Source: Natranaerobius thermophilus JW/NM-WN-LF
Lineage (GTDB): Bacteria; Bacillota; Natranaerobiia; Natranaerobiales; Natranaerobiaceae
Direction: 5' to 3'
NCBI RefSeq assembly: GCF_000020005.1
Contig: NC_010718.1
Span: 2,562,001-2,626,000, forward strand
Length of the DNA: 64,000 nucleotides
Shown here: piece after piece, positions 1 to 64,000 of the stretch
How the letters are laid out: every line of letters begins with the position of its first letter
Position numbering within the stretch: the stretch's first letter is position 1
The notes under the pieces: model-generated
What the model was told of the DNA's origin: nothing
Database searches by the model: none
The model's input: only the letters and a program-made list of their open reading frames with translations
Program-made: the position numbers and the translations under genes

Positions 1-843
1 CTAGATCTCCCTATGAGCATGCCTGGTGGCATGACAACTTATATTAACAGCCACAGGAATGCTTGTTAGATGAACAGGATATTTTTCTATATGCACATCC
101 AGAGCAGTAGTCCTGCCTCCAAAGCCTTGAGGACCAATTCCCAGGTTATTAATCTGTTCTAACAGTTCTTCCTCCAGCTGGGCATACTGATCTTCAGGAT
201 GACGACTGCCCACAGGCCTGAGCAATGCTTTTTTCGATAGATAAGCCACTTTTTCAAAGTTTCCGCCAAGGCCAACACCAATAATAAAAGGTGGACATGC
301 ATTGGGTCCAGCTTGCTCCACACTTCTAACCACAAAGTCAATAATCCCCTCTTTTCCCTGGGAAGGTGTCAGCATTTTCAAAGTGCTCATATTTTCACTG
401 CCACCGCCCTTGGGCGCCACATCTAGCTTCACTTTATCTCCAGGAACAATTCTGGTATGAATAATTGCCGGAGTATTATCACCAGTGTTTTCTCTATTTA
501 AAGGATCCTTTACCATAGAGGTTCTCAAATAAGCTCTCAGATAAGCTTCTCTAACTCCTTGATTAACTGCTTCGGTTAGTTCACCTCCTGTAAAGTGTAC
601 ATCCTGGCCGATATCCATAAAAACCACACTGGTACCAGTGTCCTGACAGATCGGAACCTCTTGTTCCTTGGCTATTTCCGCATTTTTAAGAAGTTGTTTT
701 AATACTTCTTGACCTACAGGAGATTCTTCCCCTGCCAGACCATCTTTTAAAGCCTGGGACACATCTTCACCCAGGAACTGATTGGCTTCAATAAACATCT
801 CTTTTACACTCCTGGTAATCTCGGAAACATGGATTTTACGCAA
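1..843 (-). CDS. Class I (Fe-S) fumarate hydratase, alpha subunit
   Basis: Alpha half of an oxygen-sensitive [4Fe-4S] fumarase/tartrate-dehydratase type hydro-lyase, interconverting fumarate and malate in the cytoplasm. The 280-residue chain has the family's three conserved cysteines: C66 in the VPICQDTGT motif, C183 in NACPP and C270 in NISCHATRHAHRE. The stop codon is at bases 1-3, so this subunit is complete; the beta subunit, which normally follows, would lie outside the window. The start is TTG, supported by a TAAGGAGG box 7-8 bases upstream. It lies 50 bp downstream of malic enzyme on the same strand, so the two probably share a transcript handling C4 dicarboxylates. Tartrate dehydratase is the main alternative substrate assignment. 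Confidence 0.93.
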   Translation of the reverse strand: MRKIHVSEITRSVKEMFIEANQFLGEDVSQALKDGLAGEESPVGQEVLKQLLKNAEIAKEQEVPICQDTGTSVVFMDIGQDVHFTGGELTEAVNQGVREAYLRAYLRTSMVKDPLNRENTGDNTPAIIHTRIVPGDKVKLDVAPKGGGSENMSTLKMLTPSQGKEGIIDFVVRSVEQAGPNACPPFIIGVGLGGNFEKVAYLSKKALLRPVGSRHPEDQYAQLEEELLEQINNLGIGPQGFGGRTTALDVHIEKYPVHLTSIPVAVNISCHATRHAHREI

Positions 844-893
844 AGAGATTCCTCCTTAGCTTATGTTTGCTTTATGGCTTATAATAGCATGAA

Positions 894-2105
894 CTATATT
901 GAATTGATATCCTTTCGATTTAGCCCAGAATCTATTGCAGCCTTTGCCACAGCCCTGGCTACAGTTTTGGCAATTTTTTTGTCTATGGCATCAGGTATCA
1001 CATAATCTTGTCTTAAATTGGCAGGAGGGATTAACTCTGCAATAGCTTGCGAAGCTGCAATTTTCATATCCTCGTTGATATCTTTTGCTTGCACATCCAG
1101 GGCTCCCCGCAGTATCCCGGGAAAAGCCAAAACATTATTGATTTGATTTGGGAAATCACTCCGCCCCGTTCCTACTACTTTAGCACCTGCCTCCTGAGCT
1201 AGATGAGGATAAATCTCCGGAACTGGATTTGCCAGGGCAAAAATAATCGGATCCCTATTCATGCTCACTACCATCTCTTTAGTCACACTGTCAGGAACAG
1301 ACAATCCTAAGAAGACATCGGCACCTTCCATGGCTCGGGCTAAATCTCCGGTAATATTGTCTTGATTAGTCCTCTCCGCCATTTCTTCCTTAATCCAATT
1401 CATACCTTGTCTGCGTCCCTTATGAATAATCCCCCTGGAATCACACAAAATTAAATCTCCACAGTTCATATCCATGAGAAGCTTGGCCGTGGCAATCCCT
1501 CCTGCCCCCGAACCATTGACTACAATTCGTACATCTTCAATTTTCTTATTAACAAGTTTTAAAGAATTGATTAAGGCAGCAGTGGCTACAATGGCTGTTC
1601 CGTGTTGGTCATCGTGGAATATGGGTATATCTGTTTCTTCTTTTAACCGACGCTCAATTTCAATACACCTGGGAGAGCTTATATCCTCTAGGTTAATACC
1701 ACCCCAGGTAGCCTCAGTTCCCTTAACTATCCTGACAATTTCGTCCACATTTTGCGTGTTTACACACAAGGGAAAAGCATCTATATTGGCAAATTCCTTG
1801 AATAAAACAGCTTTTCCTTCCATAACAGGCATGGCAGCTTGGGCACCGATATTGCCTAAACCCAGGACAGCAGAGCCGTCTGTCACAACTGCCACATTAT
1901 TCCCTCGATTTGTATATTGCCATACTTTCTCAGAGTTTGCAGCGATCTCACGACAGGGTTCAGCAACACCTGGACTATATGCCAGGGAGAGGTCTTCCTT
2001 GTTCTTAATAGTGACTTTACTTTTGACCTCAAGCTTCCCTGGAGATCGTTGATGTAGTTCAAGTGCAAGTTTCTTCATTTCCTCGTTATTCAATACGTAA
2101 TACAC
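894..2105 (-). CDS. Malic enzyme (oxaloacetate-decarboxylating malate dehydrogenase)
   Basis: Oxidative decarboxylation of malate to pyruvate with NAD(P). At about 400 residues it is the short bacterial type without a phosphotransacetylase tail. Visible landmarks are Y43 in the LAYSPGVAEP motif, K98 in the EGKAVLFKEF region, the metal-binding DDQHGTA motif at 165-171, and the nucleotide-binding GSGAGG loop at 198-203. The open frame begins at GTG 2105, but the AGGAGGTG ribosome site overlaps that codon; the TTG at 2093 (LNNEEMKK) is the more likely start. It precedes the fumarase subunit on the same strand and follows a C4-dicarboxylate-type symporter gene, which is separated by a terminator. 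Cofactor preference cannot be read with confidence. Confidence 0.95.
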   Translation of the reverse strand: MYYVLNNEEMKKLALELHQRSPGKLEVKSKVTIKNKEDLSLAYSPGVAEPCREIAANSEKVWQYTNRGNNVAVVTDGSAVLGLGNIGAQAAMPVMEGKAVLFKEFANIDAFPLCVNTQNVDEIVRIVKGTEATWGGINLEDISSPRCIEIERRLKEETDIPIFHDDQHGTAIVATAALINSLKLVNKKIEDVRIVVNGSGAGGIATAKLLMDMNCGDLILCDSRGIIHKGRRQGMNWIKEEMAERTNQDNITGDLARAMEGADVFLGLSVPDSVTKEMVVSMNRDPIIFALANPVPEIYPHLAQEAGAKVVGTGRSDFPNQINNVLAFPGILRGALDVQAKDINEDMKIAASQAIAELIPPANLRQDYVIPDAIDKKIAKTVARAVAKAAIDSGLNRKDINSI

Positions 2106-2220
2106 CTCCTGAAAAGATTCATTATTCCCTAGACTCGTTCCCCTGACTCGTTCTTCTTATATTATACTTCTATGTTGAGATAATAGCTTCCTTCTATAAG
2201 TTCACCAAAAAATACCAAAT

Positions 2221-2249
2221 CAAAAAAAGGGGACACCAAAGGCATCCCC
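2221..2249 (-). terminator. Rho-independent terminator after the SDF symporter
   Basis: Read on the minus strand, a GGGGATGCC / GGTGTCCCC hairpin with a TTT loop is followed by seven T. It lies about 60 bp past the stop of the symporter gene and upstream of malic enzyme, so these are separate transcription units. Confidence 0.85.
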
Positions 2250-2308
2250 AAGTAATTACTAAAGTATTTATTTCTAATTAAATATTTGATTTTATTATTA
2301 TTTAGTTC

Positions 2309-3631
2309 TTAACTATCAGAACTTGTTCCAGAGTCTGTACTTTCACCTTCATCTTGAAAGTCAACCCACGCTCCTGAATTCAGGTCAATACCATCATTGT
2401 ACTTAGCAACAACACTGGTTACTGACAAGTCACCGGCGACATTGTTCATGGTTCTGAAAGCATCTAATATTGGATCAACACCCGCTACAAAGGCGACTAC
2501 TCCCAGGGGTAAGCCCAACTGAGTCAATACCATAGACAACATTATCATACCTGAACCAGGTACTCCTGCTGTACCAATACTGGCCAGTACCGTAGTAGTA
2601 ACAATAGTAATCTGTTCCACCAGAGTCAGTGATTCCCCAACCAGGTTAGCTGCAAAAATAGCGGCAACACCCTGATACATGGCAGTTCCATCCATATTAA
2701 TTGTGGCTCCTAAAGGAAGAGTAAATGAATATATTTTCTCATCGATTTTCAAGTTTTCATTGGCAGTTCGCATGGAAATAGGTAGTACACCAGCACTGGA
2801 CCTGGTTGCAAAAGCTGTTAACAGTATTTCTTTAGTACCTTTAATAAATCTCAAAGGCGATTTTCTCAATATAACTCCATTTAAAATAACACCATAAATT
2901 ATCAACATGTGGATTCCCACAGCCAACACGAAAGTTAATATTACCAGGCCAAATTCCACCAGGGCTTCGGGGCCAGCTTCCCCAAAAGTAACTGCTAATA
3001 ATGCAAATACACCAATAACACCGTATTCCATTACACCCCTGACAATTTTGAACATGGCTTCAGAAGCTGTTTCTGTAATGTTAAAAATTATGTCTACACC
3101 ATTTTTTACTTCTTCATTATCACTGGATTCCCTGACAAAAGCCAAAGCTATACCGAAGATAATTGCAAATATCAATACCTGAAGAACTTCGGCCTCGGCC
3201 ATAGCCTCAACCACGTTTTCTGGGAATAAATTCAGAAATACATCAATCATACTCGGTGCTTCTTCTGGATCCATATCGTACTCACCGGGCAACTCTAAAC
3301 CTAGTCCAGGGTTGAACAAATTAGCCATTGTTAAACCGATAATAATTGCTACAATAGTAGTTAAAATATAAATTCCGACAGTTTGACCACCCACTCGCCC
3401 CAATTGCGATGGTGTCAATTTCTTCATTGCTGTAATTAAAGTAAAAACAATAATTGGAATAACAACCATCATCAATAATCTGAGAAATAGATCTCCTAGA
3501 GGTTCAATTACTTTTATGGGTTCTCCAACTATTAGGCCTACGATAATACCAAGTACAAAGGCTACCCCCATTCTCTGGATGAAGGGGATTTCAAAATACT
3601 TGCGTAAGATTCCTTTACCTTCAGCCATCAT
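2309..3631 (-). CDS. Dicarboxylate/amino acid:cation symporter (SDF family)
   Basis: Integral membrane secondary transporter of the GltP/DctA family (DAACS), importing dicarboxylates or acidic amino acids with Na+ or H+. The 440-residue sequence has many hydrophobic helices and the family's C-terminal signatures: a serine-containing re-entrant region around ATRSSAGVLP, the NMDGTAMYQG motif, and the ASIGTAGVPGSG loop. The C-terminus is a short acidic/serine tail. The ATG at 3631 has a GAGGAGG-like site upstream. Its neighbours, malic enzyme and fumarase, favour malate or fumarate as substrate, but glutamate/aspartate cannot be excluded from sequence alone. Transcription appears to end at the hairpin at 2221-2249. 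Confidence 0.93.
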   Translation of the reverse strand: MMAEGKGILRKYFEIPFIQRMGVAFVLGIIVGLIVGEPIKVIEPLGDLFLRLLMMVVIPIIVFTLITAMKKLTPSQLGRVGGQTVGIYILTTIVAIIIGLTMANLFNPGLGLELPGEYDMDPEEAPSMIDVFLNLFPENVVEAMAEAEVLQVLIFAIIFGIALAFVRESSDNEEVKNGVDIIFNITETASEAMFKIVRGVMEYGVIGVFALLAVTFGEAGPEALVEFGLVILTFVLAVGIHMLIIYGVILNGVILRKSPLRFIKGTKEILLTAFATRSSAGVLPISMRTANENLKIDEKIYSFTLPLGATINMDGTAMYQGVAAIFAANLVGESLTLVEQITIVTTTVLASIGTAGVPGSGMIMLSMVLTQLGLPLGVVAFVAGVDPILDAFRTMNNVAGDLSVTSVVAKYNDGIDLNSGAWVDFQDEGESTDSGTSSDS

Positions 3632-3728
3632 TTTCCTCCTCTCAGTTAAAGTATTAAAACATTACTATATTTACTATTATTTTATTATAAATATGAAGGG
3701 AGTCAAGATAAATTTGTCATTAAGCCAT

Positions 3729-3773
3729 AAAAAACTGCCCCTAAAATGTGTAGCAGTTTTACATTTAGGGACA
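3729..3773 (-). terminator. Probable terminator of the opp operon
   Basis: On the minus strand a CCCTAAATGT / ACATTTTAGGG stem is followed by GGCAGTTTTTTATGG. It sits about 110 bp beyond the oppF stop and is the first hairpin with a U-run after the five-gene operon. Confidence 0.7.
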
Positions 3774-3802
3774 GCTCGTTATAGGCCTAGTATTTTAACT
3801 AA

Positions 3803-3869
3803 ATATTGTTTCATGAAACAATATCAATATATAGCCAGTCACAGTAACTATTTTAAGGCTATATATTGA
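3803..3869. repeat. Two adjacent inverted repeats downstream of oppF
   Basis: Bases 3803-3824 form a perfect 22-bp palindrome with half-site ATATTGTTTCA. Immediately beside it, TCAATATATAGCC (3824-3836) is mirrored exactly by GGCTATATATTGA (3857-3869) across a 20-nt loop. They begin 13 bp past the oppF stop. They may act as 3' mRNA structures or as a protein-binding site; no U-run follows them. Confidence 0.7.
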
Positions 3870-3881
3870 TGATATAATAAA

Positions 3882-4826
3882 CTATTCCTTCACCATATGA
3901 CAGGCCACCAATCCGTGACCTTCAACTTCTTTCAATTCTGGCTCTTGTTCCTTGCAAATATCATCGCGCTCGAAACAACGACCGTAAAAACGGCAACCTT
4001 TTCCTGGGTTTACAGGGCTTGGTACATCCCCTTCCAAGATAATTCGACGCTGCTGAGCTTCAATTGATGGAATAGGAATTGCAGAAATCAAAGCCCTGGT
4101 ATAGGGGTGTTTGGGATTTCTAAAAATACTGTTGTAATCTGTCATCTCAACTAACTTTCCAACGTACATTACTGCCACCTTGTCACTAATATGCTTAACA
4201 ACGGACAAGTCATGGGCAATAAAGAGATAAGTCAAGTCCAGCTCATCCTGTAGATCATCCAATAGATTTAAAATCTGTGCCTGAATAGACACGTCCAGAG
4301 ATGAAACCGGCTCGTCAAGAACTACGAATTTTGGATTCAAAGCAAGAGCTCTTGCTATTCCGACACGTTGGCGTCTTCCCCCGTCCAGCTCGTGGGGATA
4401 AGCATTTAACAATCTGCTGGATAAGCCCACAGTTTCCATGAGCTCTCTAATCCTTTTCTTTTTATCTTTTTTAATGCCGTGAATCTCAAAGGGCTCGGAT
4501 AAAATACTTTTGACATTCATCCTGGGATTCAAGGAAGAAAAAGGATCCTGAAACACAATTTGAGCGTCACGACGGAAAGCTTGCATTTGCTTACCATCAA
4601 AATTCTTAATGTCTTGACCGTCAAAAATAATTTCACCGTCTGTTCTGGGGACCAATCTCAGGACCAGTCGACCTGTAGTTGATTTTCCACAGCCCGACTC
4701 TCCGACAAGGCCCAGGGTTTCTCCCTTGTTTACATTAAAATAAATATCATCTACGGCATGAAGCTGGCCGTCTTTAGTATCGAAGTACTTTTTCAAGCCA
4801 TTTACTTCCAGCAATTTTTCAGCCAT
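3882..4826 (-). CDS. oppF: Oligopeptide ABC transporter ATP-binding protein OppF
   Basis: One of two cytoplasmic ATPases driving the oligopeptide importer. The 314 residues show Walker A (GESGCGKST), a Q-loop ([11 protein letters not shown]), Walker B ([11 protein letters not shown]) and the C-terminal Opp/Dpp extension with clustered cysteines ([16 protein letters not shown]) typical of a [4Fe-4S]-type motif in this family. The signature reads [16 protein letters not shown] instead of the usual LSGGQ form, a variant I know from other OppF-like proteins, so it is not evidence of inactivity. It is the last gene of the minus-strand opp operon, 11 bp behind oppD. Confidence 0.95.
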
Positions 4827-4837
4827 GAATGACCCTC

Positions 4838-5854
4838 CTAGCTTTTGACCGCGGAATCGGAAAATTTGTGCTCATACCTGCTGTCATAAATGTGACAGAG
4901 AACCCGGTGCTCTTTACCTTGTTCGTCTTTGCTGATGATTTCCTCGGGATGTTCCTCTCGGCAGATGTCTATAGCTTTTGGACATCTGGGGTGGAAAGGA
5001 CAACCTTCCGGAAGCTCTGTGGGTTCTGGCATTAAACCTTTAATAGGAGTCAATCTGTCCTCATCTTCATCCAGGCTGGGAATAGACCCAAATAACCCGT
5101 CAGTATAAGGATGCTTGGGATTGGTAAACAGTGTCTTTTTGTCGGCAAACTCTACAATTTTACCTGTATACATAATGGCCACTTTATCACAGGCATCAGC
5201 TACAATTCCCAGGTCGTGTGTTATCATAAGCATAGCCGTCTTAAATTCATGTTTTAAATTATTCATAACTTCAAGAACCTGGGCCTGAATAGTCACATCA
5301 AGAGCCGTAGTAGGCTCATCGGCAATTAACAAGTGAGGATTACAGGCCAGGGCAATGGCGATTACCACACGCTGTTTCATACCCCCACTAAACTGATGGG
5401 GATAATCATCTATCCTTGATTTGGGAAGGCCAACAACTTCTAGCATTTCCTTGGCTTTTTCAATAGCATCTGAACGGTTTAGTTTCTGATGCAATTGAAT
5501 TCCCTCGGCAATCTGTTCACCGATTGTAATTACTGGGTTTAAGGATGTCATAGGATCCTGAAAGATCATAGAAATAGAGTTACCACGAATTTTTTGCAAC
5601 TGGGATTCTTTTTTCTTCAGTAGATCCTCTCCTTGAAAATAAACCTCTCCACCTTCAATTACACCCGGCGGATCAGGTACCAAGTTCATAATACCCAGGG
5701 CTGTAGTTGTCTTACCTGCTCCGGTTTCTCCAACCAGACCCAGGGTTTCTCCTTCTTCCAGCCAAAAATTTACCCCGTCACAGGCCTTAATGCGACCATC
5801 TTCTGTGACGTAGTGAATGCTGAGATCTTTTACTTCCAGGAGCTTTTCGCTCAT
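4838..5854 (-). CDS. oppD: Oligopeptide ABC transporter ATP-binding protein OppD
   Basis: Second ATPase of the peptide importer, pairing with OppF beneath the OppB/OppC channel. The 338-residue chain has Walker A (GETGAGKTT), the signature FSGGMKQRV, Walker B (LLIADEPTTALD) and the family's C-terminal cysteine-containing tail (GCPFHPRCPKAIDIC). Length is normal for OppD/DppD. The start has a GGGAGG-type site in front. It follows oppC by about 105 bp and precedes oppF by 11 bp, all on the minus strand, consistent with one operon. Confidence 0.95.
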   Translation of the reverse strand: MSEKLLEVKDLSIHYVTEDGRIKACDGVNFWLEEGETLGLVGETGAGKTTTALGIMNLVPDPPGVIEGGEVYFQGEDLLKKKESQLQKIRGNSISMIFQDPMTSLNPVITIGEQIAEGIQLHQKLNRSDAIEKAKEMLEVVGLPKSRIDDYPHQFSGGMKQRVVIAIALACNPHLLIADEPTTALDVTIQAQVLEVMNNLKHEFKTAMLMITHDLGIVADACDKVAIMYTGKIVEFADKKTLFTNPKHPYTDGLFGSIPSLDEDEDRLTPIKGLMPEPTELPEGCPFHPRCPKAIDICREEHPEEIISKDEQGKEHRVLCHIYDSRYEHKFSDSAVKS

Positions 5855-5959
5855 CCATCTCCCTCCTATGCGAATCTAATCGCGCTGGTTCTATTTCACG
5901 TAAATTTTTCGGTTTATTAAGAGATCTCACTGTCTTAATATCAATACCAATTTAGCAAA

Positions 5960-6874
5960 TTAGTCCTTCAACCTTGGGTCCAAGGCATCTCTCAAGCCGT
6001 CTCCAAATAGGTTTAGCCCCAGTATAGTTAGGGCAATGGCTAGTCCCGGGAATGTAGAAATCCACCAGGAATCCCTGATAAATCTCATACCATCGGAAAG
6101 CATTGCTCCCCATTCAGGAGCCGGCGGCTGTGCACCCAGACCGATGAAGGACAGTCCTGCAGCTGATAATATAGCCATAGCTACACCCAGGGTAGCCTGT
6201 ACAATGATAGGAGCTAGAGCATTGGGGATGATATGCTTAACTATTATCCTGCTATTTTTAGCTCCCAGGGCCTGGGCAGCTTCTACGAATTCTTCCTCTT
6301 TCAAGGTTAGTACAGAACCCCGGACGATCCGGGCAAATTGGGGTATAAACCCTATTCCTACTGCAATAAATAAATTAGTCAGCGAGGGGCCAATGGCACT
6401 AACAATGGCAATGGCCAACAAAATAGGTGGAATAGATAAAATTATATCCACAACTCTCATGACAACATTGTCCACCAAATGGCCAAAATAACCCGCTATA
6501 GCACCTAAAAGACTTCCCGATACTAGAGAAATAGCTATAGCTATGAAACCAACCTGAATAGACAGGCGAGTACCGTGAATAATTCTACTCAAGATACATC
6601 TACCCAAGTGGTCAGTACCTAGTAGAAATTCAGAAGAAGGCGATTCCCTCACTGCATCGTAATTTTGTTCAGCGTAATCATAAGGAGCAATTACATCGGC
6701 AAAAATAGCCGTTACAAAGAGTAGGGCCACGAGAAACAATCCTACCATGGCCGATTTATTCCTCTTCAGGCGTCGCCAGGCCTCAGCCCATTGACTACGA
6801 CCAACCTGTTCAGTTTTCTGTTGATCTGTACTTTCCGTGACAGAGGTATTTTTTTGGGTTTCTGATTCTGCCAT
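5960..6874 (-). CDS. oppC: Oligopeptide ABC transporter permease OppC
   Basis: Inner-membrane channel subunit of the peptide importer. The 304 residues start with a hydrophilic, Gln/Thr-rich cytoplasmic tail, then a first membrane helix near residues 43-63, the conserved LLGTDHLGRC motif, and a cluster of further helices carrying the permease EAA loop (EAAQALGAKNSRIIVKHIIP). A second signature, GLGAQPPAPEWGAM, is characteristic of DppC/OppC. It follows oppB by about 55 bp. Nickel or dipeptide specificity cannot be excluded from the permease alone. Confidence 0.94.
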   Translation of the reverse strand: MAESETQKNTSVTESTDQQKTEQVGRSQWAEAWRRLKRNKSAMVGLFLVALLFVTAIFADVIAPYDYAEQNYDAVRESPSSEFLLGTDHLGRCILSRIIHGTRLSIQVGFIAIAISLVSGSLLGAIAGYFGHLVDNVVMRVVDIILSIPPILLAIAIVSAIGPSLTNLFIAVGIGFIPQFARIVRGSVLTLKEEEFVEAAQALGAKNSRIIVKHIIPNALAPIIVQATLGVAMAILSAAGLSFIGLGAQPPAPEWGAMLSDGMRFIRDSWWISTFPGLAIALTILGLNLFGDGLRDALDPRLKD

Positions 6875-6929
6875 GCCTCATCTACCTCCTTAAAAACAAA
6901 AGTTAAGAGACCTTGTCAAACTGCTTCTC

Positions 6930-7856
6930 TTACTGATACTGGGCCTTGATACGTGGGTCTAAGAAAGCATAGAAAATGTCTACCAACAAATTGACTAGTG
7001 AAAACACAATAGCGATGAACAGTACTCCACCCTGTACTACTGTAAAGTTCTGTTCGCGAATACTGTCCACTATCAGCCTTCCCAAACCGGGAATAGAGAA
7101 AATAGTTTCCGTCAATACTGCTCCTCCCAGTAGGAACCCGAACTGAAGTCCAATGACAGTTACTACCGGTATTAAGGCATTTTTTAGAGCGTGCTTTACA
7201 ATTACTGTACGCTCATTTAGCCCCTTAGCCTTGGCAGTACGGATATAATCCTGACGCAGTACTTCCAGCATGGATGAACGGGTCATACGAGTAATAAGAC
7301 CAGCACTGCTCGTCCCAAGAGTGACTATTGGAAGCACGGCATGCTGCCAGGTATCAAATCCTGATGACGGAAATATGGGAAACAACACTGAAAATAATAG
7401 AATTGCCATCATACCCTGCCAAAAGTTAGGAAGTGACACACCTAAGAGGGCTCCCACCATAGTCACGTTATCAATAGCAGAGTTCTGGCGCACTGCAGAA
7501 ATTATCCCTGCAGGGATGCCAATTATTACTGCCAAAAAGATAGCACCAGTTGATAAAACTAATGTGTTTGGAAACCGTGCCATAATCTCAACCAATACCG
7601 GTCTACCAGTTGTCAAGGAGTAGCCAAAATCTCCCTGTATAACATCCGTCAAGTAATTCAAAAACTGTTGAAAGAATGGTAAATGTAGACCCATTTCCCG
7701 TCGCAGTTGTTTTACCTGATGTTCTGGAGCTTGTTCACCCAGCAAAATCAGTGCCGGGTCTCCAGGAGTTATATACATAATCGTGAAAACTATGAAAACT
7801 ACTCCTAGAAGGACAGGGATTAACTGGAGGAGTCGATTAAATATATACTTATGCAT
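6930..7856 (-). CDS. oppB: Oligopeptide ABC transporter permease OppB
   Basis: Inner-membrane channel partner of OppC. At 308 residues it has the N-terminal helix typical of DppB/OppB (RLLQLIPVLLGVVFIVF), followed by the TPGDPA motif, an EAA loop (RTAKAKGLNERTVIVKHALK) and the C-terminal DPRIK end. It is preceded by about 185 bp after the binding-protein gene; that gap holds a strong perfect hairpin (7983-8009), which probably makes the permease and ATPase genes less expressed than the binding protein. Confidence 0.94.
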   Translation of the reverse strand: MHKYIFNRLLQLIPVLLGVVFIVFTIMYITPGDPALILLGEQAPEHQVKQLRREMGLHLPFFQQFLNYLTDVIQGDFGYSLTTGRPVLVEIMARFPNTLVLSTGAIFLAVIIGIPAGIISAVRQNSAIDNVTMVGALLGVSLPNFWQGMMAILLFSVLFPIFPSSGFDTWQHAVLPIVTLGTSSAGLITRMTRSSMLEVLRQDYIRTAKAKGLNERTVIVKHALKNALIPVVTVIGLQFGFLLGGAVLTETIFSIPGLGRLIVDSIREQNFTVVQGGVLFIAIVFSLVNLLVDIFYAFLDPRIKAQYQ

Positions 7857-7982
7857 ACAAGTTTTCCCTCCCTTTAATAAGACCTATAGAACAAATAAAT
7901 AAAACTACATACTATTTTAAAGCTTTGTAATGCTTTTGCTTTTATGCTATTTTAAACTGTTATACTTCATGTTTTCTATAAA

Positions 7983-8009
7983 TAGGCCATGGAGACGATC
8001 CATGGCCTA
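7983..8009 (-). promoter_or_regulatory. Intercistronic hairpin between oppA and oppB
   Basis: A perfect 11-bp stem (TAGGCCATGGA / TCCATGGCCTA) with a 5-nt loop lies 33 bp after the oppA stop. There is no run of U after it, so it looks more like an mRNA-stabilising or partial-termination structure than a complete terminator. Confidence 0.7.
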
Positions 8010-8042
8010 CAAATTCCTTAGTCAGAAAAGAACGCAATCAGA

Positions 8043-9641
8043 TTAATCTGCAATAGTTACCTCAAACAGGTCATGGTGGCCTGCAGGATTAATAGTAAAG
8101 TTCTCTACAAAATCTCTAGTACCAACTGCTTCTTCACCCACTTGAGTAAAGATCCAAGGAGCTTCTTCAGTAACTATTTCTTGAATTTCCGCATAGATCT
8201 CAGCACGCTCATCTTCATCGAAAGTTCTACGACCTTCGTCTAGAAGTTCGTCTACTCTGTCATTATCATAGAAAGTTCTGTTTCCGGCTGCTCCATGCTC
8301 ATCACCATGGAATAGGGAGTATAATCCGTAATCGGCATCACCGGTTACTGAAACCCAGCCAAGTATGAACATATCATGCTCTCCTTGGGCAGTTTCTTCA
8401 AGATAAGTTCCCCACTCGCGAATGCTGATGTTTAGGTCAATACCCAGTTGAGACAACTGGCCTTGTACCATTTCAGCGATGTCCTGACGCTGCTGCTGGT
8501 CATTAGTCCAGATTTCTGCTTCAAATCCGTCTTCATAGCCAGCTTCAGCCAGTAGTTCTTCAGCTCTCTCCATATCCTGCTCATAAGATTTTACATCTTG
8601 ATTATTGTGCACTACTGCTGGAGCAAGGGGACTTCTAGCAGGTTCTCCCAGTCCATAATATACTCCTTCGACAATTGGTTCCATATCTAATGCATAGTTA
8701 ATTGCTTGTCGTACCCTTTCATCATCAAAGGGTTCTTTGTCAATATTAAAGCCAATATACTCAGTTGACAAGTTAGGTTCTCTTAAAAGAGTTAATTCTT
8801 CATGATCTTCTACTCTTTCAAGATCTGTTGGTGCTACATCGTAAATAATATCAGCACCACCTGTTTCTAATTCAATAGTTCTGTTTGTGTCCTCTTCAAT
8901 GTTTCTGAAAGAAAGCTGCTCTACACCAGCTTCTCCTCTCCAGTGGTCATCAAAACTAACTAGGTCAATTCTGTTTCCAATATCCCAATCGTCAAATTTA
9001 AATGGCCCAGTTCCTACAGGATTCTGTCCAAAGTCATCGCCATGTTCTTCAACTGCATCTTCATTGACAATGGCAGTTACTGAGTGACCAAGATGATAAA
9101 GAATTGGTGCAAAAGGTTCTTCTAGAGGAATTTGCACGGTATAATCATCTACAATTTCAATATTATCAACATCAACCATTTCTAAAATAAAAGCTCCCGG
9201 GGAAGCTTCGTCTTCATCTAACAATCTTTGATATGAATATTTAACATCTTCAGCTGTTAGCTCTTCACCATTGTGAAATTTAACGCCTTCGCGAAGATAG
9301 AATTCGTAAGTAGTATCATCGATCTGTTCCCAGTCTTCAGCCAGTCCTGGCTGAACCTCCATATTCTCGTCCTGCTCCACAAGAGTGTCAAAAATTTGCT
9401 CTGTAATTCTTGCAGAAGGTTGATCGTTTTCACCAATAGGATCTAGTGTTGGTGCATCTGCCCCCTGGGCAACTACCAAGTGATCTTCTTCAAGTCGTTC
9501 TTCCATTTCTTCCTCTTCTTCTCCTTCTGGTGCTTCGGCTTCGTCCTCAACATCAGGCTCTCCACAGCCTGTCAAGGTGAACACCAAAAGACCAGATAGC
9601 ACAATTGCTAGCCAAAATGGCTTTTTGTTAAATTTTTTCAC
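8043..9641 (-). CDS. oppA: Oligopeptide ABC transporter substrate-binding lipoprotein OppA
   Basis: Extracellular peptide-binding protein (SBP family 5) of the opp importer. The N-terminus is a lipoprotein signal: a lysine-rich start, a hydrophobic core and a lipobox LTGC with the cysteine near residue 26. A run of acidic residues (Glu/Asp) follows, acting as a linker from the membrane. The SBP_bac_5 fold is recognisable from YEFYLREGVKFHNGEELTAEDV and from FNIDKEPFDDERVRQAINYA. The 532-residue protein is strikingly acidic throughout, as expected for an exported protein in high salt. It is the first gene of the operon, with a ribosome site of the GGAGG type. Confidence 0.94.
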   Translation of the reverse strand: MKKFNKKPFWLAIVLSGLLVFTLTGCGEPDVEDEAEAPEGEEEEEMEERLEEDHLVVAQGADAPTLDPIGENDQPSARITEQIFDTLVEQDENMEVQPGLAEDWEQIDDTTYEFYLREGVKFHNGEELTAEDVKYSYQRLLDEDEASPGAFILEMVDVDNIEIVDDYTVQIPLEEPFAPILYHLGHSVTAIVNEDAVEEHGDDFGQNPVGTGPFKFDDWDIGNRIDLVSFDDHWRGEAGVEQLSFRNIEEDTNRTIELETGGADIIYDVAPTDLERVEDHEELTLLREPNLSTEYIGFNIDKEPFDDERVRQAINYALDMEPIVEGVYYGLGEPARSPLAPAVVHNNQDVKSYEQDMERAEELLAEAGYEDGFEAEIWTNDQQQRQDIAEMVQGQLSQLGIDLNISIREWGTYLEETAQGEHDMFILGWVSVTGDADYGLYSLFHGDEHGAAGNRTFYDNDRVDELLDEGRRTFDEDERAEIYAEIQEIVTEEAPWIFTQVGEEAVGTRDFVENFTINPAGHHDLFEVTIAD

Positions 9642-9888
9642 TATTGTCCCCTCCTTGTTTCGATTTTAACGCTTTTGTAATTTAAAGCGCCCAAACATCC
9701 TGCAGTCGGCCTTCTCACCCCCTCAATCTTTCTAATTTTCTGTAATCCTTTTGCCTTTTAAAGTAAAGGGCGTTACTTGGGTATTAAACCTTCTTTTATT
9801 CTACAAGTTTCACAAAGAAATTGTCAATACAACATTCCTCATCCAAAACAGTAAAATCTGCCATGTAAGTACAAAAAAGCTCAGAATC

Positions 9889-9927
9889 TTTAAAAAACAA
9901 AGCCAGCGGCAGTTTTCCGCTGGCTTT
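9889..9927 (-). terminator. Terminator of the M28 peptidase gene
   Basis: On the minus strand an 11-bp stem (AAAGCCAGCGG / CCGCTGGCTTT) is followed by a T-rich tail, TTTGTTTTTT. It starts about 40 bp past the peptidase stop. The rest of the 9642-9966 gap, upstream of oppA, shows no gene or motif I can name. Confidence 0.88.
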
Positions 9928-9966
9928 CACAGTATCTTAGAAAATATCTAATATACGTTTATATTG

Positions 9967-11721
9967 TTAATTAATAACATCCAAGACTGCTGTTCCAATT
10001 ATCTCCAATGCTTTTTCATAACGGTCTTCACAGATATTATCTTCTACAGTATCTAGAGGGGTATGGTATACTGGTTCCGTATAAAAATCTTCTTGAGTCC
10101 CTTCACCGGACATGTGGATAAACAAAGCTGCTGGAATACCCGCTTCATGGAAAGGAAGGTGATCACTGGCAGAAAATTGACCTTGGGCAACTTCTTCATA
10201 ACCCAGGGCTTTATCTGCTTCCTTCATGGAATCAGTAACCAAGTTTGGTTCACCGTCTACTGTTTGGGCAAATAAATGCTCTATATATGGATCACTGGTA
10301 GCCACCATATCAGGATTATAAACTCCTTTGAATCTCTCCTGTTCGTCCTGGGACAACTGTTCAACATAATACCGGGAACCTACTAGCCCAACTTCTTCAG
10401 CCCCAAAGTTAATAAATCGTAGCTCCACATCGCCATCGTATTCTTTAAATACCCGAGCCATCTCCATGGTAGCTGCCGTACCCGAAGCATTGTCATTGGC
10501 CCCTGGAGCTGAAACCACACTATCATAGTGACCTGTCACAGCTATTATGGGAGCATTTTCATCATCTGCAGATTTAGTAGCTTCTACATTATAAGAAGTT
10601 AAATCTTCTTTGACGACTGTATCGATAGTGAGTTCAACACCATCATCAGAATTGGCGACCATTTCCTCAAGCCATATTCCGTGAATGTATGAAGCTCCTA
10701 GAACTGGTATATTCGCTTGTTCGCTCATATAAGGTGGAAATGCTTGCCCTAATGCACCACCAGGGCCTCCGCTATTGTAAATTATGACTCCATCTCCACC
10801 TTCATCTTCAACTTCTACCACTATCTGACCAAATTCCTCTGGATCAAGCTGCCGAAAGTCTCCTTCGACTAAAACAATTTTATCTTCTACCTTTTCATCA
10901 ATATCTTCAATATCACCGCTACCGACATTTACAACCTCTGCCCTGACTTCCTGTTTTCCTTCAGTAATTAAACCTCCTGGAGAAGCCCACATCTCCCATT
11001 CAGTGCCATGCCTTTCTTCAAACGTTCCCCAGGGGTAATCATCCCCGTATTCGGTTTCGTGATCATAATCGATTTCCCCATACCACTGCTCTCCATCTTC
11101 TATTTCAACATTAGCCAAAACTGCCATCTCAGGGCCCGCAAATCCCACAGGAAATTCTTGTTTATTTACTTCGTATCCCAAATCCTGATAATACTCAACT
11201 AAATAGTCAGCCGCTTTGTGTTCATCAGAAGTTCCGGCAGGGCGAGTACCAATGTCCTGGGCGAGATATTCAACATGTTCCATAGCATGGTCCACGTCAA
11301 TCTGCTCTAAAACCTCATGGTCTATACCTAAAACTTCATCTTCTGTTATCACTTCCTCATCCACATCTTCTTCCAGTTCTTCTACTACTCTGTCTTCTAA
11401 ATTTATTTCTACGGTTTCAGTTGCACTTACCCAGCTAACTTCTGCTCCTATTTCTTCAAAGGTTTCACGTACTGGTACTATTTCATTGTCAAGATCGTGG
11501 GGTAAATATTCATTTACAGATGAAGCGTCTACCATAGTTCGACCCTGTTCTAATTGCAAGTCTGTTTCAATTTCTTGTCCGTCGATTTCCAGAGAAAGTT
11601 CTGAAGTCTCTTGGATGTGGCTTACACCCCCAAAAGCCGCTTGGGATCCTACCTGGGATCCTATTAGTAAAATAAACAAAGCCAATACGGTTATACCAAG
11701 GTTTTTACCACCTTTAAACAT
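9967..11721 (-). CDS. Secreted M28-family metallo-aminopeptidase with stalk-type N-terminal domain
   Basis: Exported zinc peptidase, probably releasing N-terminal amino acids from peptides outside the cell. Residues 1-30 are a signal peptide. A copper-amine-oxidase-N-like domain (about 42-112) is followed by an acidic linker, a PA insert (about 255-375) and the M28 catalytic domain (about 390-584). Expected zinc ligands and catalytic acids are visible: H398 (GHYDS), D410 (GANDNASG), E442/E443 (GAEEVG), D471 and H553 (YHTPLD). The protein is very acidic. It lies behind the opp operon in the same orientation but has its own terminator, so a functional link to peptide import is only inferred from proximity. 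Confidence 0.92.
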   Translation of the reverse strand: MFKGGKNLGITVLALFILLIGSQVGSQAAFGGVSHIQETSELSLEIDGQEIETDLQLEQGRTMVDASSVNEYLPHDLDNEIVPVRETFEEIGAEVSWVSATETVEINLEDRVVEELEEDVDEEVITEDEVLGIDHEVLEQIDVDHAMEHVEYLAQDIGTRPAGTSDEHKAADYLVEYYQDLGYEVNKQEFPVGFAGPEMAVLANVEIEDGEQWYGEIDYDHETEYGDDYPWGTFEERHGTEWEMWASPGGLITEGKQEVRAEVVNVGSGDIEDIDEKVEDKIVLVEGDFRQLDPEEFGQIVVEVEDEGGDGVIIYNSGGPGGALGQAFPPYMSEQANIPVLGASYIHGIWLEEMVANSDDGVELTIDTVVKEDLTSYNVEATKSADDENAPIIAVTGHYDSVVSAPGANDNASGTAATMEMARVFKEYDGDVELRFINFGAEEVGLVGSRYYVEQLSQDEQERFKGVYNPDMVATSDPYIEHLFAQTVDGEPNLVTDSMKEADKALGYEEVAQGQFSASDHLPFHEAGIPAALFIHMSGEGTQEDFYTEPVYHTPLDTVEDNICEDRYEKALEIIGTAVLDVIN

Positions 11722-11739
11722 TGAAAAACTCCTTTCGTA

Positions 11740-12176
11740 AAAAAATTGTCCACCTATAACTTAGTAACTAGAGTTAAAAATATGACAAGTTGACTAATCA
11801 CTTCTATCTTAAAAACACTATTCCTGTCTCAGTTCCTGTCATTTCCAGCGACAGCTACTTTTTTTAGTAATATTAAATATTAATTTTATTTATATCTCAA
11901 TTATCCCTATTCTAAATTGATTTTAAAAAATAATCAACTTCTATGAGAACCTAAACCGAGGAATTCCCCGGGTTTTTAACTTAGATATCAACATACTCAC
12001 ATTGCTATCACGGATATTCGACTCTATTGTAAAACTGTTGACAGGAAAAGTCATTTTTAATCAAGAAATAGCAATGATGCATATTGGATAATTAATTCTT
12101 ATCATTATTATTACCAGATTAATAATATAAGAGCTTTCTAAACATCTAAAAATATTTTTATTAATTAATTAATTAT
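11740..12176. other. Intergenic region without a recognisable gene
   Basis: About 440 bp of AT-rich DNA between two divergent genes. It contains a TTGACA hexamer at 12038-12043 on the plus strand but no convincing -10 box at the right distance. I see no open frame, structured RNA or repeat that I would defend. Confidence 0.5.
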
Positions 12177-12194
12177 ATGTGGAGGGTGAGTGTA

Positions 12195-14471
12195 TTGACC
12201 TCTGGAAAGAGCCTACAAAGTCTATTAAATATCTTTAAAAATATACCGAATTCCATCCAAGAGCTGCAGGATTTTGCATTAGAAGAAGCACTTAAACTCA
12301 CTGACAGCAAAATTGGCCATTTTTATAAATATAACGAGAACCTACAGCAACTGCGCCTGTTGTCTTTTTCCCAAAAAGTATTTCAAGATTGCAGCTTAAA
12401 CAGGCACAAAAAAATACGTCCCCTGGACGAACCGGGTATATGTACTGAAGCTATCCGCAAAAGGAAGCCCTTAGTCATTAATGATTATCAAAAATCTCAC
12501 CCGTTAAAAAAAGGGATATCAGACTACCATATTAATTTGAACAGATATATGGGAATTCCTATTTTCAAAAACAATAACATAGTTGCCGTAGTCGGTATGG
12601 CCAATAAGGAAGAGGATTACACGGAGAATGACCTTTTGAGGTTACAAATTTTTATGGATTATTTATGGGAAGTTCGAGAACATAAAGAATTAGAAAAAGA
12701 ATTATATCAAATAAAACAAGTTCTATCACCCAAGCATAAACCCCAAATCAATACTGTTAAAAACAAAAACTATACAGTCCAAAGAAGTACTGCACAAAGC
12801 ATTACTTCCCAGAACAATGCTAGATACAAATTAAGTGATATGCAATATGGAGATTTGACAAAATCCAATACCCGCCGGGAAATCTTAGAAGCTACTGGAA
12901 AGGATCTGTTACATGAAATCTCAATGGATTTTGTAAAATTGCTAGAGACCACGGCACTGATCTTTGAGAAAAATGGGGATTATGCCCTGGGATTATTTGC
13001 CTCCGATTGGTGTCGCTTTCTCAACAAAGCTTCGCGAAACCTGTGTTCCACAAATGATAATTGGGAAGCTATGCAGAGCGGTCACTGGCTTTGTCACGAA
13101 TCATGTTGGAGGCGAGGAGCTAAACATGCCATAGATACAGGCCAACCCGTTGATAAACTTTGTTATGGAGGTATACGTATACATGCGGTACCTATCCAGG
13201 CCCGGGGAACTGTTGTAGGTGCTATTAGCATGAGCTACGGGGATCCACCCCAGGATTTGAACCACCTCCAGGACATAGCTGACTCTTACCAGGTAGATTT
13301 GGCCAGTTTATGGGAAAAAACAAAATCTTATGATTCGCGCCCTTCATTTATAATCGACATAGCCCAAGAACGTTTATATACTGCTGCCAGGTTAATCGGA
13401 TATATCATGGAAAGAAAGAAAGCTGAAAATCAACTCCATTATTTAAGCTATCATGATAAACTAACTGGATTATATAATAGAGATTACATCGACAGAGAAT
13501 TAAATAATCTTTCCGGGGAGTCAAATTTACCACTTAGCATAATAATGACTGATGTCAACGGCTTAAAACTTGTTAATGAAAGTTATGGAAATGAAACCGG
13601 CAATCAAATATTAACCAATATAGCAAATTTGATTGAAGAAATCATACCAGAAGAAGGTATTGCTGCCAGGTGGGGTGGTGATGAGTTTATCATCATTCTA
13701 CCAAAAACTAGCAAAAAACAAGCAGAAAACATTTCTGCTAATCTTAAGAGAAAATGTGATAATTTACAGGTAACCACATTTCCTGTAAAAATGGCTCTGG
13801 GAGTTGCCACAGCCACAAAGACTGCCACAAGTACAAAAACTAAAAATTCTCTTAAAGAAACTATAAAATCCGCAGAAGATCGCATGTACAAAAATAAGCT
13901 AGGAGAAAGCGAAAGCACCAAGAGTGATATTATCGGAGCCCTACTGGCTACCCTAAAAGAAAAAAGCGATGAAACAGAAGCTCATGCCCGCCGGCTTAGA
14001 GAGTTGGGATTAAAATTCGGAACAGCCCTGGGATTATCCAGGGCTGAAAAGGATAGATTATCTTTACTGGCAACCATGCACGATATCGGCAAAGTTGTAA
14101 TCTCAGAAGATATTCTGAAAAAATCCGGCCCTTTAACTGAAGATGAGTGGGAAAAAGTCAAAGAACATCCTGAAATTGGGCAGCGAATTGCTTATAACTC
14201 TGATAACCTAAACCACATAGCAGAGGAGATAGCCTCCCACCACGAACGATGGGATGGTAAGGGATATCCCAGGGGTTTACAGGGCAAGGAAATACCACTA
14301 CTAGCCAGAGTAATATCTATCATTGATACTTTTGATGTCATAACCCAGGGCAGATCATACAAAAGAGCAGTTTCCAAGCAACAAGCCATAGCTGAAATTA
14401 AAAGGTGTGCCGGAACACAGTTTGATCCTGAGCTGGTTGAAATTTTCACTAACTTGGTTGAGGAATGTTAA
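12195..14471 (+). CDS. GAF-PocR-GGDEF-HD-GYP cyclic-di-GMP signalling protein
   Basis: Cytoplasmic signalling protein with both c-di-GMP synthesis and breakdown domains. An N-terminal GAF domain (about 15-170) is followed by a PocR-type sensory domain (about 240-400) whose cysteines are visible in SDWCRFLN, NLCST and HWLCHESCW. The GGDEF domain has an intact active site (ARWGGDEFIIILP, near residue 495), and the HD-GYP domain has its metal-binding HD (HDIGKV), HPEIG and HHERWDGKGYP motifs. No membrane segment is seen. An ATG at 12177 is in frame, but GGAGGGTGAG overlaps the next codons and points to the TTG at 12195. It converges on the next gene, overlapping by 4 bp. Confidence 0.92.
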   Translation: MTSGKSLQSLLNIFKNIPNSIQELQDFALEEALKLTDSKIGHFYKYNENLQQLRLLSFSQKVFQDCSLNRHKKIRPLDEPGICTEAIRKRKPLVINDYQKSHPLKKGISDYHINLNRYMGIPIFKNNNIVAVVGMANKEEDYTENDLLRLQIFMDYLWEVREHKELEKELYQIKQVLSPKHKPQINTVKNKNYTVQRSTAQSITSQNNARYKLSDMQYGDLTKSNTRREILEATGKDLLHEISMDFVKLLETTALIFEKNGDYALGLFASDWCRFLNKASRNLCSTNDNWEAMQSGHWLCHESCWRRGAKHAIDTGQPVDKLCYGGIRIHAVPIQARGTVVGAISMSYGDPPQDLNHLQDIADSYQVDLASLWEKTKSYDSRPSFIIDIAQERLYTAARLIGYIMERKKAENQLHYLSYHDKLTGLYNRDYIDRELNNLSGESNLPLSIIMTDVNGLKLVNESYGNETGNQILTNIANLIEEIIPEEGIAARWGGDEFIIILPKTSKKQAENISANLKRKCDNLQVTTFPVKMALGVATATKTATSTKTKNSLKETIKSAEDRMYKNKLGESESTKSDIIGALLATLKEKSDETEAHARRLRELGLKFGTALGLSRAEKDRLSLLATMHDIGKVVISEDILKKSGPLTEDEWEKVKEHPEIGQRIAYNSDNLNHIAEEIASHHERWDGKGYPRGLQGKEIPLLARVISIIDTFDVITQGRSYKRAVSKQQAIAEIKRCAGTQFDPELVEIFTNLVEEC

Positions 14472-16339
14472 TGGATAGAAGGAGTATGCACACCCTGGGA
14501 CTGATCCTGAATGATTTCCACAAATAGCTTCGCCAGTTGGGGATCAAATTGCCTTCCTCCGCAGCGCAAGATTTCCCATAGGGCTTTCTCCTTGCCCATG
14601 GGTTCTTTATAACTCCTGCCGCGAATCATTACATCGTAAGCGTCCACTATGGAAATAATTCTGGAAAGCAAGGGGATATTATCCCCTGAAAGCCCTTGAG
14701 GATAGCCATTACCGTCCCAGCGCTCATGGTGATGTAAAATGGCTTCTGCGATAGGGGCAAGTTCAGGAGCTGCCAGGGCGATTTTAAACCCATCTTCGGG
14801 ATGTCTTTTAATGATCTCCCATTCTTTATCAGTTAAGGGTTCCTTCTTTTTTAATATTTTTTCTCCGATAGTCACTTTGCCCACATCATGAAGTACAGAT
14901 AGATGGGATAATTTCTGCAACTCACTGTCAGGAAGTTTTAAGGCCTTTCCCATTTTTCGAGATAATAATCTCAGTCTTTTGCCGTGCATTTCCGTTTCGA
15001 AACTTTTTTCTCGTAATATCTTCAGTAATGATTCAATTATTTCACTGCGAACTTTTTTGCTATCTGCGATCTTTTTTTGATACATCCTCTCCTCGGCTTC
15101 CCTGATTAAAGTTTCAGTATTTTTATCCTCTTCTTCAATTTCCTTAGTGGCTAATCCCAGCGAAATACTCAAATTAAATTTTTTAAATTCCTGTTCACGC
15201 ATATTGTCAACTATTCTTTGTGAGACCAACTCGGCTTCTTTAGCTTTCGTCTGAGGAAGCAAGACAATAAATTCATCTCCACCAAAGCGAGCAATAATAT
15301 CTTCGCTTCGACAGGATTTTTTTATCGTTTCTGCAGCTTTGATTAACAGCCTGTCTCCTTCCAGGTGGCCAAAGGCATCATTAACTAGTTTGAGCCCATT
15401 CACATCCCCCAGTATTAGGCTCATAGGGAGCTGCCTGTTAGTGTTCAAACGATACAATTCTTCTTTAAAGAATCTTCGATTATACAGGCCAGTGAGTTCA
15501 TCATAGAAACTTAAATATCTAATCTGTTCTTCAGCTTCTTTGCGGGCTGTAATATCGTGGATAAACCCTTCCAGATAATGATTCCGCCCCCCTCCATTGA
15601 TCGCTACACCTCGTTCTTCAAACCAACGCATTTCACCTCGGGCATCAAATATTCGATAAATTAAATGAAAGGGTTTATTATCAAGGAGAGCACTATTAAT
15701 TTTATTTTTTACCTGGGGCAGGTCTTCTTTATGTATAATACTTCTAAAGTTTCTGTTACCTTCTAAGAATTCCTGTTTTGAAAAACCTGTAATTTCTTCA
15801 ATATTATCATTTAAGTATATCATGGGATAATCATCTTCATTTTGGCAAAGATAAATGATTCCCGGAATATTGTTAGCCAATTTACGAAATTTTTCTTCAC
15901 TGCTTCCAAGGACCTGTTCAATTTTTTCTTTTTTGTTAAGTACTTTACTATTACTTTCACATTCACTGATTGATTCCCCGGCAATTATGACCCCTGTTAT
16001 TTCTCCGCTGTCATCCCTGTAAAGACCTAGCCTAGTTGAAAATAACCTGGGGGTTCCTATGGCTGGCATGACATATAGATCGATATCCTTGTAAAACTCA
16101 TTATTTTCTTGGGCTAACACTTCATTAAAAACCTGAAGAAAACGAAGGTTTTCTTCCAAAGAAAGAAATTCTTTAAAAAAAGATTTCCCCAAAAGCTGTT
16201 CTTCCTTTAGCTCTAGTAGTTGGCAACCTTTATCGTTTACAAATTCAATGATTCCATTTAAATCAAGTACAATTAACACCTTTTCAGAAATTTTAAGATA
16301 TTGACTCATAACTTGATATTGTTTGCTTCCTTTGGCCAT
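14468..16339 (-). CDS. PAS-PAS-GGDEF-HD-GYP cyclic-di-GMP signalling protein
   Basis: Second hybrid c-di-GMP enzyme, 623 residues, soluble. Two PAS domains (about 8-130 and 145-275, the second ending in a PAC-like EGFIHDITARKEAEE) precede a GGDEF domain with an intact ARFGGDEFIVLLP motif near residue 353. A C-terminal HD-GYP domain follows, with HDVGKV near 485, RHPEDG, and HHERWDGNGYP. The ATG at 16339 has AGGAGG 8 bp upstream. The IS6-like element begins only 25 bp before the start codon, so the native promoter has been moved about 1.2 kb away or replaced. Ligands of the PAS domains are unknown. Confidence 0.93.
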   Translation of the reverse strand: MAKGSKQYQVMSQYLKISEKVLIVLDLNGIIEFVNDKGCQLLELKEEQLLGKSFFKEFLSLEENLRFLQVFNEVLAQENNEFYKDIDLYVMPAIGTPRLFSTRLGLYRDDSGEITGVIIAGESISECESNSKVLNKKEKIEQVLGSSEEKFRKLANNIPGIIYLCQNEDDYPMIYLNDNIEEITGFSKQEFLEGNRNFRSIIHKEDLPQVKNKINSALLDNKPFHLIYRIFDARGEMRWFEERGVAINGGGRNHYLEGFIHDITARKEAEEQIRYLSFYDELTGLYNRRFFKEELYRLNTNRQLPMSLILGDVNGLKLVNDAFGHLEGDRLLIKAAETIKKSCRSEDIIARFGGDEFIVLLPQTKAKEAELVSQRIVDNMREQEFKKFNLSISLGLATKEIEEEDKNTETLIREAEERMYQKKIADSKKVRSEIIESLLKILREKSFETEMHGKRLRLLSRKMGKALKLPDSELQKLSHLSVLHDVGKVTIGEKILKKKEPLTDKEWEIIKRHPEDGFKIALAAPELAPIAEAILHHHERWDGNGYPQGLSGDNIPLLSRIISIVDAYDVMIRGRSYKEPMGKEKALWEILRCGGRQFDPQLAKLFVEIIQDQSQGVHTPSIH

Positions 16340-16356
16340 GTTAATGCCTCCTAGTA

Positions 16357-16364
16357 GATAATTT
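16357..16364 (+). repeat. Target-site duplication of IS6-like copy 1 (left)
   Basis: GATAATTT occurs directly before the element and again at 17591-17598 directly after it. An 8-bp duplication is the size expected for IS6-family transposition. Confidence 0.9.
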
Positions 16365-17590
16365 AGTTCTGTTAAGTTATATGATATTTGAATCAGTCTC
16401 CGTCCCGGAGTTAAGATAGTTTTAGACAGAAATCAAAACCCTCCGGGAGAAAGGAGACTGATCCATGACTAAAGTTGTATGCCCTAGATGCAATAATAAC
16501 TGCTCTGACAAGTTTTATAGGTTTGGTTTTGATAATCATGGTCATCAAAAGTATCAATGTCAAGAATGTTTTAGTCAGTTTGCACCTAAGACACTTTCTA
16601 AAGGCGGGGATAAAAGAGGTCCTAATAAACCTCGTAAATATCCCTCTTGCCCTAAATGCGGTAAAGCTACATTTTTACATCACGACTATGAATTTTATTC
16701 TAATTTGAGGTGTTGGGACAAAAGCTGTAATCATTCTTTCTATGTCCCTAAACCTCAAAGTATTCCTGAACCTTCGCAACTTGATATTGACGGCAAAGTA
16801 GACTTCTCTAACATGAGACATTCTCTTCATACTGTTATTCGAGCTCTTTACCTGTACTTTATCAATGGTAGCTCTACTAGAGGTGTCTCACAGTTCCTTA
16901 TTGATTGTGAAGGAATTAAAGTATCTCATGTTACTATTGCTGACTGGACTAAAAAGTTTGCTCCTCTGTTTCTTTATATCTCTAGATATCTAAAGCCAAT
17001 AGATCTTGACTCTTCTGATGAGTGGCATGTCGACGAAACTGTAATTAAAATTAAAGGCAAAAGATTCTACGCCTGGACTGTTATTGATGCTGAAACTAGA
17101 TTTGTGCTTGCATTTCATCTATCTCCTTACAGAGATAGCCAGGCTGCTTTTAAAGTGCTGAACTATGCTAAGAAACATTTTGGACAGCCTCATAGTATCG
17201 TTACAGATAGATACTGGGCTTACAATGCTCCAATTAAAGTTCTGTTTCCAAACTCTAATCACATCAGAGTCGAGTCTTTTCAAGATGATATCTCTAATAA
17301 CTTAATTGAATCTTTTTTTCAGATTTTCAAAAGCTGGGTTAAGCAACGCAGAGGATTTGCTTCTTTCCAGTCAGCCAACAAGTTGATTGCGGTATTTGTG
17401 TTTGCTTTTAACTTTGTTAGGACAAGCAATGTTTTGAATCAGTCTACTCCTGCTCAAGTTGCTGGGATTAATTACTCTAATCGTAATAGGACTTTTTGGC
17501 TTTTACATAGTAATAATGCCGCTTGACTGCCAAATCTTTTGAAATCTTGCGAGCAAATGAGCTTATTTTTCATAACAACTTAACAGACTC
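16365..17590 (+). mobile_element. IS6-like insertion sequence, copy 1
   Basis: A 1226-bp element with ends carrying a shared TCTGTTAAGTT core (left AGTTCTGTTAAGTT, right end reversed GAGTCTGTTAAGTT) and an 8-bp target duplication. It holds one transposase gene. A second copy of exactly the same length lies at 32411-33636. Nucleotide differences between the copies are scattered along the gene, so they are related but not a very recent duplication. Confidence 0.93.
16465..17526 (+). CDS. IS6-like (IS240-type DDE) transposase
   Basis: 353-residue transposase. The N-terminal third has paired zinc-ribbon cysteines (CPRCNNNC, CQEC, then CPKCG and C-x4-C), followed by a short helix-turn-helix-like region (GSSTRGVSQFL) and a DDE catalytic core: WHVDETVIKIKG, then TDRYWAY, then the glutamate in NLIESFFQIFKSW. 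The start ATG follows AGAAAGGAGACTG. All three catalytic acids are present, so the enzyme looks intact. Copy 2 differs at about ten residues, for example W/C in the second zinc ribbon. Confidence 0.93.
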   Translation: MTKVVCPRCNNNCSDKFYRFGFDNHGHQKYQCQECFSQFAPKTLSKGGDKRGPNKPRKYPSCPKCGKATFLHHDYEFYSNLRCWDKSCNHSFYVPKPQSIPEPSQLDIDGKVDFSNMRHSLHTVIRALYLYFINGSSTRGVSQFLIDCEGIKVSHVTIADWTKKFAPLFLYISRYLKPIDLDSSDEWHVDETVIKIKGKRFYAWTVIDAETRFVLAFHLSPYRDSQAAFKVLNYAKKHFGQPHSIVTDRYWAYNAPIKVLFPNSNHIRVESFQDDISNNLIESFFQIFKSWVKQRRGFASFQSANKLIAVFVFAFNFVRTSNVLNQSTPAQVAGINYSNRNRTFWLLHSNNAA

Positions 17591-17598
17591 GATAATTT
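17591..17598 (+). repeat. Target-site duplication of IS6-like copy 1 (right)
   Basis: GATAATTT, identical to 16357-16364. Confidence 0.9.
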
Positions 17599-17696
17599 AG
17601 CAAAAATTAACAATTTTAAAATATAGTTGTACTTAAAATCCACTAACAATAATTTACAACACTGTTCCTACATTATCCTTCTAAGTTTTTAAAAAA

Positions 17697-17726
17697 TAGA
17701 AAAAAACCGGGAATTTAACCCGGTTT
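17697..17726 (-). terminator. Terminator of the first stalk-protein gene
   Basis: On the minus strand AAACCGGG / CCCGGTTT with a 7-nt loop is followed by TTTTTTC and a further T-rich tract. It lies about 70 bp after the stop. Confidence 0.85.
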
Positions 17727-17797
17727 ATGATAAAATTTTCAACACTTTTTGTAAAATTATGTCAACTATTCATACTCATTGTATCATTGTTATGGTA

Positions 17798-20176
17798 TCA
17801 TTTGACAATGATTATTTCTCTTGTCTGAGCACTCCAAGTAACATTTGCATCAAAGGCCTCGGCAATAAACCTGATGGGCAGCAGGGTTCTTCCCACTTCC
17901 TGGTCCAAATAGGGAGCTGCATCCATAGTTATCTTCTCACCATTTATCCAGGCTACAGTTTCATTGATATAAAATACTACTGTGGTGTCATCCAATCTGG
18001 CTGTTACCGATCTGACAGTACTATCCCAGTCTACCGTAGCACCTAAAGCTTCCCCAATTACCCTAAAGGGGAGATAGGACCTGCCGTCACTAAAAATAGG
18101 AGCACTATCCATCTGATTAGATTGGCCATTAATTTCTATGGTCTTTTTACCTTCAGTAAGCTTAATTGTTTTTGTTTTCACTTCTTGTTCTTGCTCTTCA
18201 ACTCCCAAGGTGATTTCTTCAGTGATATCGTCATCAACTTTAAGAGAACCTTGATAATCTAAGTGATTTTCACGAGTAACAGTGTAGTCATATTTTCCTT
18301 TTTCCAACTCTATAACAGCTTTACCTTGATTATTGGTTCTAGATGTTTTTTCTATTTCATCATCTACTTCCCTCGCCTTTACAACAACTTGAGCATTACT
18401 TAATGACTTACCATCTTCATCTTGGATTTTAAAAATAACTTCGTAAACTTCTGCAACTGTGAAATCAGTTTTAAAAGTTTTAGTTAACCCCTGATCTGAA
18501 ATAACTCTCAAACTGTAAATATCCTGTTCATCTGCTCTAATACTAAAACTAGCACTACCGTCTTTAAAGTCTCTTTTATCACTGACTCTAATACCCTCAG
18601 GGCTTACTATATTGTATTTTTGAGAATCTTCATCCTGAACGGCCCTGTTACCATCTTCATCAACCATTGTTAAAGTAACATTTCCTCTTAGATTACCCGG
18701 TTTGATATTCACTTTTATTTCTAAATCTTCTGGCTCTCCAGCCACATATAAATTGACACTATCTTCAAAGCCAGTGTCGGCATGATATGCTTTAATTTCA
18801 GTTTCACCAGTATTCCCTCTGATGTCAATCAAGCCTGTGCGACTTCCAACTCTGGCAATTCTGCTATTAGAAGAGCTGAATATAACGTCTTCATCTTTTA
18901 TGTCATAATTTTTCTTCATACCTCTGTTATCTACCAGGAAAACTCTGGCATATAAATCTCCATCTTCATCGGCATCGTAATCTTTTCTAATAGTAGTTTC
19001 ATCTAAATGTATTTCTATAGAAGACAGTTTTCCAAATTCTGATACAGTAACAGTAGTAGAATCTTTTAAAGTAGTACCACCTATCCTGGCTTCCACCTTG
19101 TATTTACCATCTTCGTCAATTTTGTTCTGAAAAACTTTTACTTGAAACATTTCATAGGTCTCATCTTCGTCATCTAAATCCATAGTCAATTCAACTATAT
19201 CCCGGTCTTCATTAGTGTAAACCTTGCCATCTGGAGCAGTTACTCTAACTGTAATAATGGAGTCGATATCTTTATCGTCAACCACAACCCTATTGCCGAA
19301 TTCATCGTAGACCGCAAACCATACGTTAAAAGCGCTATCTTTAATATCACTAAATTTTGTTCTGTCATGAGCCACGATCTTATCAATATCTCCTAACTTT
19401 ACTTCAACAGTTTCATTTGAGTTAACTTTTCTGTCCTTGTCCCATCTGGCCTGAAATTCATGATCACCAATCTCTGTTTTGCTAATTCTTAACTCTGCTA
19501 CGCCATCTTTATCAGTTCTAGCAGTCCCTATTTTCACCCATCTACCTCGATCATTCTTTTCTTCGAACACAATTACTGCACCTTCTACTTCCCACTTATC
19601 AGCTGTGGCCGTTGCCTTTAAGGTGAAACGTTCACCTGCTGTAACCTTATCTGGTTTTATTTCAAGAGTTACTTTATCCACAGAGTCGCTGGCGTTCACT
19701 CGTACTTTGGCACTGTCAATTTTCCCTGATTTTACTCCATCTCTATACAATGTAATATCATATTCACCAGGAGTACTACTGGTAACAGTAAATTTCACTT
19801 CCCCATTTTTGATTTCATCAATTCGTACTTCCCAGTTTTCTCCATCACGTTTAACCAGATCTTTTTCTTTGCCGTCCACAAGTTCAACCTTTTCAGCATC
19901 CCTGCTGGAATTGATGTAAAACTTTACTGGCCCTTCTTCAATCCTGGCACCAGTTGAGCTACGAAAACGAACGGTAAATTCAGAGTTTTCGTTAATATCT
20001 ACCCTGTTATCATGACTAACTATACTACTTGCGGCTCTGCTGTAATCTTGATACTCATTTGAGCCATTCTCGTCAATATTAACCTGCTCATCATCACTAT
20101 TTGCAGCAAATGCTACCCCACTAAATAAACTAAATACCATTGCCATTACAGTTAATAGAGATAACATTTTTTTCAT
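17798..20176 (-). CDS. Secreted Ig-like repeat protein with C-terminal stalk (copper-amine-oxidase-N-like) domain
   Basis: 792-residue exported protein of unknown role, probably cell-surface or S-layer associated. Residues 1-24 form a signal peptide ending near AFAA. The middle is a series of beta-sandwich, Big/Ig-like segments, one of them resembling a carboxypeptidase-regulatory-like repeat (GKSLSNAQVVVKAREVDD). The C-terminal 110 residues form a paired copper-amine-oxidase-N/stalk domain (RSYLPFRVIGEALGA, then RTLLPIRFIAEAFDA). It is a full-length paralogue of the next gene upstream but has far more Lys/Arg and is much less acidic. The start has a GAGGAGGAG site. Confidence 0.85.
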   Translation of the reverse strand: MKKMLSLLTVMAMVFSLFSGVAFAANSDDEQVNIDENGSNEYQDYSRAASSIVSHDNRVDINENSEFTVRFRSSTGARIEEGPVKFYINSSRDAEKVELVDGKEKDLVKRDGENWEVRIDEIKNGEVKFTVTSSTPGEYDITLYRDGVKSGKIDSAKVRVNASDSVDKVTLEIKPDKVTAGERFTLKATATADKWEVEGAVIVFEEKNDRGRWVKIGTARTDKDGVAELRISKTEIGDHEFQARWDKDRKVNSNETVEVKLGDIDKIVAHDRTKFSDIKDSAFNVWFAVYDEFGNRVVVDDKDIDSIITVRVTAPDGKVYTNEDRDIVELTMDLDDEDETYEMFQVKVFQNKIDEDGKYKVEARIGGTTLKDSTTVTVSEFGKLSSIEIHLDETTIRKDYDADEDGDLYARVFLVDNRGMKKNYDIKDEDVIFSSSNSRIARVGSRTGLIDIRGNTGETEIKAYHADTGFEDSVNLYVAGEPEDLEIKVNIKPGNLRGNVTLTMVDEDGNRAVQDEDSQKYNIVSPEGIRVSDKRDFKDGSASFSIRADEQDIYSLRVISDQGLTKTFKTDFTVAEVYEVIFKIQDEDGKSLSNAQVVVKAREVDDEIEKTSRTNNQGKAVIELEKGKYDYTVTRENHLDYQGSLKVDDDITEEITLGVEEQEQEVKTKTIKLTEGKKTIEINGQSNQMDSAPIFSDGRSYLPFRVIGEALGATVDWDSTVRSVTARLDDTTVVFYINETVAWINGEKITMDAAPYLDQEVGRTLLPIRFIAEAFDANVTWSAQTREIIIVK

Positions 20177-20346
20177 TGTCTTTTCTCCTCCTCATTAATT
20201 TCTCAATGAATTATCTATCAAAATCCCTGGACAAAGGATTTGTTAAACTTCACCTCCTTAAAGTACGTACTAACTAATAAGACGTAGATTCTCAGAAAAT
20301 GTGACGCAGTTTGGAAAATAATAATCCATATGAACAAAGTTCCTAT

Positions 20347-20377
20347 TAAAAAAACCGCCCTGGGTCAACAGGGCGGT
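20347..20377 (-). terminator. Terminator of the acidic stalk-protein gene
   Basis: An 11-bp perfect stem (AAACCGCCCTG / CAGGGCGGTTT) with a 6-nt loop and seven U on the minus strand, about 55 bp past the stop. Confidence 0.93.
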
Positions 20378-20430
20378 TTGGGGCTACCGGTTTATATAAC
20401 CAGTGTCTTCATTTAAAATTTGAGCTAAAT

Positions 20431-22722
20431 TTAGTTTACAAGTCGCTCAATAGTGATTTCTCTAGTTTCGCTATCCCAATCAACATAAGCATCGAAAGCT
20501 TCTGCAACGAATCTGATTGGAAGTAAAGTTCTTCCTGCATCATCGTCCATGAATGGTTCAGTGTCCATTTCAAAGGCCTCTCCGTCTACGAATGCAGTAG
20601 TTTGTCCAAGGTAGAATATTGCAGTTCTTGCAGCCAGGTTAGCTGTAACGGATTCGTCATCAGCATCCCATTCAACCTCTGCACCTAGTGCTTCACCGAT
20701 AGCTCGGAAAGGTAGAAATGCTCTCCCGTTTTGGAATACAGGAGTAGTATCCATTTCCTCTTCTTCACCGTCAATGTCAATTACACTTGATCCTTCTTGT
20801 AAAGTGATAATCTGTCTTTCCTCTTCTTGTTCAACTTCTTCCATTACCACATTTACTGAAGTATCTTCTTCTACATCAACTGTTCCTTCACTTTCTTCGT
20901 ACTCATCTTTTGTAACTTCGTACTCGTATTCGCCAGCTTCAACTTCAAAGGCAACCTCTCCAGAAGCGTCAGTTTCTTCAGTTGCATCAGCAAAAGCCAC
21001 TTCTGCTCCTTCTAAAGCTTCACCTTCTTCATCTTCTACTTCAAATAGTACTTCATAAGTCAAACCTTCAGTGAAATCAGCATCAAAATTAGCTGTTAGA
21101 CCTTGTTCAGTAATAGCTCTTAAGGAATAAACTTCATAGTCTTCAGCTTCAATTTCAAAGGTAGCCTGTCCATTTTCAAAGTCTTCTTTGTTCTCTACTG
21201 TAATGCCTTCAGGAGTAATGATGTTATAATCTTCGGCATCTTCGTCCTGAATAGCTCTGTAACCATCTTCATCTTGAATAGTCATGGTAACTTCGCCTTC
21301 TAGTTCGCCAGGCTCAATGTCAACTTCCACATCTAATTGCTCAGGCTCACCAGCAACAAAGAACACAACACTATCTTCTAAACCTTTATCTTGATAGTAA
21401 GCATTAATTACGCTTTCACCGGCATTTCCTCTTACATCTAATTCTCCAGTACGGCTATCGATTCTAGCAACAGAAGGTCCTACTGAGCTGAATAGGATTT
21501 CTTCGTCATCAGTGTCATAGCTTTTTTCCATTCCATACTCATTAATCAATGTTACAGTTGCGTAAAGTTCACCATCTTCGTCAGCATCATAATCTTTTCT
21601 AACTACTTTTTCATCAAGCTCAAGTTCGATATCTTCAACTTCTCCGAATTCGGATACAGTTACTTTAGTGCTAGCACTCATAGTAGTTCCTGCTATTCTA
21701 CCTTCTACTTCAAAGTCACCTTCTAGGTCAACTTCATCTTGATCTACAGTAACTTTGAACATTTCATAAGTATCTTCTTCATCATCGCTTGTATCAAATT
21801 CTACACTAACAACATCTTCGTCCTCTTCTGTGTATGTATCTCCTTCTGGGTCAGTAACCTCTACTGCAAAGTCCCCTTCTAAGTTGTTGCCGTATTCATC
21901 AGCCATAGCAAACCAAACATCGAAAGTATCTTCAGCCACGTCACTGAATTTGGACTCTTCATAAGCTTCAATTTTGTCAATGTCACCAGGAGTTACTTCT
22001 ACTGTTACTTCTTCAGAAGTAGGATGATTTTCTACATCATCATCGCCATTGTCCCATCTAGCCTGGAAATCAAAGTCGCCTTTTTCGGTTTTTTCAAGAT
22101 CTAGCTCTGCGATACCATCTTCATCGGTAAGAGCAGTATCTACTTCGTTCCATTCATCATCTTCGTCTTTTTCTTCAAAGATGATTTCTGCACCTTCAAT
22201 TTCCCAGTTAGCAGTATCAGTAGCTTCAGCAGTTAAAGTAAAGCTTCTACCTACTTTAACTTCTTCAGTATCTGCAGTTAAATCGATTTCTCCTACGTCT
22301 TCGGAAGCAACTATTGTGATCTCTGCATCATCAATCTTGTTCTCATGATTTTCGTCTTGATATAGGGTAACTTCTACATCACCAGGAACCATACTTTCTA
22401 CAGTAAATTCAACTTCTCCATTTTCTGCTTCTGCTTCAATCTTGCCATTTTCATCAGTAATTTCATTACCGTCGTATTTTACTGTTTCTGCGTCACGGCT
22501 TGTCCCTACAAAAAATTCTACAGTCCCATCTACCCTTTCTCCATCACTTTTTCTAAATCTTGCAGTAAATTCTGCTTCTTCGTCTACTTCTACCTCTTCT
22601 TCAAAATCAATAATGCTGCTGGCAGCTCTGCTGAAATCTTCCTCAGCTAAGACCACCCCGCTAAATAAACTAAGTACCAAAGTGAGTACTGTTAGAAGTG
22701 ATAATGTTTTTCTCATCTTCAT
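20431..22722 (-). CDS. Very acidic paralogous secreted Ig-like/stalk protein
   Basis: 763-residue exported protein, paralogue of the neighbour at 17798-20176 with the same plan: signal peptide (about 1-26), Ig-like beta segments, a repeat-like domain (GEALEGAEVAFADATEE), and a C-terminal stalk domain (RAFLPFRAIGEALGA, RTLLPIRFVAEAFDA). Its composition is extreme, with Glu and Asp dominating and few Lys/Arg, as expected for exposure to high salt. The start is preceded by AAAGGAGGTTC. Both genes have their own terminator, so they are probably separately expressed. Function is unknown; an S-layer or surface-polymer binding role is an inference from the domains. Confidence 0.85.
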   Translation of the reverse strand: MKMRKTLSLLTVLTLVLSLFSGVVLAEEDFSRAASSIIDFEEEVEVDEEAEFTARFRKSDGERVDGTVEFFVGTSRDAETVKYDGNEITDENGKIEAEAENGEVEFTVESMVPGDVEVTLYQDENHENKIDDAEITIVASEDVGEIDLTADTEEVKVGRSFTLTAEATDTANWEIEGAEIIFEEKDEDDEWNEVDTALTDEDGIAELDLEKTEKGDFDFQARWDNGDDDVENHPTSEEVTVEVTPGDIDKIEAYEESKFSDVAEDTFDVWFAMADEYGNNLEGDFAVEVTDPEGDTYTEEDEDVVSVEFDTSDDEEDTYEMFKVTVDQDEVDLEGDFEVEGRIAGTTMSASTKVTVSEFGEVEDIELELDEKVVRKDYDADEDGELYATVTLINEYGMEKSYDTDDEEILFSSVGPSVARIDSRTGELDVRGNAGESVINAYYQDKGLEDSVVFFVAGEPEQLDVEVDIEPGELEGEVTMTIQDEDGYRAIQDEDAEDYNIITPEGITVENKEDFENGQATFEIEAEDYEVYSLRAITEQGLTANFDADFTEGLTYEVLFEVEDEEGEALEGAEVAFADATEETDASGEVAFEVEAGEYEYEVTKDEYEESEGTVDVEEDTSVNVVMEEVEQEEERQIITLQEGSSVIDIDGEEEEMDTTPVFQNGRAFLPFRAIGEALGAEVEWDADDESVTANLAARTAIFYLGQTTAFVDGEAFEMDTEPFMDDDAGRTLLPIRFVAEAFDAYVDWDSETREITIERLVN

Positions 22723-22981
22723 GTAATGAACCTCCTTTAAAATATTATTATATAGTTGTGCACTTAATTGAAAGAAATGTTCCCTTTTTATACATCCCCC
22801 CTCAATTAAAATTGCTATTTATTAAGACAGATCGAGCACCCAAAAAGTTCCGACAAAATACGACAAATTTCGTGGTAATATTATCTAATATAGTTACTGT
22901 TTAACACTGTAACCATGTGCTAACAATTAAATCCACGATATTCCTGAGTTGACCTGATTCAAAAAATCTGTTAATTTTAAT
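22723..22981. other. Intergenic region between the stalk protein and niaR
   Basis: AT-rich DNA between divergently transcribed genes; apart from the operator-like boxes that follow (22982-23023) I see no defined element. Confidence 0.5.
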
Positions 22982-23023
22982 ACAGATGTCAAGACAGGTG
23001 TAAATCCAAAGATAGGTGTAAAT
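22982..23023 (+). promoter_or_regulatory. Candidate NiaR operators upstream of niaR
   Basis: An imperfect palindrome ACAgaTGTC-AA-GACAggTGT (22982-23001) is followed by AAAT, giving the box GACAGGTGTAAAT (22993-23005). A second box, GATAGGTGTAAAT, lies at 23011-23023, 18 bp further. The same box recurs in front of nadA, which suggests NiaR autoregulation. Confidence 0.7.
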
Positions 23024-23047
23024 TTAAAAGTTAGGAAGGGATGGACA

Positions 23048-23572
23048 ATGGATGCAGAACAAAGAAGGAAACAAATCCTAAACCTGCTGTCTGCAGAAAC
23101 TCCAGTGACAGGGAGCCAATTGGGTGAAAAGTTTGATGTCAGTAGACAAGTGATAGTTCAGGATATTGCTTTGTTAAGGGCCCAGGGATATCAAATCATG
23201 GCAACTCCCCAGGGATATATCAATCAATCTGAAAAGGATTCCCAAAATAGCCATATCATAACAATCGCCAGCAAACACGAACGAGAGGATATTAAGGAGG
23301 AATTAGAAACCATAGTTGATTTGGGAGGAACAATTTTAGATGTCATGGTGGAACATCCTATCTATGGTGAGCTTAAGGGACAACTAATGGTGAAATCCCG
23401 TAGAGATGTGCAAATGTTTTTAGATAAACTAGAAAATACCCAGGCAAATCCGCTGGCTACCCTAACCCAGGGTGTTCATTTGCATACTATAGAAGTCCCC
23501 AGTCAAGAAGCGGCTCAGGAAATCAAAACAGTCTTAAAGGAAAGAAATTTTCTAGTCAAAGAAGATGGCTAG
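23048..23572 (+). CDS. niaR: NAD biosynthesis transcriptional repressor NiaR
   Basis: Niacin-responsive repressor (YrxA family). The N-terminal 60 residues are an HTH_11 winged helix (TGSQLGEKFDVSRQVIVQDI), and the rest is a 3H domain whose conserved histidines appear at VEHPIYGEL, GVHLHTIEV and in the HIITIASKHERE region. In characterised relatives the ligand is nicotinic acid. The ATG at 23048 has GGAAGGG upstream. It is separated from nadA by a terminator and a second set of boxes, so niaR and nadABC appear to be two units of one regulon. Confidence 0.92.
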   Translation: MDAEQRRKQILNLLSAETPVTGSQLGEKFDVSRQVIVQDIALLRAQGYQIMATPQGYINQSEKDSQNSHIITIASKHEREDIKEELETIVDLGGTILDVMVEHPIYGELKGQLMVKSRRDVQMFLDKLENTQANPLATLTQGVHLHTIEVPSQEAAQEIKTVLKERNFLVKEDG

Positions 23573-23619
23573 CTCTGTAGCTGAATGCAGTTGAACAATC
23601 AAGTCAGAGCGCCCTGTTC

Positions 23620-23639
23620 AGGAGCTTGCTCCTTTTTTT
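23620..23639 (+). terminator. Terminator of niaR
   Basis: AGGAGC-TT-GCTCCT hairpin with seven T, about 50 bp past the stop. Confidence 0.8.
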
Positions 23640-23654
23640 AAGATGAAGTGTAAA

Positions 23655-23722
23655 GACAGGTGTAAATCATTTGTGTTTACATGCATAGGACAGTCATTAA
23701 CTAAGAAAGTGATAACTTTCTT
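23655..23722 (+). promoter_or_regulatory. Candidate NiaR operator and palindrome upstream of nadA
   Basis: GACAGGTGTAAAT (23655-23667) matches the box before niaR and is followed at 23673-23681 by GTGTTTACA. A separate palindrome, AAGAAAGT-GATA-ACTTTCTT, lies at 23703-23722. The region ends about 45 bp before nadA. Confidence 0.65.
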
Positions 23723-23765
23723 TTCATATATAAACTCAATTAATTATACAAGGGAGAGGTGAACT

Positions 23766-24692
23766 ATGAATAAATTTAATACTAGTCAAGAGGAAGTTTT
23801 AAAGCAAATCCGCGACTTAAAAAAACAGGTTGATGCCATCATCTTGGCTCATAATTACCAACTTCCCCAAGTTCAAAAAGTAGCAGATTTCGTAGGAGAT
23901 TCCTTTGAACTCTGTAAAACAGCTCGGGAAGTGGATAGTTCAGTGATTATATTTTGTGGGGTTCATTTCATGGCAGAAGGAGCTAAAGTCCTGGCACCGG
24001 AAAAACAGGTGATTATCCCAGACAATAATGCAGGATGTCCTCTGGCAGACATGGCTAGTCCAGAACAGGTTAGAGAGATAAAGAAAGAGTTTCCTGAAAC
24101 CCCTGTAGTGGCGTATGTTAATACCAGTGCCGAAGTTAAAGCTGAAAGCCACATTTGTTGTACTTCATCTAATGCAGTGGATGTAGTTAATTCCCTCGAT
24201 TCTGATTCTGTTATCTTTTTACCAGATCAAAATCTAGCTGATTATGTATCTAAATATACCGATAAACAGGTGATTCCATGGAATGGCTATTGTATTTCCC
24301 ATGTACGAGTATCTACTGAAGAAATAGAAGAGACGAGAAAATATTATCCTGAAGCACCCATATTAGTACATCCTGAATGTCCTCACGAAATTAAAGAAAC
24401 AGCCGATTATATCATGGGCACTGGAGGTATGGTGAAATTCGCCAGAGAAACAGAACATTCCACTATGATTATCGGAACAGAAGAAGGATTAGTTCATCGG
24501 TTGAAGAGAGAAAATCCCGCTAAAAACTTTTATCTACTAAGCCCAAGCTTTTTCTGTTCTAATATGAAAAAAATCACACCTCAGGAAGTGCTCCACTCCT
24601 TAAAAAACTTGGCTCCAGAAATAGAAGTAGCGGAAGAAACGCGGGTCAAGGCATATCAAGCCTTGAATAACATGTTGAGAGCTACACAATAA
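23766..24692 (+). CDS. nadA: Quinolinate synthase NadA
   Basis: [4Fe-4S] enzyme condensing iminoaspartate with dihydroxyacetone phosphate to quinolinate. The 308-residue chain shows the conserved cysteine motifs NAGCPLADM, CCTSSNAV and HPECPHE and the substrate-binding ILAHNYQ motif near residue 30. The start ATG has AGGGAGAGG upstream. It is the first gene of nadA-nadB-nadC, which together make nicotinate mononucleotide from aspartate de novo. It is followed by a 150-bp gap containing short GATTAG repeats. Confidence 0.97.
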   Translation: MNKFNTSQEEVLKQIRDLKKQVDAIILAHNYQLPQVQKVADFVGDSFELCKTAREVDSSVIIFCGVHFMAEGAKVLAPEKQVIIPDNNAGCPLADMASPEQVREIKKEFPETPVVAYVNTSAEVKAESHICCTSSNAVDVVNSLDSDSVIFLPDQNLADYVSKYTDKQVIPWNGYCISHVRVSTEEIEETRKYYPEAPILVHPECPHEIKETADYIMGTGGMVKFARETEHSTMIIGTEEGLVHRLKRENPAKNFYLLSPSFFCSNMKKITPQEVLHSLKNLAPEIEVAEETRVKAYQALNNMLRATQ

Positions 24693-24842
24693 AAACAGTA
24701 ACGATTACATTAGGAACTTGGAATAGATAGATCACGATAGGCTTTAGGATTAGTTTTATACTAATTTCAGAAGTAGGATTAGGAATAAGATTAGGAAAAA
24801 GATTAGTATTAGTAGAAGTTTAGGAGTAATTGGAGTGATTTT

Positions 24843-26657
24843 ATGTCTGCAATAATTTCAATACACCATTTTCCCGTTATTGTTCTAGGTTCAGGCATTT
24901 CCGGCATGTGTGCCGCTTTAAAGGCAGGGCTAAAAAAAGGGCAAGAATGTGAAACAGCTACAGCTTTGATTTCTCAAGGAGATGAATCCCTGACCAATAC
25001 TTACCTAGCCCAGGGCGGCATAGCTGCCGCCCTTAAAGATATAGACAGCCCGTACCAACATTATAAAGATACTTTACAGGCATCTTCGGGTCTCACCAAC
25101 CCGGATATTGTTCATATGCTTGCAGAAGGTGGACCAGAAACAATTGATCAACTTGAACAGTTGGGTGTTGAATTTGATAAAGACCAGCGTGGGGATTACA
25201 AACTGGCCAAAGAAGGAGCACATTCTTACCGTAGGATATTACGATGCGGAGGTGATCGTAGCGGTCAGCAAATAGCAGTGAAATTAGCGGACAAAATTAT
25301 AAATTGCCCATATATTGCCAGATTTAACTGCCACAAACTACTAAAACTTTTAGTAATACAAGGTACCTGCATGGGAGCTATTACTCTTGATGATGAAGGT
25401 GAATTCCATCTATTTTTCTCTGATAGTACTATTTTGGCAACTGGGGGTTATGGAGGTTTATTTGAAAAGACTTCCAATCAACCAGGGGCCCTAGGTGATG
25501 CCATTGGTGAAGCATTATTACAAGGAGCTACAGTGGCAGATTTAGAATTTGTTCAATTCCATCCCACTGGGCTAGAAATTAAAGATATACCTTCCCAGGG
25601 AAAAGAAACAAACCATTATCCTGCAAGCAATTATTATTATCCTGCTTTTACAAATCAATATCCGTTAATTTCAGAGGCAGTCAGAGGTGAAAAGGCCCTA
25701 TTAATTAACGATACAGGCCGAAGAATCATGGATGGAGTACATCCTTTAGAAGAACTGGCGCCTCGTGATGTAGTATCAGCAACCATTTATCAGTATCAAC
25801 AAGCTGGATCAAGGGTGTATCTAGACGCTACACATCTAAATACCGGCTATGTTGAACAAAGATTCCCGGGAATTTCATCTATGCTAAAAAAATATGGATT
25901 AGACTTGGCCAGGGATCGGATTCCCGTCACTCCGGCAGCTCATTACACCATAGGAGGTATTTTAACCCCTTTTGGTATTTCGACCGGCATCAAGGGATTA
26001 TTTGCCGCTGGAGAGGCAACGTCCTCGGGAGTACATGGCGCCAATAGACTTGCCAGTAACTCTCTTCTGGAAGGTGCTTTCTTTGGATTCATGGCTGGGA
26101 AACGAGCTTTAGAGTTACATCTTCACTATAAAGAAAAATCCAGATCAAATAGTTCAGAGAGAACTTTATTTAATAATCATGAAAAAAATAAATTTATAAA
26201 ACAAATTCAAAAAAACTTTTCCCAGGCTGTCGAACATCTCACGGACAATGATAAAGATGTCTTTTTTCATGATAGTGATTTTAACCAAAAATTTATCGCT
26301 CAAATTCAAAACATTATGTGGACAAAGGCAGGAGTAATCAGAGATGAAAGCAAGTTACAAGAAGGTTTAATTCAGCTAAAAACCTTGGAGCAAGAATATT
26401 TTAAGTCACTGCCAAAAAACTTACAAAAACTGCAACAGCATAATTTGCAGTTATCTCCCCTTCCCAAAGTAATCCTGTTGGCAAAAAAAATTATAGAAGC
26501 CTCGCTGAGACGCAGAGAAAATAGGGGTGTACACAAAAGAAGGGAGTATCTTCAAATACCCGAACAAAACCCTGATAAATTTTTGTTTAGACAAGCTTAC
26601 AATATTTCGAAAGGATGGTTTAAATATGACAATGGTTCGTATAGACTGGTTAGATAA
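24843..26657 (+). CDS. nadB: L-aspartate oxidase NadB
   Basis: FAD enzyme oxidising L-aspartate to iminoaspartate, the substrate of NadA; in anaerobes fumarate is usually the electron acceptor. The 604 residues show the FAD-binding GSGISGMCAALKA loop near residue 17, the AQGGIAAAL segment, the HPTGL motif, and a catalytic-domain AGEATSSGVHGANRLASNSL region, cut here to its core. The C-terminal helical region is present. The start ATG has a GGAG site 7 bp upstream. The gene overlaps nadC by 32 bp, which suggests coupled translation. Confidence 0.97.
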   Translation: MSAIISIHHFPVIVLGSGISGMCAALKAGLKKGQECETATALISQGDESLTNTYLAQGGIAAALKDIDSPYQHYKDTLQASSGLTNPDIVHMLAEGGPETIDQLEQLGVEFDKDQRGDYKLAKEGAHSYRRILRCGGDRSGQQIAVKLADKIINCPYIARFNCHKLLKLLVIQGTCMGAITLDDEGEFHLFFSDSTILATGGYGGLFEKTSNQPGALGDAIGEALLQGATVADLEFVQFHPTGLEIKDIPSQGKETNHYPASNYYYPAFTNQYPLISEAVRGEKALLINDTGRRIMDGVHPLEELAPRDVVSATIYQYQQAGSRVYLDATHLNTGYVEQRFPGISSMLKKYGLDLARDRIPVTPAAHYTIGGILTPFGISTGIKGLFAAGEATSSGVHGANRLASNSLLEGAFFGFMAGKRALELHLHYKEKSRSNSSERTLFNNHEKNKFIKQIQKNFSQAVEHLTDNDKDVFFHDSDFNQKFIAQIQNIMWTKAGVIRDESKLQEGLIQLKTLEQEYFKSLPKNLQKLQQHNLQLSPLPKVILLAKKIIEASLRRRENRGVHKRREYLQIPEQNPDKFLFRQAYNISKGWFKYDNGSYRLVR

Positions 26658-27543
26658 AGTGATTGACAGGGCCTTAGAAGAAGATTTGGGAAGCAGCTCA
26701 GACCTGACCACTTCGGCTGTTGTGAACTATAATAATGATCTCTCAAGCGACAATCAAGGTGATCATTTAAATTCTTCCACATTCAACCAAGGGGAACAAG
26801 GGAAGCAAGGGACAGGAATGATCACTGCCAAGGAAGAAGGAATCTTAGCTGGTAGCTTTGTTGTAACAAGAGTTTTTCAAAAGTTATCTGATCAGATTAA
26901 CTGCCAAATACTTATACCGGACGGTCAAAGAGTCTTATCAGGCCAGGATATTATGCAAGTGACAGGGCCTTTAGCGCCCATTTTAACAGCTGAACGGTTG
27001 GCCCTGAATTTTTATCAACGCCTTTCCGGCATTGCCACAGAAACCAGGAAGTTAGTAGATCTAATCACACCCTATTCTTGTGAACTTTTAGATACTCGTA
27101 AAACCACCCCAGGACTTAGGCCACTAGAAAAGTATGCTGTTAGAATGGGCGGTGGTACAAATCATAGAATGGGGCTTTATGATGGTGTTATGATCAAAGA
27201 CAATCACAAAAAAGCTTCCGGATCTATCACGGAAGCGATTAGAAGAGTTAAAAACACAGTAGGCCCTATGGTCAAAATATCGGTGGAAGCTACCAACCAA
27301 AAGGAAGCAGAAGAAGCTTATCAACACGGGGCAGATATCATCCTTTTAGATAATATGTCAACAAATCAATTAGTTCAAATTACAAAAAAGCTCTCTGGTA
27401 AAGTACTTCTGGAGGCCTCGGGAAATATCAGTAGTGACAATATTTCAGAAATAGCCAGAACAGGTGTTGATTATATTTCTTCAGGGAGTATTACTCATTC
27501 CGCTGAATCCCTGGATTTGAGCTTTAATTTAGTTGAATTTTAA
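26626..27543 (+). CDS. nadC: Nicotinate-nucleotide diphosphorylase (carboxylating) NadC
   Basis: Quinolinate phosphoribosyltransferase, the last of the three de novo steps. The start ATG at 26626 is chosen because AAAGGATGG lies just before it and the family sequence begins MTMVRIDWLDKV; an upstream in-frame ATG would add 33 unrelated residues. Motifs include the EEDLGSSSDLTT start, the RLSGIAT helix, LLDTRKTTPGLRPLEKYAV (catalytic Arg/Lys) and IKDNH. A Gln/Asn/Gly-rich insert of about 25 residues follows residue 32 and is not part of the usual fold. Overlaps nadB. Confidence 0.96.
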   Translation: MTMVRIDWLDKVIDRALEEDLGSSSDLTTSAVVNYNNDLSSDNQGDHLNSSTFNQGEQGKQGTGMITAKEEGILAGSFVVTRVFQKLSDQINCQILIPDGQRVLSGQDIMQVTGPLAPILTAERLALNFYQRLSGIATETRKLVDLITPYSCELLDTRKTTPGLRPLEKYAVRMGGGTNHRMGLYDGVMIKDNHKKASGSITEAIRRVKNTVGPMVKISVEATNQKEAEEAYQHGADIILLDNMSTNQLVQITKKLSGKVLLEASGNISSDNISEIARTGVDYISSGSITHSAESLDLSFNLVEF

Positions 27544-27636
27544 CAATAGATATGTTAATTTTTTATCTTTTATTATTTAATAATTTGTATTAGGAACAAA
27601 TTTTGATAACTATAAATTACAATTTCACTTAAAATG

Positions 27637-28623
27637 CTAGTTTTGATACTCATAAAAAACTGTCCCATGATGATAACCGGATTCTATCTGATTCTCATTA
27701 AACAATGCATCTAAACTTTTAATTATTTCCTGAGGATGAACCTGCAAAACTGTTGTCAAATCCTCTAGAGTACAAGGGCGACGTTTTAATGCTTTGATTA
27801 TCTGAGCTCTAATCGAATCGTCATGTTTAGTTATAAGATTAGCTTGTCTTTCATAATCAGACTCGCCATCAGACTCATTTTTTATATTAGGGTTATTGGG
27901 TTCAGCTATTTCAACCCGTTGTGAATCTTTACCCGCTTCTATTAGCTTTTGACGCAATTTGTCACAAGCCCATGATGGATTAACATTATCCATGGCTGGT
28001 GGCCGGGCAACAGTATTAATATGAATTTTGTTTGTCTTAATTTGCATTAGCATCTCTACAATCTTATTTAAATTATCAACATCATCATTTATATTATCAA
28101 CCAGAAAAGTTTCTAGCCAAGTGATGCCCTGAAACTCATCACAAAATTCACTAATGCCCTCAACCATATGAGAAAATTCAATATCAGGGTGAGGGCAATT
28201 AATTTTCTGAAAGACATCTTTAGTTGCCGCATCTAGAGATGGCATAACTAAATCTGCACGACTTAAATCTTGCCTTACTTTTGGATTGTCTAGTAAAGAA
28301 CCATTAGTTATAACGGCTACAGGTAAATTTGAAATTTCTTTAACTTTGGCAATTATGTCACCAATTCCTTTATGAAGTGTTGGTTCACCACTTCCGGAAA
28401 AAGTAATATAATCAATACCTGTTAACTTTTTATTAATCACTTCTGTGAATTCAGACAATACAACTTTCGGGGAAACATAATAATCTCTGTTTATGGTAGT
28501 GTCTTGATCTGAACCCAATTGACAATAAATACAATTATAGCTACAAGTCTTGAAAGGAACGAGATCAATACCTAATGACCTTCCGAGCCTTCTTGATGGT
28601 ACTGGTCCAAAAATAGAACTCAC
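27637..28623 (-). CDS. Radical SAM protein (COG0731-like)
   Basis: 328-residue radical SAM enzyme with the cluster-binding motif CSYNCIYC near residue 27 and the family start GPVPSRRLGRSLG. A SAM-binding GSGEPT segment lies near residue 77. Related proteins are often annotated as wyosine-synthesis-like, but bacteria lack that tRNA pathway, so the real substrate is unknown. The C-terminal part resembles a winged helix (RRPCTLEDLTTVL). It is the last gene in the minus-strand Mrp/NifX/DUF134 group, 65 bp after the DUF134 gene, and lies convergent to nadC. Confidence 0.85.
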   Translation of the reverse strand: MSSIFGPVPSRRLGRSLGIDLVPFKTCSYNCIYCQLGSDQDTTINRDYYVSPKVVLSEFTEVINKKLTGIDYITFSGSGEPTLHKGIGDIIAKVKEISNLPVAVITNGSLLDNPKVRQDLSRADLVMPSLDAATKDVFQKINCPHPDIEFSHMVEGISEFCDEFQGITWLETFLVDNINDDVDNLNKIVEMLMQIKTNKIHINTVARPPAMDNVNPSWACDKLRQKLIEAGKDSQRVEIAEPNNPNIKNESDGESDYERQANLITKHDDSIRAQIIKALKRRPCTLEDLTTVLQVHPQEIIKSLDALFNENQIESGYHHGTVFYEYQN

Positions 28624-28687
28624 TGTCTACACCTCTTTACATGACTATTTTTTAGCTAATATTTGATCTAAAACTTAGCATTTAGTC

Positions 28688-29035
28688 CTAGGAGCTTTTA
28701 GGTCCTCCTCTATGCCTATGCTGTTCACATCCACATTGACAATCACGAACCTGGTAAATACCACCCTCTATCCGAATAGCTTTTCCGGAAACCAAAGCTT
28801 TGGAAATCTTCTCTCTGGCATTGGTCAATATTAATTGAAAGGTTGATCTGGATACATTCATTTTCTTAGCTGCATCTTGTTGGTCCAGGCCCTCAATATC
28901 TTTTAAACGAACCGCTTCCAACTCATCTACGTTTAATACTTCCTCTTGTAATTCTCGCAGAGGAACACCTGCAGGCTTAAAGTAATTAATCTCTGGAACA
29001 AACTCTACCGTACGTTTTCTAGGAGGTCTGGGCAT
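28688..29035 (-). CDS. DUF134 helix-turn-helix protein
   Basis: 115-residue small protein beginning [19 protein letters not shown], characteristic of the DUF134 family. The middle is a sigma-70-region-4-like helix-turn-helix ([18 protein letters not shown]). The C-terminal tail has [10 protein letters not shown], a possible metal site. Such genes commonly neighbour NifX-like and Mrp-like genes, as here. A regulatory role is likely but not shown; it could bind the promoter described at 33685-33713. Confidence 0.88.
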
Positions 29036-29179
29036 TTTTACACCACCTTTATAAGTTAATATTCCCTTGGTGATAATTTCATTTCGTTATTATATCATAG
29101 TGAATCTTAATATTAGAAACTTTTACAATATTTTTCGAATCACAATCCAGCACTGGCCAGCATTTCAGCAACCAGAACT

Positions 29180-31138
29180 TCAGTATTTCTGGACTTCAGA
29201 GCTCAGACGAGAAAAAATTTCTTTGATTTTTTTTGAGGTATCACAATGAGTATTATAGTCTACAATGGTTTGCCCCTTTAACTGGGCTTCAGTAACCTGT
29301 TCGTCATAAGGTAAACAGCCTAAATAATTAACATTCAATTCCTCTATTCTGTTAATAATGGTCTCAGTCATTTCTTTATTGATATCGTACTTGTTAATTA
29401 TCACACCTGCAGGAACTTGAAAGTGACTACACAATTCCAGAACCCGCTCCAAATCATGTAGTCCAGAAACAGTTGGTTCAGTAACTACCACGGCATATTC
29501 AGTACCTGTTAATGATGCTATCACTGGACATCCGGTACCAGGGGATCCATCCAATAATCCCTCCGTGACGTTATCAAAGCTGGCAAGTTCTTTGGCCTTT
29601 GTTCGGGTCAATGTAACTAATTTGCCCGAATTTTCTTCAGCAATACCTAAACGAGCGTGGGACATGGCTCCTTGAGAAATTTTCGATTTATACCATTCGC
29701 CGTTAATTGCTGGCTCCAACTTGATAGCGTCACTTTGACACACCAAGCGACAAGCACCACAGCCCTCACAGTTGAGAGGGTCAATTTGATATTTTTGTTT
29801 ATCTTCCCCCTCTCTTTCTTGAAATGTTATTGCTGCAAAGCGGCATACCTGATAACATTTACCACAACCACTACATTCATTGCTATCAATCCGAGCCAAG
29901 TATCCACCGCTGAAATCTCCCTGCTCCATGATATTTGGATTTAAGACCAAGGGTAAATCTGAAGCATCTACATCACAATCTGCCACAACGGCCTTATTAG
30001 CCAATGAAACCAGAGAGGCTGTTAAGGAAGTCTTTCCAGTCCCACCTTTCCCACTAATTACAACTAGCTCACGAAACTCTCCGGAGCCTTTATCCTTATA
30101 ATCCTGTTCTAAATCTAATTTACCATCCTGATTCTCGGACTGATTCTGGGGCTGATCCTTGGGCTGATCCTGGGGCCAGGACTGATCCTTGGGCCGGGAC
30201 TGATCCTGGGCGGCCTGGTTCTGATCCTGAGCCTGTACTTGACCTTTGTCTATACTCACCTTTTGTAAATTTAAGTATTGCAACAGTTCGGAAGAAAGTT
30301 TCGAAAACATTTTCTGATAATCATTAAATTCCTCAACAGCCAGTTCACCCCGGGAATAGAGCTCTGCTATCCTCCTGTCATTGGGAATCTCACCTATGAT
30401 GTGCAATTTTTCCCTTTGACAATAGTCATGTACTCCCGGGTCTTCACCGCCGCTTCTATTTATGACCACCACTGGCTCAATTCCAATTTCTCTGCACATC
30501 TCTACTGATAACTTGAGATCATGCAAACCAAAGGGTGTTAGATCGGTAACCAGTACACATAAATCACTATCTTTAACTGTTTCTACCGCTGGACAGGCAG
30601 TTCCAGGTGGTGCGTCCAATATATTAATATCACAATTGGCAAATTTCTTAACCTCCTTGATCATTCTAGGCGTCATGCCACCCTGACCCTGATTAACAGC
30701 GCCATAATGCATGGGAACACCTTTACCACGGCCGTGGAACAAAGTTCCCACGGACCGATTCCCTTCTTGTATAGCTGAATTAGGACAGGCCAAATTACAG
30801 GCACCACAGGCATGACATAGTTCGGGAAACAGTAAAATTTCCTGATTAATGGAGACTAGTGCATTAAAAACACATATCTGGCTGCACTCACCGCAGCCAG
30901 TACACTTTTCCTGATCAATACTTACTGGTGCGGTTATTTCAACATTTTCTTTTTTAACGTCTGTGGGAGAGAGAAATAAATGTCCATTGGGTTCTTCCAC
31001 ATCACAATCCAAGTATGTCACTCGACTATTAAAATCAAAGCCCGATTCTAGTCGTTTTAAATGCAAAACATAAGCTAGATTGGTAGCTAAAAAGGTCTTT
31101 CCGGTTCCACCTTTACCACTGGCTATAGTAATATTCAT
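29180..31138 (-). CDS. Fused double MinD/ParA-type ATPase with 4Fe-4S ferredoxin inserts
   Basis: 652 residues containing two copies of a P-loop ATPase with a ferredoxin insert. Copy 1 (about 1-290) has the deviant Walker A GKGGTGKTFL at 8-17, then cysteines 79/82/85/89 and 108/111/114/118. Copy 2 (about 355-652) has GKGGTGKTSL and a matching pair of clusters in CSGCGKCYQVC and CEGCGACRLVC. In many anaerobes these are two adjacent genes; here they are joined by a linker of about 50 residues rich in Gln, Asp and Pro (QDQ-type repeats). A role in Fe-S or metal-cofactor handling is inferred from the family and NifX neighbours. Confidence 0.9.
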   Translation of the reverse strand: MNITIASGKGGTGKTFLATNLAYVLHLKRLESGFDFNSRVTYLDCDVEEPNGHLFLSPTDVKKENVEITAPVSIDQEKCTGCGECSQICVFNALVSINQEILLFPELCHACGACNLACPNSAIQEGNRSVGTLFHGRGKGVPMHYGAVNQGQGGMTPRMIKEVKKFANCDINILDAPPGTACPAVETVKDSDLCVLVTDLTPFGLHDLKLSVEMCREIGIEPVVVINRSGGEDPGVHDYCQREKLHIIGEIPNDRRIAELYSRGELAVEEFNDYQKMFSKLSSELLQYLNLQKVSIDKGQVQAQDQNQAAQDQSRPKDQSWPQDQPKDQPQNQSENQDGKLDLEQDYKDKGSGEFRELVVISGKGGTGKTSLTASLVSLANKAVVADCDVDASDLPLVLNPNIMEQGDFSGGYLARIDSNECSGCGKCYQVCRFAAITFQEREGEDKQKYQIDPLNCEGCGACRLVCQSDAIKLEPAINGEWYKSKISQGAMSHARLGIAEENSGKLVTLTRTKAKELASFDNVTEGLLDGSPGTGCPVIASLTGTEYAVVVTEPTVSGLHDLERVLELCSHFQVPAGVIINKYDINKEMTETIINRIEELNVNYLGCLPYDEQVTEAQLKGQTIVDYNTHCDTSKKIKEIFSRLSSEVQKY

Positions 31139-31230
31139 GCTGATCCTCCTCAGTTTTTATCTTGGCTGCCACTGTTTAAACTTAAAAACCAGCCGGCAGG
31201 ACAATCATGCCTGCCGACTGCTTAATGGAT

Positions 31231-31617
31231 TTAGCTTTGTTCCTGTAAAGATTCGAGTTCTTCTATTCGCTTGTTGATTTTGTTTAATTGGCCTTTTAAA
31301 GCTTTGACCTGACTTTTAAGAATCTTTTTTTCCCTTTCGCTGTCCATATCGAAATCATCATGTACACTTTCCTGATTATAGGCCGGTAAACCTTCTACAA
31401 CCATCCCTGACCTGGCCCATCCTGGTAGGCCAGTAGCATAATACATGTGGCGAAAACCACTTCTTCTTCCGCCACCAGTTCTTCTTGTATCACTAGCTTT
31501 GTTTCTTTTAGACCCTGGATACGAAAAACCAGGTGTTTCATATCCAGCACAATATCCAGTTAATCGTCCACGCATTGGCCCTCTACCCATAGGACCAGTT
31601 CCATCTCCTCCTGGCAT
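31231..31617 (-). CDS. DUF5320-like glycine-rich protein with coiled coil
   Basis: 128-residue protein with the N-terminal block MPGGDGTGPMGRGPMRGRLT seen in the DUF5320 group, followed by a Gly/Tyr/Pro-rich part (GYCAGYETPGFSYPG) and a C-terminal coiled coil (KKILKSQVKALKGQLNKINK). Families of this sort sit beside NifX- and Mrp-like genes in anaerobes. It lies 30 bp after the first NifX-like gene, with AGGAGG at its start. Function is unknown. Confidence 0.85.
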   Translation of the reverse strand: MPGGDGTGPMGRGPMRGRLTGYCAGYETPGFSYPGSKRNKASDTRRTGGGRRSGFRHMYYATGLPGWARSGMVVEGLPAYNQESVHDDFDMDSEREKKILKSQVKALKGQLNKINKRIEELESLQEQS

Positions 31618-31647
31618 GAAGACACCTCCTTCAGTAAATAATATTGT

Positions 31648-31977
31648 TTAGTGATCACAATAAGCTTCCGTCCCCAAAAGTTCCCCTTTTAAATATAAAT
31701 TTAAAATTTCATCTACATCGCCTTCTACTCCCACGATGGTCTCAATACCCATCTCGGAAAATAAGTTCCTGGCTTTCATGCCCATACCACCTGAAATGAC
31801 ACAATCAACATTTAATTTAAACAAATAATTAGGTAAAAAGCCGGGTTTATGCCCGGGATTTAATATTACCTGTTGATTTTCGATGTGTCCCTCGCCTATT
31901 TCAGCTATGGTATATTCAGAACATCTACCAAAATGAGAGGCTACACATCCCTGTTCTGTTGCTACTGCTACTTTCAT
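31648..31977 (-). CDS. NifX/NafY-family cofactor-binding protein (first)
   Basis: 109-residue dinitrogenase iron-molybdenum-cofactor-binding-like protein (PF02579 type). The fold signatures are visible: MKVAVATEQG at the start, SHFGRCSEY (candidate metal contacts), and VISGGMGMKARNLF. No nitrogenase genes occur in this window, so it more likely belongs to the wider group of small Fe-S or metal-cluster carriers. It lies between a second NifX-like gene and the DUF5320 gene, all on the minus strand. Confidence 0.9.
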   Translation of the reverse strand: MKVAVATEQGCVASHFGRCSEYTIAEIGEGHIENQQVILNPGHKPGFLPNYLFKLNVDCVISGGMGMKARNLFSEMGIETIVGVEGDVDEILNLYLKGELLGTEAYCDH

Positions 31978-32037
31978 GACAATTGTCCTCCTTCATTGTT
32001 TGTTAATTTAAAAAGTTATATAAAATTAATATTTATT

Positions 32038-32385
32038 CTATTGATACTTTTCCATTTTGAGTTGGCCCTGTTGATATTCCTCCAAGGCAGTTCTAACCGT
32101 TCCTGTTGCTTCTGTATAAACATCTACATTTGAAGCTTGTAGTGCTCTCATAGCCTTTGGACCTACTTTGCCAGTGATAATCACTTTAACACCCTGATCT
32201 GCTATCAATTGAGCAGCTCTGACACCAGCTCCACTATCGGAATTCCTTGCTCGATTAGGCAATATTTCTACTTCATCATCATTCTGTCTATAAAGAACAA
32301 AGTATTCACATCGCCCAAAACGTTGATCAAGATAAGCATCCATGGGTGACTCAGCATTTTCCCCTTTTGCAGTTATTGCAATCAT
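32038..32385 (-). CDS. NifX/NafY-family cofactor-binding protein (second)
   Basis: 115-residue relative of the adjacent NifX-like protein, sharing the DQRFGRCEYFVLY and VIITGKVGPKAMRAL signatures. An earlier in-frame ATG at 32406 lies inside the IS target duplication; the AGGAGGGA site points to 32385. The IS6-like copy 2 starts 25 bp upstream of this start, so this first gene of the cluster has been separated from the promoter-like sequence now found on the far side of the element. Confidence 0.9.
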   Translation of the reverse strand: MIAITAKGENAESPMDAYLDQRFGRCEYFVLYRQNDDEVEILPNRARNSDSGAGVRAAQLIADQGVKVIITGKVGPKAMRALQASNVDVYTEATGTVRTALEEYQQGQLKMEKYQ

Positions 32386-32402
32386 TTGTTTCCCTCCTAT
32401 CT

Positions 32403-32410
32403 TCATAAAG
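32403..32410 (+). repeat. Target-site duplication of IS6-like copy 2 (left)
   Basis: TCATAAAG, repeated at 33637-33644 on the other side of the element. Confidence 0.9.
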
Positions 32411-33636
32411 AGTTCTGTTAAGTTATATGATATTTGAATCAGTCTCCGTCCCGGAGTTAAGATAGTTTTAGACAGAAATCAAAACCCTCCGGGAGAAAGG
32501 AGACTGATTCATGACTAAAGTTGTATGCCCTAGATGCAATAACAACTGCTCTGACAAGTTTTATAAGTTTGGTTTTGATAATCATGGTCATCAAAAGTAT
32601 CAATGTCAAGAATGTTTTAGTCAGTTTGCACCTAAGACACTTTCTAAAGGCGGGGATAAAAGAGGCCCTAATATGCCTCGCAAATATCCCTCTTGCCCTA
32701 AATGCGGGAAAGCTACGTTTTTACATCACGACTATGAATTTTATTCTAATTTGAGGTGTTGTGACAAAAGCTGTAATCATTCTTTCTATGTCCCTAAACC
32801 TCAAAGTATTCCTGAACCTTCGCAACTTGATATTAACGGCAAAGTAGACTTCTCTAACATGAGACATCCTCTTCATACTATTATTCGAGCTCTTTACCTG
32901 TACTTCATTAATGGCAGCTCTACTAGAGGTGTCTCTCAATTCCTTCTTGATTGTGAAGGAATTAAAGTGTCTCATGTTACTATTGCTGACTGGACTAAAA
33001 AGTTTGCACCTCTTTTTCTTTATATCTCTAGATATCTTAAACCTATTGATCTAGACTCTTCTGATGAGTGGCATGTTGACGAAACTGTAATTAAAATTAA
33101 AGGCCAAAGATTCTACGCCTGGACTGTTATTGATGCTGAAACTAGATTTGTACTTGCATTTCATCTATCTCCTTACAGAGATAGCCAGGCTGCTTTTAAA
33201 GTGCTGAACTATGCTAAGAAACATTTTGGACGACCTCATAGTATCGTCACAGATAGATATTGGGCTTACAATGCTCCAATTAAAGTTCTGTTTCCAAACT
33301 CTAATCACATCAGAGTCAAGTCTTTTCAAGATGATATCTCTAATAACTTAATTGAATCTTTTTTTCAGATTTTCAAAAGCTGGGTTAAGCAACGCAGAGG
33401 ATTTGCTTCTTTCCAGTCAGCCAACAAGTTGATTGCGGTATTTGTGTTTGCTTTTAACTTTGTTAGGACAAGCAATGTTTTGAATCAGTCTACTCCTGCT
33501 CAAGTTGCTGGGATTAATTACTCTAATCGTAATAGGACTTTTTGGCTTTTACATAGTAATAATGCCGCTTGACTGCCAAATCTTTTGAAATCTTGCGAGC
33601 AAGTGAGCTTATTTTTCATAACAACTTAACAGACTC
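32411..33636 (+). mobile_element. IS6-like insertion sequence, copy 2
   Basis: 1226 bp, the same length and ends as copy 1 (16365-17590), flanked by its own 8-bp duplication TCATAAAG. It is inserted between a minus-strand promoter-like sequence (33685-33713) and the NifX-like genes. The transposase reads away from those genes. Confidence 0.93.
32511..33572 (+). CDS. IS6-like (IS240-type DDE) transposase, copy 2
   Basis: 353 residues with the same architecture as copy 1: N-terminal zinc ribbons, then a DDE core (WHVDETVIKIKG, TDRYWAY, NLIESFFQ). About ten amino-acid differences from copy 1, including W to C in the second ribbon (NLRCCDKSC), D to N, S to P and K to Q. The frame and catalytic acids are intact. 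Confidence 0.93.
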   Translation: MTKVVCPRCNNNCSDKFYKFGFDNHGHQKYQCQECFSQFAPKTLSKGGDKRGPNMPRKYPSCPKCGKATFLHHDYEFYSNLRCCDKSCNHSFYVPKPQSIPEPSQLDINGKVDFSNMRHPLHTIIRALYLYFINGSSTRGVSQFLLDCEGIKVSHVTIADWTKKFAPLFLYISRYLKPIDLDSSDEWHVDETVIKIKGQRFYAWTVIDAETRFVLAFHLSPYRDSQAAFKVLNYAKKHFGRPHSIVTDRYWAYNAPIKVLFPNSNHIRVKSFQDDISNNLIESFFQIFKSWVKQRRGFASFQSANKLIAVFVFAFNFVRTSNVLNQSTPAQVAGINYSNRNRTFWLLHSNNAA

Positions 33637-33644
33637 TCATAAAG
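33637..33644 (+). repeat. Target-site duplication of IS6-like copy 2 (right)
   Basis: TCATAAAG, identical to 32403-32410. Confidence 0.9.
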
Positions 33645-33662
33645 TACTTAACTCACAATTAT

Positions 33663-33713
33663 GTTTTTGGTATATGTTATTTATAATTTAGCACAGTTTT
33701 TGGTATATGTCAA
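33663..33713 (-). promoter_or_regulatory. Displaced minus-strand promoter with paired 15-bp operator-like repeats
   Basis: On the minus strand TTGACA (33713-33708) and TAAATT (33690-33685) are 17 bp apart. Two exact copies of GTTTTTGGTATATGT (plus strand, 33663-33677 and 33696-33710) overlap the -35 and the expected start site, 33 bp apart. Without the IS, transcription from here would reach the second NifX-like gene after a leader of about 60 bases. Confidence 0.6.
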
Positions 33714-33828
33714 TTTCAGATTAAAAAATTTTCGAATAGAAAAATAAAAGGTATTCTACAATTAAAAAAATATTTATTTATGTTTTAATTTGTCGATTAA
33801 AACAAATATTAAGATAGAGGTGATATGT

Positions 33829-34281
33829 ATGCTACTTAAAGATAGATTAATAAGAGGTTTTATAGCTGGAGTTATCGCTAGCATCTTTGCTAATATCCCC
33901 GGCTATATCCTATACTCCCTTGGCACCACTTCAATGCGTTTTGTCGACTGGGCAGCTTTATTTATATATGGAACTCATGCACAAAATTTTTTAGAAATGA
34001 TAGTAGCCCAAGTTGGTCAAATTATATTTTCCGGAATACTTGGAATAATATTTGCCTATCTAATCCCCTATATCACAAGTATAGGGAACTTATTTAAAGG
34101 ATGGCTTTATGGCGTTGGATCTTGGTTTTTTATATACGCATTTACAATTTTATTTGATCTAGAACAAACTTATCCCATAAGATTTGGTACAGCTTTTTCC
34201 AACTTTATCGGAGCATCTATCTACGGCTTAATTCTAGCGGCAGTACTGAAATGGTTAGATAATAAAGTGAGTATAAAATAA
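33829..34281 (+). CDS. Multi-pass membrane protein of unknown function
   Basis: 150 residues with about four hydrophobic segments (RGFIAGVIASIFANIPGYIL, VAQVGQIIFSGILGIIFAYL, GWLYGVGSWFFIYAFTIL, ASIYGLILAAVLKWL). An earlier TTG at 33790 is in frame, but AGAGGTGAT just before 33829 makes the ATG there the better start. No family is recognised. It is followed by a hairpin usable by both converging genes. Confidence 0.7.
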   Translation: MLLKDRLIRGFIAGVIASIFANIPGYILYSLGTTSMRFVDWAALFIYGTHAQNFLEMIVAQVGQIIFSGILGIIFAYLIPYITSIGNLFKGWLYGVGSWFFIYAFTILFDLEQTYPIRFGTAFSNFIGASIYGLILAAVLKWLDNKVSIK

Positions 34282-34311
34282 AGGAGACCTTTCTTGGTCT
34301 CCTTTATTTAT
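34278..34311. terminator. Bidirectional terminator
   Basis: A 12-bp stem ATAAAGGAGACC / GGTCTCCTTTAT with a 6-nt loop. T-rich tails on both strands (TTTATTTATG on plus, TTTATTTTATA on minus) would serve the two convergent membrane-protein genes. Confidence 0.8.
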
Positions 34312-34337
34312 GGGAAGTATCTAAATGATTCTGAGCA

Positions 34338-34649
34338 TTAAATAATATACGTCATTGATAATATAACTGCCACAGTTAAAAACGGAACTATTCCTTTAAC
34401 ATATATGGTTTTATCTCCAAAAGCCCTATCATCTTTTTTATCCTGGTCTCTCAAGATAAATTCTACATACATAGCTAATAGCACTATAAAAGCTAAAGCG
34501 GCAATAAAAAAACCAACAAAGCCATCGATAGACTTTAATACATAATTTTTTATATTTACTGTGTAGTCTAACAACATGAACAATAGTAATCCTAAAAAAA
34601 TATTACGCAACACTATTCGAATTTTCTGTATAATCTGATAATTTAACAA
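34338..34649 (-). CDS. Small membrane protein, unknown
   Basis: About 103 residues with three likely membrane helices (around IFLGLLLFMLLDY, FVGFFIAALAFIVLLAMYV and VPFLTVAVILSMTYII) and a charged loop RDQDKKDDRAFGDK. The open frame extends to GTG 34715 without a ribosome site; TTG 34649 has AAGGGGTG nine bases upstream and is preferred. No family is recognised. Confidence 0.6.
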   Translation of the reverse strand: MLNYQIIQKIRIVLRNIFLGLLLFMLLDYTVNIKNYVLKSIDGFVGFFIAALAFIVLLAMYVEFILRDQDKKDDRAFGDKTIYVKGIVPFLTVAVILSMTYII

Positions 34650-34733
34650 GGTTTGATACACCCCTTGTCTGTTATAGTTATTTATAGAAGGGCAGGAAAG
34701 CCCCTCTTGGATCACGTAATAATAAAGTAAAGG

Positions 34734-34890
34734 TGGCCATCCGGGGAAAGACCAAACACCCCTAGTTAGTACGACTACTTAAAAAAGAACTGTCTTCCCC
34801 GGATACCATAAGTAGCAGTTACGGACTATAGAGAAGTTGTGCCTCGAGCACTGATGCTAGACAAGGCTTACCTCTGCTACTAAATACCAT
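34734..34890 (+). ncRNA. Candidate IS110 bridge RNA
   Basis: Non-coding, strongly folding stretch just upstream of the IS110 transposase. Stem 1 pairs 34739-34752 with 34792-34804 (ATCCGGGGAAAGAC with GTCTTCCCCGGAT, one bulged A) and extends by TGG/CCA. Stem 2 pairs AGTAGCAG (34811-34818) with CTGCTACT (34874-34881) and contains a smaller GTGC-CTCGA-GCAC hairpin. Position and two-loop layout fit the bridge RNAs described for IS110 elements; the loops would hold the target and donor guides. Confidence 0.5.
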
Positions 34891-34910
34891 CACCTTAAGG
34901 AGGTCTTAGA

Positions 34911-36110
34911 ATGTACTTTGTTGGGATTGATTGGGCTGATACAAAACATGATATCCTGGTCATGAGTGGCGATGGTAGAGAACTAGATAACTTCACTATT
35001 CAACATTCTAAAGATGGTTTTGAAACTCTAAAAAACAAGCTATTAAAACATGATGACGATCCTGAAAACTTCTATTGCTTAATTGAAACTAAACATGGAC
35101 TTTTAACCCAATATCTTTTAGAAAATAACTTCACTGTTTATTCTGTTAACCCCAAACTAGTTGATGCTAGAAGAAAAGCTTCTGGGGCTAAAACTGACTT
35201 TATTGATGCTAAAATACTAGCTAATATGGGTAGATCAGAGCTCCATGACTTACATAAGCTAGAGCCTGATTCTGAACACATCCAAGAACTTAAAGTACTC
35301 ACCAGAGATCAAGAAGCTCTTATACAAGAAAGTGCTAGGTTAACAAATAGACTGATTTCAACCCTGAAAGAATATTACCCTGTTGCTCTTGAATTGTTTT
35401 CTAAAATAACTCTACCTGTTTCTCTAGCTTTTTTAAGGAAATATCCTACTCCAAAACAGGCTCGAAAAGCTAGTAGAGATGAGATCTTTAAGTTTTTAAA
35501 AAAGCAAAAACATCCTAACCCTACGTCTAAAGCTAATGAGATCTTCACAAAGCTTCAAAAACCTAATTTAGAAGGAAACAGAGCCATTTGTTCTGCCAAG
35601 TCTAAGTTTTTATTTACTATCCTAGATCAGCTAGAGCCTTTATTAGAACATATTGATGAGTACGACAAGGAAATCGAGAAACTTTTTAAGTCCCACTCTG
35701 ACAGTAAAATTTTCGACAGCATACCAGGTGCCGGTAAGCGAATTGCACCGAGGCTGCTGGCAGAGTGGGGAGACGATCGCAGCCGTTATGCTGACGCCTC
35801 GGTGGTACAGGCCCTTGCGGGAACTTCACCAGTACCCCATCAAAGTGGCAAAATGCGTATTGTAAAAAGGCGACACTCTTGTATTAAGCCTTTTCGAAAC
35901 GCTTTACATCAGTTCGCTCTACAAACTACAAGGTGGATCCCCTGGGCCAAAGACTATTACTACAAAAAGCGCAAAGAAGGTAAACAGCATCATGAAGCTG
36001 TAAGGACTCTAGCTAATATTTGGGTTAGGATACTCTTTGCTATGTGGGTAAACAAAGAGCCCTACAACGAAAGCAAGTTCATAAAAGCTAGAGAAAAACA
36101 CGCTGCTTAA
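34911..36110 (+). CDS. IS110-family DEDD transposase (recombinase)
   Basis: 399 residues. The N-terminal RuvC-like domain has the acidic residues expected for the DEDD site: GIDWADTKHDI at the start, LIETKHG near residue 60, and DFIDAKILA near 97. The C-terminal Transposase_20 region shows SIPGAGKRIAPRLLAEWGD and ALAGTSPVPHQSGK. Start ATG with AAGGAGG upstream. Complete by length. It acts with a structured RNA from the element's end in characterised relatives, which fits the folded DNA just upstream. Confidence 0.94.
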   Translation: MYFVGIDWADTKHDILVMSGDGRELDNFTIQHSKDGFETLKNKLLKHDDDPENFYCLIETKHGLLTQYLLENNFTVYSVNPKLVDARRKASGAKTDFIDAKILANMGRSELHDLHKLEPDSEHIQELKVLTRDQEALIQESARLTNRLISTLKEYYPVALELFSKITLPVSLAFLRKYPTPKQARKASRDEIFKFLKKQKHPNPTSKANEIFTKLQKPNLEGNRAICSAKSKFLFTILDQLEPLLEHIDEYDKEIEKLFKSHSDSKIFDSIPGAGKRIAPRLLAEWGDDRSRYADASVVQALAGTSPVPHQSGKMRIVKRRHSCIKPFRNALHQFALQTTRWIPWAKDYYYKKRKEGKQHHEAVRTLANIWVRILFAMWVNKEPYNESKFIKAREKHAA

Positions 36111-36367
36111 TTTAGTTTTAAAAGAGCAAAATTTCAAATTTGGATTACTGTATCCTGTGTTTCCAAAATTTTACAGAGTTTTATCCTTTACATAGAGAAT
36201 CTTTTTTAAATAATAATTAAGCGGATAAATATTTTAACACTATTATACATTTAAAATATCATTTTAATCAAGCTTCAGTTTTATGCCCAGTGACAATCCG
36301 AAAAGGACTATTCGAAGTAAATAAATAACTAGTCAAGGTATTATAAAGGTAAATACTGTTAATATAA

Positions 36368-36556
36368 GATATTATTAAAGATATAGAAGAAGATTACAAT
36401 TTTGATGTTTTATTCGATAAAGATTTTAAAACTAGTGAAACTTTGAATATTGAAGCTGTTCCTACCACTGTTTTTATAAAAGACAATGAAATAATTGATA
36501 AAAAATCTAGGGTACTAGAAATTGACGATTTTAATGAAGTTTTGAATGATTCATAA
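36368..36556 (+). pseudogene. C-terminal remnant of a thioredoxin-like protein
   Basis: An open frame of 62 codons without a start codon, ending at TAA 36554. Translation contains EAVPTTVFIKDNEI, the cis-proline strand of the thioredoxin fold, and a C-terminal helix. An in-frame stop lies immediately upstream (36365) and no CxxC motif is present, so the N-terminal half has been lost, probably through the IS110 insertion or later decay. Confidence 0.65.
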
Positions 36557-36574
36557 AACTCACCTAAAAAATTA

Positions 36575-38489
36575 ATCGAGTAGGAGGTAGATAATTATTT
36601 TATCTACCGACCTCTCACACCACCGAGCAAACCGTTCGGTACACGGCGGTTCCTAGTTTACGCTTTAACTTGTCGATAATATTCCGAAAAGAATAGGAAA
36701 CCAAATCCTTTGATTACATCATTTCCAAGGGATTTGGATAAGACGGGGCTATTGGAAATTCTCCAGTAGCCCTTTCTTGTGTTTGCATATTCCCATGCTT
36801 TGTATTTATTGGCTCCAAAGAACTTGAGCATTTTAAATTTTGTTCTCACTTTCTTCCATTGTTTCCAGTAAATCATGCGAATACGCCTTCTCATCCAACT
36901 GTCAGTATTTATTAACAGATTCTTCATATCAGCTGGTTTAAAGTAGTTAACCCAACCCATAATGTATCGGCTAAGTTTCTTTGCTCTGGCTTCGTTGCTT
37001 ATTCCATAACTTCTAGATGTGAGTTCTTTTATTCTCGTTCTCATCTTTGTAACTGATTTAAGATGAACTCTTAATCTGGCTTTTCCTTTATGTCTGTAAA
37101 AGCCAAACCCAAGAAATCTTACCTTTCCTACATAGGCAACTACAGTTTTATCTTTATTTACTTTGAGAAATAGTTTATTTTCGATGAAGGGTAGTATGTT
37201 CTTCAAGGTGCGTCCGGCACTTCTTCTGCTTTTACAAAAGATTAGCAGGTCGTCCGCATAGCGGACGAATTCGTGCCCCCTTTTCTCAAGTTCTTTATCC
37301 AATTCGTGGAGCATTATGTTACTGAGGATAGGGCTAAGAGGCCCGCCCTGGGGCACGCCAACTTCTGTATCCTTATAGGTGTGTTTGATCATTACTCCTG
37401 CTCTTAGATATTTGTTGATAAGAGATATTACTCGACCGTCTTTTATTGTCTTAGATAGCACTTCTATCAATTTGCTCTGGTTTACTGTGTCAAAGTATTT
37501 CTCCAAGTCCATATCTACTACATATTTGTATCCTTCATTTATGTTTTGTTGACTTTTCTTAATTGCATCATGAGTACTGCGTCCAGGGCGAAAACCATAG
37601 CTGTTATCTGAGAATTGCTCCTCATATATTGGAGATAGTACTTGGGCTATTGCTTGTTGGATTACCCTGTCTACCACTGTAGGTATGCCTAATTTTCTTT
37701 TCTTCCCATCTTCTTTAGGTATCTCTACCCTTCTGACGGGATTAGGGCGGTATTTACCGTCCAGGACTCTTTGCCTGAGGTGGTCCCCGTTTTCTTTGAG
37801 ATATTGTAGAAGTTCATCTACTCCCATCCCATCAATCCCGTGAGAGCCTTTGTTGGATTTTATTTTCTTGAATGCTTTATTCATGTTGTCTCTATCCAAA
37901 ATTTCCTCTAGCAAATTCCCCTTCGACAAGTTTGCATTGGAGATGTTGTTTTCAGTTATCCTTAAAGAACTGTGCACTCCCGCATATCCTTCGTGTTCCG
38001 CACTATTCTTCTGCGGTGAGCCTTCTTTGCAGCTTTCGCCTGTCAGAAGTTGGCGGCACTTCATTCCTTTATTGGTAACAGTCATTTACTGATCTCCTCC
38101 TAGGTTCATCCCTTCCTTAATGATGTCGACCTCATCAAGTACTATGGAATCTGCTGACTTCTCATGACAAATCTTATTTCAACCGTGGTTCGAAGTTCAT
38201 CTTGCCACGTCCATGAGACCTCCCACGGTAAGACGATTAACTTTCATTCCATGTACCCACATCATTTACACTGGTATGTCCGTGTAGTTGATTGGACTTC
38301 GTTTTGTATTGCAAACTCATCCCATACCTTATGCCTGATGATGTTCGTGTGCCTTGGGTCGGAATTTTGCCTTAAGCTTCCTTCAGATCCCACCTCACGA
38401 TGGGCACCCTTGCTCTTGGCTAATGGTTGGTAACTACAAACCCCCATAGTGGACTTACACCACCTAGCTAATCGTCATGCATGGCGCAC
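36575..38489 (-). mobile_element. Bacterial class C group II intron
   Basis: The minus-strand 5' end reads GTGCGCC at 38489. The 3' end contains a domain V (about 36605-36650: AACCGCCGTGT...ACGGT...GGTGGTGTGAGAGG) and a domain VI hairpin (GGTAGATAA / TTATCTACC), ending in CTCCTACTCGAT at about 36575. It encodes a reverse transcriptase. It begins five bases after the gap terminator hairpin, the insertion habit of class C introns. About 1.9 kb; the last base is certain only to within one or two. Confidence 0.9.
36658..38085 (-). CDS. ltrA: Group II intron reverse transcriptase/maturase
   Basis: 475 residues. An RT domain with the YADD catalytic motif (RYADDLLIFC, near 285) and the preceding segments GIDGMGVDELL, KLGIPTVVDRVIQQA, NSYGFRPGRSTHDA and GVPQGGPLSPILSN; then the maturase domain X (ARAKKLSRYIMGWVNYFKP). 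It is shorter at the end than LtrA and I see no HNH endonuclease domain, which is normal for class C introns. Start ATG with AGGAGG at a loose 10-base spacing. It lies inside domain IV of the intron. Confidence 0.95.
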   Translation of the reverse strand: MTVTNKGMKCRQLLTGESCKEGSPQKNSAEHEGYAGVHSSLRITENNISNANLSKGNLLEEILDRDNMNKAFKKIKSNKGSHGIDGMGVDELLQYLKENGDHLRQRVLDGKYRPNPVRRVEIPKEDGKKRKLGIPTVVDRVIQQAIAQVLSPIYEEQFSDNSYGFRPGRSTHDAIKKSQQNINEGYKYVVDMDLEKYFDTVNQSKLIEVLSKTIKDGRVISLINKYLRAGVMIKHTYKDTEVGVPQGGPLSPILSNIMLHELDKELEKRGHEFVRYADDLLIFCKSRRSAGRTLKNILPFIENKLFLKVNKDKTVVAYVGKVRFLGFGFYRHKGKARLRVHLKSVTKMRTRIKELTSRSYGISNEARAKKLSRYIMGWVNYFKPADMKNLLINTDSWMRRRIRMIYWKQWKKVRTKFKMLKFFGANKYKAWEYANTRKGYWRISNSPVLSKSLGNDVIKGFGFLFFSEYYRQVKA

Positions 38490-38530
38490 AATAAGTAAGC
38501 GGCTAAGCCTATAGTTCCTTAGCCGCTTAC
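38490..38530 (-). terminator. Terminator of gap, target of the group II intron
   Basis: A perfect 13-bp stem (GTAAGCGGCTAAG / CTTAGCCGCTTAC) with a 10-nt loop, followed by TTATT and then directly by the intron's GTGCGCC. On the other side of the intron the exon continues with TAATTTTTT, so the terminator's U-run has been split by the insertion. Confidence 0.93.
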
Positions 38531-38555
38531 ACATGTTTAAAGAGTATCCACTTAA

Positions 38556-39557
38556 CTATGATTTTTGGCTAATATACGAACAAAGATCTACGGTTCGCTC
38601 GGAATATCCCCATTCATTATCGTACCAGGCAATCACCTTGACCATATTATCGTCTACCATGCCAGTACTGAGACCATCAATTATTGTTGAATGAGGATTC
38701 CCTGTATAATCAGCAGATACCAGTGGAAGATCGGTGTAATCTAAAATCCCTTTCAATTTCGATTGGGAAGCTTCCCTAAATGCTTCATTAATTTCTTCCT
38801 TACTGGTATTTTTGTTAAGATTAGCTACTAAGTCCACAGTAGATACCGTGGGAGTAGGCACTCTAAAGGCCATTCCATCTAATCTTCCTTCTAAATGTGG
38901 GAGTACTTTAGAAACGGCCTTGGCAGCTCCTGTAGTTGTAGGGATAATTGACAAGTTAGCTGCTCTGGCTCTTCGGATATCTTTATGCGAGCCATCAAGA
39001 AGCTGCTGATCCATGGTATAAGAATGAACAGTTGTCATCATTCCCTTGGAAACCCCGAAATTTTCATCCAAGACCTTTACCAAAGGTGCTAAACAATTAG
39101 TAGTACATGATGCATTGGAAAGTACAAAGTGCCGATCAGGGTCAAAGTTTTGTTCATTAACTCCCATAACTACTGTTAGATCCTCGTTTTTGCCGGGAGC
39201 ACTAATAACTACACGCTTGACTTTGTCCCCTAAATGTTTTTGGGCATCGTTCCTGTCTCTAAATTTCCCTGTAGCCTCGATTACCACTTCCACATCGTAA
39301 TCATCCCAATTTAGATTTTCTGGATTTCTATCTCCTAAAAGATTTATTTTATTATCACCAACCATTAAGTAATCCTTACCAGGAGTTACATCTTCAGATA
39401 ATTCACCATAAAGGGAATCGTATTTTAGTAAGTGTGCCAGTAATTCTGGATCCCGATCACTATTTACTGCCACTACTTCTACATCTTCTCTATAATGGGC
39501 AATTCTAATTACGGCTCTTGCTATTCTACCAAAGCCGTTTACACCTATTTTAACCAT
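38556..39557 (-). CDS. gap: Glyceraldehyde-3-phosphate dehydrogenase (type I)
   Basis: Glycolytic enzyme, 333 residues. NAD-binding NGFGRIARAVIR near residues 7-18; active-site Cys151 in SNASCTTNCLAP; WYDNEWGYS near the C-terminus. The residues after the second strand read VNSDRDPE, so cofactor choice is not obvious. Start ATG with AAGGAGG upstream. The gene stands alone rather than with pgk/tpi. Transcription ends at the hairpin at 38490-38530. Confidence 0.97.
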   Translation of the reverse strand: MVKIGVNGFGRIARAVIRIAHYREDVEVVAVNSDRDPELLAHLLKYDSLYGELSEDVTPGKDYLMVGDNKINLLGDRNPENLNWDDYDVEVVIEATGKFRDRNDAQKHLGDKVKRVVISAPGKNEDLTVVMGVNEQNFDPDRHFVLSNASCTTNCLAPLVKVLDENFGVSKGMMTTVHSYTMDQQLLDGSHKDIRRARAANLSIIPTTTGAAKAVSKVLPHLEGRLDGMAFRVPTPTVSTVDLVANLNKNTSKEEINEAFREASQSKLKGILDYTDLPLVSADYTGNPHSTIIDGLSTGMVDDNMVKVIAWYDNEWGYSERTVDLCSYISQKS

Positions 39558-40121
39558 AATGAGCTACCTCCTTATTTTAATAAAATATTTTTGAAATTGT
39601 TCTTACCCTTAAAAACCTTTTATTCAATGGCGACAGCCTGATAAAGAAATGTTATAATGGCATTTAGTTATTGATTTTGACAAATATTTTTTTAGTGAAA
39701 TTATTATGTATCCAAATCAAATCCGATCAAAGCTTATACTAAGGGACATAAAATGACCCGGAGGGACTAATATCGTCCCAGTCAGGTTAAAAAAATGAAC
39801 ACTTTTCAATTAATATAATAATACACTTTAAAAGTTTCATCAAGGATGAGATTATCAAAAATGTCGGACTAAGAATTCATATCTAGAAAAAGACTTTTTC
39901 GCTCTGTACACACCATAGGGAAAGTCGCAGATTAAAAATCTGCGACTTTCTTGTTAATAACATCTTGTTTACCTAGCTTAACTAAAAACAGACATTGTCC
40001 CTTAACAGTGAAATTTGTCCCACAGATATAACAGCCTCTTGTCCATAAGTACAACTATACATGAGAAAGTCCACCTTCAATCGTTTTTTGGTGACATTTA
40101 TAATAGCTATGAAATGAATTT
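39558..40121. other. Gap with hairpin and inverted repeats, no gene seen
   Basis: About 560 bp without a credible open frame. It holds a perfect 13-bp hairpin (39921-39949) and a TAAGGGACA (39740-39748) / TGTCCCTTA (39996-40004) inverted pair that might delimit a small mobile element. A short GGGAC...GTCCC hairpin occurs near 39763-39781. Confidence 0.5.
39921..39949. terminator. Strong hairpin, possible terminator
   Basis: AAAGTCGCAGATT and its exact complement separated by AAA. On the plus strand it is followed by CTTGTT, on the minus strand by CCCTATGG; neither is a clean U-run. It is about 170 bp past the PucR-type gene stop (minus). Confidence 0.5.
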
Positions 40122-41768
40122 CTACGTAGCTTTTCTCAAATACTCAAGAATTAATAAAGATAGCTGCAAGTGAAAGATGGTCTGACTATTCTCCAGGTTC
40201 AGTTCCGTCATATCAATAATTTTGCTAATCCTATTCCTCATGGTATTTCTGTGGATGTATAGCTTTTCTGCAGCTTCATTGATATTTTGATTAGTATTTA
40301 AGTATTCCTGAAGACATCTTAAATAAGCAGTCCCATTTTCCTGATCATAGAATTGCAATTCTATCACTCCACTATGACAGTAATCCATCAGATCTGTCTG
40401 TCCGTTAAAAGTGCTAATTAAATCATAGGGTTTATAACTTTCGTAAAACAATAATTTATCAGTATCCTGATTCATATTTGCACTGCTATCCTTTTTACCC
40501 TTAAGTAGTAACTGGCCAAACTCCAATGTGTTTTTAACTTTTAAAAACTGCCTTTTAAACTCCATTATACTGCTAAATTTATCACTAACTGCTGCCCACA
40601 AACCATTATTTTCTAAAAAATTTATCAACTTATCTAAAATCTCTTTTCCCATTTTTTCTTCAGGCAAGTCAAGTAGCACTAGCAAATAATCCTGATAATA
40701 TATGGCTTTGCAGTGTGGAAACATGGTTTTTACCTGTTCTCTGTAGTAGTCCACACAGTAATGATTGGGAAGATTTTGGCCTAAGGAGATAGCTATTAAA
40801 TACAAGTTTTCTCCAAAGGAACACGGGGTATTTTGAACCCTAGCCCTTACAGTTTGTTCACTTGAAATATTATCATCCAGTAAATCTAGGAGTAGGTTTT
40901 CGTACATAAGACCTGTCGAATTCTTATAATAATCATGTTTTTTCATTTCCTCGGCTAAGACATTACTTAACTGACTGATTAGCTTACTATCTTCTTTGGA
41001 AAAAGATCCTTCATCCTCAAATATTATTACATATCCAGCTATTTTATCTTTAATTTTAATATTTTTCACCATTTTTAATCCCTGACTGGCTTCACAGGTG
41101 ATCAATTGTGGAGTGTTATTTTTGTTAAGTTTTTGCAAGGTTTGATTGTGCTTAACGGTCTGGATAAATTCATAGCTGCAGTACCCATTGGCAATATAAT
41201 TGTTCCACAAAGGATCTTGAACAGGTCGGTTCTCCGAATGAGCCAAAACTTTAAAGCTGGAATCAATTAACACTATGGGCTTGTTTAGTATTTTGGTACC
41301 TATTTTAACAACATACTTAAGGCCCCGACCTTTTATTAGAGAATTAAGTAGCTCTGCCGAGTTATTCATCATTTTATAGTTTCCAATGAAAAGATCCTGA
41401 ATGAAATTAAAAATTTCCCCACTAATGTCCTGCTTTTCCTTAGAGTGAACTATAATTATATTTGTGTTATCGGTCTTTTCAATCCTTTGCAGACTCTGAG
41501 CATCTTCCCGGAAACGGAAATCCTCCTGCCGTTCTTCACCATCCCCCCTGCTGATCAGAAGCAGATTAGTGTTATCCGGCAGTTTTGAAGCTTGTTCCAG
41601 TGTATTAATGTCCCCTATGTACAGGACATGTTCCTGGTAATCGGTTCCATTGGGATCTATAAATTTTATTCCGCAAATTTCTCTGGGTGTTTCCAAATGG
41701 CTCCAAAGCCCATTGTCTGAAAATTCTTTTGCAAGTGCATTATAAACAGTCTCAAAAGTCAATTCCAC
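40122..41768 (-). CDS. PucR/CdaR-type transcriptional regulator
   Basis: About 548 residues. An N-terminal purine-catabolism-regulator-like domain (about 1-120), a GAF-like middle (PIVLIDSSFKVLAHSENRP), and a C-terminal PucR helix-turn-helix (LNTNQNINEAAEKLYIHRNT). The frame extends to 41858, but AGGAGGGAGGGGG just before the GTG at 41768 marks the start. It is divergent from the old-yellow-enzyme gene, with 138 bp between the starts, so it probably controls the oxidoreductase pair. The inducer is unknown. Confidence 0.85.
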   Translation of the reverse strand: MELTFETVYNALAKEFSDNGLWSHLETPREICGIKFIDPNGTDYQEHVLYIGDINTLEQASKLPDNTNLLLISRGDGEERQEDFRFREDAQSLQRIEKTDNTNIIIVHSKEKQDISGEIFNFIQDLFIGNYKMMNNSAELLNSLIKGRGLKYVVKIGTKILNKPIVLIDSSFKVLAHSENRPVQDPLWNNYIANGYCSYEFIQTVKHNQTLQKLNKNNTPQLITCEASQGLKMVKNIKIKDKIAGYVIIFEDEGSFSKEDSKLISQLSNVLAEEMKKHDYYKNSTGLMYENLLLDLLDDNISSEQTVRARVQNTPCSFGENLYLIAISLGQNLPNHYCVDYYREQVKTMFPHCKAIYYQDYLLVLLDLPEEKMGKEILDKLINFLENNGLWAAVSDKFSSIMEFKRQFLKVKNTLEFGQLLLKGKKDSSANMNQDTDKLLFYESYKPYDLISTFNGQTDLMDYCHSGVIELQFYDQENGTAYLRCLQEYLNTNQNINEAAEKLYIHRNTMRNRISKIIDMTELNLENSQTIFHLQLSLLILEYLRKAT

Positions 41769-41906
41769 AAATATTTCCCCCTCCCTCCTTTCATTATAAT
41801 GCACTATGCACATTTTATCCACCAATTCTTGTTTGTTTGTACATGTGAAAACCTGCACTAATTTGCTAATATTAGTTTAAAAGCTAGTAAGAAGGAGTGA
41901 ATAAGA

Positions 41907-43847
41907 ATGGTTTATAATGAATTATTTCAAAGAGGAAGAATTGGAAAGTTAACTATCAAAAATCGAACAGTCATGCCTGCCATGGGAACTTCCCTGGCGG
42001 AACCAACAGGTGAGCCTTCAGAAGAGATGATTAAGTATTATGAAGAACGGGCAAAAAATGGCTGTGGTTTAATAATCACCGAGATTACTAGAGTAGATGA
42101 AGATTACGGAGTCGGGACTGCCAATCAGCTATCAGCTACAAGTCCACAGCACATTCCGGGTCTGGAAAAACTGGCAAGAAGGGTACAAATCCACGATTCC
42201 AAATTATTTGTACAGCTTCATCATCCTGGTCGCCAGGGGCATGCTAGATTAATTGGCGACAAACAGATAATCGCTCCCAGTGAATTAGAATGTCAGGTCA
42301 CCAAAGAAAAACCTCGAGCCATGACTACAGAAGAAGCGGAAGGTCTGGTTAAAAAATTCGTTAAAGGAGCTGTCATATCTCAAAAGGCAGGAGTAGATGG
42401 AGTGGAAATCCACGGGGCTCACGGGTATCTGATCAATCAATTCTTAAGCCCTTATACCAACAGGCGAACAGATAAGTATGGAGGCAACTTCGAAAATAGA
42501 ATGCGCTTCCTCACGGAAATTATTGTTGGTATTAAGTATATGTGCGGAAATGACTTTCCCATCAGTGTGCGTTTAAGTGCCGATGAATTCAATCCCAAAG
42601 GTATCGATTTGCAAGAAGGTACTAAAATCGCTAAATACCTGGAAAGTATCGGAGTTGACGCCATTAATGTCAGCTGTGGAAGCTATGAAACTGGTACTAC
42701 AATAATTGAACCAAATGCCTTCCAACAGGGCTGGAAAAAACATTTGGCTGCTAAAATCAGGCTCAAACTAAATATACCTGTTATAGCTGTCAATAACATC
42801 AAAGAACCACAAATTGCAGAACAAATGCTGTCAGATCAAGTTTGTGATTTTGTCGGCCTGGGAAGATCCCAGCTTGCTGATCCCCAGTGGATCTATAAGG
42901 CATATCAAGGTAAAGATGAGATGATAAGACCTTGTATTTCGTGCCTATATTGCATTGAACAACTTATGGGAGGGAGAAAATTCAAGTGTTCCGTTAACCC
43001 CTATCTGGGAAGAGAACAAGAGTTTAGCCAGTTAACAGTTGATGGCCAAGGAGATACGGTAGCTATAATAGGAGGAGGACCCGCCGGAATGGTGGCAGCA
43101 GAAACCCTGGCTTTGAGAGGATTTACACCGGTCATTTTCGAAAAGGAACAAGAACTTGGAGGTACCTTACTGACTGCAGACAAAACACCACACAAAGAAC
43201 AAATCACCCGATACGTCAAGTATATGGAAAAAAGACTGACAGAACTTAATGTAAAGTTGAATCTAGGTCAGGAAGCTACAGTAGATACTATCAAAGCACT
43301 GTCACCAAAAGCCGTCTTTGTCGCTGCCGGAGCTAATCCCATTGTACCAAAGGATATATCCGGTATAGATAAGGATCATGTTTACACTGTCTTTGATGTA
43401 TTGAAAGGTGAAGTAGAATTAACAAATCAGCATGTTGCCGTTATTGGTTCTGGACTCACCGGACTTGAAACTGCCGAACTCCTCGGACAACAGGGCAATA
43501 AAATTTCCGTCGTTGAAATGGCCAAAGAAATTGGACCAAGTGTATATCGCAATATTTTAGCAGATATAACCGGTAGATTGAAACACTATGATGTAAACTA
43601 CATGCCCCTACAGCAATTGAAAAAAGTCACCGATAATAGCATCATTACCTTGGACAGACAGAAATCTACTTTGGCAGAACTCGAAGTCGATGCCGTAGTC
43701 CTGGCTTTAGGAGTTACTCCAAACACAAAACTTGCCGAAGAGTTTTATCAATCCTTTGAAAACTGTTATTACATTGGTGACATTGTAGAAGCTGCTAGAA
43801 TTCCAGAAGCTGTGAGAGACGGCTTGGAAAAAGGAAGTATCTTATAA
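41907..43847 (+). CDS. NADH:flavin oxidoreductase of the 2,4-dienoyl-CoA reductase type
   Basis: 646 residues with an N-terminal FMN-binding TIM barrel (about 1-340; GVEIHGAHGYLINQFLSP signature with substrate-binding HGAH), a cysteine cluster near 345-365 (CISCLYC then KCSVNP) for a [4Fe-4S] centre, and a C-terminal FAD/NAD(P)H domain (AIIGGGPAGMVAAE near 390; AVIGSGLTGLETAE). Such enzymes reduce activated double bonds in fatty acyl, steroid or aromatic compounds. Downstream is an SDR gene, 95 bp away, so a two-step redox conversion is plausible. Substrate unknown. Confidence 0.92.
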   Translation: MVYNELFQRGRIGKLTIKNRTVMPAMGTSLAEPTGEPSEEMIKYYEERAKNGCGLIITEITRVDEDYGVGTANQLSATSPQHIPGLEKLARRVQIHDSKLFVQLHHPGRQGHARLIGDKQIIAPSELECQVTKEKPRAMTTEEAEGLVKKFVKGAVISQKAGVDGVEIHGAHGYLINQFLSPYTNRRTDKYGGNFENRMRFLTEIIVGIKYMCGNDFPISVRLSADEFNPKGIDLQEGTKIAKYLESIGVDAINVSCGSYETGTTIIEPNAFQQGWKKHLAAKIRLKLNIPVIAVNNIKEPQIAEQMLSDQVCDFVGLGRSQLADPQWIYKAYQGKDEMIRPCISCLYCIEQLMGGRKFKCSVNPYLGREQEFSQLTVDGQGDTVAIIGGGPAGMVAAETLALRGFTPVIFEKEQELGGTLLTADKTPHKEQITRYVKYMEKRLTELNVKLNLGQEATVDTIKALSPKAVFVAAGANPIVPKDISGIDKDHVYTVFDVLKGEVELTNQHVAVIGSGLTGLETAELLGQQGNKISVVEMAKEIGPSVYRNILADITGRLKHYDVNYMPLQQLKKVTDNSIITLDRQKSTLAELEVDAVVLALGVTPNTKLAEEFYQSFENCYYIGDIVEAARIPEAVRDGLEKGSIL

Positions 43848-43942
43848 ACTGTTGGTATCACCGGTATCAATACAAGTTTGAAAATTTGTGAATTTGAAAC
43901 TGATTTTTTTGACTTTGACTAACTGATTAGGGAGGGTTAGAA

Positions 43943-44800
43943 ATGAAAGAATTCAAAAATAAGGTGGCGGTTATCACGGGGGCGGCCAATGGAATTGGTA
44001 AAGAACTGGCCTATGAAAGTGCCCGAAGAGAAATGAAGGTGGTACTGGTTGACATAGATGAAACTAATCTTAAAAAGGTTGAACAGGAGCTATCAGATAT
44101 GGGCACCCAGGTCCTGTCTATAACAGCTGATGTCACGTTATATGAAAATGTAGAACGAGTAAAAGACGAAACTTTAAATAAGTTCGGACAGGTTGATTTG
44201 CTATTCAATAATGCAGGTGTGGTAGTTTCTGGTCCTGTTTGGGAAATGCCAACTAAGGAATGGGATTACATTACCGCTTCAAATATTCATAGCGTCATAT
44301 ATGGAATGAAAGCTTTTATACCTGTAATGATGGAACAGGGAACGGATTGTCATATAGTGAATACAGCTTCAGTGGCGGGACTGCTTTCCACCCCGGGAAT
44401 GCCAGCTTATCATATGTCTAAATTTGCTAATGTAGGACTAACAGAAGCAACAAATCACCAGTTACGGGCAATGAATTCCAATATAAAAATGTCTGTTTAT
44501 TGCCCGGGCTTTATTCAAACAGATCTACACAATTGTGATGATAGAAGGCCACAACGATTTGCTATAGATCCCGATGAACCATATTATCAAAGCACTAGCT
44601 ACATGCTGGGCCGAGAAAAGGCCAGGTATGTAATTGAAACAGGTATACCATCAGATTCTGTGGGATTAGCTGTATTTACAGCTATTGAAGAAGAACGGTT
44701 CTATATCCTTACCCATCCTCAATATAACAGCGTAATTGGCAAAAGGATTAAAGACATGCTAGAAGGAATAGAACCTGATCCATCTATGTTTATTAGATAA
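43943..44800 (+). CDS. Short-chain dehydrogenase/reductase
   Basis: 285 residues, classical SDR fold. The nucleotide-binding motif GAANGIGK lies near residue 13, NNAG near residue 89, the catalytic Ser near 142 (NTASVAG) and YHMSK near 155. D37 after the second strand (VLVDID) favours NAD(H). The C-terminus is longer than the minimal SDR. Start ATG with GGAGGG upstream. Likely co-transcribed with the flavin oxidoreductase and followed by a terminator. Confidence 0.93.
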   Translation: MKEFKNKVAVITGAANGIGKELAYESARREMKVVLVDIDETNLKKVEQELSDMGTQVLSITADVTLYENVERVKDETLNKFGQVDLLFNNAGVVVSGPVWEMPTKEWDYITASNIHSVIYGMKAFIPVMMEQGTDCHIVNTASVAGLLSTPGMPAYHMSKFANVGLTEATNHQLRAMNSNIKMSVYCPGFIQTDLHNCDDRRPQRFAIDPDEPYYQSTSYMLGREKARYVIETGIPSDSVGLAVFTAIEEERFYILTHPQYNSVIGKRIKDMLEGIEPDPSMFIR

Positions 44801-44852
44801 CATTTGATGTAATAGTATAACAAAGTTATTAAATAGACAGAACAGAGACAGT

Positions 44853-44891
44853 GGTAGGGGGACTTAAGCAGTACCCCCTACCTGTTTTTTG
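44853..44891 (+). terminator. Terminator after the SDR gene
   Basis: GGTAGGGGG / CCCCCTACC stem with a 12-nt loop, followed by TGTTTTTTG. Confidence 0.88.
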
Positions 44892-44901
44892 ATCAAAAAT
44901 T

Positions 44902-45195
44902 TTAACCCCAAATCACGTTAATAAATGTAATTAATACCGCCACCATTGAAATAAAAATTACAATCCACTCCTGCTGAATTTCTTTATTTTTATGTTTAGT
45001 TTTTTCCCCTTTTTCTTCCTGTTCAATCCAAGTTTCTAAGGCTCTAACTCTTTCAGACATGTCCACAATAGTTTCCCGAAGTTGATTATGCTTTTCAACT
45101 AAATTTTTGGTATTGTGAAGCTCTGTTCTTAGCTCCACTATACTGTTTTCAAGCTGTTTAATCTCCTGTTTTAATCTTTCAACGTTTTCCGTCAT
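44902..45195 (-). CDS. Small coiled-coil protein with C-terminal membrane anchor
   Basis: 97 residues: a long heptad-like helix (residues about 3-65, rich in Glu, Lys and Leu) and a C-terminal hydrophobic segment (WIVIFISMVAVLITFINVI). GGGGTGAT ahead of ATG 45195 supports this start over the ATG at 45213. The layout is like XhlA/holin-associated proteins, but no phage genes are nearby. Function unknown. Confidence 0.65.
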   Translation of the reverse strand: MTENVERLKQEIKQLENSIVELRTELHNTKNLVEKHNQLRETIVDMSERVRALETWIEQEEKGEKTKHKNKEIQQEWIVIFISMVAVLITFINVIWG

Positions 45196-45324
45196 TGCGG
45201 ATATCACCCCCATACGGGAAAACCATTAACTCCATGGCCCAAGCTTTCGTCATAATTATGCAGTCCTTATCCATGTTGACAAGTCTTGAGTACTTTTAAT
45301 GCTATAGGATTACTCATTGAGGAA

Positions 45325-45366
45325 GTCGTCACGCACTCATGTGACTTTAGTCATAAGAGGTTCACA
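45325..45366 (+). repeat. Dispersed hairpin repeat, copy 1
   Basis: About 42 bp beginning GTCGTCACGCACTC and ending AGAGGTTCACA, closely matching 48537-48577 and (reversed) 63782-63822. It lies between divergent genes. Confidence 0.75.
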
Positions 45367-45443
45367 AAGAAATTATAACATGGTAAATTAATAATATTGT
45401 GCAAGGCTATCAGGCAATTAGGCAATGACTGGGGTGAGTGGCT

Positions 45444-46808
45444 ATGAAAAAATTAATTTACGTTTTAACAGTTATAGCAATTATTTTTTATCTTGTTCAT
45501 ATAGCGAGAGAACCCCCTAAACAAGTAGATTTCAAAATAGATGGACAAGACTTAAATATAACAGTTAATCCAATTAAACCAGCTGACGAAGTCTTGATTC
45601 CAGCAAGATTTATATTTGAACCCCTTGGTGGAGAATTGAATTGGAATGGCGAAAAACAAATTACTTCAATTTCTTTTGAAGACAAATACATAGAGTTTCC
45701 CATCGATAGTAAAGAAATCACTGTAAACAATTCTAAAAGAAAACTGGCAGATCCAATAATATTACAAGAAAACAGGACCTACATTCCTTTGGAGTTTGCC
45801 CAGGAAGTGCTCACAGCTGAAGCCAGGTGGAACAGTGCTACAAATACAGTAGTTTTGGATATACCAGAAAAAGCATTTAACCGTGACTTTGCAGAAGTCA
45901 AAGAAAAGGTACAATCATACCAAAAGGCACGGGAAAAAAGCCAGGATTATACTACCGATCCAAAGGAAACTGCAAAAGAAGCTACAAATAACAAGAAAAA
46001 TAAACAAGAAAATTCTGATCCTGTTAAATCTGAAGAACTAATTGCACATTTTATAGACGTGGGACAAGGAGATGCGATTTTTATTGAAACTCCTTGTGAC
46101 AGCCATATATTAGTTGATGCCGGTCAAAACTGGGAAGGGGAAACTGTAGTCACCTATCTTGAAGAATTAGAGATTAATGAAATAGCCAAAGTAGTTGCAA
46201 CTCATCCTCACGCCGATCACATAGGAGGATTAACTGATATATACAAAAACTTTGAAGTTGATGTGACTTATGACAGTGGATACGAACATGACACCCAAAC
46301 TTATCAAGAATACTATGACCTGGCCAACAAAAATTCGGACTTTCAGATAGCTAGAACAGGGGATACTCTAGATTTAAGTTGTCTAGAAGCAGAGTTCATT
46401 TATCCGCCCGAGGGGAAAGGAGAGGCAGAGGAAGTGGAAGTTCATGATCTAAACCTAATTCTAAATATCAACTACGGTAAGCAATCTATCTTACTAACCG
46501 GTGATGCAGAAATCCCTGCAGAAAAAGAAATAATCGCTAATCACTCAGAATTATTACCAAGTGATATTTTAAAGGTTGGACACCATGGTTCAGAGACCAG
46601 TACCAGTGAAGATTTCTTAGAAATAGTAGATCCAGAAGCTGCTGTGATTCAAGTAGGAGAAGATAATAGATACGATCACCCCCATGATGAAGTCCTAAGT
46701 CGTCTTGAAGATAATGGTGCCAAAATTTATAGAAATGATTATCACGGAAATATAGTAATCACCATCGAAGACAGTAATTGGGAAGCCAATGTTGAGCCAT
46801 GGAATTAG
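45444..46808 (+). CDS. Exported ComEC-like metallo-beta-lactamase hydrolase with stalk domain
   Basis: 454 residues from ATG 45444, which has GGGGTGAG upstream. N-terminal membrane anchor or signal (about 4-22), a copper-amine-oxidase-N-like domain (about 30-145), a charged linker, then a metallo-beta-lactamase domain like the C-terminal domain of the competence protein ComEC, with HPHADHIGG (near 250), TGDAE and VGHHGS. The ComEC channel itself is missing. Extracellular nuclease or phosphodiesterase activity is a reasonable guess but not shown. Confidence 0.88.
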   Translation: MKKLIYVLTVIAIIFYLVHIAREPPKQVDFKIDGQDLNITVNPIKPADEVLIPARFIFEPLGGELNWNGEKQITSISFEDKYIEFPIDSKEITVNNSKRKLADPIILQENRTYIPLEFAQEVLTAEARWNSATNTVVLDIPEKAFNRDFAEVKEKVQSYQKAREKSQDYTTDPKETAKEATNNKKNKQENSDPVKSEELIAHFIDVGQGDAIFIETPCDSHILVDAGQNWEGETVVTYLEELEINEIAKVVATHPHADHIGGLTDIYKNFEVDVTYDSGYEHDTQTYQEYYDLANKNSDFQIARTGDTLDLSCLEAEFIYPPEGKGEAEEVEVHDLNLILNINYGKQSILLTGDAEIPAEKEIIANHSELLPSDILKVGHHGSETSTSEDFLEIVDPEAAVIQVGEDNRYDHPHDEVLSRLEDNGAKIYRNDYHGNIVITIEDSNWEANVEPWN

Positions 46809-46860
46809 AGCTCGAGTTCATGAACAACGATCTCTCCATAAACAGAGAAACGTCAAAATA

Positions 46861-46945
46861 AAAAACACCCTGCTTTTGTCGGCAACAAGTCAACAAGCCG
46901 AAAGGCGAAGAAATCTAAAAAAGCCAAAACAGGGTGTTTTTATAA
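46861..46945 (+). terminator. Long-stem terminator with structured loop
   Basis: AAAAACACCCTG(C)TTTTG pairs with CAAAACAGGGTGTTTTT across about 46 nt that contain a second GTCGGC...GCCGA stem, followed by TATAATT. It sits 50 bp past the hydrolase stop. Confidence 0.75.
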
Positions 46946-47033
46946 TTCTGATTTCTATTCGTAGTTTTAAACGAATATTTTCCAGTTATTTCTTATGGTC
47001 TTTAAGACAGAAACTTTTATGAATTAGAAATTT

Positions 47034-47258
47034 TTACGACTTAGAAATCTTTAATACAAACTCTTCACCATCTTGTTCCACACTAACATCAAACCCTTTG
47101 GAATTAACAAATCTAGAAACATTTTCTTTGGCGATATTATTGTCTACAAGAACCTGCAGCTCATCAAATTCTTCTGAAAGAGCTTTTTTAGTATTAATCA
47201 CGGGCTGGGGACAAGAAAACCCTCTAGCATCTACTGTTTTCACATCTTTCTCAGCCAT
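47034..47258 (-). CDS. TusA/SirA-family sulfur carrier protein
   Basis: 74 residues with the conserved CPQP motif (ARGFSCPQPVINTKKAL), whose cysteine carries sulfur in TusA and selenium or sulfur in relatives. The remaining two-layer fold is recognisable (VLVDNNIAKENVSRF). It lies 24 bp after the YedE gene, with AGGAGG at its start. The pair TusA-YedE suggests sulfur or selenium uptake and delivery. Confidence 0.93.
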   Translation of the reverse strand: MAEKDVKTVDARGFSCPQPVINTKKALSEEFDELQVLVDNNIAKENVSRFVNSKGFDVSVEQDGEEFVLKISKS

Positions 47259-47282
47259 AACAACCGCCTCCTTTAATTTCTC

Positions 47283-48377
47283 CTATTGTCGCACTTTTGA
47301 ACTACTGCTTAAACCAATAGTCTCCATATTCATAAACGCGGTTACCAAAACAAATATAAATCCTATAATCAGTGTTATTATTCCCTCGGTGCTAACACCT
47401 TCGGGACTGGCAGCTACACCTAAATTGTGTGCCAAAGCGCCGCCGACTATCATACCAAATACGGCTACTGCTCCATCACCGTCACCGGATCCTGCCAAAA
47501 TCAACTGTCTCAAAGGACAACCACCTAATAGAATTGCACAAATACCCACAAGAGCCATACCTAAAAAGCTAAGTAAGTGATCTGTATGGGCTACAGGCTG
47601 ACCCTCAAAACCTAGTTGAAATTGCCCTGCAATCAAATTAAAGACTAATGCCACTATGAAAATGAATATAAAGCCAGTAAATAAAGTAAAGTCTCTTATT
47701 AGATATATATCCCTAATTCCGCCTGCCATACACAAACGAGAACGCTGGGCTAGAGCTCCACCAACCAGTCCCGCTATTAATGACACTACAATGGGAGCAC
47801 TCAAGGACCCAGGACCTTCCTGGCTGAAAATTAGAACTCCCGGTGCCATAATAAGTAATAATAAAAGAACTACTGAAGTTAATGGTGCAATGTATCCTTC
47901 AAAAGAACTCTGCCTGTAACTCCTGCCCAGATTGAAGCCATTTTTCAAAAACTCCGTTCCTATTATTATGCCCACAATAAAACCTAGAAAAGCCGGTAAA
48001 CTGGTTAGGTCTCCTCCTGCAAGCCTTAGCACCATTCTAAGCGGACATCCTAAGAAAATCAATGCCCCAAACATGATAAATACTGCCAATAAAAACCTAG
48101 TAGCAGTAGCTGATCCCGCTGTTGGACGAAATTCTCCATTAGCCTTAGAAATAATAAAAGCACCAAGTATTAATCCAATTACTTCCGGGCGTATGTACTG
48201 TACTACAGAAGCCTGATGCATCCCTAAACTACCAGCGATATCCCTTAAAAAACAGGCGATACAAAAACCCATGTTATCTGGATTACCTAGTAACACCAAA
48301 CCTCCACCCAAAAGGCCGAAAACTATTCCTGTAATTATAATAATCCTCTTCTCGTTAATATTAATCCCTCCTCTCAA
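47283..48377 (-). CDS. YedE/YeeE-type membrane transporter (sulfur or selenium)
   Basis: About 360 residues, roughly ten membrane helices in two halves. Repeated cysteine motifs sit in transport positions (LGCPLRMVLRLAGGD and LGGCPLRQLILAGSGDGD), as in YeeE thiosulfate transporters and YedE proteins linked with selenium. The open frame starts with TTG at 48377, but GAGGAGGG overlaps it; a non-standard ATT at 48359, six bases after that site, is the best-placed start. It precedes a TusA-type gene. Confidence 0.87.
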   Translation of the reverse strand: MRGGININEKRIIIITGIVFGLLGGGLVLLGNPDNMGFCIACFLRDIAGSLGMHQASVVQYIRPEVIGLILGAFIISKANGEFRPTAGSATATRFLLAVFIMFGALIFLGCPLRMVLRLAGGDLTSLPAFLGFIVGIIIGTEFLKNGFNLGRSYRQSSFEGYIAPLTSVVLLLLLIMAPGVLIFSQEGPGSLSAPIVVSLIAGLVGGALAQRSRLCMAGGIRDIYLIRDFTLFTGFIFIFIVALVFNLIAGQFQLGFEGQPVAHTDHLLSFLGMALVGICAILLGGCPLRQLILAGSGDGDGAVAVFGMIVGGALAHNLGVAASPEGVSTEGIITLIIGFIFVLVTAFMNMETIGLSSSSKVRQ

Positions 48378-48536
48378 AAAGTTTGTGAAAGAAATATCTT
48401 CCAGTTACTATTTTAATTGATAGCTGATTATAATTGAAATTGTGTTTATTGATACTTATTATTTAAATTATAGCTTTTGTTTATATATGAAAACATAATT
48501 AAGACCGGGTCTTTTTATACAACCCGGTTTGAACCA

Positions 48537-48577
48537 GTCGCCACGCATTCTCGTGACTTTAGTCATGAGAGGTTCAC
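48537..48577 (+). repeat. Dispersed hairpin repeat, copy 2
   Basis: GTCGCCACGCATTC followed by CTCGTGAC-TTTA-GTCATGAG (8-bp stem with one G-U) and AGGTTCAC. A separate ACCGGGT / ACCCGGT hairpin lies beside it at 48504-48528 and may terminate transcription of the short precursor gene. Confidence 0.75.
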
Positions 48578-48658
48578 TTAAATTTTTAAATAAAATTGAA
48601 CTCTAGAGTTATCAACATTCAACGCTTCTCTTTTTGGCCCGCCAGAAGTTGAGCTCCT

Positions 48659-48787
48659 TTACATAAATATCGCACAAAGATCAAAACATTTCTCATCACA
48701 ATCACCACAATGTTCTTCACAATTAATAAAACATTCTGTACCGTGTTCTAATTCAGTGCCTTCAACTAACATTCGCATTCTACTCAC
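48659..48787 (-). CDS. Cys-rich RiPP precursor peptide, truncated paralogue
   Basis: 42 residues from GTG 48787, preceded by GAAGGAGGTGAG. It carries the shared precursor block MLVEGTELEHGTECFINC and six cysteines (19, 23, 27, 30, 34, 38), then ends CAIFM. DNA past the stop still matches the sister genes (TTATGT-AAAGGAGCTCAA), but two bases are missing between the last shared Cys codon and TTATGT, so the usual tail is out of frame. It may be decaying or a new form. Its upstream region duplicates that of the precursor at 53486-53668. Confidence 0.75.
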   Translation of the reverse strand: MSRMRMLVEGTELEHGTECFINCEEHCGDCDEKCFDLCAIFM

Positions 48788-48821
48788 CTCCTTCTAAATT
48801 TTTAAATAAATTAAGTAAATT

Positions 48822-48915
48822 CACAATTCAATAGCTTTATATAGTTTCCTGGCTTATTTCCTGAATAGTCCAATTAAAATCCCGATTAATTCATTGTATA
48901 CACCAAATGGAACGA
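48822..48915 (-). promoter_or_regulatory. Precursor upstream region, second copy
   Basis: Closely similar to 53712-53820. On the minus strand both contain two CAGGAAA boxes exactly 12 bp apart (here 48858-48863 and 48846-48851 on the plus strand as TTCCTG) and the string TATTGAATTGTGAATTTAC. Likely a shared regulator site or promoter. Confidence 0.6.
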
Positions 48916-48957
48916 ATCACTTTAAATAATCTATCAACAATTTTAATTAAATACTAG

Positions 48958-49734
48958 TTATTTATTTCTAGCAATTTTTGTTGTACCACTAACAGTATTA
49001 ATGTCTATACTATTCTCGCCATGTCCATATTCACCTGTTATAAATCTGTCATTTTTTCTTAGATAAATCGGGAAATCACTCCTGATATTTCCTGAAACAG
49101 ATTCTTTCCGCAGTAAAAATGAAGAATTTTCGGGTAAACTTATATTTGTATTGCCAGAAGTAGTTTTTACTTTAATATTATGATCAAACAAAAAGTAATG
49201 AAGGAATACGGTTCCCGAAACTGTAGAGATATCAGTATCTCCATTAAATCTATATACTCTTATATTTCCTGAAATACTTTTTATTCTTATATTCTCATTA
49301 TTCATAGAAGAGAGTTCTAGTTTTTCGGTTATTTTGTCATCAGTAACCTCTTGATTCTTATCTCCAAAATTCACATTCCCTGATACAGTTTTAACTTCTA
49401 TATTGTTATTATAGTGATTTGGTATATATATATCTAAATTTAAGCTATCCTTTTTTTCGGAATCAACTTTCGCTTCTGGAAAACGTTTGATTTCAAGATT
49501 TAGTCTATCTTTCTTCTTTGCTAACTGCAAATCAGGGTAGTTGCTTCCATATTCTCCATAAAAATGTACTTTTGCCTGTTTTTCACTTGTAGGAATAAAG
49601 TTTATGTACGTACTAACTGTTTTAATGTCAAGAAAATTTATACCAGAAATATCAATTGTTTTTAATATATCAATTTTTTCTACAGTTTTTTTAAATTCTT
49701 CACCATTTTTATTATTAGAATAAGAATTTAACAT
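48958..49734 (-). CDS. DUF4097-like beta-repeat protein in the RiPP cluster
   Basis: 258 residues with a repeated strand-turn unit of the DUF4097/adhesin-like type: VKTVSGNVNF, IKSISGNIRV, ISTVSGTVFL, VKTTSGNTNI, KESVSGNIRS and INTVSGTTKI. No signal peptide or membrane segment, so a cytoplasmic beta-solenoid is expected. ATG with AAAGGAG upstream; 28 bp after the ABC exporter gene. Its role in peptide production is unknown; immunity or scaffold roles are guesses. Confidence 0.75.
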   Translation of the reverse strand: MLNSYSNNKNGEEFKKTVEKIDILKTIDISGINFLDIKTVSTYINFIPTSEKQAKVHFYGEYGSNYPDLQLAKKKDRLNLEIKRFPEAKVDSEKKDSLNLDIYIPNHYNNNIEVKTVSGNVNFGDKNQEVTDDKITEKLELSSMNNENIRIKSISGNIRVYRFNGDTDISTVSGTVFLHYFLFDHNIKVKTTSGNTNISLPENSSFLLRKESVSGNIRSDFPIYLRKNDRFITGEYGHGENSIDINTVSGTTKIARNK

Positions 49735-49762
49735 AACTTAATCGTCTCCTTTCACCTTAAAA

Positions 49763-51406
49763 TTAACTCACATTGTTTACCCGTGAAACATTAAGATCAA
49801 TTATTTCATCAGCAACATCAACAAAATCTTTATTGTGTGTTATCACTATAGTTATCCTGTTATGCTTTGTTTGGATTAATAGCTCTTTCAATTTTTCAAT
49901 ACTTTGAAAATCTAAAGCAGAAGTTGGTTCATCAAGCACTAGTAACTCCGGATCCTTTAATAGAGTTCGAATTAATGATATTTTTAGTTTTTCCCCGCCC
50001 GATATATTCTTTGAACCTTCCTCAATATTTGTTCGCAAACCCTCTTTAAATTTATTAGGATCAAAATTTAAATTTTCTAATAAAATTTTTAAATCTTGGT
50101 AGTTATAATTCTCTATACCAAAAGTCATATTATTTATAAGCAAGTTATTCATTAACATGGGTTCTTGTTCACTGACTCCAACGATTTTTCGACGAACATA
50201 GTACATATCTAAATTTCTTAATTCATTAGAATTATAATAGATTTGACCATCATAATAATCATTGTACAATCCCAAAACTATATTTATAAGAGTACTTTTC
50301 CCTGTTCCATTATCTCCTAGAATACAATAAATTTTCCCTTTTTCGAATTTATAATTCAAAGTTTCAATTACATAGTTTGAATTATCAAAAGAAAAAGAAA
50401 CATCATTCAATTGAATTGTGTTAATATTATCAATCTTTACTTCTCCAATAGTTTCCTTTGGTTGATATAGAACACCCATAAGCCTATCATAGGCAACCAA
50501 AGCTTTTTGATAAGAACTTCCTAATCCTAGAAAATAACTAACTCCATTTTTAATCATAGAAAAATAACTATTAATAATTGTAAACTCTCCAATTGTTAAG
50601 TTTCCATTCATTATTTCCAGACCACCAAAAAAGAAAACTACCACTCGTGCCAAAACTTTAGTAAATGAATCACTATTTGAAAAAAGCAAAGATAATTTCG
50701 TGTATTTAATAAATGTCAAAAGCATCGTTTTAAAACTTTGTTCAAGTTGATTATGTGCTTCTCTAAAAGTAGCTGTCAATTTAATTAATTTAGTTTTTTG
50801 TAGAAATTGATTCATTACAGAAAAAAATTTATTCTGTTTTTCCTTCAATTCGTAATTTTTATTATATAAAGGTTTTCGAAATAAATAATATAAACCAAGA
50901 TATAATGGAATAAGTGGCAATAGTATCAAAGTTAATCTTACATTAATAGTCAGAGAAATATAAATTAAAACAGTTACAGTCAAAAAATTCTTAATAATGC
51001 TTACAAAATTATCTAAAACGAAATTAATTACTTCTTTACTATCATTATTGATCCTTTGATTTAAATACGCACTATCTTTATCTTCAAAATATCTTACAGG
51101 TAATTTCACTAAATGTTTTAATACGTAAAAATTTAAATCAATCATAGATTTTGTTTGGATGGTTCTATGCAAATAATTTTTAACAAAAGATGCTATGATA
51201 TTAAAGAGACCTACTGCTAATATGATTAGTGTAAAATATTTGATTTCCTGTCTTGTAGGTCCTTGATTTAATATATCTACGTAATAACCTGTTAAATAAG
51301 GTAAAACAATAGAAACAACCCATGTGATAAGACTCATCATAGCGAAAACAAACAACGAAATTTTATATTTTAATAAGTGTTCTTGAGCTAATTTTACAAT
51401 TTTCAT
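49763..51406 (-). CDS. ABC exporter (fused permease-ATPase) in the RiPP cluster
   Basis: 547 residues from ATG 51406 (GGGGAGTG upstream; the frame runs on to 51442 without a ribosome site). An N-terminal membrane domain with five or six helices (about 1-310) and a C-terminal ATPase with Walker A (LGDNGTGKST), signature (ISGGEKLKIS) and Walker B (LLVLDEPTSALD). No C39 protease domain, so leader removal, if any, must be done elsewhere. Probably exports the modified peptides; homodimer expected. Confidence 0.88.
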   Translation of the reverse strand: MKIVKLAQEHLLKYKISLFVFAMMSLITWVVSIVLPYLTGYYVDILNQGPTRQEIKYFTLIILAVGLFNIIASFVKNYLHRTIQTKSMIDLNFYVLKHLVKLPVRYFEDKDSAYLNQRINNDSKEVINFVLDNFVSIIKNFLTVTVLIYISLTINVRLTLILLPLIPLYLGLYYLFRKPLYNKNYELKEKQNKFFSVMNQFLQKTKLIKLTATFREAHNQLEQSFKTMLLTFIKYTKLSLLFSNSDSFTKVLARVVVFFFGGLEIMNGNLTIGEFTIINSYFSMIKNGVSYFLGLGSSYQKALVAYDRLMGVLYQPKETIGEVKIDNINTIQLNDVSFSFDNSNYVIETLNYKFEKGKIYCILGDNGTGKSTLINIVLGLYNDYYDGQIYYNSNELRNLDMYYVRRKIVGVSEQEPMLMNNLLINNMTFGIENYNYQDLKILLENLNFDPNKFKEGLRTNIEEGSKNISGGEKLKISLIRTLLKDPELLVLDEPTSALDFQSIEKLKELLIQTKHNRITIVITHNKDFVDVADEIIDLNVSRVNNVS

Positions 51407-51556
51407 AAGTTTCACTCCCCTATTGTCAAGAACCAAGTCCAAATTTCAAAATACTATAATTATATTTTGACTTTATTAAAGAATGATAGACCTAGATTTA
51501 GCAAGTATACACTTTAAAAGTAATACCTGCTAAACCTAGGTTAATTACATGGTAAA

Positions 51557-52900
51557 TCAAATTTTAGCTTTTTTAACTTTTTCCTCTTGTTGTGATTTTA
51601 CTTTCTGATTATACATATCAATAGCAATTTCTTTAATGTAATTAGAGAGTTCATACTTATAAGAAATACATCTATCTGTTATTCCATCAATTCTTCTTCT
51701 TGGACAACCTCCCATGCACAAGGGAAGAAATTTACACTCTACACATTCTGTATCTTCTGTAGGATCATACATCATATATCTAAAAAGTGTTTGCACTGTT
51801 GCAGGATCTTCTTCAGTAACATGTGCTATTTTATACTCTTTTCTACCAACATCGTTCCAGCACTTATAAACATCTCCTTCAGGATCAACTACTATTGCAC
51901 TATCGTTATCTGCACAACACACATTTGATCTTCGTCTGGGATATCTGTGCCTTATATTGGGAGCAAAACCAAATTCCACTAGTTTTTTGTAAAATTCATA
52001 TTCAATTTTGGCAAAATAGCGGGAATCCAAAATGTTATCCACGTCATAACAGTCGTTTGTCGGCTCCACATAACCTGGATAAACTGATACAGTATTTTCT
52101 AAACTATGAGATTTTAATACAGTTAACACTTCTTGAATTCTTTCAACATTTTCTTTATCTACATTAACTCTTACAGAAACATTTGGTAGAATGTCTTTAC
52201 AATCACACAAGTTTTGAACTATTTTGGAAAATGTAGGTTGTCCACCTCTAGCAGGTCTCCGTTTATCATGAATATCTTTCGGACCATCCAGTGTAATTTG
52301 TATAGAACTGATATTTAGTTGGTTTAATTTATCCACAGTTTCTCTATTTAAATTATAACCATTAGTTATCAGAGAACTGCTAAATTTTTTTCCTTTTTCA
52401 TTACAAAGTTCTATAGCTTGCTTGTTAATATTTTCTATTACATCTAATGCTAAGAGTGGTTCCCCTCCATGCCATCCAATAGATAAGTCGCGGATATGGT
52501 CTAATTTTTGTTTTATATAATTTATAATAGATTGTTGAATGTCTTCAGACATATACCCGTGCTGAACTCCCTGTTCGTAACAATAAATGCATTCAAAATC
52601 ACACTCTAATGTAGGTACCAAAGTAAATCCAAATCTTTTTGTTGAATATCTATGTTTTAATAATGAATAACGGATTAAGTCAATCTCATTAAGAGCATTT
52701 TCGAGTATGAATCCGTTCTCTTCTAATGTTTTATATAATTCTGTGTCGTCAATCTGTAAACCGTTTTCTACGTAATTTTTATATTTTTCATATTCTTTTG
52801 TGTCCATAATTGCCAAGGCATTCGTCCTGGCATTATAGGCAATCAGTTCATCAGTGTTATCCGGTGAATCAAAGAAAAAATTATATTTAGAAGCCTGCAC
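51557..52900 (-). CDS. Radical SAM/SPASM peptide maturase
   Basis: 447 residues from GTG 52900, placed eight bases after AAAGGAGG; an ATG at 52921 is in frame but lies upstream of that site. The N-terminal ~90 residues may recognise the precursor. The radical SAM motif CDFECIYC gives cysteines at 100, 104 and 107, with GWHGGEPLLA and SSIQITLDGP downstream. The SPASM end has cysteines in VCCADND, YKCWNDV, ECVECKFLPLCMGGC and RCISYK for auxiliary clusters. Follows three precursor genes. Confidence 0.93.
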   Translation of the reverse strand: MQASKYNFFFDSPDNTDELIAYNARTNALAIMDTKEYEKYKNYVENGLQIDDTELYKTLEENGFILENALNEIDLIRYSLLKHRYSTKRFGFTLVPTLECDFECIYCYEQGVQHGYMSEDIQQSIINYIKQKLDHIRDLSIGWHGGEPLLALDVIENINKQAIELCNEKGKKFSSSLITNGYNLNRETVDKLNQLNISSIQITLDGPKDIHDKRRPARGGQPTFSKIVQNLCDCKDILPNVSVRVNVDKENVERIQEVLTVLKSHSLENTVSVYPGYVEPTNDCYDVDNILDSRYFAKIEYEFYKKLVEFGFAPNIRHRYPRRRSNVCCADNDSAIVVDPEGDVYKCWNDVGRKEYKIAHVTEEDPATVQTLFRYMMYDPTEDTECVECKFLPLCMGGCPRRRIDGITDRCISYKYELSNYIKEIAIDMYNQKVKSQQEEKVKKAKI

Positions 52901-52929
52901 ATTCAAAACCTCCTTTGACATAGATTTTT

Positions 52930-53003
52930 AATTAAAAGAAAAAGTAGGGTATCCTCTACTTTGATTGACATAACGATAATTTCATTGAAAAGAGGATACC
53001 CTA
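52930..53003 (-). terminator. Attenuator between precursors and maturase
   Basis: On the minus strand TAGGGTATCCTCT (53003-52991) pairs exactly with AGAGGATACCCTA (52957-52945) across a 33-nt loop and is followed by CTTTTTCTTTTAATT. It lies in the gap between the last tandem precursor and the maturase, so it should end many transcripts there. Confidence 0.75.
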
Positions 53004-53024
53004 TATACCATTTCAAACAACTTA

Positions 53025-53192
53025 TTAGTCATCGTAAGGAGAAACTTGAGCTGCTTTACATAATTCCCCGACACATTGCTCACCACATTCATTACATTGT
53101 TCACATCCTTCGTACTGGCAACCACAGTTTATAAAACATTCTGTATCGTGTTCTAATTCTGTGCCTTCAACTAACATTTGCATTTTACTCAC
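53025..53192 (-). CDS. Cys-rich RiPP precursor peptide
   Basis: 55 residues from GTG 53192 (purine-rich GAGAGGGGGTGAG upstream). N-terminal block VSKMQMLVEGTELEHDTEC then FINCGCQYEGC and a core with eight cysteines in total (19, 23, 25, 30, 33, 36, 40, 45), ending SPYDD. Nearest precursor to the maturase, separated by the attenuator hairpin. Too short for most gene callers. Which part is removed after modification is not evident. Confidence 0.85.
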   Translation of the reverse strand: MSKMQMLVEGTELEHDTECFINCGCQYEGCEQCNECGEQCVGELCKAAQVSPYDD

Positions 53193-53288
53193 CCCCTCTC
53201 TTTAAATTTTTACCACTTAGCTAATTCTAGACTGTAACGCTACCTTTCATTGAAAAGAGGAATACCCTATATACCACTTAAATAATTA

Positions 53289-53456
53289 TTAGTCGTCGGT
53301 AGGAGAAATTTGAGCTCCTCCACATAATTGCCCAACACATTGCTCACTACATTCATCACATTGTTCACAAGTATGGTATTGACACTCACAATTTATAAAA
53401 CATTCTGTATCGTGTTCTAATTCCGTGCCTTCAACTAACATTTGCATTCTACTCAT
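53289..53456 (-). CDS. Cys-rich RiPP precursor peptide
   Basis: 55 residues, ATG at 53456 with AAGGGGG upstream; because it begins ATG-AGT-AGA it confirms the GTG starts used for its sisters. Same N-terminal block and eight cysteines at the same positions, but with ECQYHTCEQCDEC in the core and tail ISPTDD. Middle of the tandem, 96 bp before the next precursor; that gap carries a lone copy of half of the attenuator stem (GGGTATTCCTCT). Confidence 0.85.
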   Translation of the reverse strand: MSRMQMLVEGTELEHDTECFINCECQYHTCEQCDECSEQCVGQLCGGAQISPTDD

Positions 53457-53485
53457 CCCCCTTAAAATTTTAAAATAATCTTAAT

Positions 53486-53668
53486 TTAATCATCCCAAGG
53501 AGCCGTGTTCATTCCTCCACAATATTCTCCACCACATCCTTCCCCAACACATTGCTCACTACATTTGTAACAATGATCACAACCTTCGTACTGACACCCA
53601 CAATTTATAAAACATTCTGTATCGTGTTCTAATTCCGTGCCTTCAATTAACATTTGCATTCTACTCAC
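53486..53668 (-). CDS. Cys-rich RiPP precursor peptide
   Basis: 60 residues from GTG 53668 (AAGGAGGTGAG upstream). N-terminal block with Ile instead of Val (MLIEGTELEH), nine cysteines (19, 23, 25, 30, 33, 36, 40, 45, 50), and a glycine-rich end GEYCGG before the tail NTAPWDD. First gene of the cluster, with the promoter-like region directly upstream and 29 bp to the next precursor. Confidence 0.87.
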   Translation of the reverse strand: MSRMQMLIEGTELEHDTECFINCGCQYEGCDHCYKCSEQCVGEGCGGEYCGGMNTAPWDD

Positions 53669-53711
53669 CTCCTTTTTGTTTATTTTTTATTTAATTTTTT
53701 AACTATTTTGT

Positions 53712-53820
53712 AAATTCACAATTCAATAACTTAATATCTTTTCCTGTCTTATTTCCTGTTTAGTTCAATTAAACTCTCGAATAGTCCATTATGGACTCCG
53801 AATGGAACAAACACTTTAAA
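53712..53820 (-). promoter_or_regulatory. Precursor-operon upstream region with tandem CAGGAAA boxes
   Basis: On the minus strand two ACAGGAAA boxes lie 12 bp apart (plus-strand TTCCTGT at 53741-53747 and 53753-53759), followed by a TATTGAATTGTGAATTTAC string. The region is duplicated in front of the fourth precursor (48822-48915). One-turn-spaced direct repeats suggest an activator or two-component regulator; no such regulator is in the cluster. Confidence 0.6.
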
Positions 53821-53834
53821 GGGCTACCTAATTT

Positions 53835-53872
53835 AAAAAAACCTTTACCTGATCAAACAGGTAAAGGTTTTT
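53835..53872. terminator. Bidirectional terminator
   Basis: A 13-bp stem (AAACCTTTACCTG / CAGGTAAAGGTTT) with T-rich tails on both strands; closes the small membrane gene at 53959 on the minus strand and separates it from the peptide operon. Confidence 0.85.
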
Positions 53873-53958
53873 ATTCATCATATTATGTATTAGCCGTATA
53901 ATTTCAATTTTATACCTTTAATCAATTAAAAACTAGTTAAAGGTGTGCTTGAATCAAT

Positions 53959-54144
53959 TTAAATCAGTAAATTTAAAGCCACAAAAATAGCTGCTGCTAC
54001 AACAGCCGTTAAAAGTGAATCAAAAAAAGCTTCTTTCTTACTCTCCACATTCACCCCTAAACCCCAAATATTTTTGATTTTAAGTATATACCATGCAATT
54101 AAGAAAAACACAAAAAATATTATTCCTTGAAAGAAAATCCCCAC
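53959..54144 (-). CDS. Small two-helix membrane protein
   Basis: 61 residues with two hydrophobic helices (about 5-24 and 42-60) joined by a charged loop (NVESKKEAFFDS). No family recognised. It sits alone between the third GGDEF/HD-GYP gene and the peptide cluster, behind its own terminator, so membership of either system is uncertain. Ribosome site is weak (GGAGGCG). Confidence 0.6.
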   Translation of the reverse strand: MGIFFQGIIFFVFFLIAWYILKIKNIWGLGVNVESKKEAFFDSLLTAVVAAAIFVALNLLI

Positions 54145-54234
54145 ATTAACGCCTCCAATATAATTTCGGAAATATAATATTCATACGTTCGATACCACTA
54201 TTATACTGGAAAATTCATGCAAATAAAAGGATTC

Positions 54235-56973
54235 TTAATTATTTGGATTCACTTCATTTATAAACACTTCAGCCAGATGAGGATCAAATTGGGTTCCTGC
54301 TTTTTGTTCAATTTCTTTTAAGGCCTTTTCCGAAGAAATTGCTGCTTGATAAATCCTGCCCCTTGTCATCACATCATAGGCATCTACTATAGATATTATC
54401 CTTGCCAAAAGTGGAATTTCTTCACCTTTAAGACCTGAAGGATATCCCTGACCATCCCAACGTTCATGGTGAGTCCCAATTTCTTCTGCTATGTGTACTA
54501 GATTTTCGGTAGAGCGTGCAATCCGTTGACCTATTTCTGGATGAGCCTTAATTTTGATCCAATCTTCATTAGTCAATTTTTCGGATTTATTAAAAATTTC
54601 CTCAGGAATCACTACTTTCCCAATATCATGTACATAAGCCAGGTCAGCTAATCTCTCTAGCTCTTGTTTGGATAATTTCAAGGCTCTGCCCATTTCCTGG
54701 GCTAATTCTGTAACTCGCTTCAAATGGTCACTACATTCATCACTTTTATCTAGTAAGGTGTTAATCAGAGAAGTAATTATATCGCTTTTAGCTTTACTGC
54801 TTTCTTGTAATTTGTTTTTGTACATGCGCTCCTCTGCCCTTTTAAAGACCTGCTTAATCGATTGCTCCTTACTTGTTTTAGTAGCTACTCCCAGGGCAAA
54901 GGTTTGAAGCTCATAGCGTTTGCATTCATTGTGGATTCTAGATAACACTTGTTGGGCATTGGTATAGCTAGTCTGGGGTAATAAAATGACAAACTCATCC
55001 CCTCCCCAACGGCCGATAATATCTTCCTGGCGACAAACCTTCTTTAAAATACCGGCTGCGTTTTCCAGTAGATCATCTCCCCTATCATGGCCAAATGTAT
55101 CATTGATTAGTTTCAATCCATTAACATCGGCAATAATAATGCTTATTGGAAGTTGTCTCTCCACATCAAGGCGCTCGATTTCTTCTTCCAGATAAGCCCG
55201 GTTATACAGCCCAGTCACTCGATCGTAAAAACTCAAGTATCTAATTTTTTCCTCGGCCTGTTTCCGTTCAGTAATATCTACAGCCAACCCGGCATATCTA
55301 ATCACACGGCCGTTCTCGTCCATAACGGGATTTGACCTGGACCATATCCACCTGACTTCTCCATCGGGACGTACAATGCGGTACTCGCTGTTGAATATTC
55401 CCGTTTGCAAAAACTCTTTATATTCCTGTTTAACATGATATTTGTCATCAGGATGAACATATTTAATAAAGGCATCTGCCCGTTGATACAGCTCCTGGCG
55501 AGGTCGTTTCCACACAGTTTCATAAGCAGGATTTACATATATCACCTTTTGATTGTCCTTTGAACGCATCCAAAAGACATGATCAATATTTTCTGCCAAC
55601 TGGCGGAACTTACGTTCACTTTCCTTTAGCTGTAATTCTTTTTTCTTGAGCTCGGTAATATCCCTGACAACAATTATTACAAACTTGACTTTCCCATTGT
55701 CTCCAAAAACAGGAGACTTGGTGACTTCAACATAATATTGCTCTCCATTTATTTTGAATTTCTCTTCTTTTATCAAAGGAGTTCCATTATTAAAAACTTG
55801 ATGACATTCATCCTTCAAAAAATCGGGCAAAAAGTCCTGCATTGAAAACAGATCCTTACCAACTAAATCTCTCTGGCATAAGGATTTACCTGTATATTCT
55901 GCGAGTATGTCCCTGTAATGTTTATTTAGTGATACTATTTCCAAATCCCGATTAAGTACACACAAGGGGTCATAAGTAGAATCCAAAATATGTTCAAAAT
56001 ACTGTTTATTTTTTCTCAATTTCTCCGTGGAATGTTTCCGATCCGTAATATCTCTGACAAATTCAACTACCCCTGTAGGATGGTCACTGCCATTTTCAAA
56101 AAGGGGATAACTATAAAGTTCGAGCCATTTACCACCCACATCAGTAGTAACTGTTATCTCTTCCTGTTCCATTTCCCCTGTTTCCAGAGCTCGGATTGAT
56201 GGGCATCTATCACAGGGCTTGTCCCTATCATGATAGGCATGGTAGCATTTTTTACCATTAAAAGGATAATTTTTATAATGCCATTCAGCTATAATACGGT
56301 TAGTATAGCGAATGGTCAGATCATTATTCAAAACTGATATGCCATCCTGTATGCTCTCAAAGACCCCATCCAAAAGATCCCAATTTTCTTTTAAGGACTT
56401 CTCCGCTTCTGTTCGCATCAGGGTTATACCGACATTTTTGACGTACAGTTCTATCTTTTCAGAGTTATAAATCCTGGCATCTTTAGGCATGGCAAAAAGA
56501 ATATCGCCAATCACCCGATTATTGTAAAATATAATAATTCCATAAGCAGTCCCTAAATCTAATTCTTTTTCAAGAAGTTGTGATTTTTCTTTTGAAATGA
56601 TACCAGAAGCTATTTCTTGTAAACTATGATACTCCTCAAGCTGCCAGGCCTGTTGGCTACCGTTTTGCATGTTTTCCAAACGTTTAAAGTTTACATCCCA
56701 CTTCTGACCTATTAGTTTTGTGTTTAAGATTTCACAGGCTTTAGTTAAAACTTCTTTTGATCCGCTAGCAGCCCTGGTAATACTTTTTTCATTATCTTTT
56801 TCGTATGTATTTAAAATCACAGCCCGAGCTCCCGATAGATAATACAGTTCATCTGTTATAAATTGATAATCCACCGTCCCTAGAGGCATTTGATAATTCT
56901 TTTCCGCCAGTCTGGATAAACTTTTCATAAATTCTTGTTCACTTTTTTGATTATTTAATCTCTCATTATCCAT
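54235..56973 (-). CDS. GAF/multi-PAS-GGDEF-HD-GYP cyclic-di-GMP signalling protein
   Basis: 912 residues. A GAF-like N-terminus (about 1-195), three PAS/PAC domains (about 200-320, 325-455, 460-590), a GGDEF domain with GRWGGDEFVILLP near 655, and an HD-GYP domain with HDIGKV near 780, AHPEIGQR and HHERWDGQGYP. The first PAS carries cysteine-rich CYHAYHDRDKPCDRC, a pattern seen in redox- or haem-linked PAS domains. No membrane helices. Third such hybrid in this window. Confidence 0.93.
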   Translation of the reverse strand: MDNERLNNQKSEQEFMKSLSRLAEKNYQMPLGTVDYQFITDELYYLSGARAVILNTYEKDNEKSITRAASGSKEVLTKACEILNTKLIGQKWDVNFKRLENMQNGSQQAWQLEEYHSLQEIASGIISKEKSQLLEKELDLGTAYGIIIFYNNRVIGDILFAMPKDARIYNSEKIELYVKNVGITLMRTEAEKSLKENWDLLDGVFESIQDGISVLNNDLTIRYTNRIIAEWHYKNYPFNGKKCYHAYHDRDKPCDRCPSIRALETGEMEQEEITVTTDVGGKWLELYSYPLFENGSDHPTGVVEFVRDITDRKHSTEKLRKNKQYFEHILDSTYDPLCVLNRDLEIVSLNKHYRDILAEYTGKSLCQRDLVGKDLFSMQDFLPDFLKDECHQVFNNGTPLIKEEKFKINGEQYYVEVTKSPVFGDNGKVKFVIIVVRDITELKKKELQLKESERKFRQLAENIDHVFWMRSKDNQKVIYVNPAYETVWKRPRQELYQRADAFIKYVHPDDKYHVKQEYKEFLQTGIFNSEYRIVRPDGEVRWIWSRSNPVMDENGRVIRYAGLAVDITERKQAEEKIRYLSFYDRVTGLYNRAYLEEEIERLDVERQLPISIIIADVNGLKLINDTFGHDRGDDLLENAAGILKKVCRQEDIIGRWGGDEFVILLPQTSYTNAQQVLSRIHNECKRYELQTFALGVATKTSKEQSIKQVFKRAEERMYKNKLQESSKAKSDIITSLINTLLDKSDECSDHLKRVTELAQEMGRALKLSKQELERLADLAYVHDIGKVVIPEEIFNKSEKLTNEDWIKIKAHPEIGQRIARSTENLVHIAEEIGTHHERWDGQGYPSGLKGEEIPLLARIISIVDAYDVMTRGRIYQAAISSEKALKEIEQKAGTQFDPHLAEVFINEVNPNN

Positions 56974-57119
56974 AATTATGCCTCCTTAGGACAAGCTAGA
57001 CTCTTAATATTATTACAATTTCTTACAATATAATACTTATATTCCATCCTAAGTCTTTATTCCCATACAATCAATAGTCTGTATTTACCATTTACAAGAC
57101 GTATTTCACAATTTCAACA

Positions 57120-58700
57120 AAACTTTTAGGTTATTGTAAAATTACTGTAGGATTTTTTGGAGAAAGCAGGAAGGAAAGGAAGCAAAAAAGAAGAGGAACC
57201 TCACATTCTCCGCACGAGAATGAAGTATACCCAAAAAAGTAAGGAGTGAGGTTCCTCATGGAAATAATTCAACTTGTAGAAGAAAAAATCCTTCAAGTTT
57301 CAGAAAAAGTGTTAAATGTTTTAGACGGAGAAATAGAGTACGATACATTCACAAAGCTACTAAAAGAAGAGCTAGACGGTTTAGGTAGTGATATTCTTAA
57401 AGAAGTACTAGAAGCATTGGATGCCCAAATAAAAGAAAATAGAAGAGATCGTAAAGGTTGGGTCGTAGAAAGGAAAGCTGACCCCAAGAGTATCTTAACC
57501 CCATTTGGTGATATGGTATACAACCGAACATATTATAAAAATAAAGAAACAGGTGAATATAAATATCTAGCTGATGAAAAAGCTGGCATAACCTCACATA
57601 TGCGAGTAGATTCTACTTTAAAATCAGATATAGCTGATGCAGCCACTAAGGTGTCGTATGAGAAAGCGACAGAAGAAGTGAGTAGGTTTAACCAAGACCT
57701 AAAATTAAGTAAACAGACAGTAGCCAATACAGTGAAAGAATTTGAATTAGAACCTCTAGAGCAACCAGAAGAAAAGAAAAAAGTATCAAACCTTTACATA
57801 GAGGCAGATGAAGATCATTTGTCTATGCAAACTTCGAAGAGATCTGAAACAAAGCTAATTTATGTCCATGAAGGAATAAAAGGTAAAAAACGTAGATCTC
57901 TTAAAAATTGTCAACATTTCACAACAATAACTGAATCCCCGGATAAATTTTGGTTAACAGTATGTGACTATATCGAATCACATTATGACACAAAGGACAC
58001 AAATATTTTCATATCAGGAGATGGGGCTAAATGGATCCGAGTAGGTGAAGAATATATCCCAAATGCGACATATATATTGGATAAATTTCATCTATCCAAA
58101 TACATAATAGCAGCTACCGGTCATGCCCCAAAGCTAAGGAGACAGATATATAAGAACATTAAAAACCTAGATCAAGAAGCAGTATTTGAAAATTTACAAG
58201 AAGCACTTACAAAGGCAGATACAGAAGCTAGACAGAAACGCATAATGGCAACAATTAAATATATTAAAAACAACTGGGATGGCATAGAGGCATCAGTAAA
58301 CCACCCTGAAGTAGGTTGTAGTGCTGAAGGCCATGTAAGCCATATTTTAGCATCAAGAATGAGTAGTCGACCAATGGCCTGGAGTGAAAAAGGCGCAACT
58401 AAAATGGCCGAGATGTTGGCTACAAAAGCTAATGGAAAATCAGTAAAAGAAGCTTACTTATCCACAAAAGGTCGTCAAGAAGCTGAAATAGTTAACCTAC
58501 AGAACCAAATAAAACAAGAACTAAAAAAACTTACAACTAAAAAGAAACTAGGAAAAGCCAACAATGGCAATGTACCTTTGATGAATGGAAAGTACAACTT
58601 AACAAGAACGGCTATAAAAGGGTTGAACAGGAAACAGATTATCTAGGAGAATTAAGGTTTCTTTTTAACCTACAGTGGCTTGACACGATCAACTTTTAGA
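57120..58700 (+). mobile_element. ISLre2-type insertion sequence (approximate ends)
   Basis: Transposase gene with imperfect inverted ends sharing the inner ACTGTAGG (57144-57151) / CCTACAGT (58670-58677) and further partial matches outward. Outer limits are not certain. It ends just before the promoter and PyrR-type leader of carAB. Confidence 0.65.
57258..58646 (+). CDS. ISLre2-family (UPF0236) transposase
   Basis: 462 residues from ATG 57258; GTG 57246 is also in frame. The UPF0236 pattern is visible: an N-terminal helical region, then DPKSILTPFGDMVYNRTYY, ADEKAGI, a presumed catalytic region with YIEADEDHLSMQ and FISGDGAKWIRVG, and CSAEGHVSHILASRMSSRPM. The start lies in a strong inverted repeat (GAGGAACCTCAC / GTGAGGTTCCTC) that may limit translation. 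No frameshift is seen. Confidence 0.92.
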   Translation: MEIIQLVEEKILQVSEKVLNVLDGEIEYDTFTKLLKEELDGLGSDILKEVLEALDAQIKENRRDRKGWVVERKADPKSILTPFGDMVYNRTYYKNKETGEYKYLADEKAGITSHMRVDSTLKSDIADAATKVSYEKATEEVSRFNQDLKLSKQTVANTVKEFELEPLEQPEEKKKVSNLYIEADEDHLSMQTSKRSETKLIYVHEGIKGKKRRSLKNCQHFTTITESPDKFWLTVCDYIESHYDTKDTNIFISGDGAKWIRVGEEYIPNATYILDKFHLSKYIIAATGHAPKLRRQIYKNIKNLDQEAVFENLQEALTKADTEARQKRIMATIKYIKNNWDGIEASVNHPEVGCSAEGHVSHILASRMSSRPMAWSEKGATKMAEMLATKANGKSVKEAYLSTKGRQEAEIVNLQNQIKQELKKLTTKKKLGKANNGNVPLMNGKYNLTRTAIKGLNRKQII

Positions 58701-58706
58701 TTTCCT

Positions 58707-58735
58707 TTGACAAACTTCAGCTTTTAATGTAGACT
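58707..58735 (+). promoter_or_regulatory. Promoter of carAB
   Basis: TTGACA (58707-58712), 17-bp spacer, TAGACT (58730-58735). It lies about 37 bp before the PyrR-type stem-loop, as expected for a pyrimidine attenuator. Confidence 0.7.
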
Positions 58736-58771
58736 GATTAAAAATGTAGACACAACCAAATATTCGTATAT

Positions 58772-58805
58772 CCCTTTAAGTTAGTCCTGTGAGGCTAATA
58801 AGGGA
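58772..58805 (+). promoter_or_regulatory. PyrR-binding stem-loop in the carAB leader
   Basis: CCCTT...TTAG pairs with CTAA...AAGGG around the loop TCCTGTGAGG, matching the PyrR recognition consensus (UCCNGNGAGG). Binding of PyrR-UMP would stabilise this hairpin and favour the downstream terminator. Confidence 0.85.
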
Positions 58806-58828
58806 GTTGGCGAGGGTTCGCCAGAGCT

Positions 58829-58967
58829 ATTGATACCGAATTTAGGCATGACATCAGTTTGTAAAAATAGCCGCTTCGAGTTAAAAGCTGTGACTGTTAG
58901 TTGACTTTGGATGATAGATGGCTATTGTGTAACTGTGTCATGGTTTACGAATTTACGGTATCGTACT
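58829..58967 (+). ncRNA. Nested-stem structured segment of the carAB leader
   Basis: Three sets of complementary arms occur in nested order: GATACCG with CGGTATC, CATGACA with TGTCATG, and ATAGCC with GGCTAT. They enclose a centre of about 50 nt and lie between the PyrR loop and the terminator. A plausible antiterminator or extra regulatory fold; not a family I recognise. Confidence 0.5.
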
Positions 58968-59008
58968 TGTAACATAATCATGATTCGGCCCAAATAAAGC
59001 CCTCAACC

Positions 59009-59054
59009 GCTTCCTATTAGCTGATACAGGCAAAGCTATAGGAAGCTTTTTATT
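59009..59054 (+). terminator. Attenuation terminator before carA
   Basis: GCTTCCTAT pairs with ATAGGAAGC (59009-59017 and 59038-59046), followed by TTTTTATT. Situated about 110 bp before carA, so it would stop leader transcripts when pyrimidines are plentiful. Confidence 0.8.
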
Positions 59055-59163
59055 GTCTTACAGATTTAATATCTGTGTTTATAGGAACAATAACTAAAGA
59101 CTAAAAAATCAATGTGTCATTGAAGACTATCACAATTGAGGATTATCACAAGGGGGAATTTAC

Positions 59164-60363
59164 ATGCCGGATAAACTGATACTGGAAGATGGTACTGAAT
59201 TTGAAGGAACGGTTGTTGGCCACAAAGTTACTGTTTCTGGGGAAGTAGTATTTACTACCGGAATGACAGGTTATCAAGAAGTCCTGACTGACCCATCTTA
59301 CTGCAATCAGATAGTTACCTTTACCTATCCCTTAATTGGAAATCAGGGAGTTAACAAACAGGATTTCGAATCGAAAAGGCCGTATTTAAAGGGAATTGTC
59401 ACCAAGGAAATTTGTGAACACCCGAGTAACTGGCAGTCAGAACTTCCATTAGCAGAGTATCTCAGAAATTGTAAAGTCACAGCAATTACCGGAGTCGACA
59501 CCAGAAAAGTGACAAAACACATTAGAGAAAAGGGTACCATGAAAGCTTGGATTATCTGTGAAGATAATTCCCATGAATCTGTTAACAACGATTCTAGTCA
59601 TTATGAAATCCAAGAAACCAACCTGGTTGAACAGGTTTCTACCCAAGAACCTTACGTACTGCCAGGAAACAACTACCGCATAGCCCTCCTCGATCTGGGG
59701 GTCAGGCATAGTCTACTAAAAGCTCTTAACAACCTAGGAGCAACCGTCATAGTCCTCCCCCATGACACTCCACCAGAAGACATTCTCAGTTACGCTCCCC
59801 AGGGAATTGTACTATCCAATGGGCCAGGAGACCCCCAAGAAATAATGGAACTGACAGATACCATCAACGAGGTCTTGAAACACCAAATTCCTCTCATGGG
59901 AGTCTGTCTAGGACATCAACTCCTAGGACTCACTCTTGGTTATGAGTCACTCAAAATGAAATTTGGCCATAGAGGGATAAACCATCCCGTAAAAAACCTG
60001 GAAACAGATACGGTTAATATCACTTCTCAAAACCACGGTTATGTCATATCAAGTGAAACAGTCCCAGCTAACACGGAAATCACTCATATCAACTTAAATG
60101 ACCAGACAGTTGAAGGAATTAAACACAAACAATTACCTGTTTTCTCCGTCCAATTCCACCCCGAGGCGGGGTTATTAGACTTGGGAGACCAGCAAGAGAA
60201 AGCTGAACTTTCCATAGATAAATTTATGAAACTGGTCCAAGACTATCAAAGTCGCAAATATTTAGGCCACAAGTATTTAGAAAGTGACATCTCTAGTGCT
60301 AGCCAAATTAATCAAGGTGATGACGCTAATCACACTGACAAGGGGGAACAGTCTCATGCCTAA
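59164..60363 (+). CDS. carA: Carbamoyl-phosphate synthase small subunit CarA
   Basis: Glutaminase subunit feeding ammonia to CarB. 399 residues; N-terminal small-chain domain ([29 protein letters not shown]) and a class I glutamine amidotransferase domain with catalytic Cys in [11 protein letters not shown] (near 247) and HPE in FSVQFHPEA (near 331). An added hydrophilic tail of about 45 residues makes it slightly long. GGGGGAA precedes the ATG. Its stop overlaps carB by 8 bp. Confidence 0.97.
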
Positions 60364-63300
60364 AAGAAATGATTTAAATAAAGTCTTAATAATCGGATCA
60401 GGCCCCATAATAATTGGCCAGGCTGTAGAGTTTGATTATGCCGGAACCCAGGCCTGCAGTGTCTTAAGAGAAGAAGGTATAGAAGTCGTTCTGGTAAATT
60501 CCAATCCAGCCACCATTATGACGGATACCAACATGGCCGACAAAGTTTATCTGGAACCTTTAGAAAAAGACTACATTATCAAAATCATTGAAAAAGAGCG
60601 CCCCGACGGCTTAATTGCCACTATGGGGGGACAGGTTGGTCTAAACCTGGCCATGGAATTAGTAGACAGTGGCATTTTAGATAAATACGAAGTAGATCTC
60701 TTGGGAACCACCATGAGTTCCATTAAAAAAGCTGAAGATAGAGATGTGTTTAAAACTACTATGAACGATATCGGAGAACCCATTCCTGAAAGTAAAATTG
60801 TCTCTACAGTAGATCAAGCCAAAGATTTTGCAAAGAATATTGGATATCCGGTAATAGTTAGACCAGCTTACACCCTGGGAGGCACGGGTGGCGGTGTTGC
60901 CCAAAATGAACAACAACTCAGCCAAATTGCCAGTAACGGTATCAGAAGTTCCTTAATCAATCAAATTTTGGTTGAACGCTGTGTTATTGGATGGAAAGAA
61001 GTAGAATACGAAGTCATGAGGGATAAAAAAGGGAATTGTATAACTATCTGTAATATGGAAAATATGGATCCTGTAGGTGTCCACACCGGTGACAGCATAG
61101 TGGCTGCTCCTTCCCAGACTTTAACCAATCAAGAACATCAAATGCTTCGCCAGGCAGCCCTAAAAATTATAGGTGAATTACAAATTGAAGGTGGCTGCAA
61201 TATCCAGTTTGCCCTAGACCCCCACAGCAATGATTACTACGTTATCGAAGTAAATCCTAGGGTAAGCAGGTCCAGTGCCTTGGCTTCTAAAGCTACAGGT
61301 TACCCTATCGCTCGAGTGGCCTCTAAAATAGCCATTGGTTATAGCTTAGACGAAATCTACAATCAGGTAACAGGAAAAACCTCGGCATGTTTCGAACCTT
61401 CCCTGGATTACGTGGTCTTAAAACTGCCTCGCTTTCCCTTTGATAAGTTTGACCTGGCCGACAGGCAACTGGGAACCCAAATGAAAGCAACGGGAGAGGT
61501 CATGTCAATTGGGAGAAATTTTGAAAATGCTTTCTTAAAAGCCCTCCGCTCCCTTGAAATTGATTTGGACGATCTACATCAAAGCATTCAAGAAGTAGAC
61601 AAAGAACTTAGACAAGAAGAGATTTTAAAGCAACTCGGAAAACAAACCGATGAAAGGATGTTCTGGCTATTACAAGCCATTAGAAAGCAAATTTCATTAC
61701 AAGATATACACGATTTGACTTCAATTGATATGTTCTTTTTACAAAAGTTAAAAAACATCGTGTCTTACGAATTGGAATTCTCCCAGTTAGAGAGTCAATT
61801 CAAAGCAGAATCAGATGAAAAAAATGTTGAAGAAATAGAAGAAAAGTTGGTAGAAAAAAAGATTTCGAGCTCGAACCAGCAGCTACAACTCCTATCAGAA
61901 GCCAAGGAAGCTGGACTTTCAGATACCATGATCAGCGCAAGTACAGGTTTAACTGAAGAACAGATTAAAAATATCAGGTTGCAACACAATATTACACCTG
62001 CATATAAAATGGTGGACACTTGTGCAGGAGAGTTTGAAGCCAATACCCCTTATTACTACTCGGCTTATAATGAAGAAAATGAAGCTATACCTCCTTCTGA
62101 ACCGACCCACGACAAACGAGTACTGGTCTTAGGAGCAGGCCCTATCCGAATCGGCCAGGGTGTAGAATTTGATTACTGTTCCGTTCATTCCGTCATGGCC
62201 TTAAAGGATTTGGGTTACGAATCCCTTATCATCAATAATAACCCGGAAACAGTCAGTACTGATTTCAATATTTCAGATAGACTTTACTTTGAACCCTTGT
62301 TCACTGAAGATGTAAATAGCGTCATTGCCCAGGAAAAGCCCCAGGGAGTTATCACCCAATTTGGAGGTCAAACAGCAGTTAATCTGGCTAGACCTTTAGC
62401 AAATGACGGTGCTGAAGTTTTAGGAACAAGTGTTTCAGATATGGATAGGGCAGAAAACAGAGATAAATTTGATCAGCTTCTGAATAAACTGGGAATTGAC
62501 CGACCTAAAGGTAAAACGGCAACTTCTACCAAAGAAGCAAAAGAAATAGCTGATGAACTAGGATATCCCCTAGTAGTAAGGCCTTCTTATGTCCTGGGTG
62601 GTCGAGCCATGGAAGTGGTTTACACCCCCGAAGATCTGGAAACTTATATGACCTGGGCTGTAGAAGTTTCACCAGAGTATCCAGTGTTAATAGATCAATT
62701 CCTCCAAGGCATGGAAATTGAAATCGATGCTGTGTGTGACGGTCAAGACGTAATCATCCCAGGTATCATGGAACATATCGAGCGTGCAGGTGTACACTCC
62801 GGTGACAGTATGGCCATGTTCCCTGCCAAGTCCCTGGATGAGATCACTCGGGATAAAATCGTCAGCTACACCGAAGCTCTAGCAAAAGGATTGAATATTA
62901 AAGGAATTATTAACATTCAATATGTGGTATACAACGGAAAAGTTTACGTCATCGAAGTAAACCCCAGAGCCTCCAGAACTGTCCCCTTTATCAGCAAAAT
63001 CACGGGAATACCCATGGTTAAAATAGCTACCAAGGCCATGATGGGACAAAGTTTCCAAGATCAAGGCTATAAACCCGGCTTAATGCCTGAACCTGATTAC
63101 TATGCAGTGAAAGCTCCTGTATTTTCCTTTGCCAAGCTAACCAGAGTTGATACCAGCCTGGGACCTGAAATGAAATCTACTGGTGAAGTTATGGGAATTG
63201 ACTACGATTTGAACACCGCATTGTATAAAGCCATGCTGGCCAGTGGATTCAGTATCAACCTGAACGGCGGTGTCTTAGTAACAGTAGCCGATCGAGATAA

Positions 63301-63676
63301 AGAAGCAGTTCGTCCCCTAGTAGAGAGATTTCAAAAGCTGGGCTTAAAAATCTTTGCCACTTCTGGAACTGCAGAGTTTTTACGCAACCAGGGAATAGAT
63401 GTAGAACAGGTTCCCAAAATAGTTGATGAAAGCCCCAATATTATTGACTTAATTAGAGAAGGACAAATAAACTACGTAATCAACACCTTTACAATCGGCA
63501 AAGAACCAGCCAGGGATGGTTTTAAAATCAGAAGGGCAGCTGTGGAAAACGGAATTCCCTGTCTCACCTCCCTGGATACAGCCAGTGCGCTATTGACAGC
63601 CATGGAATCCCTGGATAGAGGCGAATCTAAACAAGTTAAGTCCCTGCAAGATTATCTAAAAGAATTATCTAACTAA
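60356..63676 (+). CDS. carB: Carbamoyl-phosphate synthase large subunit CarB
   Basis: 1106 residues from ATG 60356 (GGGGGAAC upstream; earlier in-frame codons lie within carA). Two homologous ATP-grasp halves ([17 protein letters not shown] and [15 protein letters not shown]), the oligomerisation region between them, and a C-terminal MGS-like allosteric domain ([16 protein letters not shown]). A charged insert of about 40 residues near 490-530 is longer than usual. Makes carbamoyl phosphate for pyrimidines or arginine; the leader points to pyrimidines. Confidence 0.97.
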
Positions 63677-63692
63677 AACACCCTAAACACAA

Positions 63693-63758
63693 AAGCCCCG
63701 GGAAGCATATCAATAAGAGCTATTAGCTACATGTGATATGCCCCGGGGCTTATCTTAA
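63693..63758 (+). terminator. Terminator of carAB
   Basis: An 18-bp stem with one small bulge (AAGCCCCGGG-AAGCATATCA with TGATATGC-CCCGGGGCTT), then TATCTTAATG. It follows the carB stop by 17 bp. Confidence 0.85.
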
Positions 63759-63781
63759 TGTCTTAAATCCAGTTCATCCTG

Positions 63782-63822
63782 TGTGAACCTCTCATAACTA
63801 AAGGCACGAGAGTGCGTGACGA
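63782..63822 (-). repeat. Dispersed hairpin repeat, copy 3 (reversed)
   Basis: On the minus strand GTCACGCACTC, then CTCGTGCC-TTTA-GTTATGAG, then AGGTTCACA. Same element as 45325-45366 and 48537-48577. It lies just past the stop of the chemoreceptor gene. Confidence 0.75.
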
Positions 63823-63831
63823 ATTCTCCAA

Positions 63832-64000
63832 TTAGTATTTAAATTTAGAGGCTTCTTCTTGCATTTCCTGGGCTAACTTGGATAAATGCTCACTAGAACG
63901 AGCTATTTCTTCCATGGACGCCGTCTGTTCCTCAACCGATGAAGATATCTCTTCAGTACTGGAGGAATTCTCCTGAGCTATAGCCGATAAACTCTGAAGA
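63832..64000 (-). CDS. Methyl-accepting chemotaxis protein, C-terminal fragment
   Basis: 56 codons from the right edge to TAA 63832-63834, the end of a larger gene beyond the window. The translation SAIAQENSSSTEEISSSVEE, then QTASMEEIARSSEHLSKLAQ, is the classical helix-rich signalling and methylation end of a chemoreceptor. Direction is minus, convergent with carAB. Confidence 0.88.
   Translation of the reverse strand, partial: LQSLSAIAQENSSSTEEISSSVEEQTASMEEIARSSEHLSKLAQEMQEEASKFKY

What the first reader, a model, noticed from the sequence alone, without database searches (positions are those of the whole stretch)
48659..53668. Cys-rich RiPP cluster with three tandem precursors plus an orphan copy
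Seen: four short genes share a near-identical first 23 residues (pattern S-[RK]-M-[QR]-M-L-[VI]-EGTELEH-[DG]-TECFINC) and variable 6-9 cysteine cores; three are directly followed by a radical SAM/SPASM gene and a one-chain ABC exporter. Known: SPASM enzymes acting on Cys-rich peptides commonly install thioether links. Inference: a sactipeptide- or ranthipeptide-like product. I do not recognise this exact precursor leader.
Basis: partly seen in the sequence, partly recalled or inferred. Interest (0 to 1): 0.85.

Follow-up and report, generated by a model that had tools for sequence, protein, structure and literature searches.

The report
Cys-rich RiPP cluster, Clo7bot-like
A small operon in an anaerobic bacterium makes short cysteine-rich peptides, a radical enzyme that probably ties them into rings, and a pump to export them; it is a new, low-GC, patchily distributed branch of a known but chemically uncharacterised peptide family.

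Summary
Four minus-strand peptides share a near-identical leader block. Three lie in tandem before a radical SAM/SPASM gene and an ABC exporter; a DUF4097 gene and the fourth, orphan peptide follow. Three corrections. (1) "6-9 Cys" is the whole-peptide count; cores after residue 23 have 4-7. (2) The ribosome-binding sites favour the ATG three codons in, so the leader is about 15 residues. (3) The orphan carries a duplicated promoter region but is frameshifted, so it lacks the conserved Cys-free tail. The maturase fits no curated family; its best model is Clo7bot (316 bits, cut-off 600). It has a predicted N-terminal RRE-type fold and resembles the ranthipeptide maturase CteB. It forms a supported six-member clade with maturases from other genomes. 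The closest relative shares maturase (49%), ABC (56%) and recognisable precursors. A Clo7bot locus has the same gene types in the same order. Many relatives' precursors begin M-x-[WYFM]-[LIV]-[IVFLK]-x-[PGA] and carry an early C-x3-C. So this is a new variant of the Clo7bot-like Cys-rich RiPP kind. Thioether (ranthipeptide-like) crosslinking is likely but not shown: PapB's C-x3-[DE] spacing is essentially absent.

The parts
53486..53668 (-). Precursor P1, 60 aa from GTG; 57 aa from the likelier ATG at 53659; 9 Cys
53289..53456 (-). Precursor P2, 55 aa (52 aa from ATG at 53447); 8 Cys
53025..53192 (-). Precursor P3, 55 aa (52 aa from ATG at 53183); 8 Cys
52946..53002 (-). Hairpin followed by a U-rich tract just after P3; likely leaky terminator that lowers maturase relative to precursor expression (inference)
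   Evidence: z = -3.8, 1 of 200 shuffles folds as well
51557..52921 (-). Radical SAM/SPASM maturase, 454 aa: N-terminal RRE-like domain (about 8-93), C107-x3-C111-x2-C114, SPASM Cys 335, 354, 393, 396, 402, 406, 418, plus invariant C291
51490..51541 (-). Long near-perfect hairpin between maturase and ABC gene, single copy in the genome; possible RNA processing or stability element
   Evidence: z = -6.9
49763..51442 (-). ABC exporter, membrane + ATPase domains in one chain, no peptidase domain detected; true start probably the ATG 12 codons in
48958..49734 (-). DUF4097 / LiaG-like toastrack protein, possible envelope-stress or self-protection partner
   Evidence: a DUF4097-annotated gene holds the same place in a Clo7bot locus
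48659..48787 (-). Orphan precursor P4, 42 aa (39 from ATG at 48778), 6 Cys; frameshifted relative to P1-P3 and without the Cys-free tail
53692..53820 (-). Upstream region of P1, homologous to that of P4 (probable promoter/5' region)
   Evidence: 80% over 107 nt; score 131; best of 1000 shuffles 35
48795..48926 (-). Upstream region of P4, homologous to that of P1

Best explanation
This is a RiPP operon of the Clo7bot-like Cys-rich kind, in a new subfamily. Proposed steps: (1) P1-P3 are transcribed together, with a leaky terminator keeping the maturase lower (inferred from the hairpin). (2) The short leader (M-Q-M-L-[IV]-E-G...) docks as a beta strand on the maturase's N-terminal RRE (fold predicted; docking inferred from CteB). 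(3) The radical SAM cluster makes a 5'-deoxyadenosyl radical, and with the two SPASM clusters links several Cys sulfurs to carbons of nearby residues, starting at or after the C-x3-C pair (inferred; thioether of ranthipeptide type favoured). (4) The ABC protein exports the product. It has no peptidase domain and no dedicated protease was seen between the genes, so the leader is removed by a general protease or retained. (5) DUF4097 probably helps the producer's envelope tolerate or sense the product (weak inference).
For: Radical SAM and SPASM signatures above curated cut-offs (PF04055 62 vs 29.5; TIGR04085 64 vs 27); all rSAM/SPASM Cys kept in 20 relatives except the last in one. RRE-like b-b-b-H-H-(b)-H fold in the model; full-length fold match to CteB 5why, E 5e-17; CteB also the best PDB sequence match, 2e-22. 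An independent cluster in G056 shares maturase 49%, ABC 56% and precursors (P3 vs G056a SW 67, 1 of 2000 Cys-fixed shuffles as good). Clo7bot locus has the same gene types in order: peptides, maturase, [HExxH protein], ABC, DUF4097. Leader motif in 21 of 33 Cys-rich small ORFs beside maturases vs 3 of 86 elsewhere.
Against: The chemistry is untested. No curated equivalog model is passed. C-x3-[DE] (PapB rule) essentially absent, and no single donor-acceptor spacing is constant. AF2 model is only moderate (mean pLDDT 72; cluster loops < 50), from 6 sequences. The leader motif was defined from the same sequences, and paralogs are not independent. The two DUF4097 proteins do not align with each other, and the Clo7bot one matches a toastrack model only below cut-off.
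Confidence: 0.68

Rival explanations
1. Same RiPP architecture, but the maturase makes alpha-carbon (sactipeptide) thioethers.
For: Cys-rich substrate, SPASM enzyme; SkfB is a distant PDB match (6e-6).
Against: No sactipeptide maturase model among the 25 best; PapB (146 bits) ranks above SCIFF (98.5), and CteB far above SkfB by sequence and fold.
Confidence: 0.12
2. Same RiPP architecture, but the enzyme does not make thioethers: Cys stay free for disulfides or metal, and other residues are altered (e.g. cyclopropane, C-C links, epimers).
For: TigE (8vpo), by my recollection not a thioether enzyme, is the second-best fold match; CxxC/CxC spacing (CEQC, CGC) could bind metal.
Against: Cys is the constant feature of precursors across relatives, and no repeated non-Cys motif such as TigE's substrates have; nearest sequence relatives with known chemistry are thioether enzymes.
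Confidence: 0.15
3. The peptides are unmodified metal-binding (metallothionein-like) proteins, and the SPASM/ABC genes are chance neighbours.
For: High Cys content, CxxC pairs.
Against: Linkage of Cys-rich small ORFs, maturase and a clade-specific ABC recurs in G056, G062 and G312, and a comparable set of gene types in a Clo7bot locus; shared leader motif; the precursor is not found apart from a maturase.
Confidence: 0.04
4. The cluster is decaying and makes no product in this strain.
For: Orphan P4 is frameshifted; cluster has the lowest GC of all 5-kb stretches (29.6% vs mean 37.6%) and is sporadic; in G062 the homologous maturase is split by a transposase insertion.
Against: P1-P3, maturase, ABC and DUF4097 are intact with good ribosome-binding sites; all catalytic Cys kept.
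Confidence: 0.1

Closest known systems
Clo7bot peptide / CtpM system (TIGR04333 / TIGR04334), e.g. Paraclostridium bifermentans plasmid NZ_CP079738
   Same: Gene types and order (Cys-rich peptides, SPASM maturase, ABC, DUF4097); maturase 35% identical over 438 residues; short leader beginning M-x-aromatic-hydrophobic; early C-x3-C
   Different: Maturase 316 bits vs 600 cut-off and separate clade; precursors do not match TIGR04333 and are no more similar than Cys-fixed shuffles; ABC only 27%; Clo7bot locus has an extra HExxH protein
TIGR04463 family radical SAM/SPASM RiPP maturase
   Same: Second-best family model, matched over nearly the full length
   Different: 271 bits vs 525 cut-off; not a member
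Ranthipeptide maturases PapB (NF047865) and CteB (TIGR03974, PDB 5wgg/5why)
   Same: RRE-rSAM-SPASM architecture, Cys-rich substrates; CteB best structure match
   Different: 146 vs 340 and 98.5 vs 425 bits; precursors lack the C-x3-[DE] repeat of PapA (PMC9413430) and do not match SCIFF
   Same: Same maturase clade (98/98 support for six sequences; G062 not in the tree, its pieces 44-48% identical) and related ABC 39-56% where present; Cys-rich precursors
   Different: No DUF4097 homologue found; helix-turn-helix regulator divergent from the maturase in G056 and G062; three maturase copies in G312; no precursor or related ABC found in the G353 stretch

Membership tests
RiPP (generic, radical SAM-dependent) | Short precursor genes with conserved leader and variable core next to a modifying enzyme | tested here: met
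   linkage recurs in other genomes
RiPP (generic, radical SAM-dependent) | Radical SAM CX3CX2C and SPASM Cys set | tested here: met
   PF04055 62 bits vs 29.5, TIGR04085 64 vs 27; the Pfam SPASM model alone is below cut-off (13.6 vs 21.5)
RiPP (generic, radical SAM-dependent) | RRE domain | tested here: inconclusive
   predicted b-b-b-H-H-(b)-H fold and full-length match to CteB, moderate confidence; no RRE family model matched
RiPP (generic, radical SAM-dependent) | Modified peptide product | not testable with these tools
   needs mass spectrometry
Clo7bot (TIGR04333/TIGR04334) | Maturase passes TIGR04334 cut-off (600 bits) | tested here: not met
   316 bits; separate clade
Clo7bot (TIGR04333/TIGR04334) | Precursor matches the Clo7bot peptide model | tested here: not met
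   no NCBIfam match at E <= 1 for P2 or P4, only irrelevant matches for P1 and P3
TIGR04463 | Maturase passes 525 bits | tested here: not met
   271 bits
PapB ranthipeptide family (NF047865) | Maturase passes 340 bits | tested here: not met
   146 bits
PapB ranthipeptide family (NF047865) | Repeated C-x3-[DE] motifs in the precursor | tested here: not met
   0, 1, 0, 1 occurrences in P1-P4
SCIFF (TIGR03974) | Maturase passes 425 bits | tested here: not met
   98.5 bits
Ranthipeptide (chemical class) | Thioether to a non-alpha carbon | not testable with these tools
   needs MS/NMR
Sactipeptide (chemical class) | Thioether to an alpha carbon | not testable with these tools
   needs MS/NMR

The most novel reading that the evidence does not exclude
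The superclade (this subfamily, Clo7bot, TIGR04463-like) is one class of ultra-short-leader, Cys-rich RiPPs recognised through M-x-aromatic-hydrophobic-hydrophobic-x-[PG], making a polycyclic crosslink pattern not described for sacti- or ranthipeptides, possibly a signal or surface factor rather than an antibiotic.
Probability: 0.2. Interest if true: 0.7.

Novelty: new variant of a known kind. Interest (0 to 1): 0.45.

Why it matters
No paper in the held library mentions Clo7bot, TIGR04334, TIGR04463 or geopeptide, so the chemistry of this large group appears undocumented there. This cluster is compact, comes from a genome that matches Natranaerobius thermophilus in size (recalled, not tested), and has three natural substrates plus a truncated one, which makes it a practical test case for the crosslink chemistry and the short-leader recognition rule.

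Tried and rejected
A sigma-H-like promoter (AGGAAA-N12-14-TTGAATT) shared by P1 and P4: only 9 sites in the genome, but four other sites that I looked at were not upstream of a recognisable early-sporulation gene, and the pattern was chosen after the fact; dropped. Genome-contig and viral-contig scans with the two-sequence maturase alignment used weak patterns and found only distant relatives or none. Precursor HMM hits in other genomes at E 1e-5 to 1e-2 mostly cover the Cys-rich half only and were judged compositional, by coverage and E-value rather than by inspecting neighbourhoods. PADLOC matches (viperin, MADS) are generic rSAM/ATPase similarity. True Clo7bot above cut-off was absent in 398 sampled genomes, so the DUF4097 linkage could not be extended beyond one species.
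Full report
Observation. Transcription runs from high to low coordinates: P1 (53668-53486), P2 (53456-53289), P3 (53192-53025), radical SAM/SPASM (52921-51557), ABC exporter (51442-49763), DUF4097 (49734-48958), orphan P4 (48787-48659). Gaps are 29, 96, 103, 114, 28 and 170 nt. Only these four copies exist in the genome. The genome's length (3,191,453 bases in 3 contigs, chromosome 3,165,557) equals what I remember for Natranaerobius thermophilus JW/NM-WN-LF; that identification rests on memory.

Corrections to the reading. Cys totals are 9, 8, 8 and 6, of which two lie inside the 23-residue block. The GTG start overlaps its own Shine-Dalgarno in P1, P3 and P4 (AGGAGGTGAGTAGAATG in P1 and P4), and in P2 the upstream ATG abuts a GGGGG; the ATG three codons later has proper spacing in all four, giving MQMLIEGTELEHDTEC. 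That start also aligns with the relative in G056, MTYLIEG. P4 is not simply another variable core. About 130 nt upstream of P1 and P4 are homologous (80% over 107 nt; local score 131 against a best of 35 in 1000 shuffles), but P4's 3' part is frameshifted: the DNA that encodes ELCKAAQ in P3 is present in P4 and read in another frame as YLCKGAQLL. P4 therefore keeps leader and six Cys but lacks the conserved Cys-free tail. It may be a degenerating copy or a tailless substrate; the leader differences do not decide.

The enzyme. NCBIfam models give TIGR04334 (Clo7bot) 316 bits with cut-off 600, TIGR04463 271/525, CefB 238/600, geopeptide 200/400, PapB 146/340, SCIFF 98.5/425. It therefore belongs to none of these as curated. 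All Cys of the radical SAM and SPASM motifs are present; C107, C111, C114, C335, C354, C393, C396, C402, C406 and an extra C291 are invariant in 20 relatives, C418 nearly so. The AlphaFold model (mean pLDDT 72, from six sequences) has an N-terminal b-b-b-H-H-(b)-H domain, the topology of an RRE. Foldseek puts CteB first (5why, E 5e-17) and TigE second (8vpo, 1e-16); by sequence CteB is the best PDB match (2e-22). In CteB the leader lies as a beta strand on the RRE (PMC8326336), which is the docking mode I infer here.

Relatives. In whole-genome searches the closest maturase is in G056 (49%), beside an ABC protein 56% identical to ours and two precursors, MTYLIEGNSMEELCTFTC...GGQVCYPAQVMPLAE. 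P3 and that peptide score 67 by Smith-Waterman, reached by 1 of 2000 shuffles that keep the Cys in place; the tail AQVxP is shared. A tree places our maturase with G056 (100/99) and these with G312 (three copies) and G353 (98/98), apart from the Clo7bot maturase. G312 and G062 have related ABC proteins (39-41%). In G062 the maturase reading frame is split by transposase genes. The Paraclostridium Clo7bot locus has seven annotated Clo7bot peptides plus two further Cys-rich ORFs, ctpM, an HExxH protein, ABC and DUF4097: the same kinds of genes in the same order. Relatives within the family and order of our organism (G001, G002) lack the maturase, and the cluster has the lowest GC of all 5-kb stretches of the window (29.6% against a mean of 37.6%, sd 2.7). 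This fits acquisition by transfer, though loss in relatives is not excluded.

A shared leader rule. Precursors beside maturases of this wider group start M-x-[WYFM]-[LIV]-[IVFLK]-x-[PGA] and reach the first Cys within roughly 13-25 residues, often as C-x3-C (MKFIKKP...YCFLSC, MNWVVSP...GCPWLC, MKYLING...NCHLGC, MRFIFNA...ECTRYC). The motif is in 21 of 33 Cys-rich small ORFs on the maturase strand within 2.5 kb, against 3 of 86 elsewhere. It was defined from these sequences and paralogs are not independent; counted by locus it is in about 10 of 16.

Mechanism. Shown: gene set, motifs, recurrent linkage, hairpins. Inferred: RRE-leader docking, Cys crosslinking, export, and DUF4097 as a protective or sensing partner. 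A hairpin followed by a U-rich tract after P3 (z -3.8) would give more precursor than enzyme; a second, very stable hairpin lies between maturase and ABC (z -6.9; single copy in the genome). I found no peptidase domain in the ABC protein and no protease between the genes. The thioether type stays open. PapB links Cys to Asp/Glu in C-x3-[DE] (PMC9413430), which our precursors lack (0, 1, 0, 1 occurrences), although PapB tolerates n = 0-6 and most of our Cys have an acidic residue within seven positions downstream. On sequence and fold the ranthipeptide type is favoured over sactipeptide.

Function. Antimicrobial, signalling or surface roles cannot be told apart here. PMC8326336 notes that the wide spread of SCIFF argues against an antimicrobial role and cites work linking SCIFF ranthipeptides to quorum sensing in clostridia. 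Our cluster is sporadic, which fits a bacteriocin-like role better. G056 and G062 carry a helix-turn-helix regulator (weak TPR signal in one) divergent from the maturase, which would fit regulated production.

Verdict. Real, interpretable, and a new variant of a known kind: a subfamily of Clo7bot-like Cys-rich radical SAM RiPPs whose chemistry I found undocumented in the held literature.

Noticed in passing
window 45317-45365 and 48529-48577 (+): Two copies of a 49-nt sequence (GTGACTTTAGTCAT[AG]AGAGGTTCAC), seven matches in the genome, one of them (856481) about 140 nt after a TnpB-type gene domain; probably solo IS200/IS605-type ends or omega-RNA remnants, one just downstream of orphan P4.
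   Followed up: partly
window 38109-38404 (-): Group II intron domains (Rfam D1D4-3 and D1D4-1 matches).
   Followed up: no
window 47034-48377 (-): SirA/TusA-like small protein beside a YeeE/YedE-like membrane protein (by eye from ORF translations); apparently a sulfur-transport pair.
   Followed up: no
L013:8959-10476: Desulfoscipio maturase relative ends in its own Cys-rich tail (KKRCCTIVCVRCTSLSCTLGQCKPVCKAVKSN), as if a substrate-like segment were fused to the enzyme; the Paraclostridium CtpM also ends in GCEKGCCSCG.
   Followed up: no
L012:8980-14412: Four consecutive related SPASM maturase genes in a Desulfobacterales contig, with one short precursor upstream (MEWIVEPEDETQ...).
   Followed up: no
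L032:6964-10122: Maturase homologue of the same group split by a two-ORF transposase insertion in G062.
   Followed up: partly
L010:7301-7945: HExxH protein with weak Peptidase_MA_2/M1 similarity between Clo7bot maturase and ABC; a candidate leader peptidase missing from our cluster.
   Followed up: no
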